Shown piece by piece: positions 1-33,617 of a stretch of 33,617 bases of DNA (positions within the stretch are counted from its first letter, which is position 1; every line of letters begins with the position of its first letter). The notes under the pieces were generated by a model. The model searched no databases. It had not been told where the DNA came from and was given only the letters and a program-made list of their open reading frames with translations. The translations under genes were made by a program, and so were the position numbers. The stretch comes from Acidobacteriota bacterium (lineage in GTDB: Bacteria > Acidobacteriota > UBA6911), in NCBI GenBank assembly GCA_016934555.1, contig JAFGSS010000055.1, positions 1 through 33,617 on the forward strand, read 5' to 3'.

Positions 1-485
1 ACCCCCAGGGCCCGGGACTCGCGGGCCGTGACCCGGCCCTGCTCCCGGGCCAGCCGCTCGTCCCCCGTCGCGCCGAGCGCCATCGCCCAGGGGAAGGGGG
101 TCGTGTCCGTAATCCTGAACGCCGCCCCGCGCTCGAAATCGGAGGCGACCAGCAGCGGCAGGCGCGAAAGCCCCTGCAGTTCGTTGAGCAGGACGGCCGA
201 TTCGTAGATGTCGCCCGCGAACAGGACCAGCCCGCCTACGTGGTGCTCGCGGATGTCCGATGCGATCCTCCGGAATTCGGGGCTCCGGCGGTTGGTGAAT
301 GTTCCCGGAACCCGGACCTGCACCAGCTGGGCGATCTTGTCTCTAAGGGTGAGTCGCTTGAGGGTCCTTTCGGCCCAGGCTTCGTCCGGGTTGCGCTGGA
401 AGGCGGTGGCCAGAAGCCAGACGGCGAGGATGGCGACGACCGTCCGGGGGAAAAACAGTTTCGCGGGTTTGGGCAATCGGTCCAT
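1..485 (-). CDS. Glycoside hydrolase family 3 protein, N-terminal part (runs off the left edge)
   Basis: The minus strand reads from an ATG at 485 to the window edge without a stop, giving about 161 residues. The ORF track does not list it because it is open at the edge. Residues 1-30 look like an N-terminal signal or membrane anchor (KLFFPRTVVAILAVWLLATAF). The following LTLRDKIAQLVQV, HHVGGLVLFAGD and LPLLVASDFERGAAFR are typical of the start of the GH3 catalytic barrel (NagZ/beta-glucosidase type), with the substrate-contacting D-x-E-x-G segment as DFERG. This is probably an exported or anchored beta-N-acetylhexosaminidase or beta-glucosidase acting on cell-wall or exogenous glycans. The catalytic aspartate and the His/Asp acid-base loop lie outside the window, so exact specificity cannot be read. 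It follows the DinB gene by 32 bases on the same strand and may be co-transcribed. No strong Shine-Dalgarno is seen. Confidence 0.82.
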   Translation of the reverse strand, partial: MDRLPKPAKLFFPRTVVAILAVWLLATAFQRNPDEAWAERTLKRLTLRDKIAQLVQVRVPGTFTNRRSPEFRRIASDIREHHVGGLVLFAGDIYESAVLLNELQGLSRLPLLVASDFERGAAFRITDTTPFPWAMALGATGDERLAREQGRVTARESRALG

Positions 486-517
486 TTTCGTTCGCTCGGC
501 GAGGGGGCTGTTTCAGC

Positions 518-985
518 CTATCCCATGTACAGGGTCTGGGTGTTGACGGGGAACCCGAGCAGTTTGAGATAGGTGAACAGCTGCATCTTGTGGTTGGTGA
601 AGTGCTCCTGGAAGAAGAAGGCCATTCTCTCCAGCTTGCCCGAGGCCCCCCACGGGGTGGAGACCACCTTCTCGGCGAATTCCTCTTCCGATACGCTGTC
701 GAGCAGGGAGCGGAGGGTGGCCTTGTCCCGCTCCAGCCGGGAGAGGGCGTCGGCGACGTCGCAGGAGGGCATCCCCTGTCCTTCGACCTGCTGCGGCCAG
801 CTGTTGCGGACCAGCATCTCGAGCTCGGTGCCGATGCCGTCGGCGAGGTGGCGGATGAGCTGCCCGAGGCTCATGAAACTTTCGCCCGGCTTCCAGTCCA
901 GTTTGTCTGCCGGGACCATCTTCATCATGTTTTCGACCGGACGGTAGCCGTCCACCGCGTACTGGTAAAAGTCGTCTTTTTTCAT
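518..985 (-). CDS. DinB family protein
   Basis: A 155-residue protein with the four-helix DinB/YfiT-like pattern. The N-terminal DGYRPVENMMKMVPADKLDWKPGESFMSLGQLIRHLADG matches the family's start, in which a conserved helix carries a metal-binding His (here the H of LIRHLADG). A further His-containing helix (FFFQEHFTNHKMQLFTYLKLLG) follows near residues 120-145 and would complete a three-His metal site. Family members act as metal-dependent thiol-linked transferases or hydrolases, some in bacillithiol or mycothiol biology, but most, like this one, have no assigned substrate. The start at 985 is backed by an AGGAGGGGG Shine-Dalgarno six to ten bases upstream. The GH3 gene follows on the same strand, and the divergent phosphoglucomutase gene starts 125 bases away. 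Confidence 0.85.
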   Translation of the reverse strand: MKKDDFYQYAVDGYRPVENMMKMVPADKLDWKPGESFMSLGQLIRHLADGIGTELEMLVRNSWPQQVEGQGMPSCDVADALSRLERDKATLRSLLDSVSEEEFAEKVVSTPWGASGKLERMAFFFQEHFTNHKMQLFTYLKLLGFPVNTQTLYMG

Positions 986-1110
986 GGCACCCCCTCCTCG
1001 TGGAATGTGGATCGTGGCCTGACCAGAGTACCACAGAGGCGGCGCATCCGGCAGCCGTTACGGGTGCAAAAACTCGCGGGGCTCCGCGCGAAATCGGTTA
1101 TCATGGGGTC

Positions 1111-2757
1111 ATGGAATGCCAAGGCCTGATCGTCCCGACCACCCCCTATGAAGACCAGCGCCCCGGCACCTCGGGGCTGCGCAGGAAGACGCGGCGCTTC
1201 ATGCAGCCGCACTACGTCGAGAACTTCGTGCAGTCGATCTTCGATTCGGTGCGCGAGGAGGGAGCGCCCGACTTTTCCGGGGAGACCCTGGTCGTGGGCG
1301 GCGACGGCCGCTACCACAACCGGGAGGCGATCCAGAGCATCCTGAAAATCGCCGCCGCTAATGGGTTCGGGCGCATCCTGGTCGGCCGCGGCGGGCTGCT
1401 GTCGACGCCGGCGATGTCGGCCGTCATCCGCCGCCGGGGGGCGCTCGGGGGGATCCTGCTGACGGCGAGCCACAACCCCGGGGGGGCCGGGGCCGATTTC
1501 GGGATCAAGTACAACATCCGCAACGGCGGCCCGGCGCCCGAGGGGGTCACCGAGCGAATCTACGCCCACACGCGCGTCATCGAACGCTTTCTCACGCTCG
1601 AGGCTCCCGGGGTGGACCTCGACCGGGAGGGTACGGTGCGGCTGGGGGACGCGGAGGTGGCCGTCATCGACCCGATCTCCGATTACGTCGCGGTCCTCGG
1701 GGGGATTTTTGACTTCGATGCCCTCCGGGGGCTCTTCCGGGACGGGTTCCGGCTCGTTTTCGATGCCATGAACGGGGTCACCGGGCCCTATGGGCGCGCC
1801 ATCCTGGAAGGGATGCTGGAAGCGCCCGAGGGCACCGTCATCCGCGGGACGCCGCTCGAGGACTTCGGCGGGGGACACCCCGACCCCGACCGGAGGCACG
1901 CCGGGGAACTCTTTCGGAGGATGTCGCTGCCCGACGCCCCGGACATGGGCGCCGCCTGCGACGGGGACGGCGACCGCAACATGATCCTGGGCCGGGGGAT
2001 TTTCGTGAGCCCGGGGGATTCGCTCGCCGTCATCGCCCAGCACGCGGCCGGGTGCATCCCGGGATACGGCTCCGGGCTGCGGGGGGTGGCGCGCTCGATG
2101 CCCACGAGCACCGCGGTGGACCGCGTGGCCCGGGCCCTGGGGGTCCCCTGCTACGAAACCCCGACCGGGTGGAAATTCTTCGGCAACCTGATGGATTCGG
2201 GGCGCTGCACCCTCTGCGGGGAGGAGAGCTTCGGTACGGGGTCGGATCACGTGCGCGAAAAGGACGGGATCTGGGCCGTCCTCTGCTGGCTCTCGATCCT
2301 CGCCGGCGATCGCGCTTCGGTCGGGGAGACGCTCCTCGGCCACTGGCGCCGCTTCGGGCGCAGCTACTTCCAGCGCCACGACTACGCGGGGCTGGACGCG
2401 GCGCAGGCCGCGAGGATGATGGACGAGCTGAGGGGCCACGTCCCCTCGCTCGCCGGGACCCGGCTGGCGGACGCGGCCGTGCGGGACGCCGATGACTTCA
2501 GCTATACCGACCCGGTCGACGGCAGCGTCAGCCGCAACCAGGGGATCCGGATCCTGCTCGACGATGGTTCCCGCATCGTGGGGCGGCTGTCGGGGACGGG
2601 AACCGAGGGGGCGACGCTGCGGCTCTATTTCGAAAGAGTCCGGCCCGAGGGGGGGCTCCCGCTGGAGGAGACCCTCGCGCCCCTGGTCGAAGCCGCGCGG
2701 GGCCTGTTCCGGATCGAGGAGCGGTTCGGCCGCACAAGCCCCTCGGTGGTGACCTGA
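1111..2757 (+). CDS. pgm: Phosphoglucomutase, PGM1 (eukaryotic-like) type
   Basis: A 548-residue alpha-D-phosphohexomutase interconverting glucose 1-phosphate and glucose 6-phosphate in the cytoplasm, linking glycogen/exopolysaccharide and glycolysis. All four domains are present. They show PGTSGLRRKTRRF near residue 20, the phosphoserine loop TASHNPGG (Ser about 120), the Mg loop CDGDGDRN (Asp 284/286/288), the sugar-binding GEESFGTGSDH near 370 and the phosphate-binding RLSGTGTEGATLRLYFE near 500. The whole sequence follows the animal/plant PGM1 pattern, down to a C-terminal FGRTSPSVVT like PGM1's GRTAPTVIT, rather than the E. coli Pgm pattern. The track ORF begins at 1000, but ATG 1111 gives a PGM1-like N-terminus (LIVPTTPYEDQRPGTSG). 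Only a weak GGGG lies upstream; a TATCAT sits just before the start (see findings). It stands alone, followed by trxB with its own promoter. Confidence 0.95.
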   Translation: MECQGLIVPTTPYEDQRPGTSGLRRKTRRFMQPHYVENFVQSIFDSVREEGAPDFSGETLVVGGDGRYHNREAIQSILKIAAANGFGRILVGRGGLLSTPAMSAVIRRRGALGGILLTASHNPGGAGADFGIKYNIRNGGPAPEGVTERIYAHTRVIERFLTLEAPGVDLDREGTVRLGDAEVAVIDPISDYVAVLGGIFDFDALRGLFRDGFRLVFDAMNGVTGPYGRAILEGMLEAPEGTVIRGTPLEDFGGGHPDPDRRHAGELFRRMSLPDAPDMGAACDGDGDRNMILGRGIFVSPGDSLAVIAQHAAGCIPGYGSGLRGVARSMPTSTAVDRVARALGVPCYETPTGWKFFGNLMDSGRCTLCGEESFGTGSDHVREKDGIWAVLCWLSILAGDRASVGETLLGHWRRFGRSYFQRHDYAGLDAAQAARMMDELRGHVPSLAGTRLADAAVRDADDFSYTDPVDGSVSRNQGIRILLDDGSRIVGRLSGTGTEGATLRLYFERVRPEGGLPLEETLAPLVEAARGLFRIEERFGRTSPSVVT

Positions 2758-2758
2758 T

Positions 2759-2786
2759 TTGGCTTCCTCCGCCGGTCTGTTATAAT
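2759..2786 (+). promoter_or_regulatory. Probable sigma-70-type promoter for trxB
   Basis: TTGGCT (2759-2764, 4 of 6 with TTGACA), a 16-base spacer, then TATAAT (2781-2786) preceded by TG at 2778-2779, making an extended -10 (TGtTATAAT). The predicted start is near 2793, leaving a leader of about 30 bases that holds an AAGGGTG ribosome-binding site before ATG 2823. This is pattern matching only. Confidence 0.55.
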
Positions 2787-2822
2787 CGATCGCTGTTCAA
2801 CCACGACAATCAAGGGTGTTTT

Positions 2823-3776
2823 ATGAGACACGTCATCATCATCGGTTCCGGTCCCGCGGGATACACCGCGGCCATCTACGCGGCGCGGTCCGGGCTGGAC
2901 CCGCTCCTGCTCGCCTCCGAACCCCGGGGGCTGCAGATGCCGGGCGGCCAGCTCATGTTCACGAGCGAGGTGGAGAACTTTCCCGGTTTCCCCGAGGGGA
3001 TACAGGGCCCCGACCTCATGGAAGGGATGAAAAAGCAGGTGCTCCGTTTCGGGGTGGAGATACGCGAGGAGGACGCCGAGGAGGTCGATTTCGGCGGACC
3101 CTCCAGGGTCCGCTCCGGCGGCCCCTTCCGCGTCCGCTCCCGTTCGGGATGGGAGGAGGCGCGCACGGTGATCGTCGCCACCGGGGCCAACGCCAGGTGG
3201 CTCGATCTGCCCGACGAGGCCCGGTTCCGCAGCCGCGGGCTTTCGGCCTGCGCCGTATGCGACGGGATGTTTTTCCGCAACCAGGAGGTCCTGGTGGTCG
3301 GGGGCGGGGACACGGCCCTGGAGGAGGCGTTGACGCTGGCGCACCATGCCTCGAAGGTGACGGTGGTGCACCGCCGGGACGAACTGCGCGCCAGCCGGAT
3401 CATGCAGGATCGGGCGGAGAGGGAACCGAAGATCACTTTTCTCTGGAACAGCGTGCTGACCGCGTACCAAGGGGCGGAGGTCCTGGAGGCCGTCACCGTC
3501 AGGGACGTCAAGACCGGCGTGGAGCGCACGGTGCCGGTCTCGGGCGTGTTCATGGGGATCGGGCACCAGCCGGCCACCGGATTTCTCGGGGGCGCGCTGG
3601 AACTGAACCCGCAGGGATACATCGTCACCCGCAACGACGTGGAAACCAGCGTGGACGGGGTGTTCGCGGCCGGCGACGTACACGACCCCGACTACCGGCA
3701 GGCCGTCACCGCCGCCGGCTTCGGGTGCATGGCGGCGCTGCGGGCCGAGCGGTGGCTGGGGACGCACCCGGCGTAA
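2823..3776 (+). CDS. trxB: Thioredoxin-disulfide reductase
   Basis: A 317-residue low-molecular-weight thioredoxin reductase, a cytoplasmic flavoprotein that uses NADPH to reduce thioredoxin. The FAD Rossmann motif GSGPAGYTAAIYAARSG is near residue 8. GGQLMFTSEVENFPGF follows, then the redox-active pair CAVC (Cys143/Cys146; usual form CATC), the NADPH motif VVGGGDTALEEA near 160, HRRDELRAS near 182, and the C-terminal FAD segment GVFAAGDV with the QAVTAAGFGCMAA helix. Length and motif order are normal. The start has an AAGGGTG Shine-Dalgarno. The stop overlaps the start of the next gene by one base (TAATG), so the two are probably translationally coupled. It is a plausible electron source, via thioredoxin, for the peroxiredoxin at 12.8 kb, but that link is inferred. 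Confidence 0.95.
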   Translation: MRHVIIIGSGPAGYTAAIYAARSGLDPLLLASEPRGLQMPGGQLMFTSEVENFPGFPEGIQGPDLMEGMKKQVLRFGVEIREEDAEEVDFGGPSRVRSGGPFRVRSRSGWEEARTVIVATGANARWLDLPDEARFRSRGLSACAVCDGMFFRNQEVLVVGGGDTALEEALTLAHHASKVTVVHRRDELRASRIMQDRAEREPKITFLWNSVLTAYQGAEVLEAVTVRDVKTGVERTVPVSGVFMGIGHQPATGFLGGALELNPQGYIVTRNDVETSVDGVFAAGDVHDPDYRQAVTAAGFGCMAALRAERWLGTHPA

Positions 3777-4858
3777 TGAAACCGGGGGTCGCCTTCTATA
3801 TCACGGCCCACGGCTACGGGCACGGGCGCCGGTCGTGCGACATCATCCGGGCCTTCCGCCGGATCCGGCCGGACGCCGGGGTGCACGTGGTGAGCGGGCT
3901 CGAGGGGCCGTTTTTGCGGAGCCAGCTCGGTCCCGGCCCGTACACCCTGCGCGCGGGATCCTTCGACGTCGGGATGGTCCAGCTCGACTCGATCCGGGTG
4001 GACGTCGAGGCCACCCTGCTGCGGGCCGAGGGAGTGTGCGCCCGGCGCCGGGAGAGCGTCGACGCGGAGCGCGAGTTTCTCCGCAGGCACCGCATCGGCG
4101 TCGTGGTGGCCGACATCCCGGCGATTCCCATCGAGGCGGCGGCCGGCCTGGGCATCCCCAGCGTGGCCGTGGGGAATTTTTCCTGGGACTGGATCTACGC
4201 CGGCTTCCTCGACCGCAGCCCCCGGTGGCGGGTGGTGGTCGACGCCTTCGCCGCCGGGTACGCCCGGACCGACCTGCTCCTGCGCCTCCCGTTTTCCCCC
4301 GCCATGGACTCCTTCCCCCGCAGGGAGGACATCCCCCTGGTCGCCGCTGCAGGCCGCTCCCGGCGGGGAGAGATCGCGCGGATCACGGGGTGCGACCCGG
4401 ACCGGAAATGGGTCCTCCTCTCCTTCACGACGCTCGAGTGGGACGCCGAAGCGCTCTCGCGCGTCGGGGAAATCGAAGAGTGCACCTTCTTCACCGTCCT
4501 TCCGCTCCGGTGGGAGCTCCCGAACCTCCATTCCCTGGACCGGGAGCGCGTCCCTTTTTCCGACGTGGTCGCCTCCGTCGATGCGGTGGTCTCCAAGCCC
4601 GGCTTCGGGATCCTGTCCGATTGCGTCGTCAACCGCAAGCCGCTGCTGTACGCCGAGCGGAGCGATTTCCGGGAATACCCCGTCCTCGAAGCGGCCGTCG
4701 GCCGCTACCTCCGAAGCGTCCACATTCCCGCAGGGGAACTCTACCGCGGGAACCTGCGCCCTTTCCTCGATCGGCTCGAGTGGAGCCCGGAACCGGGGGA
4801 GCGGCTGACGGGGGGCGGGGAGGATATCGCCGCGGCCCGCATCGCGCGGTTCCTCTGA
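3776..4858 (+). CDS. Glycosyltransferase-fold protein resembling the N-terminal domain of L-arabinokinase
   Basis: A 360-residue protein starting at the ATG that overlaps the trxB stop. The N-terminal FYITAHGYGHGRRSCDIIRAF, the middle VGNFSWDWIYAGFL and the C-terminal SVDAVVSKPGFGILSDCVVNRKPLLYAERSDFREYP follow, as I recall them, the N-terminal half of plant arabinokinase (TGHGFGHATR, TNFSWDFIYAEY, KIGYGTVSEAL). That region has the two-Rossmann GT-B fold of MurG/UDP-glycosyltransferases. The kinase half is absent, so it cannot be a complete arabinokinase. Free-standing bacterial homologues are usually annotated as hypothetical or glycosyltransferase. No signal peptide or membrane segment is seen. 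A nucleotide-sugar-dependent transferase is the likeliest role, with unknown acceptor. Coupling to trxB is odd and gives no obvious functional hint. Confidence 0.75.
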   Translation: MKPGVAFYITAHGYGHGRRSCDIIRAFRRIRPDAGVHVVSGLEGPFLRSQLGPGPYTLRAGSFDVGMVQLDSIRVDVEATLLRAEGVCARRRESVDAEREFLRRHRIGVVVADIPAIPIEAAAGLGIPSVAVGNFSWDWIYAGFLDRSPRWRVVVDAFAAGYARTDLLLRLPFSPAMDSFPRREDIPLVAAAGRSRRGEIARITGCDPDRKWVLLSFTTLEWDAEALSRVGEIEECTFFTVLPLRWELPNLHSLDRERVPFSDVVASVDAVVSKPGFGILSDCVVNRKPLLYAERSDFREYPVLEAAVGRYLRSVHIPAGELYRGNLRPFLDRLEWSPEPGERLTGGGEDIAAARIARFL

Positions 4859-4865
4859 CGGCGTT

Positions 4866-5288
4866 TCATTCCCCGATGATCTTGATCAGGATCCGCTTCC
4901 TGCGCCCGCCGTCGAACTCGCCGTAGAAGATCTGCTCCCAGGGCCCGAAATCGAGCGCCCCGCCGGTCACGGCCACGACCACCTCGCGCCCCATGACCTG
5001 CCGCTTGTGATGGGCGTCGCCGTTGATCTCGCCGGTGAGGTTGTGGCGGTACCGTTCGGTCCCCGCGTCGAAGGGGGCCAACCGCTCCAGCCAGCGGGCG
5101 TAGTCCTCGTGCAGGCCGGGCTCGTCGTCGTTGATGAAGACGCTCGCGGTGATGTGCATCGCGTTGACGAGGACGAGGCCCTCGCGGATGCCGCTCTCCC
5201 GGAGGGCGGCCTGCACCTCGGCGGTGATGTTGCGGAACTCCATGCGGCCCGGGATGAGGACCTCGAGCACTTTGCGGTGGCTTTTCAT
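4866..5288 (-). CDS. YjbQ family protein (UPF0047)
   Basis: A 140-residue protein. [29 protein letters not shown], then [38 protein letters not shown] and the C-terminal [11 protein letters not shown] match the YjbQ/UPF0047 family. Members carry conserved His/Glu/Asp residues around a trimer cavity and some show low thiamine-phosphate synthase activity, but the physiological role is unsettled. The track ORF extends to 5591, but the ATG at 5288 is preceded by GAGGAGAAAGA and overlaps the HAD gene stop in an ATGA junction, so translation is probably coupled. It is the last gene of the CPBP-HAD-YjbQ minus-strand set and converges on the preceding gene with only 7 bases between stops. Confidence 0.9.
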
Positions 5289-5968
5289 TCTTTCTCCTCG
5301 GGAAACGGGGGGAGCCCCCAGGCGGGGAGATCCACCCCCTCCAGGCTGCGGAGGACCTGGTGCGCCCCGCCGTAGGCGGCCTCGTCCATGTGAGGGTCGG
5401 GGACCGCGACGACGTACATCCCCGCGGCCAGCGCGGCGGCGACCCCCGCGGGGGAATCCTCGAATACCAGGCAGTGCTGCGGCTCGGCGGCGAGGGTCCG
5501 GGCCGCCAGGAGAAAAATGTCGGGCGCGGGCTTGCCCCGGCCGACGGCCGGGTCGTCCCCGGTGACGACCGAGGAGAAGATGCGGAACCACTCCCGGTGT
5601 CGGGTGATCTTCAGCTCGAAATGGCGGCGGTCGGAGCTTGTGGCCACCGCCATGGGGATCCCGTGCCGGTGGAGGTGGCGGCTGAGGCGCACGGCCCCGG
5701 GCATCGGATCGGTCTGCGGGAAGAGCTCGTCGAGCATAGCCTGCCGCGCCTCGAGGTATTCGGGGACCGAGAGGGGAAGCCCGAGGCCCTCGATCACCAC
5801 CCGGGCCGAATCTTCGGCCCGCAGCCCCATCATCCGGGATTTCACCGTCCAGTCGAACACCTTGCCGAAACGGGCGGCGACGGCCCCGTGGGCCCGGGTG
5901 TAAAAAGGCTCCGTGTCGAGCAGGAGCCCGTCGTTGTCGAAAATGACGTGTCGGATCCGCTGAATCAT
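5285..5968 (-). CDS. HAD-superfamily phosphatase, HDHD1 (pseudouridine-5'-phosphatase)-like
   Basis: A 227-residue haloacid dehalogenase-family hydrolase. Motif I is [11 protein letters not shown] (nucleophile Asp11, general acid Asp13), motif II ATSS near residue 110, motif III Lys in GKPAPDIF near 146, and motif [19 protein letters not shown] near 168. The cap lies between motifs I and II. The run [38 protein letters not shown] and [31 protein letters not shown] closely follows human HDHD1 as I remember it. HDHD1 dephosphorylates pseudouridine 5'-phosphate; related members act on 2-deoxyglucose-6-phosphate or beta-glucose phosphates, so substrate is open. An AAGGGA Shine-Dalgarno supports ATG 5968. 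It lies 25 bases after the CPBP protease gene and overlaps yjbQ by four bases. Confidence 0.88.
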
Positions 5969-5993
5969 GAAATCCCTTCCATGGGCCGGGGGC

Positions 5994-6692
5994 TCACTGC
6001 GCCACGATCCCGAGAACGATGTCGTAGATGGCGTGGGACGCCGCCGCCAGTCCGAACCCCCGCATGATGAATATCAGGCCGAAATATAACCCGCCGACCG
6101 CCCGCAGGGCAAAACTTCCGGGCGTCAGGGGGATCCCGCCGGGGCCGACGTAATGGAAGGCGGCGAAGATCAACGCCGCGGAGAGCGCCGCCGCCGCCGT
6201 TGCCGCGGTATTGCCGCCGGGGAGGATCCTGCGGAAAAGCCAGATCAGGGCCCCGAGGAGGATCCAGCGGAAGAGGAACTCCTCGTAGACCCCGGCGCCG
6301 CAGTAGAGAATGAAGTCCCGCAGGCCGGGCGCCGGGTCGGACAGGGCCAGGGGGAGGCGCGGGCCGAGCCAGCCGAAGGCGGCCAGGAGCACGAGGGCGA
6401 AACAGGTGCTTTCGAGGAGGCTGAGCGCCAGCAGGCGGGGGCGGATCCTTCCGGGTGCGCGGGTGCGCCATTGCCACGCCGCCAGCGCCGCGGCCAGGAC
6501 CAGGGCGCTGGCGTAGACCGAGAAGACCCCGAGCGCGCCGAGGATGCGTATGATCAGGGCGTCGGCGCCGTTGATGTGCGTGCCGCCGACGAGGATCGTC
6601 CCCGCGTGGTAGACGCAGAGAAAGGGAAAGACCAGCGCGGCCGAATAGACCGGCCGGCGCGTCTCGGCGAGATAACCCCGGGACCTCTTCAT
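5994..6692 (-). CDS. CPBP family intramembrane metalloprotease (CAAX-protease/Abi-like)
   Basis: A 232-residue polytopic membrane protein with about six to seven hydrophobic segments. The family motifs are in order: EEFLFRWILLGAL (the paired glutamates of the EExxxR motif, about residue 148), FAAFHYVG (His of motif 2, about residue 187) and ASHAIYDIVLG (motif 3, about residue 220). CPBP proteins are glutamate-type intramembrane proteases related to eukaryotic CAAX prenyl endopeptidase Rce1; bacterial members serve varied roles including bacteriocin self-immunity, and none is specified here. It is the first gene of a minus-strand set with the HAD phosphatase (25-base gap) and YjbQ. There is no Shine-Dalgarno; a TATGAT box lies only 8 bases before the ATG. 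Confidence 0.88.
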   Translation of the reverse strand: MKRSRGYLAETRRPVYSAALVFPFLCVYHAGTILVGGTHINGADALIIRILGALGVFSVYASALVLAAALAAWQWRTRAPGRIRPRLLALSLLESTCFALVLLAAFGWLGPRLPLALSDPAPGLRDFILYCGAGVYEEFLFRWILLGALIWLFRRILPGGNTAATAAAALSAALIFAAFHYVGPGGIPLTPGSFALRAVGGLYFGLIFIMRGFGLAAASHAIYDIVLGIVAQ

Positions 6693-6700
6693 GGGGCGGC

Positions 6701-6706
6701 ATCATA
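6701..6706 (-). promoter_or_regulatory. Candidate -10 box very close to the CPBP protease start
   Basis: TATGAT on the minus strand (5 of 6 with TATAAT) ends eight bases before the ATG at 6692. If used, transcription would begin within a base or two of the start codon, giving a leaderless message; no Shine-Dalgarno is present. No good -35 was seen. Confidence 0.3.
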
Positions 6707-6838
6707 CCCCATCGGCGCGGAAAACCGGGATGGAAAAGGCTCCCGCCGGTTTTTCGTCCGGGCGGCTGCAGCCGGGAGGCCATGGGCACGAGACTATTGC
6801 CCGGTGCCCGGGGAGGTGCGATACTGAAGGACCGCCCG

Positions 6839-6847
6839 TGCTATCAT
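6839..6847 (+). promoter_or_regulatory. Candidate extended -10 promoter for moaA
   Basis: TGcTATCAT (TG 6839-6840, TATCAT 6842-6847) is an extended -10 with 5 of 6 hexamer matches, placing a start near 6854 and a leader of about 40 bases. No convincing -35 lies upstream. The leader is too short and lacks recognisable structure for a molybdenum-cofactor riboswitch. Confidence 0.35.
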
Positions 6848-6892
6848 GGGAGGGGGCAGGGAGCGGCCGGAATCGCTTCGGAGCTGTAAGAA

Positions 6893-7921
6893 ATGGATGT
6901 CGATCGGGTCAGCATCAAGGACACTCTCGGGCGTGAACTGAGGGACCTGAGGATTTCGGTCACCGACCGGTGCAACTTCCGTTGCGTTTACTGCATGCCG
7001 CTCGAGCAGTACGAGTGGATCGACCGGAGGGAGATCCTCACCTTCGAGGAGATCACGCGCCTGGCCGGGCTGTTTTTGCAGTCGGGGGTCGAGGAGATCC
7101 GGCTCACCGGGGGGGAACCCCTGCTGCGGCATGGGCTGGATACCCTGGTTTCCGCCCTGGCCGGACTCGGGGGGCTCAAGGACCTTTCCCTGACGACCAA
7201 CGCCTCGCACCTGAAGGAGCACGCGGCGGGGCTGATGCGCGCGGGCATCGGCCGGGTCAACGCGAGCCTCGACACGCTCAGTCCCGCGAAATTCCGTGCC
7301 CTGACCCGGCGCGACGATCTGGCCGGCGTCCTGGAGGGGCTGCTGACCGCACGGCTCCTGGGCTTCGATCCGATCAAGATCAATTCCGTGATCCAGCGCG
7401 GCGTCAACGACGACGACATCCTCCCCCTGGTCGAATTCTCGAGGCAGAACGGGTTCTGGCTCCGGTTCATCGAGTTCATGGATGTGGGGAACTCCAACCA
7501 CTGGGTATCGGAAAGGATGATGCCCAAGGGGGAGATCCTGGATCTCATCCACGCACGGTATCCCCTCGAGGAGGCCGGGAGAACCGACCCGAGCGCGCCC
7601 GCGGTCAATTACCGGTATGCCGACCGGAAGGGCAACATCGGCGTCATCGCCTCGGTGACCGAGCCCTTCTGTGCCGGCTGCACGCGCGCGCGCCTGACGG
7701 CCGACGGCAAGCTCGTCCTCTGCCTCTTTTCCGACCGGAGTCTCGATCTCAAGCGGCTTCTGCGCGGGGGCGCCGGTGACAGGGAAATCCTGGACACCAT
7801 CCGGTCCGCCTGGGAAGCGAGGACCGACCGTTACTCCGAGGAGCGCCTGGAGGCGATGAACGCGGGGGATTACGAGCCCGGGTCGCACCGGAAGATCGAG
7901 ATGATCCGCATCGGCGGCTAG
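6893..7921 (+). CDS. moaA: GTP 3',8-cyclase MoaA
   Basis: A 342-residue radical-SAM enzyme that makes 3',8-cyclo-7,8-dihydro-GTP from GTP, the first committed step of molybdopterin synthesis for Mo and W enzymes. The N-terminal [4Fe-4S]/SAM motif CNFRCVYC (Cys27, 31, 34), the RLTGGEPLLR segment near 80, the C-terminal cluster CAGCTRARLTADGKLVLC (Cys260, 263, 277) that binds GTP, and a C-terminus SHRKIEMIRIGG with the usual terminal Gly-Gly are all present. Length is normal. The start is preceded by a weak GGAG 11 to 14 bases upstream. It is alone here; moaC, moaE, moeA and the others are not in the window. The AOR-family enzyme at 29-31 kb is a likely consumer of the cofactor. Confidence 0.96.
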   Translation: MDVDRVSIKDTLGRELRDLRISVTDRCNFRCVYCMPLEQYEWIDRREILTFEEITRLAGLFLQSGVEEIRLTGGEPLLRHGLDTLVSALAGLGGLKDLSLTTNASHLKEHAAGLMRAGIGRVNASLDTLSPAKFRALTRRDDLAGVLEGLLTARLLGFDPIKINSVIQRGVNDDDILPLVEFSRQNGFWLRFIEFMDVGNSNHWVSERMMPKGEILDLIHARYPLEEAGRTDPSAPAVNYRYADRKGNIGVIASVTEPFCAGCTRARLTADGKLVLCLFSDRSLDLKRLLRGGAGDREILDTIRSAWEARTDRYSEERLEAMNAGDYEPGSHRKIEMIRIGG

Positions 7922-7946
7922 GGCCGGCGCCGGGCCCGCGGCCGGG

Positions 7947-8768
7947 TCAGCCTGCGAAAAAGACGCCCGAGGTCGCCACCGACGCGACGATGGACAGGGC
8001 CGTCAGCCCCAGGCAGACGAGGGCCCCGATCGTGTGTCCCACCCGCTCGGGGAGCAGGGGATGGAGCACCCGCCCCGCGACGAACCCCCCCGCGAACCCC
8101 CCCAGGTGGGCGAAGTTGTCGACGTTGGGCATCAGGAACCCGAAAACGAAAAGGACCGCGGCGTAGGTCAGCGCCTGGCTGCCGATCTGGCGGCTCCCGG
8201 TGCGCCGGCCGTAGGCCACCAGCGCCCCCAGCAGCCCGAAGATGGGGGCGGAGGCCCCCACCGTCAGCGGGATGCCCCAGAGAGTGCTCAGCAGGAAGCC
8301 GGTAACGGAGGCGACCGTGTAAATGATGGCCGCGCGGGAGGCCCCGTACAGCTCTGCCGCCGCCGGGGCCAGCTGGCGGATCCAGAGCAGGTTGAACGCG
8401 ATGTGCAGCAGCCCGCCGTGAAGCCACGCGGCGGACAGGACGGTCCACCAGCGGTCGTAGCCGAACACGGGGAGGGCGCCACTGGCGCCGAAGGCGGCCA
8501 GGCTCCGCGTGCTCGGGGAGAGGATGGAGAGCCCCGACATCCGGATCCCCTGCGGGTCCATGATGAGGGTGGCCGCGTAGAGCAGGGCGCACCCGTAGAT
8601 GACGACGGGGGCGAACCCGAGGCTGCCCCCCATCCGGCGCAATACCCCGGCGAAGCCCCACATCCCCGGGTTGCGCCGTCCGCAGTTGTAGCAGACCTCG
8701 TCCGTCACCCCGACCAGTTTGCCGCACGAGGGGCAAAGCACGGACCCTGTTTTCTGTCGTTTCAGCAT
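7947..8768 (-). CDS. Rhomboid family intramembrane serine protease with N-terminal zinc ribbon
   Basis: A 273-residue protein. Residues 12-29 form a CPSC...CYNC zinc ribbon, likely cytoplasmic. A rhomboid domain of about six to seven membrane segments follows. Visible are AAWLHGGLLHIAFN (the HxxxxHxxxN oxyanion/structural motif, residues 117-126), the nucleophile loop GASAPIFGLLGA (Ser173; usual form GASGAIFGL) and the catalytic His in NVDNFAHLGGFAGG (His221). Rhomboids cleave single-pass membrane proteins within the bilayer; the substrate here is unknown. Both members of the Ser-His dyad are present, so it should be active. It converges on moaA (25 bases between stops) and diverges from gpsA. 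There is no Shine-Dalgarno before the ATG and a promoter abuts the start. Confidence 0.92.
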   Translation of the reverse strand: MLKRQKTGSVLCPSCGKLVGVTDEVCYNCGRRNPGMWGFAGVLRRMGGSLGFAPVVIYGCALLYAATLIMDPQGIRMSGLSILSPSTRSLAAFGASGALPVFGYDRWWTVLSAAWLHGGLLHIAFNLLWIRQLAPAAAELYGASRAAIIYTVASVTGFLLSTLWGIPLTVGASAPIFGLLGALVAYGRRTGSRQIGSQALTYAAVLFVFGFLMPNVDNFAHLGGFAGGFVAGRVLHPLLPERVGHTIGALVCLGLTALSIVASVATSGVFFAG

Positions 8769-8774
8769 GGGGAC

Positions 8775-8803
8775 ATTATGACGGCAAGCGGCGGGTTTGG
8801 GAA
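8775..8803 (-). promoter_or_regulatory. Probable promoter for the rhomboid gene, placing the start at or near the ATG
   Basis: On the minus strand TTCCCA (8803-8798, 4 of 6), a 17-base spacer, then CATAAT (8780-8775, 5 of 6). Only GTCCCC separates the -10 from the ATG at 8768, so the first transcribed base would be at or next to the A of the start codon. The gene also lacks a Shine-Dalgarno, consistent with a leaderless message. Confidence 0.45.
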
Positions 8804-8892
8804 TTCACAATCGCCCGCCGGGCTCAAAATTATGGGACTTCTTCCCCAAGCCTTCGCGCCGGTGTGATATTTTGACCTCGGGAGGAGGGGCT

Positions 8893-9891
8893 ATGGCAGA
8901 GGTCGCCGTCATCGGGGCGGGGGGCTGGGGGACGGCGCTCGCGGGAGCGCTGGCGGGCATGGGCCATGGCGTCCGGCTCTGGGCGCACGAGGAGGAGGTG
9001 GTCGCCTCCATAAGGGAGGAGCGGCGGAACCGGCTCTTTCTGCCCGAGGTGGCTCTTCCCGATGCCGTCCGGGCCACTTCGAATCTCGAGGAGGCGATCG
9101 GGCCGGCGGGGATCGTGTTGACGGTGATGCCGTCGCACGTCTGCCGCGCTCTGTACGAACGCATGCTTCCGGTCCTCGGGCCGGGCCAGGTGCTTGTGAG
9201 CGCCACCAAGGGGCTGGAACAGGCGACGCTGAGGCGCATGAGCGAGGTCATCGAGGAGGTGGTCCGCGCCCGCTTCCCCCCCCGGATCGCGGTCCTTTCG
9301 GGGCCGAGTTTCGCGCGCGAAGTGGCGCGGGGGGAGCCTACGGCGCTCGTGGTGGCTTCCGGCTCCCCGGAGGTCGCGGAGCGGATCCAGCGGGAGTTTT
9401 CCTCCCGGACGCTGCGCCTGTACGTCTCCGGGGATGTGGTGGGGGTCGAACTGGGGGGCGCGGTCAAGAACGTCATCGCCATCGCCGCGGGCGTCGTCGA
9501 GGGGCTGGGGCTGGGGCATAACCCCATGGCCGCCCTCGTCACCCGGGGGCTGGCCGAGATCTCCCGCCTGGCCGCGGCCTGCGGGGGGAGGCAGGAGACC
9601 CTGGCCGGACTGGCCGGGATGGGGGATCTCGTGCTCACCTGCACCGGGGCGCAGAGCCGGAACCGCGGGGTGGGGGTCGCCCTGGGGAAGGGGCGCACCC
9701 TCGGCGACATCCTGGGACCGATGCGCGAGGTGGCCGAAGGGGTGAAGACCACCGAAGCCGTGCTCGAGCTCTCCCGGCGCCTCGGGGTGGACATGCCGAT
9801 AGCGACGATGGTCGGGCGCATCCTTTGCGGCGCGATCGGCCCGAGGGAGGCTATCGGCGAACTTATGGAACGGTCGCTCAAGAGCGAATAG
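8893..9891 (+). CDS. gpsA: NAD(P)-dependent glycerol-3-phosphate dehydrogenase
   Basis: A 332-residue cytoplasmic enzyme that reduces dihydroxyacetone phosphate to sn-glycerol 3-phosphate for phospholipid synthesis. The dinucleotide-binding motif VIGAGGWGTALAGALAGMGH begins at residue 5. VTVMPSHVCR, SATKGLE, AVLSGPSFAREVARGEPTALVVAS and the substrate-domain LGGAVKNVIAIAAGVVEGLGLGHNPMAALVTRGLAEI (catalytic Lys in VKN), GMGDLVLTCTG and SRNRGVGVALGKG complete the family pattern. The track ORF starts at 8797, but ATG 8893 has a strong GGGAGGAGGGG ribosome-binding site and gives the canonical N-terminus. The YitT gene follows after 30 bases and is probably co-transcribed. Confidence 0.96.
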   Translation: MAEVAVIGAGGWGTALAGALAGMGHGVRLWAHEEEVVASIREERRNRLFLPEVALPDAVRATSNLEEAIGPAGIVLTVMPSHVCRALYERMLPVLGPGQVLVSATKGLEQATLRRMSEVIEEVVRARFPPRIAVLSGPSFAREVARGEPTALVVASGSPEVAERIQREFSSRTLRLYVSGDVVGVELGGAVKNVIAIAAGVVEGLGLGHNPMAALVTRGLAEISRLAAACGGRQETLAGLAGMGDLVLTCTGAQSRNRGVGVALGKGRTLGDILGPMREVAEGVKTTEAVLELSRRLGVDMPIATMVGRILCGAIGPREAIGELMERSLKSE

Positions 9892-9921
9892 GCCCTCCGG
9901 GGGCCGGGAATTGGAGGGGCG

Positions 9922-10761
9922 GTGAAGACCCTGGCCTGGAATATCGTTCTGATCATCGTGGGGAGCGCTCTGTGCGCGGCGGCGGTGAACGGCATCCTGA
10001 TCCCGCAGGGGTTCCTCAGCGCCGGGTTCACCGGGGTCACGCTCGTCATCCACCTCGTGAGCGACTCCCTCCCCCTGGGGCTCATCTATTTTCTCCTCAA
10101 CGTTCCGCTCTTCCTCGTCGGGTGGAAGTTCGTCGGCCGGCGCTTCTTCACCTACAGCATCCTGGGGATGACGATCCTGTCCGCCGCCCTCCATACAGTG
10201 CATGTGCGGATCCCGGTCACGGACCCGATCCTGGCCGGCATGCTCGCGGGCATCATCAACGGGTGCGGGAGCGGCCTCATCCTCCGGTCGATCGGGTCCG
10301 CCGGGGGCGTGGACATCCTGGCCGTCATCCTCAACAAGAGATTTTCGGTCAAGGTCGGGACCACCTCGCTTCTCTTCAACGCCGGCCTGCTCCTCGGCGC
10401 CGCGCTGATCTTCTCCCTGGACATGGCGCTGTACACGCTCCTGTTCATCTACGTGAGCGCGCAGATGATGAATCTCGTCGTCATGGGGCTCAGCAAGAGA
10501 AAGACTATGCTGATCGTTTCCGAGCACTGGCCCGAGATCTCGCGGGAGATCCTGAAAAAGGACCGGCGCGGCGTGACCATCCTCGAAGGGAAGGGGGCCT
10601 ACAGCGGCGAGGCGCAGCACGTCCTCTATACCGTCATCTCCTTCAGGGACCTTCCCCAGATCAAGAAGGTGATCACCGGCGTCGACCCGAAAGCCTTCGT
10701 GGTGGTGATGGATACACAGGAGGTCATGGGGCGCAGGATGGGCAACCAGCCGCACTGGTAG
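9922..10761 (+). CDS. YitT family membrane protein
   Basis: A 279-residue protein starting with GTG, supported by TTGGAGGGGC just upstream. The N-terminal two thirds has about five to six hydrophobic segments with the family pattern AVNGILIPQGFLSAGFTGVTLVIHL, PLFLVGWKFVGRRFFTYSI and RSIGSAGGVDILAVILNKRF (repeated YitT/DUF161 units). The C-terminal cytoplasmic part from about residue 195 (MLIVSEHWPEISREILKKDRRGVTILEGKGAYSGEAQHVLYTVIS ... FVVVMDTQEVMG) is the DUF2179 domain, a small ferredoxin-like, PII-resembling fold. The function of the family is not established; a transporter is often supposed. It follows gpsA by 30 bases and converges on the MgtC/DUF4010 gene. Confidence 0.9.
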   Translation: MKTLAWNIVLIIVGSALCAAAVNGILIPQGFLSAGFTGVTLVIHLVSDSLPLGLIYFLLNVPLFLVGWKFVGRRFFTYSILGMTILSAALHTVHVRIPVTDPILAGMLAGIINGCGSGLILRSIGSAGGVDILAVILNKRFSVKVGTTSLLFNAGLLLGAALIFSLDMALYTLLFIYVSAQMMNLVVMGLSKRKTMLIVSEHWPEISREILKKDRRGVTILEGKGAYSGEAQHVLYTVISFRDLPQIKKVITGVDPKAFVVVMDTQEVMGRRMGNQPHW

Positions 10762-10782
10762 GCCGCCGGCGCCGTGGGGCCC

Positions 10783-12057
10783 TCAGGCGAAGCAGAGCGC
10801 GGCGCCGCCCGCCGCCGCGATGACGAGCGTCGCCGGCAGCACCCTCCTTTTCAGGCCCCTGCCGCTGAAGAGGAGGACGAAGGCGCATTTGACGAAGGTG
10901 TTGGCCAGGGCAGCCAGGGTGATGGCGGCCACCGCCGTTTCCCGACCCCCCCCGGTCCGGGCGAAGTCGGCCATGGAGAGGGTGATGGCGTCCACGTCGG
11001 TCAGGCCGGCCAGAAACGAGACCAGGTAGAGCCCGCCCGCGCTGAAGCGTTCCCGGACGATGCTGACGGTCACGAGCACCAGGGCGAAAACCAGGCCGAA
11101 ACTGACGGCCCGGGTGAGGCTGAAGGGGTTTTTCAGCGGGACTCCCCGGGAGGTCGCCCCCCCCGCGGTCCGGCTGCGGAGGCTGCGGCGGTGGAAGAAG
11201 GCGGCCGCCCCGAACGCAGCCAGACCCATGGCTATGAAGGGGGGCGCCAGCCCGGAAAGGAGCGGGGGGTGCACCACCGCCACTTCCACCATCACCCGCG
11301 GAAACATCACCCCCCAGGCGATCAGGATGCCCAGGGCGAAAAGGTCCCCCGAGTCGGCTCGCCCCGAATCCCGGTCGCCGCGGGCGAAGGAGAGGGTGAC
11401 GGCGGTGGAGGACACCACTCCCCCCGTCAGCCCGGTCAGCGCGGTTCCCCGTCCCGGCCCCAGCCAGCGGACGGCGACATAGCCGACCAGGGAGAGTGCG
11501 GAGATGAGGATGACCAGGAGCCAGAGCTTGTAGGGGTTGAGGGCGTTCCAGGGGTCCACGGTCCGGTCGGGGAGCAGCGGGAGCACGATGAACGAGGCGA
11601 AGAGGAGCCTCAGCCCGGCGTAGATGTCGTCCCGCCCCAGCCGGGTGACCCAGCCGTGCATCGGGTCCTTGTAGGCGAGGATGGCCGTGGTGACGATGCC
11701 CAGCCCGACGGCCAGTTCGGGGTATCCCAGCATCGTCATCCCGCCGAGCAGGCAGACGCAGAGTGCCGCCGCCTCGGTGGTCAGGCCGCTGGATTTCGGC
11801 CTCTGCCCCCCGTGGGTCACGTAGCTGGCGATCTGACCCGCGCCCGCCACGGCCAGAGTGGCGACAAAGATCCACGGGGTGCCCGTGCGGGCGCCGATCC
11901 AGGCGGAAACCGCCCCCGCCATGGCGAGCAGGATGAAGGTTCTCAGGCCGCTGTTGCCGGAAGGGTCTTCCGCGCGCTTGTGGCTCTCGCGCTCGGCGCC
12001 CACCAGGGCGCCGATCAGAAGCGCGATCCCGAAATCCCGAAGCGTCGTCCATTCCAT
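10783..12057 (-). CDS. MgtC/SapB-DUF4010 family membrane protein
   Basis: A 424-residue polytopic membrane protein. Residues 1-140 (MEWTTLRDFGIALLIGALVGAERESHKR ... GLRTFILLAMAGAVSAWIG ... TTEAAALCVCLLGGMTMLGYPELAVGLGIVTTAILAYK) are an MgtC/SapB N-domain, with the GLRT motif. The rest, with about eight more hydrophobic segments and ALTGLTGGVVSSTAVTLSFAR and VSFLAGLTDVDAITLSMADFAR, is the DUF4010 part. MgtC proteins affect Mg homeostasis or virulence in pathogens; the two-domain form has no settled role. The ATG at 12057 was preferred to the upstream one of the track because it begins the conserved domain; the extension (RRRARTPAAPPTREP) looks non-coding. It lies 129 bases downstream of the RsbW-like gene on the same strand. 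Confidence 0.88.
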   Translation of the reverse strand: MEWTTLRDFGIALLIGALVGAERESHKRAEDPSGNSGLRTFILLAMAGAVSAWIGARTGTPWIFVATLAVAGAGQIASYVTHGGQRPKSSGLTTEAAALCVCLLGGMTMLGYPELAVGLGIVTTAILAYKDPMHGWVTRLGRDDIYAGLRLLFASFIVLPLLPDRTVDPWNALNPYKLWLLVILISALSLVGYVAVRWLGPGRGTALTGLTGGVVSSTAVTLSFARGDRDSGRADSGDLFALGILIAWGVMFPRVMVEVAVVHPPLLSGLAPPFIAMGLAAFGAAAFFHRRSLRSRTAGGATSRGVPLKNPFSLTRAVSFGLVFALVLVTVSIVRERFSAGGLYLVSFLAGLTDVDAITLSMADFARTGGGRETAVAAITLAALANTFVKCAFVLLFSGRGLKRRVLPATLVIAAAGGAALCFA

Positions 12058-12186
12058 GGCCGGTTCCCGAGTCGGAGGCGCCGCCGGAGTCCGGGCCCGG
12101 CGCCGCAGGCCACACCATCGCACAGCCGGGCCGCGACCGCAACAGGATTTGTCGGTCGTCGCCGCAGGGGGCGGGGGCCCACCGCA

Positions 12187-12642
12187 TCAGCGGGGAGGGG
12201 CCACCCTCATCCGGATTTCGGTCCCCCCCTTTTCGAAGCGGACCTCGTCCATCAGCTGGTTGATGAGGAAGACGCCGCGCCCCCCGGTCGAGAAGAGGTT
12301 CTGCCCCGTTACGGGACTCGGGATGGAGGCGGGATCGAAGCCGGGGCCAGGATCCCGGACGACGATGAGCATGCCGCGCTCGTGGTCGCAGGCGACCGAG
12401 CACTGGACCTTCCCCCCGGGGACATGGGCGATGCCGTGCCGGATCGCGTTGGAGAGGGCTTCGCCCAGGGCCAGTTCCACTTCGAACTCCCGGTCCCTGG
12501 CGCATCCCATTCCCTTGACGATGGTCATGATCCTGTCGACGACGGGGGCGATGGCCTCCACCCCCCCGGAAATCGTGAGATCCATCCGGACCAGGAGTCT
12601 GTCGCTGTCGAAGGTGCAGCTTGCGGGCCGTTCTCCGGACAT
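12187..12642 (-). CDS. RsbW-like ATP-binding protein (anti-sigma regulatory/serine kinase fold)
   Basis: A 151-residue single-domain GHKL ATPase. The N box ELALGEALSNAIRHGI (about residues 60-75), the G1 box VVRDPGPGFDPASI near 100 and STGGRGVFLINQLMDEVRF near 122 match the HATPase_c_2 domain of RsbW/SpoIIAB anti-sigma kinases. Such proteins bind a sigma factor or phosphorylate an STAS-domain antagonist, usually in partner-switching modules, but no STAS, PP2C or sigma-factor gene is next to it. The track extends the ORF to 12846. The ATG at 12642 is chosen because AAAGGAGGGGG sits just upstream and the extension looks non-coding. The divergent neighbour is the peroxiredoxin gene; the intergenic space of 178 bases carries a promoter facing this gene. 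Confidence 0.88.
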   Translation of the reverse strand: MSGERPASCTFDSDRLLVRMDLTISGGVEAIAPVVDRIMTIVKGMGCARDREFEVELALGEALSNAIRHGIAHVPGGKVQCSVACDHERGMLIVVRDPGPGFDPASIPSPVTGQNLFSTGGRGVFLINQLMDEVRFEKGGTEIRMRVAPPR

Positions 12643-12685
12643 GCCCCCTCCTTTGCACGGTCCTGTTGGTTTCGATAGTGTTTCC

Positions 12686-12691
12686 ATTATA
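12686..12691 (-). promoter_or_regulatory. Candidate -10 box for the RsbW-like gene
   Basis: A perfect TATAAT on the minus strand (GGGTTATAATGG) lies 43 bases upstream of ATG 12642, putting the transcript start near 12679 with the AAAGGAGG ribosome-binding site inside a short leader. No good -35 was found at 16-18 bases. Confidence 0.45.
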
Positions 12692-12820
12692 ACCCAAAGG
12701 GGGAGGGGGGCGACAGGGGTGCGGCCGCAATGACTGGCAACGGGATGCGCGGATGGGGTACTATGGGGCCAGTGAAAGTGATGGAACGGACACGAACCTG
12801 ATCGAGAGGAGAACGACGTC

Positions 12821-13432
12821 ATGTCATCTGCAAAAGTAGGAGCCAAAGCGCCGGAGTTCGAGGCGCCGGCCTATTACAAGGGCGGATTTACCACGGTGAA
12901 ATTATCCGATTTCCAGGGCAAGTGGGTGATGCTCTGTTTTTATCCCGGGGATTTCACCTTCGTTTGAGCGACCGAAGTGTCAGCGGTCGCTGCCAAATTC
13001 GACGAGCTTGCAAAGCTGGGTGTTGAAGTCATCTCCATGAGCGTGGACAGCCAGTTCGTGCACAAGGTCTGGAACGACCAGGAACTGTCCAAGATGGCCA
13101 AGAAGGACATCCCTTTCTACATGGCTTCGGACGGGGGAGGGAATATCGGATCGCTCTACGGCGTTTACGATCCGGAGGACGGCGTGGATTACCGCGGCCG
13201 CTTCATCATCGATCCCGACGGCGTTATTCAGGCGATGGAAGTGTTGACCCCGCCGGTCGGACGCAAATTCAACGAGACCGTCCGCCAGATCCAGGCCTAC
13301 CAGTACGTACGTGCCGCCAAGGGGACCGAAGCGTGCCCCGCGGGCTGGGAGCCGGGGAAGAAGACGCTCAAGCCGGCGCCGGAGCTGGTCGGCAACGTAT
13401 GGAAAGTCTGGGATCCGTTTACGGATCACTAG
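12821..13432 (+). CDS. Selenocysteine-containing peroxiredoxin, AhpC/typical 2-Cys type (in-frame TGA at the peroxidatic position)
   Basis: Read through one TGA, the frame encodes 203 residues. Residues 1-48 ([14 protein letters not shown] ... [16 protein letters not shown]) are the peroxiredoxin N-terminus, and after the TGA the frame continues [30 protein letters not shown]. The family motif is FTFVCPTE; here it reads FTFV-U-ATE, so the TGA replaces exactly the peroxidatic cysteine (residue 49). The P-x3-T-x2-C active-site frame is intact (Pro42, Thr46, U49). The catalytic Arg is in [11 protein letters not shown], and the resolving Cys is in [16 protein letters not shown] (Cys172), so a selenenylsulfide cycle is expected when it reduces H2O2 or alkyl hydroperoxides. 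An AGAGGAGA ribosome-binding site precedes ATG 12821. The track lists only the piece from 12977. Odd: Pro after the active residue is Ala. Alternatives are a nonsense mutation or sequencing error. Confidence 0.9.
12965..12967 (+). other. TGA codon predicted to be read as selenocysteine
   Basis: Codon 49 of the peroxiredoxin. It lies between GTT (Val) and GCG (Ala) in the conserved FTFV-x-x-TE active site, where Cys is otherwise invariant. It is the only stop between the well-supported ATG at 12821 and the natural TAG at 13430-13432. Confidence 0.85.
12968..12994 (+). promoter_or_regulatory. Putative bacterial SECIS element
   Basis: Directly after the TGA a small hairpin can form. CAGC (12981-12984) pairs with GCTG (12989-12992) around a GGTC apical loop (12985-12988), with an unpaired T at 12980 and a further G12979-C12993 pair. 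The loop starts 17 nt after the TGA. The E. coli fdhF SECIS, as I recall it, has an AGGUCU loop at nearly the same distance and a bulged U in the 5' arm, the features read by SelB. An alternative, mutually exclusive 7-bp stem (AGCGACC 12967-12973 with GGTCGCT 12985-12991) also exists. Confidence 0.7.
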
Positions 13433-13517
13433 GCAGCCTGTTTGTGCAGTTGCGGCCGCCCCGGCCGGTCCGACAGGATCCGGCGGGGCGGCCGGGGTAC
13501 GGGGGGGGGTGCGGACC

Positions 13518-14888
13518 ATGGGGAAACCGGCGGGGAGAAGGGGGCTGCTGTTGTCGGTGGCCGCGGCGCTGCTGCTCGCGCTCTATGCGCGCGGGGGCGC
13601 CGGGGAACCGGGCGCAGGGGCGAAAATGGGGGACCACCCCTACGACGCCTTCGAGCCGTCCGAGCGCTGCGCTGTTTGTCACAAGGAGATCGCTCTCCAG
13701 TACGAAAAATCGGCCATGGCGCAATCGCAGGCGCTCCCCTGGGACCAGGCGGAGTATTTCAAACTGGCGCTCCCCCACACCCGGATCGAGCCCAGGGTGG
13801 CTGCGGTGGAAGCCGGATGCATTCAGTGCCACGCGCCCCAGGCCTTCCTGGCGGGGGACGTTCCGCCGCCCGAGGCGCCGAAAGCCGATCGGAAGGCCGA
13901 CGGGGTTTCCTGCGACATGTGTCACGCCATGACCGGTTTTGACGGCGAGGCCCCGGTTAACGGGAACTACGTCGTCAGCCCGGGCAAGGTCAAGCACGGT
14001 TCGCGCAAGGACGCCGCCCCCATGGGGCACGAAGCCGCGTACTCCCCACTCTTCAAGGGGGCCGAGCTGTGCGGAACCTGCCACGACGAAAGCAGTCCCT
14101 ACGGGGCCCCGGTCAAGGAGACCTACCGGGAGTGGAGTCTCGGTCCTTACCGTGAGGCGGGGATCACGTGCCTCCGCTGCCACGTTCCGGCGGCGGCGGG
14201 GAAGGCGGCCGTCATGGGGAAGGAACGGCCCGACGTGGCGCAGCACCTGTTCCAGGGCGCCTACTCCCCCGCCATGCTCCGCGGGGCGGCGACGCTGCAT
14301 ATCTACCCGGCGACGGAGGAGACGGCGGCGGGCCGGACGCTCGATATTTCGGTCGTGATCAGCAACCATCGCGCCGGCCACCGGATCCCCACGGGATCGA
14401 CGGAGGAGCGGCAACTCTGGCTCCGGCTGGAAGCGCGCGATGCGGCGGGGAAGACCTACCATATCCCGGCGGCCCCGGCCGCGGGAGATCCGGCCGAAAA
14501 GAGCTACAGCGTGACCACGAACCGGCCCGCGTGGCAGGATCTCGGCCGGATGATGGGGATCGCGGACTTCAAGGGGGTCCCGCGGGATGCGCTTCCCGAA
14601 GGGGACCGGCTGTTCCGGAAGGTGTTTCTCAACCCGCTGGGGGAGGAGACCGTTGCGCAGTGGTATGCGGCCGATACCGGAGTTTTCGACAACCGCCTGA
14701 AGCCGCTCGAGGCGGTCGTGGAGCGCTACCGCTGGGAGATACCGGAAGGCGTCGCCCATGGGGGGCTCACGATCACGGGCGCTCTCAACTACCGGAGGCT
14801 ACCGCAGTCGGTGGCCGACATGGTGAAGATCGGCCAGGTCCCCATCCTTCCGGTTGCCGCCGGGCAGGCCGTGATCCTGGTCAAATAG
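13518..14888 (+). CDS. Exported five-haem cytochrome c
   Basis: A 456-residue protein with a signal peptide (RRGLLLSVAAALLLALYARGGAGE). It has five CxxCH haem-attachment motifs: CAVCH (about 51), CIQCH (about 101), CDMCH (about 132), CGTCH (about 190) and CLRCH (about 225). The haem region resembles the cytochrome c554/multihaem family. After it, a haem-free C-terminal half (about 255-456) begins LDISVVISNHRAGHRIPTGSTEERQLWLRLEA, a beta-rich domain seen in other multihaem cytochromes. It probably transfers electrons in the periplasm or at the cell surface; the partner is unknown. It starts 85 bases after the peroxiredoxin stop. GTG 13509 is an in-frame alternative start, with only a poly-G tract upstream of either. 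The DUF123 gene follows after 17 bases. Confidence 0.9.
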   Translation: MGKPAGRRGLLLSVAAALLLALYARGGAGEPGAGAKMGDHPYDAFEPSERCAVCHKEIALQYEKSAMAQSQALPWDQAEYFKLALPHTRIEPRVAAVEAGCIQCHAPQAFLAGDVPPPEAPKADRKADGVSCDMCHAMTGFDGEAPVNGNYVVSPGKVKHGSRKDAAPMGHEAAYSPLFKGAELCGTCHDESSPYGAPVKETYREWSLGPYREAGITCLRCHVPAAAGKAAVMGKERPDVAQHLFQGAYSPAMLRGAATLHIYPATEETAAGRTLDISVVISNHRAGHRIPTGSTEERQLWLRLEARDAAGKTYHIPAAPAAGDPAEKSYSVTTNRPAWQDLGRMMGIADFKGVPRDALPEGDRLFRKVFLNPLGEETVAQWYAADTGVFDNRLKPLEAVVERYRWEIPEGVAHGGLTITGALNYRRLPQSVADMVKIGQVPILPVAAGQAVILVK

Positions 14889-14905
14889 GCGGCGACGGGG
14901 GAAAG

Positions 14906-15379
14906 ATGACGGCGCCTGCACAATGGGTCCGCGCCGACCGCTTCGGGCGGGTCGGGCCCCGCCTGCCCGGCAGCTACGTGCTGGTGGTGCGCCTCGGGCG
15001 CCCGGCCGAGATCCGCGCCGGGAAGCGGCCGGCCCGGATCTTCTCCGCCGGATGCTACGCCTACGCCGGGTCCGCCCTGGGGGGGCTGCGGCAGCGGCTC
15101 GGCCGCTACGCGGCGCCCGGCCGGAAGCTTCACTGGCACATCGACTATGTTCTCGCAGAGGCGACGGTCGTCGGGGCCTGGATCCTGCCCGGCACGGAGC
15201 GGCTCGAATGCCCCCTGGCCCGTATCCTCGGGCGGCGGGCGGAGCTCGTGGCCGGCTTCGGTTCGAGCGACTGCGGCTGTCCGGGCCACCTCTTTTTCGC
15301 CTCCGACGGTCTCTTCCTCCGGGAACGCGCGATGCGCACCCTTTTGTCGGATAACCTCCTGTATTGTAAGAAAAGGTAG
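14906..15379 (+). CDS. DUF123 (GIY-YIG-like) domain protein
   Basis: A 157-residue protein. LPGSYVLVVRLGRPAEIRAGK, ARIFSAGCYAYAGSALGGLRQRLGRYAAPGRKLHWHIDYVLAEATVVGAW and SSDCGCPGHLFFASD match the DUF123 family. This has a divergent GIY-YIG nuclease core (here SYVLVV ... YAYAGSA), usually with a conserved LHWHIDYL and a CGCPGHLF cysteine/histidine end. Family members are found alone or fused to endonuclease III; activity is not established. It sits between two cytochrome genes, 17 bases after the first, so is probably co-transcribed, although its role looks unrelated to electron transfer. The start at 14906 has GGGGAAAG upstream; the track ORF (from 14168) extends back into the cytochrome gene. 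Confidence 0.88.
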   Translation: MTAPAQWVRADRFGRVGPRLPGSYVLVVRLGRPAEIRAGKRPARIFSAGCYAYAGSALGGLRQRLGRYAAPGRKLHWHIDYVLAEATVVGAWILPGTERLECPLARILGRRAELVAGFGSSDCGCPGHLFFASDGLFLRERAMRTLLSDNLLYCKKR

Positions 15380-15462
15380 TCGAGGGTAATATCTACGGGC
15401 GCACGGGGCGCGAAAAGGAACCGGCCGCAGGGCCGTTGCCGGAAGGCGGCAGGAGGCACATC

Positions 15463-16614
15463 ATGCGAAATACCAGACCGGGAGCAGCCCTTCTGGCCGC
15501 GGCCCTCGTGGCGGCGGCGGGGGTGGGGATCGCCGCCTATCGGACGCACCAGGAGAGCGATTCCGAAGCCTTTGTCCGGGCTTACCCCCACTTGGCCGGG
15601 ACCCGGATGGACAGCTGCGACGCCTGCCACGGCCGGATTTCGGCCCCGCCCCCCGGGGCGAAGGAGGGCGCCGTGGTGCTCAGCAGCTGTGATTCCTGCC
15701 ACCGGGTGACCGATTACGGCCGCGGGAAAGGGGACACCCTGAATCCCTTCGGGCGGGACTACCTCGAAGCGGGGCGCGCCGCCGGGGCGTTCGCGGCGAT
15801 CGCCCCCCTCGATTCCGACCGGGACGGGTTTTCCAACGCCGACGAGATCCGGGCGGGGACTCATCCCGGGGACGCTCTGAGCCGGCCCGACTTTCCCCCG
15901 GCGCCGCACGTGATCCTCTCGCTGGACGAGCTGAAAAGGCGTAATCTCCCGGTGCTCGAGCAGGCCCTGTTCGTCAATGTGAGCAAGTCCAGGGACGGCG
16001 ACAGCTATTCGGACCTCGGCGGTTTCCGCCTGATCGACGTCCTCGAGGCCGCCGGGCTGCGGAAGGGGGCGACGAGCGTCGACGTCATCAGCCTGGACGG
16101 GTACACCACGACCTTTTCCATCGATCAGCTGCGGAGGAAATACCCCCAGGCGGCCCCGGTCATGGGACTGGACGAGGCGACTCTCGGGGAGTGCGGCTGG
16201 GTCCGCTACGGCGCCCGGGGGCTCGCCCCGGGGGTGCCGCTGCCCGAAGCCGACATCCTGCTTTCCTTTGCGGTCAACGGGGAGCCTTACGCGGCCGCTT
16301 CCATCTCCGCCGCAGGAAGGCTGGTGGGGAGCGGGCCGCTGCGCGTGGTCGCGCCGCAGATGAGAAACCCGGGGATCCCCGACATCTCCAGCCGGGCCAC
16401 CGAAGCCTGCGCGGCACGGGTCCCGGAGCGCCACCGCTACAACCGGGATTACGAGAAAAACTCCGATTACTGCGTCAAGGCCGTCGTCGCGCTGCGGGTC
16501 CGCCCGCTGCCGGAGGGGACGATCGACCTGGACTGGCCGCGGTACGCGGCCGCGGCGGTTGCTGAAAAGAGCGTCGTCGTCTTCGGCGCGGTCGGGGACG
16601 CGACCGGCGAGTGA
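15463..16614 (+). CDS. Exported two-haem protein with calcium-loop and sulfite-oxidase-like domain
   Basis: A 383-residue protein with an N-terminal membrane anchor or signal (GAALLAAALVAAAGVGIAAY). Two CxxCH motifs follow: CDACH (about 54) and CDSCH (about 79). Near residue 117 SDRDGFSNADEIRAGTHPGD is a D-x-D-x-DG calcium-binding loop of thrombospondin-3/dockerin type, common in exported proteins. From about 155 to 320 the pattern (FRLIDVLEAAGLRKGATSVDVISLDGYTTTFSIDQL ... SFAVNGEPY ... GPLRVVAP) resembles the molybdopterin-binding fold of sulfite-oxidase relatives, but I see no cofactor-ligating Cys, so a cofactor-free version is likelier. The final part carries two further Cys (EACAARV, DYCVKAV). 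CAGGAGG precedes ATG 15463. The gene converges on the VKOR fusion with 16 bases between stops. Confidence 0.8.
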   Translation: MRNTRPGAALLAAALVAAAGVGIAAYRTHQESDSEAFVRAYPHLAGTRMDSCDACHGRISAPPPGAKEGAVVLSSCDSCHRVTDYGRGKGDTLNPFGRDYLEAGRAAGAFAAIAPLDSDRDGFSNADEIRAGTHPGDALSRPDFPPAPHVILSLDELKRRNLPVLEQALFVNVSKSRDGDSYSDLGGFRLIDVLEAAGLRKGATSVDVISLDGYTTTFSIDQLRRKYPQAAPVMGLDEATLGECGWVRYGARGLAPGVPLPEADILLSFAVNGEPYAAASISAAGRLVGSGPLRVVAPQMRNPGIPDISSRATEACAARVPERHRYNRDYEKNSDYCVKAVVALRVRPLPEGTIDLDWPRYAAAAVAEKSVVVFGAVGDATGE

Positions 16615-16630
16615 GCGCGCCCCCTGGGTC

Positions 16631-18049
16631 CTAGGCCCCGGGGCCCTTCCTGATCTGCGTCCAGGCCGCGGTCCCGGGCCCGAGCGTGAGCAGAAACAGC
16701 AGCGTCATGATGGTGGCCGAACTGAGGCACCAGAGGCAGGTGGCGCCGATGACGAAGGGCTCCAGAAACGTCAGGTAGATCGAAAAGAGCACCCCGAAGG
16801 CCGTCATCACCAGGAGCGCCACGGCGGCCCGAACGGAAACCGGGGCGGGCCCCCAGCGTCGCAGCACCCAGGCGGCCAGGATGGCCAGAAAACCGCCGAG
16901 CCCCAGCAGGCCGATGGGGAGGACGCCGAAAAGCTTGGCGTAGGCGCTCTGCTGCACGGTGTTGCAGTCCCCCACGGGACCGCAGACGGCCTCGACCTCC
17001 CGTACTTCCACGATCGACAGGTACCCGGCGACCACGAACCCCGCCAGCACGAGGAGCGGGATCAGCGCGTCCAGGCGCGGCCGTCGGATCTCCCCATGCG
17101 GCGCCCGGGCGCGTCCCGCAATTTTCGGGGAAGCCAGCACCACCGCGATCATGACGAGGAGCACCAGGATCGACAGGCCGTTGCCGTAAGGATCCCGGAG
17201 GATCTTTTCGAGGACTCCGGGTTTCCGTTCCCCGCCGGTCAGGTCGATGATGCCCGAAGCGGGGGGTGGCGGTTCGGTGCTCCGGGCTTCGGCGACCGGT
17301 GTCCCGGGTTGCGGCTCCGCGTTCGGGGGCGGGATTGCGGGAGCGGGATCCGGTTGCGGGATCCGGGACGGCGCGATCCCCGGGGGTGACAGCGGCGCCG
17401 CTGTCGCCGTCGATGCGGCCGGAGACGACGGCCTGGGGACCGCGGGGGGCGCCGAAGCAGCCGCGACCGGTTCCGGTAGAGGCGCGGCCGGCTTCGGCGC
17501 GGCCGGCTTCGGTGCGGGCGGCTCCGGAGCGGGCCGCGCCGCCCGGGTGGAGTCCGCCGCCGGCGCCGGGGGCGCCCCTGCCGAAGCCAGCATCGTCCGC
17601 AGTCCCGGGATCGCGGGCCAGTCCACGCCCCCGGATGCCAGGTGGGTTTCGATGAGTCCCGGAAACTCGTTCGGGATGTCGAGGCTTCCCACCAGGGCCT
17701 TGTTGCCCACGACCAGCATCGGGACCGACAGCTGCAGGAGCCCGTGCTTCATGCAGGCTGCGAGAAACAGTTCCTGCCCGTTCGGGCTGGCTGTGCTGAC
17801 GATGGCTACCTGGAGCTGGGGGCCGTAGCGGGCGGCCAGGGGGGGGAGCACCTCCTGGCGGACCCTGGCGCAGTGGCCGCAGGTGGGAGAGGTGAACAGG
17901 ACCGCCCGCACCACCGGGGTCTCCGCTTTCGCAGGGGGGACCCCCTGCATGGCCGCCAGCGCCGCGAGGAGCGCCAGCGCCGCGAGGATGCCTCTTCTGG
18001 ACAGTGTAATGCAGTGCCGCTTCGTGGGGTTCTGTTTTTCGTGGAGCAT
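16631..18049 (-). CDS. Thioredoxin-VKOR fusion protein (disulfide-bond formation)
   Basis: A 472-residue membrane protein. A signal/anchor helix (RRGILAALALLAALAAMQG, 19-36) leads to a thioredoxin-like domain (about 45-150) with CGHC at Cys57/Cys60. Residues about 165-270 are a Pro/Ala-rich linker (APKPAAPKPAAP and similar). After a hydrophobic segment at about 285-300, a four-helix VKOR domain fills 320-465. It has the loop pair CGPVGDC, the QSAYAKLFGVLPIGLLGLGGF quinone-site segment and the CLWC active site. Bacterial VKOR replaces DsbB, passing electrons from the thioredoxin-like partner to quinone while making disulfides outside the cytoplasm. In the better-known fusions VKOR comes first and thioredoxin last; here the order is reversed. 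GAAGGACC precedes ATG 18049. The divergent neighbour is a parvulin, a further envelope folding factor. Confidence 0.92.
   Translation of the reverse strand: MLHEKQNPTKRHCITLSRRGILAALALLAALAAMQGVPPAKAETPVVRAVLFTSPTCGHCARVRQEVLPPLAARYGPQLQVAIVSTASPNGQELFLAACMKHGLLQLSVPMLVVGNKALVGSLDIPNEFPGLIETHLASGGVDWPAIPGLRTMLASAGAPPAPAADSTRAARPAPEPPAPKPAAPKPAAPLPEPVAAASAPPAVPRPSSPAASTATAAPLSPPGIAPSRIPQPDPAPAIPPPNAEPQPGTPVAEARSTEPPPPASGIIDLTGGERKPGVLEKILRDPYGNGLSILVLLVMIAVVLASPKIAGRARAPHGEIRRPRLDALIPLLVLAGFVVAGYLSIVEVREVEAVCGPVGDCNTVQQSAYAKLFGVLPIGLLGLGGFLAILAAWVLRRWGPAPVSVRAAVALLVMTAFGVLFSIYLTFLEPFVIGATCLWCLSSATIMTLLFLLTLGPGTAAWTQIRKGPGA
17484..17513 (-). repeat. Tandem 15-bp repeat inside the VKOR fusion linker
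   Basis: Two head-to-tail copies of gcggccggcttcgg(c/t), differing only in the last base, encode PKPAA-PKPAA on the minus strand. They extend the Pro/Ala-rich linker and look like a recent slippage duplication. Confidence 0.8.
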
Positions 18050-18096
18050 GGTCCTTCTTTTCCGTCCCTTTCACCCTTGTGGATTCCGTGCCGGTA

Positions 18097-18119
18097 CCCT
18101 GCGGCCGCAGGCCGCAGGG
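18097..18119. repeat. 9-bp inverted repeat upstream of the VKOR fusion gene
   Basis: CCCTGCGGC, five bases, GCCGCAGGG, a perfect palindromic hairpin. It lies just downstream of the predicted -10 on the minus strand, at the expected transcript start, so it could be an operator or a structured 5' leader. There is no T-tract, so it is not a terminator. Confidence 0.55.
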
Positions 18120-18124
18120 GCTGG

Positions 18125-18133
18125 ATTATAACA
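18125..18133 (-). promoter_or_regulatory. Candidate extended -10 promoter for the VKOR fusion gene
   Basis: On the minus strand TGtTATAAT is a perfect extended -10, the same nonamer as before trxB. The predicted start is near 18118, about 70 bases upstream of ATG 18049. No clear -35 was seen. Confidence 0.45.
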
Positions 18134-18192
18134 TGAAAACCGGAGTCCGTTGTGCTAGCTTAGACGCATGAAATCGGTCGGGGAGGGGGTGC

Positions 18193-19191
18193 ATGAAATT
18201 GTCTGAGCGGACGCTGGCGGCTTTGCTGGTCGCGCTCCTGGCCTTGCCGGGCCTCGCCGGAGAAGGGGATGGCCGCCTGGGGGGAATGTTCCCTGCAGTG
18301 GTGGCCCGGGTGAACGGAACGGAGATTCCCGGCCGGGACCTGGAACTGGAGGTGCGCCGGGAACTGGGCGCCATCGGCGATCCGGAATGGAAGGACCTGC
18401 GCCCCGAGTACCGGGGGGAACTGGCCCTGGGCAAGATCACGGCGCTGGTCAACGCCGAACTGGTCCTGCAGGCGGCGGCCGCCGCCGGGATCCGGGTGTC
18501 GGAGGAGGAAGTGGCGGCGGAAGTGGAAAAATCGCGGAAGTCGTTCAGGGATGACGCGGCGCTCGACGCGGCCCTGGCCGCACAGAACCTCGACCGCGCC
18601 TCCTGGGAAAAGAAACTGCGCGAGAACCTGATCACGGCCAGATACCTCGAGGAGACGGTTCACCGGAAGATCGTCGTTTCCGAGGAGGAGATGCGGGAGC
18701 ATTTTCCCGCCCACCCGGAGGAACTGGAGCACCCCGAGATCGTCCGGACCCGCCAGATCCTCATCCGGGTCGAAGGGGACGAGGGGGAGGACGAGGCGCG
18801 GCGGCTTGCCCAGAGCCTGCTCGACAGGGTGCGCCGGGGGGAGGATTTCGCCGGGCTGGCGGCGGAACACTCCACGGACGCCTCCCGCACCCTGGGGGGG
18901 GAGATGGGATTCGGCGTCCGCGGGAGCCTGCCCCCGGAATACGCGGAGGCGGCTTTCTCCCTTCCCGTGGGGGAGGCGGGCATGGTCCGCAGCCGCCAGG
19001 GCTACCATATCCTGGAGGTGACGGAGCGGAGACCGGAGGGGCGGTTCACCTTCGACGACGTGCGGCCGCAGCTGGAGGAGCGCCTGCGGAAACACAAGGT
19101 CGGGGAGGAGCTCGAGGCCCTGGTCGGAAGGCTCCGGGAAAAGGGGAGAATCGAAATCCTCCTCTCCGCGCGCGAACTGCTCCATCCATGA
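18193..19191 (+). CDS. Exported peptidyl-prolyl cis-trans isomerase, parvulin (PpiC/SurA) type
   Basis: A 332-residue protein with a cleavable-looking signal peptide (LAALLVALLALPGLAGEG). Residues about 40-165 are a helical SurA-type N-domain (VVARVNGTEIPGRDLELEV ... ITALVNAELVLQAAAAAGIRVSEEEVAAEVEK ... NLITARYLEETV). The parvulin domain is at about 175-280: VRTRQILIRVEGDEGEDEARRLAQSLLDRVRRGEDFAGLAAEHSTDASRTLGGEMGFGVRGSLPPEYAEAAFSLPVGEAGMVRSRQGYHILEVTER. It would catalyse prolyl isomerisation or chaperone exported proteins. A GGGAGGGGG ribosome-binding site precedes ATG 18193. It diverges from the thioredoxin-VKOR gene, so two envelope-folding factors share one upstream region. Confidence 0.92.
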   Translation: MKLSERTLAALLVALLALPGLAGEGDGRLGGMFPAVVARVNGTEIPGRDLELEVRRELGAIGDPEWKDLRPEYRGELALGKITALVNAELVLQAAAAAGIRVSEEEVAAEVEKSRKSFRDDAALDAALAAQNLDRASWEKKLRENLITARYLEETVHRKIVVSEEEMREHFPAHPEELEHPEIVRTRQILIRVEGDEGEDEARRLAQSLLDRVRRGEDFAGLAAEHSTDASRTLGGEMGFGVRGSLPPEYAEAAFSLPVGEAGMVRSRQGYHILEVTERRPEGRFTFDDVRPQLEERLRKHKVGEELEALVGRLREKGRIEILLSARELLHP

Positions 19192-19223
19192 CGCCCCCCG
19201 GCGGGGCCCCTTGGAAGTAGGAT

Positions 19224-19253
19224 TTGACAAAGCGCCGTCATTACAGGGATCAT
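19224..19253 (+). promoter_or_regulatory. Probable promoter for the PNPOx-like gene
   Basis: A perfect TTGACA (19224-19229), an 18-base spacer and GATCAT (19248-19253, 4 of 6). The predicted start is near 19260. Immediately downstream lies the inverted repeat TATTCA-N8-TGAATA (19261-19280), a possible operator. Confidence 0.45.
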
Positions 19254-19308
19254 GACCGCATATTCATAATCGGGTGAATACGAGCCTTGTTTGGAAAAGG
19301 AGAGAACC

Positions 19309-19719
19309 ATGGCGAAAATGACGAAGGAAATGCAGGAAATGTTCAACCGGGTGGGATGCAAGCAGCTGGCGACGGCCTCGAAGGACGGCGTTCCCAATGT
19401 CGTGCCGATCAATTTCATGAAAATAGTGGATGACGAGACCATCCTGGCCTCCGCCGTCTTCATGACCAAGACGTTTGCCAACCTCAAGGAAAACCCGGTG
19501 TGCGCCATTTCGATCTGGGAAGGATTCGCGGGTTTCCAGTTCAAGGGGGCCGCCGAGGTGGTGACCGAGGGCCCGGTGTTCGCGGAAACGGCTGCCTGGA
19601 CCGAAGAGGAAGGGAAGAAGCTCGGTCTGCCCCTCAAGTCGAAGGGTGCCATCGTCATCAAGGTCGGGGAGATCTTTTCCGTGGCCCCGGGGGCGGACGC
19701 CGGCGTGAAGATCGCCTGA
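19309..19719 (+). CDS. Pyridoxamine 5'-phosphate oxidase-like FMN-binding protein
   Basis: A 136-residue split-barrel flavoprotein. MTKEMQEMFNRVGCKQLATASKDGVPNVVPINFMKIVDDETILASAVFMTKTFANLKENPVCAISIWEGFAGFQFKGAAEVVTEG is the standard PNPOx-like half-barrel that binds FMN at a dimer interface. Short members of this group, common in anaerobes, are FMN-binding proteins or flavin/F420-type reductases of unknown substrate rather than true PdxH, which is longer and has extra C-terminal motifs. The track begins at 19291 (MEKERT), but ATG 19309 is preceded by AAAAGGAGAGAACC, which would otherwise be inside the coding part. It appears monocistronic with its own promoter. Confidence 0.88.
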   Translation: MAKMTKEMQEMFNRVGCKQLATASKDGVPNVVPINFMKIVDDETILASAVFMTKTFANLKENPVCAISIWEGFAGFQFKGAAEVVTEGPVFAETAAWTEEEGKKLGLPLKSKGAIVIKVGEIFSVAPGADAGVKIA

Positions 19720-19789
19720 AAGCAGCGCCGCCGCGTCGTCGCCCCCGGGGATCCCCTCCCCATGGTTTCCCGCGTGCCGTCCTCCCCCG

Positions 19790-20074
19790 TCAGGGCGCGA
19801 CTTCCCAGTTGGTCTCGAAGGTGTTGTCGTAAAGGGTGTAGAGGTAACCCAGCATCGGGCCCACCCCCGGGGGAACTCCGTCCCGGCTCCGCCAGTATAC
19901 CAGGTAGATGGCGGGCACCATCCGGGACTCCCCCGATTTGGGGTCGGATTCGATGTTCTGCCAGATCTCCCGTTTTTCCATGACGCGCCAGAGCGTGCCA
20001 TGTTTTCGGCTGCGCACGCACTGGCCGACTTCGGGCAGCCCCTTCTCGCGGATGATGTCTTCGTATTCTTTCAT
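19790..20074 (-). CDS. Conserved-looking small protein of unknown function
   Basis: A 94-residue minus-strand frame from ATG 20074, preceded by an almost perfect AAGGAGGCGGCC ribosome-binding site. The sequence (MKEYEDIIREKGLPEVGQCVRSRKHGTLWRVMEKREIWQNIESDPKSGESRMVPAIYLVYWRSRDGVPPGVGPMLGYLYTLYDNTFETNWEVAP) is mixed and protein-like, with low Arg/Ala/Gly bias compared with the shadow ORFs around it. It is rich in Trp and Tyr, has one Cys and shows no signal or membrane segment. I do not recognise a family. It converges on the PNPOx-like gene (70 bases between stops) and diverges from argC. The longer track ORF (to 21295) is the shadow of argC and should be ignored. Confidence 0.7.
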   Translation of the reverse strand: MKEYEDIIREKGLPEVGQCVRSRKHGTLWRVMEKREIWQNIESDPKSGESRMVPAIYLVYWRSRDGVPPGVGPMLGYLYTLYDNTFETNWEVAP

Positions 20075-20184
20075 GGCCGCCTCCTTGTGCGGACGATGAA
20101 GCGGGGGGGATACTTTAACAATAGGACCTGGAGCGGGATCGATCAAGGGCGCGTCGATTTGGGCTCGATGTCGGCGCCCGGCCG

Positions 20185-20193
20185 TGTTATAGA
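20185..20193 (+). promoter_or_regulatory. Candidate extended -10 promoter for argC
   Basis: TGtTATAGA (TG 20185-20186, TATAGA 20188-20193) with a predicted start near 20200, about 43 bases before ATG 20243. No convincing -35 and no recognisable ArgR box was seen. Confidence 0.35.
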
Positions 20194-20242
20194 CAAAAGG
20201 GTGGCACGGCCGGGCCGTGGCGATACGATGGAGGATGGGGCG

Positions 20243-21301
20243 ATGGTGCGAGTGAAGCTTGTGGGAGCGGGCGGTTACGGGGGGATCGGACTGGTGGAGT
20301 TGCTGATGCGGCATCCCGGGGCCTCCCTGGCGGCGCTGGTCGACGTGCAGGGGGTGGGCGGCAGGCTGAGCGACATGTGGCCCTACCTGAGGGGATACTG
20401 CGACCAGGTCATCGTCGCGCCCGATTCCGCCGAGGCGCGGGAGACCGGGGCCGATGTCGTATTCTTCGCGACGCCGGACGGGGTGGGGCAGGCGGCGGCC
20501 CCCGCCGAGGTGGCCGCCGGACGGAGGGTGATCGACTACTCCGGCGACTTCCGGTTCGACTCCGAGGAACTGTATCGTGAATACGCCACCCGGATCTCGC
20601 GCGACCCGGTGCACAAGGCGCCCGATCTTCTCGGGGAGAGCGTCTACGGGCTGACCGAGCTCCACCGGGACGGGGTGCAGAAGGCGCGCGTCGTGGGGAA
20701 CCCCGGGTGCTTTGCCATGAGCTGCATCTGCGGGCTGTGGCCCGCGGTCAAGCACGGGGTGGTGGAAACGGAAGGCATCTGCTGCGACTGCAAGACGGGC
20801 GTCTCGGGCGCGGGGAAGAAGCCGGCGGCCGGCTTTCATTTCCCGGAGCGCTACGAGAACGCGAACGCCTACCGGCTGACCGGACACCAGCACGTGATGG
20901 AGGTCGAGCGCGAACTCGGTCTCCTTGCCGGTGCGGAGGTGCGCGTCACCTTCACGCCGCAGGTGGTGCCGATGGTGCGCGGCATTCTTTCCACCCTCTA
21001 CGGACGGCTTCCCGAGGGGGTGACGCACCGGAAGGTCCTGGAGGTTTACCGGGATACCTTCGCCGGGGAGCCCTTTCTCCAGGTGCGCGACTTCGGCGAG
21101 GCGGCGGGGACGAGCGACGTGCGCGGCTCCAACCGCGTCATCGTCACCGTGGCCACCGACGAGCGTACGGGCGTTTTCCGCGTCATCAGCCACATCGACA
21201 ACCTGGTCAAGGGGCAGGCGGGTTCGGCGCTGCAGAACATGAACGCGATGTTCGGGCTGCCGGAGACGATGGGGCTGGACATGGCGCCCCAGCACCCTTA
21301 G
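20243..21301 (+). CDS. argC: N-acetyl-gamma-glutamyl-phosphate reductase
   Basis: A 352-residue NADPH-dependent enzyme of arginine synthesis, converting N-acetylglutamyl phosphate to the semialdehyde in the cytoplasm. The Rossmann start VKLVGAGGYGGIGLVELLMRHPGA, VVFFATPDGVGQ, RVIDYSGDFR, the active-site Cys in GNPGCFAMS (usual form GNPGCYPT), KTGVSGAGKKPAAGFHFPERYENANAYRLTGHQHVMEVE (catalytic His region), TFTPQVVPMVRGILSTLYG and the C-terminal DNLVKGQAGSALQNMN are all present. ATG 20243 has GAGGATGGGG upstream; ATG 20228 is an in-frame alternative. No other arginine gene is in the window. The FAMS variation after the Cys and GHQH in place of HRH suggest a divergent subgroup, possibly acting on a related acyl-phosphate. 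Confidence 0.9.
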   Translation: MVRVKLVGAGGYGGIGLVELLMRHPGASLAALVDVQGVGGRLSDMWPYLRGYCDQVIVAPDSAEARETGADVVFFATPDGVGQAAAPAEVAAGRRVIDYSGDFRFDSEELYREYATRISRDPVHKAPDLLGESVYGLTELHRDGVQKARVVGNPGCFAMSCICGLWPAVKHGVVETEGICCDCKTGVSGAGKKPAAGFHFPERYENANAYRLTGHQHVMEVERELGLLAGAEVRVTFTPQVVPMVRGILSTLYGRLPEGVTHRKVLEVYRDTFAGEPFLQVRDFGEAAGTSDVRGSNRVIVTVATDERTGVFRVISHIDNLVKGQAGSALQNMNAMFGLPETMGLDMAPQHP

Positions 21302-21323
21302 CCGGGGGGGCGTCCGTGGCCGG

Positions 21324-21680
21324 TCAGAGGTCGTGGCGCTCGAGCTCCTGTTCGGAAAAGCCGAAATAGTGGCCGATTTCGTGGATGACGGTCTTCACGA
21401 TTTCGGCCTCCATTTCCGTGCGGTCCGGGAAGGCCTCCTCGAAGCTCTCCCTGTACAGCTCGATGCGCGTGGGCTCCATTTCGAGGTCGAAGGTGGAGCG
21501 TTCCGTGTAGGGCACCCCGACAAAGAGCCCGAACAGCAACCGGTCCTTCTCCCGCAGCGGCCGGGGGACCCGGCTGCGCGCCAGAACCGGGATCCCTTCC
21601 CGCTCCAGGATGTCCCTGAAGCGCCGGGGCACCCCTCGCAGGGCTTTCGCGACGATTTCCTCGAATTCGCTCGGTTTCAT
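21324..21680 (-). CDS. Small zincin-like metallopeptidase family protein
   Basis: A 118-residue protein. MKPSEFEEIVAKALRGVPRRFRDILE begins the family pattern, LLFGLFVGVPYTERS and PTRIELYRESFEEAFPDR lie in the middle, and EIVKTVIHEIGHYFGFSEQELE carries the HExxH zinc-binding helix (HEIGH) with a following Gly and Glu. This is the minimal zincin family (Pfam Zincin_1 type), common in bacteria; its protease activity has not been shown broadly and the substrate is unknown. A TGgTAGAAT extended -10 lies 22 bases upstream on the minus strand. No strong ribosome-binding site is seen. It is convergent with argC and divergent from the histidine kinase. Confidence 0.9.
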   Translation of the reverse strand: MKPSEFEEIVAKALRGVPRRFRDILEREGIPVLARSRVPRPLREKDRLLFGLFVGVPYTERSTFDLEMEPTRIELYRESFEEAFPDRTEMEAEIVKTVIHEIGHYFGFSEQELERHDL

Positions 21681-21825
21681 GATGGCCGCCCGTTGCCGGC
21701 CATTCTACCACACTCCCGCTGCTTCCCGATTCCCTCCGGCCCCCGGCCAGGATCAATTCAAATCTTGTCTATAGTTGCGGCCCCCGGGCGACGATAAGCC
21801 GTTGTATCTATAGGAATGCCGAAAA

Positions 21826-24693
21826 ATGCAAAATGCCTTCAAACTGGAAACCGCGCTCCTCGAGTCCGATTTCAAATTGGCTCCCAGGTTCGGCTACAAC
21901 ATGCGCCTGATCGTGCCCGCGGCCCTCTACCTCTGCCTCTACGCGGCCCTGCTCTGGGGGGCGGGGGCTCTGGGAGTGTCCGCGTTCACGGGGGAATTCG
22001 GCCTCCATGCCGGCTTGAACGTGGGGGTTCTCCTGTTCTGCGGCCTGTGGTACGCCCCGGTGGTGGCCGCCGCCACCTTCGTGCATTCCTTCTGGTTCCA
22101 CGACCCCGCCTTTTCCGGCGCCTGGGCCCTCGGTTGCGGCGCCGCGGTCTTCCTGGTGGAAATCGGGGCGGCCGCCCTCCTGGGGCGGTTTCTGTCTGGG
22201 CACCGCGCGACGCTGCACCGGGGGAGGGACCTCGGCATTTTCCTGGCGGTCTCGGCGGGCGGGGCGGTAGCGTGCGCCGCGGCCACCATCCTGCCGGGGG
22301 CCCTCGCCGCCCCGGGCGAATGGAGCCGCCTGCGGGTGGAGTTCGCGCCGCCGCTGGTGGGTTACGCCTGCGGGCTGCTCCTGCTGCCCCCCCTGCTGCT
22401 GATCCATCTCGGTCCCCGGCTGCAGACGGCGCTGTTCGGGGTCAGGGAGGAACGGGCCGGCTTCATCCGGCCGCTGCGCATGGACCGGCGCGGCACCCTC
22501 TTCATCCTGGCCTTCCTCTGCCTCGCGGGCGCCGCCCTCTGGTTCGTCTTTGCCCGCCCGGCGCCCGACAGGCTGTATGCCTTCATCCTCGTATCGGCCC
22601 CCCTGGTGTGGGTCGCGGTCCGACGGGGGATGGAGGGGACGAGCCTTGCAGTCCCCCTCATCGGTGCCGCCTTCCTGGTGTTGCTGGCGACGGGGGACAC
22701 GGCGCCGGCCGCCGGCTGGGGCCTGCTCGCGATCCTGTGCGTGGCTTCGGCGAACGCCCACGCGATCGCGGTCGGGATCACGCGCACGCGTTCGATCGAG
22801 GGGGAGATGGAGCGGCGGAACGCCATTCTGGACGCGGTGAGCCATGCGGCCCGCCAGTTCCTCGGGAACACGGGGTGGGAGACCGGGGCCCGCGACGTGA
22901 TCCGGAGGCTCGGGGAGGCGACCGCGGTGACGCGCGTCTACCTGATGGACAACCGGACTCCCGACCTGGGGGGGCAGGTGGGGGACGCCTGCCGCTACGA
23001 GTGGGAGAGTTCGACGCGCGCGGCCGAGGAGGGGGACCGCAAGGTCCTGGACCTGATCCGGAGCCAGATGATCGACGAAATGTCCGATCGGTTTTACGGC
23101 GGGCACCCGGTCGTATTCCACGCGCGGGACGTCGAGAGGAAGAAGAGGGAGATCCTCGAGGCGATGGGGATCCGTTCGGGCGTCATCGTCCCGATGTTCG
23201 TCGACGGGCAGCTGTGGGGCTGCATCGGGCTGGAGCAGTGTTTCGTCGACCGGGAATGGCCCCTTTCGGAAATCGACGGGCTGAGGATGGCGGGACAGAT
23301 TCTGGGCACCATCATCGCCAGTGTCCGGGTGGAGCAGCAGTTCCGGCAGCTGACGGGCAACATCCAGGCGGTGTTCTGGATATCGGCCCCGGACGGCCGG
23401 GCCAAGCAGTACGTGAGCCCGGGTTACGAGGAGGTGTGGGGGCGGACGTGCGCGAGCCTGCAGCGCAACCCCTCCTCCTGGATCCAGGCGATCCATCCCG
23501 AGGACCGGGGCAGGATATCGGAGGCCCTCATCCGGCAGGGGTGGAACGAGTACGACGAGGAATACCGCGTGGAGCGTCCCGACGGGTCGATCCGCTGGAT
23601 CCACGACCGGGCGTTCCCGGTCCGCGACCAGGCGGGGAAGGTGGAGCGCGTGGTCGGCATTGCCGAGGATGTCACCCGGCAGAAGAAGACCGAGGAGAGC
23701 CTGCGCGCGGCCACCGTGCTCCTTTCGAGCCTGATCGACCACCTCCATTCGGGCGTCGTGGTCGAGGACGAGGAGCGCAGGATCACCCACGTCAACCAGT
23801 CCTTCACCGACATGTTCCGGGTCCCCGTCGCGCGCGGCTCGCTGCTCGGGATCGACAGCCGCCTCCTTTTCGCCCAGACGGCCGAGTTCGCCGGGAGGAT
23901 CGAATCCGTTATCCGGGAGGCGGAGCCGGTGCTCGGGGAGGAGATCGTCTGGCAGGAGCGCGCCTTCCTGCGCAATTACGTGCCGCTTTCGATCGACGCC
24001 GGCAACCGCTATCACCTGTGGCAGTACCAGGATGTCACCGCCAGCCGCCGGGCGGAGGAGCAGATCAAGGCGTCGCTCAAGGAGAAGGAGGTCCTGCTCA
24101 AGGAGATCCACCACCGCGTCAAGAACAACCTCCAGATCATCTCGAGCCTCCTGAACCTGCAGAGCGCCGAGATCGAGGACCCCAAGGCGAACCAGAAGTT
24201 CAAGGAGAGCCAGGACCGGGTGAAGGCCATGGCGCTGATCCACGAGCGGCTGTACCAGTCCAGCGACCTGGCCAAGATCGATTTCTCCGGCTACGTGCGC
24301 AGCCTCACGGGGCACCTGGTCCGGTCCTACCGGGTCAACGCGTCGGCCATCCGCCTGAACCTCGAGGTGGAATCGGTGCCGATGAGTCTTGATGTCGCCA
24401 TCCCCTGCGGCCTCGTCATCAACGAACTGGTGTCGAACGCGTTCAAGTATGCCTTCCCGGAGGGGAAAAACGGGTGCATCGACGTCCGTTTCTACGCCGG
24501 GAACGACGGGGGGCTGAATCTCGCGGTCCGGGACGACGGCGTCGGATGCGCCCCGGACTGGAACCCCGACCGGTGCGACTCCCTCGGGCTGAAGCTGGTC
24601 CGGAGCCTGACCGAACAGCTGGGGGGGACGATCGAATTCCGGAGCCGCAGCGGGTTCGCCTGCGCGATCGCGATCCCCCATGCCAGGACATAA
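21826..24693 (+). CDS. Membrane sensor histidine kinase: MASE1-like, GAF, PAS, PAS, HisKA_2, HATPase
   Basis: A 955-residue sensor. Residues about 25-325 hold eight or so hydrophobic segments resembling a MASE1 integral-membrane sensor. A GAF domain follows (about 335-505), then a PAS_3-type domain (about 507-620, ending [19 protein letters not shown]) and a second PAS (about 625-740). [20 protein letters not shown] carries the phosphoacceptor (His762/763) of the HisKA_2/HWE class. The catalytic domain shows [15 protein letters not shown] (N box, about 865), [10 protein letters not shown] (about 903) and [14 protein letters not shown] (about 921). The ligand is unknown; MASE1, GAF and PAS can respond to small molecules, redox or light. 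The REC-GGDEF-EAL gene starts 54 bases downstream and is the obvious phosphotransfer partner. The ATG has a weak AGGAATG upstream. Confidence 0.9.
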
Positions 24694-24747
24694 TTCTTCG
24701 GGCGCCGGGCGGGAACGCCGGGGCGCCGCATACCAAGGATTGGAACG

Positions 24748-26862
24748 ATGACGGATACAGCGCCTGCGAAGCCCAGACGGATCCTGGTCGTCGAGGATGA
24801 AACGATCGTGTCCATGGACATCCAGAACAGCCTCAGGCTGCTCGGGTACGAGGTGGTCGGGGCCGCGACCTCGGGCCCGGAAGCGATCGGCAAGGCGGAC
24901 CGGACGATGCCCGATCTCGTGCTGATGGACATCATCCTGAAGGGGGAGATGGACGGCGTCGAGGCCGCCCGGACCATTCACGCCCGGCTGGGCATACCGG
25001 TGATTTTTCTGACCGCGTGTGCCGATGAAAAGACGCTCGAGCGGGCCAAGGTGACGGAACCCTTCGGCTACATGATCAAGCCGTTCGAGGAGCGGGAACT
25101 GCACAGCCATATCGAGATCGCCCTCTATCGCCATCGCATGGAGAAGAAACTGCGGGAGAGCGAGGAGCGCTATTCGCTCGCCACCCAGGGGGCCAACGAC
25201 GGACTCTGGGACTGGAACCTGCGGTCGAAGGAGATCTATTTCTCCCCGCGCTGGAAATCGATGCTGGGCTACCGGGACCTTGAGATCGGAGTCTCCCCCC
25301 TGGACTGGTTCGGCAGGATCCACCCGGCCGACAGGGAGCAGGTGGAAAAGAACGTCGCCCGGCATCTGCAGGGGGAAACCGGCCATTTCGAGAGCGAGTA
25401 CCGCATCCTGGACGCTAAGGGGGCCTACCGCTGGGTCCTCTGCCGGGGGCTGGCGAGCCGGGACGGCGACGGCAAGGCCCACCGGATCGCCGGGTCGCAG
25501 ACGGACATCACCGACCGCAAGGTCTACAACCCCCTTACCGGGCTTCCCAACCGGCTCCTGTTCCTGGACCGGGTGGAGCATGCGCTGCGGCGGACGCGTG
25601 ACAACGCCCGTTCCTTCGGCATCGCCGTGGTGGAGATCGGCGAGGTCAAGACGGTCGCCGGCAGCCTCGGGCACGTGGTCGCCGACGGATTGATCGTGCA
25701 GGCGGCGCGCAGGATCCAGGAGTGTGTTTCGGCTGAGGACACGGTAGCCCATTTCGGCAATGACGACTTCGTGCTCCTGATCGAGGAGGCGTCGGACGGC
25801 AAGCAGGCGGCCCTGGCCGCCTCCCGGCTGCACCGGGAGCTCTCCCGGGCCTTCCTGGTCGACGGCCAATCGATCTACGCCACCACCCATATCGGCATCA
25901 CCGTCTGCACCCGGGACCACCTCCATCCGGACGAAATGATCCGGGACGCCTACGTCGCCATGCAGCGGGCGAAGGGGGGGGGGAAGGGACGGTTCGAGAT
26001 CTTTGACGCGAAAATGAGGTCTTCGGCCGTCGCCCGCCTGAAAATGGAATCCGACCTGCGCCGGGCCCTGGAAAGCGGACAGTTCCGGGTCCACTACCAG
26101 CCGATCACCGAACTGAAGACGGGGCGGCTGGTCGGTTTCGAGGCGCTGGTCCGCTGGCAGCGGAGCGAGGAGATGATGTTTCCCAAGGATTTCCTCGCCA
26201 TCGCCGAGTCGACCGACATCCTGCTGCCGCTGGAGAGCTGGGTGCTCCGGGAATCGTGCCGGCAGATGGCCCGCTGGAGACTCCCCGGCGGGGAGGAGCT
26301 GACCATCAACGTCAACCTCTGCCCCGGGCATTACACCGATCCCAACCTCATCCGGGAACTGGACGACGTGCTGCGCGCGACGGGACTGAACCCGCGCCGC
26401 CTGAGCCTGGAGATCACCGAAAGCGCCCTCATGGAAAACTCGGAAGCGGTCTTCCGGACCCTCTCGGACATCAAGGCCATGAACATCCGGCTCCACATGG
26501 ACGACTTCGGCACGGGGTACTCCTCGCTCAGCTACCTGAACCGCTTTCCGATTGACAGCCTCAAGATCGACCGTTCCTTCGTCGGGAACCTGGGGCTGTG
26601 CGAGGAAACCTGGAAGATCGTGCAGGCGATCGTGAACCTGGGGCGGAACCTGGACATGGAACTGATCGCCGAGGGGATCGAGAACGTCATGCAGCTGCGG
26701 ATGCTCCAGTCGCTGCACTGCCATTTCGGCCAGGGATACTACTTCTCCAAGGCGATGGCGCCCCGGGATGTGGACGCCCTGCTGGCGGGCCCCCTCCCCT
26801 GGATGGTGCTGTTCGAAACCGGCGCCGTCCGGGCCTTCCCGCGCGCGGCCGAGGCCGGCTGA
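24748..26862 (+). CDS. Response regulator: REC-PAS-degenerate GGDEF-EAL (predicted c-di-GMP phosphodiesterase)
   Basis: A 704-residue cytoplasmic regulator. The receiver domain (12-125) has VVEDE, phosphoacceptor Asp61 in LVLMDIIL, FLTA and the Lys in YMIKPFEE. A PAS domain lies at about 130-258 (SLATQGANDGLWDWNLRSKEIYFSPRWKSMLGY). The GGDEF domain (about 260-415) starts NPLTGLPNRLLFLDRV but its signature reads HFGNDDF instead of GGDEF, so cyclase activity is unlikely; it may sense GTP. The EAL domain (about 435-690) keeps the metal and catalytic residues: FEALVRW, INVNLC, LEITESAL, MDDFGTGYSSL, DSLKIDRSF, IAEGIEN and GQGYYFSKAM. The net output should be c-di-GMP hydrolysis under control of the upstream kinase, plausibly affecting motility or attachment. 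Confidence 0.92.
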   Translation: MTDTAPAKPRRILVVEDETIVSMDIQNSLRLLGYEVVGAATSGPEAIGKADRTMPDLVLMDIILKGEMDGVEAARTIHARLGIPVIFLTACADEKTLERAKVTEPFGYMIKPFEERELHSHIEIALYRHRMEKKLRESEERYSLATQGANDGLWDWNLRSKEIYFSPRWKSMLGYRDLEIGVSPLDWFGRIHPADREQVEKNVARHLQGETGHFESEYRILDAKGAYRWVLCRGLASRDGDGKAHRIAGSQTDITDRKVYNPLTGLPNRLLFLDRVEHALRRTRDNARSFGIAVVEIGEVKTVAGSLGHVVADGLIVQAARRIQECVSAEDTVAHFGNDDFVLLIEEASDGKQAALAASRLHRELSRAFLVDGQSIYATTHIGITVCTRDHLHPDEMIRDAYVAMQRAKGGGKGRFEIFDAKMRSSAVARLKMESDLRRALESGQFRVHYQPITELKTGRLVGFEALVRWQRSEEMMFPKDFLAIAESTDILLPLESWVLRESCRQMARWRLPGGEELTINVNLCPGHYTDPNLIRELDDVLRATGLNPRRLSLEITESALMENSEAVFRTLSDIKAMNIRLHMDDFGTGYSSLSYLNRFPIDSLKIDRSFVGNLGLCEETWKIVQAIVNLGRNLDMELIAEGIENVMQLRMLQSLHCHFGQGYYFSKAMAPRDVDALLAGPLPWMVLFETGAVRAFPRAAEAG

Positions 26863-26911
26863 GCACTCCCGCCCGTCCCCCTCTGCCAGGTCCCGCAGGC
26901 CGTCTCCCCGT

Positions 26912-26940
26912 TTGCCTGAAGCCTCCTGAAGCGCTATAGT
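26912..26940 (+). promoter_or_regulatory. Probable promoter for nifU-nifS
   Basis: TTGCCT (26912-26917, 4 of 6), a 17-base spacer and TATAGT (26935-26940, 5 of 6). The predicted start is near 26947, leaving about 80 bases before ATG 27027. No sigma-54 (GG-N10-GC type with TGGCAC/TTGCA) element was noticed, arguing against nitrogen-fixation control. Confidence 0.5.
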
Positions 26941-27026
26941 ATACAGTCACCCGGCCGGAGGGCGGCGGGGGGCTGCGCCGGGCGCGGCCCGGACCGGGAC
27001 CACCGGCAATCACACGGAGTCAGACG

Positions 27027-27992
27027 ATGGGTTGGGAATACAGCGAAAAGACCAAGCAGCTTTTCATGGACGCGGTGCACGGCAAGCCCGGCACCCACCT
27101 GGGCGAGATCGAAAATCCGGACGGTCTGGGGGAGCACGGATCGATCGCCTGCGGGGACGCGATGCGGTTCACCTTCCGCGTCCGGCGCCACCCCAGCGAC
27201 CCGACCCTGGACGTCATCACCGAAGCGAGATACCTGACGTTCGGGTGCACCTCCGCCATCGCCGCTTCCGAGGCGCTCTGCGACATCATCGAGAAGGGGG
27301 AGTACACCCCGATCTCCGCGCTCCAGATCCAGAACAGCGACATCGTGACCTACCTCGAGGGGCTCCCCGAACAGAAGATCCACTGCTCCGTCATGGGGGC
27401 CGAAGCGCTGGAGGCGGCGGTCTTCAACTGGGCCCAGCGGCGCGGCGTGGACCTGAAAGCACTGGGCATCGATCTTCATGACCAGGAGACCGAAGAGGGA
27501 CGGGTGGTGTGCAAGTGCTTCTCCCTGACGGAGCCCTACATCCTGCGCAAGATCAAGGAACTCAACCTTCGCACCATCCCCCAGATAACGAGCGCCATCA
27601 AGGCGGGCGGCGCGTGCGGCAGCTGCCACCATGTCCCCGGGGGGCTGCAGGACCTGCTCGACCGGGTCTGGCAGGGGAAGCTCCCGGCTGCGGCGGGGAG
27701 CGCGGCCGGGTCGCCCCTGCCGCTGGTCTCCATCGATGCGCCGGCGCCGGCCGATTTTTCCCCCTACCAGTTCTCCAAGAAGGTGGAAAAGGTGGTGGAC
27801 GAGTATATCCGGCCCTCCCTGAAAATGGACGGGGGCGATGTCGAGATCGTGGACATCAAGGGAACCATGGTCTACTGCCGGCTCAAGGGCGCCTGCGCCA
27901 ACTGCGCGGGGGCGGCCCAGACGCTGAAGATGATGGTGGAGCGGATCCTGAAGGAACAGGTGGATGAGCGGATCCGGGTGATCGAGGTCTGA
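27027..27992 (+). CDS. nifU: Fe-S cluster assembly scaffold NifU (three-domain)
   Basis: A 321-residue scaffold on which clusters are built before transfer to apoproteins. The N-terminal IscU-like domain has its three ligands (Cys42 in IACGD, Cys74 in TFGCTS, Cys120 in IHCSV). The central domain has the permanent [2Fe-2S] pattern CKC...GACGSC (Cys162, 164, 197, 200), as in bacterioferritin-associated ferredoxin. A linker of about 30 residues leads to the C-terminal NifU/Nfu domain (about 250-321) with CANC (Cys290/293). All nine expected cysteines are present. The nifS gene starts 6 bases after the stop. No nitrogenase genes are seen, so it more likely serves general Fe-S assembly, for example for the AOR/Fe-S pair, MoaA and others, as in several anaerobes. 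Confidence 0.95.
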   Translation: MGWEYSEKTKQLFMDAVHGKPGTHLGEIENPDGLGEHGSIACGDAMRFTFRVRRHPSDPTLDVITEARYLTFGCTSAIAASEALCDIIEKGEYTPISALQIQNSDIVTYLEGLPEQKIHCSVMGAEALEAAVFNWAQRRGVDLKALGIDLHDQETEEGRVVCKCFSLTEPYILRKIKELNLRTIPQITSAIKAGGACGSCHHVPGGLQDLLDRVWQGKLPAAAGSAAGSPLPLVSIDAPAPADFSPYQFSKKVEKVVDEYIRPSLKMDGGDVEIVDIKGTMVYCRLKGACANCAGAAQTLKMMVERILKEQVDERIRVIEV

Positions 27993-27998
27993 CGGGAC

Positions 27999-29219
27999 AT
28001 GGACATCATCTATCTCGACAACAACGCGACGACGCGGATCGCCCCCGAAGTGTACGAGGCGATGATCCCGTTTTTCACCGACGACTATTTCAACCCCAGT
28101 TCCATGTACGAGCCCGCCCGGAGGACGGGTCAGGCGGTGGAGGCCGCACGGCGGACGATCGCGGACTGCCTGGGCGGGACGGCTCCCGGCGAGATCCTCT
28201 TCACCGGGTGCGCGACCGAGAGCAACAACACCGCGATCCGGGGGGCCGCGCGCGCGAACCCTAACCGCAGGCACATCATCACCACCACGGTCGAACACCC
28301 GGCCGTGCTGGAGGTCTGCCGGGAGATGGAACGGAGCGGGCACCCGGTCGCCTACGTGGGGGTGGACCGGGACGGGCAAATCGACCTGCCGGGGTTCATC
28401 CGCGCACTGACGCCCGAAACCCTGCTGGTATCGATCATGCACGCCAACAACGAGACCGGCTTGGTGTTCCCCATCGAGCGGCTGTCGCGCATCGTCAAGG
28501 AGACCGACCCGGGCATCCTCTTTCATACCGATGCGACCCAGACGGTAGGGAAACTGCCCATCGACATGGTACGGGGGCTCCCCTACGTGGATCTCCTGTC
28601 GTTTTCCGGGCACAAGCTGCATGCGCCCAAGGGGATCGGGGCCCTTTACCTCCGCCGCGGCACGCGCTGCCGCCCCTTTCTGCTCGGGGGGCACCAGGAA
28701 TCGGGCAGGCGGGGGGGGACCGAGAACGTCCCCTACATCGTGGGACTCGGCAGGGCCCTCGGCCTGGCGACAGAAACCGCGCACGAAGACGAGGCCAGGA
28801 TCGGGCGGTTGCGGGACCGGCTGGAGCGGGGCCTGGTGGAAAGGATCCCGTCGGTCGAGGTCAACGGGGGCGGGGGGGTGCGGTTGCCGAATACCCTGAA
28901 CATTTCCTTCCACTACATCGAGGGGGAGGGGATGCTGTTTCAGCTCAGCGAGTACGGGATCTGCGCCTCGAGCGGGTCGGCCTGCACGTCCGGGTCGCTC
29001 GAGCCCTCGCACGTGCTCCGGGCGATGAAGGTGCCGTTCACGGCCGTCCACGGCTCCGTCCGCTTCAGCCTGAGCCGCTACACCACCGAAGCCGAGATCG
29101 ACCGGGTGCTCGAGGTGTTTCCCGGCATCGTCGCCAACCTGCGCACCCTCTCCCCCTACTGGGACAACGCGCGCAACGCGCCGCGCCCCGACGCGGTCGG
29201 GATGATCGAATCGCACTAA
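27999..29219 (+). CDS. nifS: Cysteine desulfurase NifS
   Basis: A 406-residue PLP enzyme that takes sulfur from L-cysteine as an enzyme persulfide and hands it to NifU. It begins IYLDNNATTRIAPEV. Next come TGCATESNN, TVEHPAVLEVC, MHANNETGLVFPI, DATQTVGKLP and the PLP lysine in SFSGHKLHAPKG (Lys206). GTENVPYIVGLG and the active-site loop SSGSACTSGSLEPSHVL (Cys329) follow. It is group I, NifS/IscS-like. A 6-base gap to nifU implies coupling. Such enzymes can also act on selenocysteine or deliver Se for selenophosphate synthesis, relevant to the selenoprotein in this window, but that is speculation. The stop codon overlaps the T-tract of the opposing terminator. Confidence 0.96.
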   Translation: MDIIYLDNNATTRIAPEVYEAMIPFFTDDYFNPSSMYEPARRTGQAVEAARRTIADCLGGTAPGEILFTGCATESNNTAIRGAARANPNRRHIITTTVEHPAVLEVCREMERSGHPVAYVGVDRDGQIDLPGFIRALTPETLLVSIMHANNETGLVFPIERLSRIVKETDPGILFHTDATQTVGKLPIDMVRGLPYVDLLSFSGHKLHAPKGIGALYLRRGTRCRPFLLGGHQESGRRGGTENVPYIVGLGRALGLATETAHEDEARIGRLRDRLERGLVERIPSVEVNGGGGVRLPNTLNISFHYIEGEGMLFQLSEYGICASSGSACTSGSLEPSHVLRAMKVPFTAVHGSVRFSLSRYTTEAEIDRVLEVFPGIVANLRTLSPYWDNARNAPRPDAVGMIESH

Positions 29220-29255
29220 AAAAAAGGCCGCGGATCGCCTGCGCGACCCGCGGCC
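29218..29255 (-). terminator. Intrinsic terminator of the AOR operon (minus strand)
   Basis: On the minus strand, GGCCGCGG pairs with CCGCGGCC (8 bp). After one mismatch a further 4-bp stem (TCGC/GCGA) closes a four-base loop, and eight T residues follow. The hairpin begins 25 bases after the AOR stop. The T-run coincides with the nifS TAA, so nifS and the AOR operon nearly abut tail to tail. Confidence 0.9.
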
Positions 29256-29279
29256 CGAGGCCTCAGGATTGAGAGGCCG

Positions 29280-31382
29280 TCAGCTCAGCTTGCCCTGTTT
29301 CTGGAGGGCGTCCGCCACCTTTTTCAGCCCCATCTTTTCGAGGGTCTCCCGCGTGGCGATCCCGGTCGCGGGGCTGTACCCCTCGAACTTGTAGAAGCGG
29401 GTCTTCCAGTCCTCGACCTTGGCGCGGTCCAGCTTGCGGCCGGCGCCGGTGGCGTAGGTCCACTTGCCGTCGACCACCATCGGCTGGATGCTGCCCCGGG
29501 TGGGCTGGTCATAGATGTAGTCGGGGAAAACCTCCATGTCCCGCGTCCGGCCCTGCAGCGCCCAGATGGCCCGGTCCAGGGTAAAGATCTTGTGCCCCAG
29601 CTCCATGTAATCGGCGAAGGTCTTGTTCTGGCCCGTCACCGCGTTCCAGAACTTCGGCTCCGCGTTCGGGGTGGCCCCCCGCCGGTCGGCGGAGTTGTTG
29701 GTGATGCACTGCGGCCAGCGCCAGCCGCAGAAGCCGCCCGCGCCGATCCAGAACTTTTCGTAGTGCTTGACCCAGGCTACCTGCTTGACCTTGGAATCCG
29801 AATAGATCCCCGTCGGCCCCTCGCCGTAATCGACCAGGTAACGGTCGTCCTGGTAGGGGACCATTGCCTCGGCGTAAAGCTTGGAGGCCTGCTCGGCGTC
29901 GAGGTAGGGGTTGCCCGACTGCGCCATCCAATGCAGCGGGTAGTTGGACATCTGGTGCAGCATCAGGTCGCGCTCCCCCAGGATGGAGCCGTAGCCCCAT
30001 TCCACCTGGGTGGCGGAATCGTAATGCTCCTGGGTCCCGTAGTAGGTCAGCTTCACGAGGCCGCTCGAGACGTCTTTCTGGTAGCGCCCGAGCTTCTCCG
30101 CCATGCGGGCCGCCCCCTCGGCCGCCAGCGCGCCGAGCGGACCCTCGCGCAGGGCGATGGTCCGGAACATGGTCTCGTGATAGGCGTAGCTTCCCGAGGG
30201 GGGCAGCTCGAAATCGATCTGCTTCCCCTTCCCGATGACGCCTTCGCGGACCAGGGCCTCGATGTAGCCGCGGGTGGCCATCACCTGCCAGTGGCCGAGG
30301 CCGTAGCGGTGCATGAGGTCGTTGGCCTGGCGCGTCAGCTTCTGGCTCAGTGCCGAGGGCATGGCGTTCGGGTCCGGCTTGCGGCCGAAGCCGCCGAACA
30401 TGCCGCCGCCGCCGACGTTGGCCACCATGGTCCCGGCGCACACCGCCTCGTTGCTGTCGGCGCTGGCCAGGCGCATCTTGCACCCCCTGGGGCAGGAAGC
30501 GCAGGCGGCCGCGCGCGCGGGCACCCGGTTCGGCCCGCCGTTGGTGACGTTGCCGCCGCTCGGGGCGCCGTTGATCAGGGAATAACCGCTTCCTTCGAAG
30601 ATTTCGGCGTCGCGCGGGTTATCCACGTCCCACTGGAACTGGCGGAACCAGAGGCGGGCGTCCATGAACGCCTTCGGGTCGGCGATCGGGACGCTCCCCG
30701 TGCCGAGGAAGCTGATGGCCTTCAGGTTCTTGGACCCGAAGACGCCGCCGAAGCCGCAGAGGGCGGCCTGGGAGCCCGGCCCGTGAAGCAGGGCGGCCAG
30801 GCGGCTCTTGCGTTCGCCCGCCGGGCCGCAGGTCACGACGGCCGGGATCTGGGTGGTGTAGCAGCTCTGGGCCAGTTCGGCCCATTCGCCCCGGCGCAGC
30901 CCGGGGACGGCGCGGCGGGAGATCTCCTGCTGCGCGTCCCAGGTGTCCATCCCCCAGACTCCGTTGGTGGCGTCTTCGATCTTCACCTTGTCGTTGACGA
31001 CATCGATGTAGACCGGATTTTCCGAGGCGCCTTCCACGACGATGCCGTCCCAGCCGGCAAACTTCATCTGCGCGGTGAAGCGGCCGCCGAAGTTGCTGTG
31101 GCCGAACCATTCGATCGGGTAGAGCATGGGGCCCAGGCCCTGGACCTCGCACCGCCCGCTCCCGGGCATGAAGGTGCCCGAGAAGGGGGAGGCCATCATG
31201 ATGATGAGGTTGCGGGGATCAAAGGCCTCGAACGGGAGCTGGTCGCCGACCAGGTCGAAGAAGACGGCCGAGCCGATGCCGTGGCCGCCTCCGAATTCCA
31301 GGTATTTCTCCGTGGGGAGGGTGCTGATCTGTTTGTTCGTCAGATTGACTCTTAAAATCTTACCGGTATATCCGCCTGGCAT
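29280..31382 (-). CDS. Aldehyde ferredoxin oxidoreductase family enzyme, YdhV-like
   Basis: A 700-residue tungsten- or molybdenum-pterin enzyme of the AOR family. The N-terminal domain (GGYTGKILRVNLTNKQISTLPTEKYLEFGGGHGIGS ... GWDGIVVEGASENPVYIDV) is the AOR N-domain binding the bis-pterin. CASCPRGC (Cys294, 297, 301) provides cluster ligands, with a later Cys (GFCGW or WPQC region) as probable fourth. The length and the C-terminal YKFEGYSPATGIATRETLEKMGLKKVADAL fit E. coli YdhV (700 residues) as I recall it. Classical aldehyde AORs are about 600 residues, and BamB of benzoyl-CoA reductase is another relative. The substrate is unknown. There is no signal peptide, although the partner has a Tat signal. 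It lies 12 bases after the Fe-S gene with an AAGGAGGAGA ribosome-binding site. Confidence 0.92.
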   Translation of the reverse strand: MPGGYTGKILRVNLTNKQISTLPTEKYLEFGGGHGIGSAVFFDLVGDQLPFEAFDPRNLIIMMASPFSGTFMPGSGRCEVQGLGPMLYPIEWFGHSNFGGRFTAQMKFAGWDGIVVEGASENPVYIDVVNDKVKIEDATNGVWGMDTWDAQQEISRRAVPGLRRGEWAELAQSCYTTQIPAVVTCGPAGERKSRLAALLHGPGSQAALCGFGGVFGSKNLKAISFLGTGSVPIADPKAFMDARLWFRQFQWDVDNPRDAEIFEGSGYSLINGAPSGGNVTNGGPNRVPARAAACASCPRGCKMRLASADSNEAVCAGTMVANVGGGGMFGGFGRKPDPNAMPSALSQKLTRQANDLMHRYGLGHWQVMATRGYIEALVREGVIGKGKQIDFELPPSGSYAYHETMFRTIALREGPLGALAAEGAARMAEKLGRYQKDVSSGLVKLTYYGTQEHYDSATQVEWGYGSILGERDLMLHQMSNYPLHWMAQSGNPYLDAEQASKLYAEAMVPYQDDRYLVDYGEGPTGIYSDSKVKQVAWVKHYEKFWIGAGGFCGWRWPQCITNNSADRRGATPNAEPKFWNAVTGQNKTFADYMELGHKIFTLDRAIWALQGRTRDMEVFPDYIYDQPTRGSIQPMVVDGKWTYATGAGRKLDRAKVEDWKTRFYKFEGYSPATGIATRETLEKMGLKKVADALQKQGKLS

Positions 31383-31394
31383 GATGTCTCCTCC

Positions 31395-32225
31395 TTATCC
31401 TTTCGCTTTGGGCGCCTGCGTGTTGGCCTTGGGCGCCTGCATCTTGGCTTTCGGTGCGCCACCGCCGAAGCCGCCCGTTCCAGGCGGTTGAATCCTGCTG
31501 TCTTCCACCAGCCCCAGCTTGAGCCAGTGCTCGTTGCGCAGGTTGACGTTGTATCCCTCGGTTTCCTGCTGGTTGGGCATTTCGGTCACGAATCTGATGG
31601 CCTTCATGGGACACGATTCCACGCACGCCTGCTTGCCGCCGATCCCCCCCTTCTCGTTCCAGTAGGGGGTGTCCAGGCAGAGGTCGCACTTGGTCGATTT
31701 GTTGATCTTGTGGTTCCATACGGTCCGGTGCGGCTGCTGCGGGCACATTTTGAGGCAGGTCTTGCAGCCGATGCACTTGTCGGTGTCGATCCTGCGGACG
31801 TTGCCGTTGGCCTCGTCGACGAAACAGGCCTGCACGGGGCAGCTCTGCACGCAGGGGGGGTACTTGCACTGGCGGCAGACGGCGATATCGAGGTCGTAGG
31901 GGAATTTGCCGAAGGAATCCTGCGTGATCTGGATGCGGGCCAGCGACAGGTTCTGCTCCCCGTAGTGGGTGAGGGAACAGGCGAGCATGCAGGTTGTGCA
32001 CCCGGTACATTTCTTGCTGTCATAGACAAGGTACCCCTTGGACGCCGGGTAGGCCTGGACCTTTTCAGGCGGCGGTGCCGACGCGGCGGTGACGGCACCG
32101 GCGGGGGTGGTGGACAAGAGGGCATCCACGGCGACCACGGTGCCGCCGGTGACCAGAAAATCGCGTCTTGTAAATTTCTTTTTGGCAGCAGCTTCCGTGC
32201 TTTCAGCTTTCTTGCCATCGGACAT
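31395..32225 (-). CDS. Tat-signal four-cluster [4Fe-4S] electron-transfer protein (YdhY/DmsB/NrfC-like)
   Basis: A 276-residue Fe-S protein. Residues 18-50 form a Tat signal (FTRRDFLVTGGTVVAVDALLSTTPAGA). Four cysteine clusters follow the DmsB/NrfC plan: CTGCTTCMLAC, CRQCKYPPCVQSC, CIGCKTCLKMC and CDLC...ACVESCP, enough for four [4Fe-4S] centres. The C-terminus ends in a Gly-rich stretch and three APKA(K/N) repeats. It would carry electrons between the AOR-family enzyme encoded just downstream and a membrane or soluble partner. The start at 32225 has AAGGAG upstream; the track version begins 26 codons earlier without a ribosome-binding site. A Tat signal on the small subunit and none on the large one suggests either co-export by hitchhiking or a signal retained in the cytoplasm or at the membrane. 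Confidence 0.93.
   Translation of the reverse strand: MSDGKKAESTEAAAKKKFTRRDFLVTGGTVVAVDALLSTTPAGAVTAASAPPPEKVQAYPASKGYLVYDSKKCTGCTTCMLACSLTHYGEQNLSLARIQITQDSFGKFPYDLDIAVCRQCKYPPCVQSCPVQACFVDEANGNVRRIDTDKCIGCKTCLKMCPQQPHRTVWNHKINKSTKCDLCLDTPYWNEKGGIGGKQACVESCPMKAIRFVTEMPNQQETEGYNVNLRNEHWLKLGLVEDSRIQPPGTGGFGGGAPKAKMQAPKANTQAPKAKG
31401..31457 (-). repeat. Three degenerate 21-bp repeats at the 3' end of the Fe-S protein gene
   Basis: Encodes APKAKMQ-APKANTQ-APKAK, a Pro/Ala/Lys-rich tail of three seven-residue units (last one partial) ending the protein. It resembles an unstructured, positively charged tether. Confidence 0.75.
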
Positions 32226-32347
32226 AGCGTTACTCCTTCGCTCGATATTAAAGAATGAAGGTCGTTTTCGGGGCAGCCCCATGAACAACCGTTGCCTTGG
32301 CATCCGCGTGCGGGTGGGCGGCTACCACTCTGAAACAAACGGGGACG

Positions 32348-32358
32348 GGTTGTCAACC
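32348..32358. promoter_or_regulatory. Short palindrome/-35-like element in the divergent spacer
   Basis: GGTTG-T-CAACC is a perfect 5-bp inverted repeat, and on the minus strand it contains TTGACA (32356-32351). It lies about 125 bases before the Fe-S gene start. No good -10 is found 16-18 bases further, so it may be an operator or a -35 used with an activator. The rest of the 232-base spacer (32226-32457) holds nothing else I can support apart from the hairpin at 32416-32442. Confidence 0.25.
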
Positions 32359-32415
32359 ATTCAATCCAATCTCTTTAATTTACGTCCGCCATGGTGGTAA
32401 CGTTTCGTCGAAAGC

Positions 32416-32442
32416 GGGCTGCATCCGGTCCGGATGCGGCCC
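32416..32442 (+). promoter_or_regulatory. Inverted repeat/leader hairpin before the ArsM-like gene
   Basis: GGGCTGCATCCG-GTC-CGGATGCGGCCC forms a 12-bp stem with a single T-G wobble and a 3-base loop, ending 15 bases before the ATG and next to the GGAGGGGGG ribosome-binding site. It could be an operator for a metalloregulator or a structured leader; no T-tract, so not a terminator. Confidence 0.5.
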
Positions 32443-32457
32443 CGGACGGAGGGGGGT

Positions 32458-33189
32458 ATGGACCTCGGCGGGAACGTGCGGCGAAAATACGGGGCGATCG
32501 CCGCCCGGGCGCTCCAGAGGAGCGAACGGGAAGGGGGGGCGGCCGTGCCCGTGCCGCTCGGATGCGGCGATCCCATGGCTCTGGCCGGGCTCCGGCCCGG
32601 AGAGGTGGTGCTGGACCTCGGCAGCGGCGCGGGGCGCGACTGCCTGCTGGCGGCCCGGCAGGTGGCGCCGGGGGGGCGGGTCTACGGCCTGGACATGACG
32701 GAGGAGATGATGGTCCTGGCCGCCCGCAACCTGAAGGGCGCGGGCGCCGGCAACGTCGAGCTCGTCAGGGGCGAAATCGAGCGCCTCCCCCTTCTGGACG
32801 GCTCGGTCGATGTCGTCATTTCCAATTGCGTCATCAACCTCTCCGCCGACAAGGGCCGGGTGCTGGCCGAGGCATTCCGCGTCCTGGCCCCCGGCGGGCG
32901 GCTGGCGGTCTGCGATATCGTCACCCGCGGTGACATCCCCGCCGGGATCCGCGCCGGCGTGAGTCTCTGGGTGGGGTGCCTCGGCGGGGCGCTCGAGGAG
33001 CGTGAGTACGCCCGCAGGCTCGAGAGAGCGGGTTTCGGGGGAATCCACATCGAGACGACGCACCGCTACCGGGCCCGGGAGGTCCTCGGGTTTCTGGAAG
33101 AGAAGGGGTGGGACATCGGGCTCATGATCCCCCACGTGGACCGGAAATGGGCCAGTGCCTCGATCACGGCCGTCAAGCCCGGGCCGTGA
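32458..33189 (+). CDS. SAM-dependent methyltransferase, ArsM-like
   Basis: A 243-residue class I methyltransferase. The order is PVPLGCGDPMALAGLRPGEVVLDLGSGAGRDCLLAARQVAPGGRVYGLDMTEEMMVLAARNL (SAM motif I DLGSGAGRD, about 57), VELVRGEIERLPLLDGSVDVVISNCVINLSADKGRVLAEAFRVLAPGGRLAVCDIV, then VGCLGGALEEREYARRLERAGF. The LGCGDP, SNCVINLS and GCLGGAL segments match arsenite methyltransferases, with As-binding Cys candidates in SNC and VGC. The N-terminal vicinal Cys pair found in many ArsM proteins is missing: the first 35 residues have no Cys. Arsenite methylation in the cytoplasm is therefore likely but not certain. GACGGAGGGGGG precedes ATG 32458, which is better than the track start at 32434. 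It has no other ars gene beside it. Confidence 0.85.
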   Translation: MDLGGNVRRKYGAIAARALQRSEREGGAAVPVPLGCGDPMALAGLRPGEVVLDLGSGAGRDCLLAARQVAPGGRVYGLDMTEEMMVLAARNLKGAGAGNVELVRGEIERLPLLDGSVDVVISNCVINLSADKGRVLAEAFRVLAPGGRLAVCDIVTRGDIPAGIRAGVSLWVGCLGGALEEREYARRLERAGFGGIHIETTHRYRAREVLGFLEEKGWDIGLMIPHVDRKWASASITAVKPGP

Positions 33190-33195
33190 CCCGCC

Positions 33196-33617
33196 TCAGG
33201 GGCGCCGATCCGTGACCAGTTTTTTGGCCCGGTCCGCCGTTTTCAGCGCTCCCGGCGGCAGGATGTCCACGTGCGGGGGCTCCATGCCCCCCCGGCGGAC
33301 ATTCCGTTCGATGAGGGGGTGGCGGTGGAGCCTTGCGGCGATGGCGTGCGCCGCATCCTCCGGTCCCGGAAGCAGGTCGATCCGGAAATCGAGGCGCAGC
33401 CGCTCCCCGTCCCGCGTCACCTCCACCTGGTAGTCGAGCACCCCGGGGAGGGCGTAGAGGATGTCGTCGAACAGCGTCGGGTAGATCTCTTCCCCCGCGC
33501 CGATGGTCACGATCGATTCCCGGCGTTTCCGGACCGCGTCGAACCGGACGAGGCTCCGGGCACCGCAGGGGCAGGGCCCCGGGATCCAAGCGGAGAGATC
33601 GCCGGTGCGGTAGCGCA
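33196..33617 (-). CDS. PaaK-like adenylate-forming ligase, C-terminal part (runs off the right edge)
   Basis: The minus strand is open from the window edge to a stop at 33196, giving 139 residues without a start; the track shows only the piece from an internal GTG at 33510. The edge sequence RYRTGDLSAWIPGPCPCGARSLVRFDAVRKRRESIVTIGAGEEIYPTLFDDILYALPGVLDYQVEVTR has the YRTGDL hinge motif of ANL enzymes. The CPCG...R segment and small C-terminal lid domain are characteristic of phenylacetate-CoA ligase (PaaK) and related arylacyl- or capsule-associated (CapK) ligases. The N-terminal AMP-binding core lies outside, so the acid substrate cannot be named. It converges on the ArsM-like gene with 6 bases between stops. 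Confidence 0.8.
   Translation of the reverse strand, partial: RYRTGDLSAWIPGPCPCGARSLVRFDAVRKRRESIVTIGAGEEIYPTLFDDILYALPGVLDYQVEVTRDGERLRLDFRIDLLPGPEDAAHAIAARLHRHPLIERNVRRGGMEPPHVDILPPGALKTADRAKKLVTDRRP

Follow-up and report, generated by a model that had tools for sequence, protein, structure and literature searches.

Most enzymes of the AOR family are cytoplasmic, and a periplasmic location has been proposed for the Class V WORs, in which WorS is Tat-tagged or of the membrane type, at least one further subunit is present and the substrate is unknown (PMC13328260, 2026). One heterologously produced protein of this class, CsWOR41L, was purified without its WorS and was inactive on 46 aldehydes (PMC13328260). 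YdhV, which is the catalytic subunit of Ydh in E. coli, was predicted in 2014 to be periplasmic, the lone YdhV of Eggerthella being predicted to be cytoplasmic (PMC4257093). The idea of periplasmic AOR-family enzymes has thus already been published, both for the Class V WORs (PMC13328260) and in the YdhV prediction (PMC4257093), and the remark in the original prediction that the family otherwise counts as cytoplasmic is no longer current.

The window, i.e., the whole stretch of DNA analyzed here (33,617 nucleotides), carries a minus-strand two-gene operon, worS-worL, in which both open reading frames were confirmed and are separated by a gap of 12 bases:

31395..32225, minus strand: worS, electron-transfer subunit of 276 aa with 16 Cys for four [4Fe-4S] clusters
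29280..31382, minus strand: worL, 700-aa catalytic subunit of the AOR family, of the Cys-ligated metal type, without a signal peptide
32233..32239, minus strand: Shine-Dalgarno-like stretch of worS, GAAGGAG
31388..31396, minus strand: Shine-Dalgarno-like stretch of worL, AAGGAGGAG, overlapping the end of worS

At nine loci, orthologous or nearly so, the two genes have stayed together (gene calls in the relatives were made with a gene caller trained per locus). Neither YdhW-, YdhX-, YdhU- or YdhT-like genes nor any other third gene were found next to worS-worL in the window or next to the orthologs, so the operon is not ydh-like as had been expected. No electron-transfer gene adjoins the window pair. 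The operon is bordered on one side by convergent NifU/NifS genes (27027-29219) and on the other by a divergent gene of an ArsM-like methyltransferase. NifU/NifS were considered as a part of the system and rejected: they are kept by the ortholog in several host-genus genomes, but, being convergent and missing both beside the ortholog of genome G037 and beside the paralogs, they are taken as inherited synteny.

WorL matches both AOR domains in Pfam above the cut-off, AFOR_N (PF02730) at 1.8e-47 and AFOR_C (PF01314) at 1.4e-27. Its open frame comprises only 704 codons, opening four codons before the start, and the conserved fold starts as early as residue 4; WorL therefore lacks a signal peptide, with no room upstream for a hidden one, in agreement with what had been proposed for the catalytic subunit. 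The AlphaFold model of WorL (mean pLDDT 86.6) matched AOR, FOR, WOR5 and BamB about equally in the fold search. Alignment located the following putative ligands:

30438..30440, minus strand: C315 codon; the residue aligns with C336 of YdhV and C322 of BamB, both metal-ligand cysteines
30480..30503, minus strand: codons of C294-x2-C297-x3-C301, three of the four [4Fe-4S] ligands, aligned with PfAOR C288/C291/C295
29727..29729, minus strand: codon of C552, putative fourth cluster ligand by family analogy, an invariant column aligned with YdhV C558

The aligned cysteines of YdhV and BamB are protein ligands of the metal (PMC12096430), and the second-shell GPEYE-type segment of the aldehyde enzymes is absent from WorL in the alignment. 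Together with the phylogeny described below, these features point to WorL as a Cys-ligated enzyme which is not of the aldehyde type and is a cousin of YdhV. In 11 WorL proteins of the clade, Asp replaces the third cubane Cys.

In the careful tree of 44 rows, 31 rows including BamB, YdhV and WorL formed one clade (100/98), nearly all of them with Cys at the position of C315; the aligned C315 and this shared clade put WorL into the Cys-ligated YdhV/BamB branch. A nested clade of 28 rows (100/100) joins WorL with YdhV, the sole clade-41 sequence compared, and leaves BamB outside. Within it, YdhV and WorL fall into subclades of their own (both 100/100, with stems of 0.86 and 0.82, respectively), the branching order among the subclades not being settled by this tree. 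A quick tree of 133 rows agreed with it; both trees are long-branched, with four of the reference rows being incomplete sequences taken from printed alignments. As judged from these sequences, WorL is a separate deep clade that has in common with YdhV and BamB only the larger Cys-ligand clade. The resemblance to YdhV suggested initially held in that the two proteins are related and share the aligned ligand Cys, but not further: although YdhV is the best curated match of WorL (NF007354), the score of 241 bits against the equivalog cut-off of 868 bits and an identity of 29% led us to reject WorL as a YdhV equivalog, and its deep clade is separate.

Membership in the BamB group was rejected as well, since BamB lies outside the 28-row clade. 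BamBC, the class II benzoyl-CoA reductase (4z3w), resembles the window pair in its AOR fold, protein Cys ligand of the metal and small Fe-S partner, but it is cytoplasmic, acts on a CoA ester and contains a BamC without a Tat signal. That WorL could be a cytoplasmic, BamB-like enzyme reducing aromatic CoA esters, as the identical Cys ligand would allow, is very improbable given the position of BamB in the tree, the absence of BamC-I-like partners from the window and the Tat signal, which conflicts with CoA substrates; CoA esters would be unlikely substrates for a periplasmic enzyme. The prospect of a PfAOR-type aldehyde oxidoreductase is smaller still and can practically be neglected. Its overall AOR fold and the aldehyde AORs among the nearest PDB folds are what WorL has in common with that type, but Cys occupies the ligand position, no GPEYE-type segment is present, the tree sets WorL apart from the aldehyde AORs, and the related CsWOR41L is inactive on 46 aldehydes (PMC13328260). 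The assignment of WorL to the aldehyde AORs was rejected on the same tree and residues, and its placement away from them is as the original prediction had it.

WorS matches several 4Fe-4S (Fer4) families of Pfam in the profile search. Its best sequence match in the PDB is 9mqx_E, the WorS of a bifurcating WOR, and the top five matches in the fold search are all WorS chains. The N-terminus, MSDGKKAESTEAAAKKKFTRRDFLVTGGTVVAVDALLSTTPAGAVTAASA, represents a Tat-type signal and is followed by the four clusters; the protein reads KKKFTRRDFLVTGGTVVAVDALLSTTPAGA up to the cleavage-like site A-G-A and VTAASA after it:

32094..32225, minus strand: Tat-type signal of WorS, residues 1-44, with the cleavage-like site A42-G43-A44, assigned by motif and signal anatomy
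32154..32171, minus strand: twin-arginine codons, TRRDFL (T19-R20-R21-D22-F23-L24), residues 19-24

Across 21 relatives (alignment A3), the 16 Cys of the four clusters and R20 are invariant, while R21 and F23 are each present in at least 90% of the sequences. In 48 WorS proteins of the window's clade, the first cluster is preceded by 35 residues or more, and 44 of these N-termini contain RRx[FV]. The remaining four comprise two proteins with RRTALKF, one that starts where its contig ends and one that is either a fragment or an exception. The pairwise identity within the clade is about 29% in the rest of the signal (ungapped, anchored on RR, with RR itself left out), the region of the first cluster reaching about 65%. 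The longer frame of the WorS at locus L039 includes RRAFV. In WorS proteins encoded beside an aldehyde-type or BamB-like WorL, the cluster domain extends from the very start without an RR motif, with one exception in Bacteroidales. TatC is encoded in the window's genome. The Tat-type signal is thus beyond chance, and export of WorS appears well supported by sequence, the weak points being one Asp in the h-region of the signal encoded in the window and the only moderate hydropathy of that region. Both a four-cluster Fe-S partner and a Tat-type signal restricted to it had been anticipated, and both were borne out.

The same data bear on the possibility that WorS alone is exported, or that its signal is a relic, with WorL acting in the cytoplasm together with another WorS or a ferredoxin. 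We regard this as quite unlikely. Almost all WorS proteins retain the twin-arginine motif while the signal around it diverges, worS and worL are adjacent (12-base gap) and occur together in the nine loci, and tatA and tatC stand in line with the genes in one relative, an Anaerosolibacter MAG with the order S-L-YdhW-like-FdhD-TatA-TatC. A similar gene order was reported near C. somerae CsWOR41 (PMC13328260). Such a cytoplasmic WorL would nevertheless agree with the existence of WorL paralogs that have no neighbouring WorS, with the cytoplasmic location of most AOR-family enzymes (PMC13328260) and with that predicted for the lone YdhV of Eggerthella (PMC4257093).

On balance, we consider it probable, though by no means certain, that worS-worL encodes a two-subunit, Cys-ligated W/Mo oxidoreductase that is co-exported by the Tat system as a soluble, cytochrome-linked enzyme of the periplasm. 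Cofactor uptake and the assembly of WorS with WorL would take place in the cytoplasm, and the Tat signal of WorS would then carry the folded heterodimer across the membrane, WorL being a hitchhiker. The likeness of WorS to the WorL-docking chains of 9mqx, 8c0z and 6x6u supports a stable complex; at the same time, the purification of CsWOR41L without its WorS means that a tight S-L complex is not assured. Signal peptidase I would cleave the signal, giving a soluble periplasmic enzyme, in which WorL would act on a small organic substrate. Electrons would pass through the [4Fe-4S] cluster of WorL and the four clusters of WorS, i.e., five cubanes, either to or from periplasmic c-type cytochromes, which would link onward to the quinone pool. 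The sequence itself shows the family, the aligned ligand Cys, the 4+1 cluster sites, the conserved RRxF and A-x-A-like sites, the WorS-type fold and the lack of a third gene; we infer the co-export, solubility and location of the enzyme, as well as its electron partner and the direction of transfer.

Parts of this scheme have precedents in other enzymes. The soluble periplasmic W-formate dehydrogenase FdhAB of Desulfovibrio (1h0h, 6sdr) also consists of two subunits and passes electrons to c-type cytochromes; it differs in belonging to the DMSO-reductase family and in carrying the signal on the catalytic subunit. The Fe-S subunits of WOR5/ASOR, AorAB and the bifurcating WOR (6x6u, 8c0z, 9mqx) are the nearest to WorS in both sequence and fold, but these enzymes are cytoplasmic, of aldehyde or sulfonate type, and have no Cys ligand (according to our alignment for 9mqx and to the literature for WOR5/ASOR and AorAB). 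Hitchhiking of a catalytic subunit with a Tat signal solely on the Fe-S small subunit is known for the [NiFe] hydrogenases HyaAB and HybOC (PMC10924467), which are otherwise unrelated enzymes with a tail-anchored small subunit.

The closest parallel is provided by clade 41 of Class V (E. coli YdhV-YdhY and C. somerae CsWOR41), with which the window pair shares a Cys-ligand WorL (as compared with YdhV only) that bears no signal, a four-cluster WorS with a Tat-type signal, the order S-L and an unknown substrate. As in Class V generally, both AFOR domains, the four-cluster WorS and, by motif, its Tat-type signal are present, but the window operon and its orthologs consist of S and L only, where Class V has at least one further subunit. 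The pair also differs from clade 41 in the 29% identity to YdhV, in its separate deep clade and in the number of AFOR_N matches per genome in the host genus (see below). We therefore describe it as a two-gene variant that, judging by its sequence, probably works like a Class V WOR, and do not file it as a member of the class.

It is conceivable, although unlikely, that the pair is an ordinary membrane-bound Class V enzyme whose third subunit, either a cytochrome b561 or a tetrahaem quinol dehydrogenase, has its gene at another place and serves the many S-L pairs of the genome in common. Outside the host genus (Coriobacteriia, Campylobacteraceae, Shewanella abyssi), a cytochrome b561 gene (PF01292) is often located 5' of S-L, and a protein of about 120 aa without a Pfam match is often encoded after it; in the host genus, the S-L pair usually stands alone. 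Elsewhere in the window's genome, two full b561-family proteins and several further Cytochrom_c3_2 proteins (c3/NrfH-type) are encoded, and one paralog operon includes a tetrahaem cytochrome. Arguing against a shared anchor, no conserved third gene accompanies any S-L pair of the window's subclade, and the signal of WorS ends in an A-x-A-type site and not in a lipobox, nor is there a tail anchor. YdhY, by comparison, combines a single-Arg motif with a lipobox. Host-genus WorS signals mostly end in A-x-A, while a lipobox occurs in several relatives and in E. coli YdhY, which suggests that the product is soluble in the host genus and lipid-anchored in the others.

For the soluble, cytochrome-linked enzyme that we favour, the best local evidence of a periplasmic respiratory setting comes from the paralog operon just mentioned (contig C7, locus L038, the same genome), in which an S-L pair shares its operon with a Tat-type FAD_binding_2 protein and a Cgr1-like tetrahaem cytochrome. 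The flavoprotein is nearest to the vinylphenol reductase and flavocytochrome c models, and its matches, like that of the cytochrome, are below the cut-offs. The neighbours of paralogs (URO-D proteins, an aldo/keto reductase, a cupin) gave no consistent answer as to the substrate.

Either W or Mo is possible as the metal of WorL. The genome has two ModA-type matches, three MoeA matches and one set (L171) that is TupABC-like by content, its TupA falling below the curated cut-off (204 of 400 bits); another locus, L169, was rejected as a tungstate transporter, being a phosphate-type system. The window itself encodes MoaA:

6893-7921: MoaA

Ten genomes of the host genus contain 8-25 AFOR_N matches each versus 0-4 in 28 other genomes of the class; these counts include other AOR types and are approximate, since a gene may be split where an assembly is fragmented. 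All genomes of the host lineage are MAGs. At least five of the AFOR_N matches in the window's genome belong to the clade of WorL, and five WorS matches were found there. Some 16 WorL proteins of the clade, mostly from the host genus, have no adjacent WorS, so that part of the family may remain cytoplasmic. Literature searches revealed nothing relevant on AOR expansion in Acidobacteria, nor an expanded periplasmic AOR branch of this kind. Tentatively, and with rather less confidence than an even chance would warrant, we propose that this uncultivated genus deploys many diverse Cys-ligated W/Mo enzymes of the AOR family, all soluble, made of two subunits and exported by the Tat system, each tuned to a different substrate and either feeding or draining a shared pool of periplasmic cytochromes, with a cubane Cys replaced by Asp in some paralogs.

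New in this work are an operon reduced to its minimum, a deep clade of its own, an expansion within one genus and, for a paralog, a link to a flavoprotein and a cytochrome. In the proposed periplasmic group of the AOR family, neither substrates nor locations have been demonstrated for any member. The two-gene version, with neither a chaperone nor an anchor encoded nearby, offers a simple system for testing Tat hitchhiking by a bis-pyranopterin enzyme of the AOR family, and the contexts of the paralogs, including the flavin reductase with the tetrahaem cytochrome, provide concrete leads to the substrates.

The AOR-family enzymes are expanded specifically in the host genus, as AFOR_N matches numbered 8-25 per genome in the window's own genome and the further genomes of the genus (G029-G037), compared with 0-4 in each of 28 genomes from elsewhere in the same class. 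Within the window's own genome (G000), the following gene was found among the relatives of WorS, the four-cluster Fe-S partner of the AOR-family catalytic subunit WorL:

G000:C70:2407-3063, minus strand, WorS-like gene (59% identity)

This gene has no adjoining WorL, lies approximately 4 kb away from a 74% paralog pair, and is a candidate for the partner WorS of an orphan WorL.

Among the relatives, WorL proteins in which Asp replaces the third cubane cysteine (CxxCxxxD) form a subclade (L040, L062, L071, L072, L073, L075, L076, L090, L092 and L116), several loci of which retain a Tat-tagged WorS. At six loci (L080, L082, L084, L087, L094 and L099), a protein of ~100-134 amino acids, having no Pfam match, is encoded in a conserved position immediately 3' of WorL, and possibly serves as a dedicated chaperone or a third subunit. 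In a Bacteroidales MAG (L145:595-3096, plus strand), a WorS with the YTRRHFL motif is paired with an aldehyde-type WorL, which possesses the GPEYE segment and lacks the Cys ligand; a Tat-tagged WorS is thus present beyond the Cys-ligand (YdhV/BamB-type) branch, to which Class V WORs (PMC13328260) are said to be limited.

Two other genes of the window itself were recorded:

6893-7921, plus strand, MoaA
13518-14888, plus strand, multihaem c-type cytochrome (weakly similar to the ExtKL and MtrC/OmcA families)

MoaA, encoded in the same window as worS-worL, catalyzes the first step of pyranopterin cofactor synthesis. An open frame of 1638 amino acids (21808-26724, minus strand), which runs antisense to two genes, one for a histidine kinase and the other for a GGDEF/EAL protein, was rejected as a gene on codon usage, being a high-GC by-product.

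A paralog locus (L038) was found on another contig of the window's own genome:

L038:912-6511, minus strand, operon (contig C7)

Besides WorS and WorL, this operon encodes a small secreted protein, a Tat-type flavoprotein (FAD_binding_2) and a tetrahaem cytochrome resembling Cgr1; its products possibly form a periplasmic respiratory reductase.
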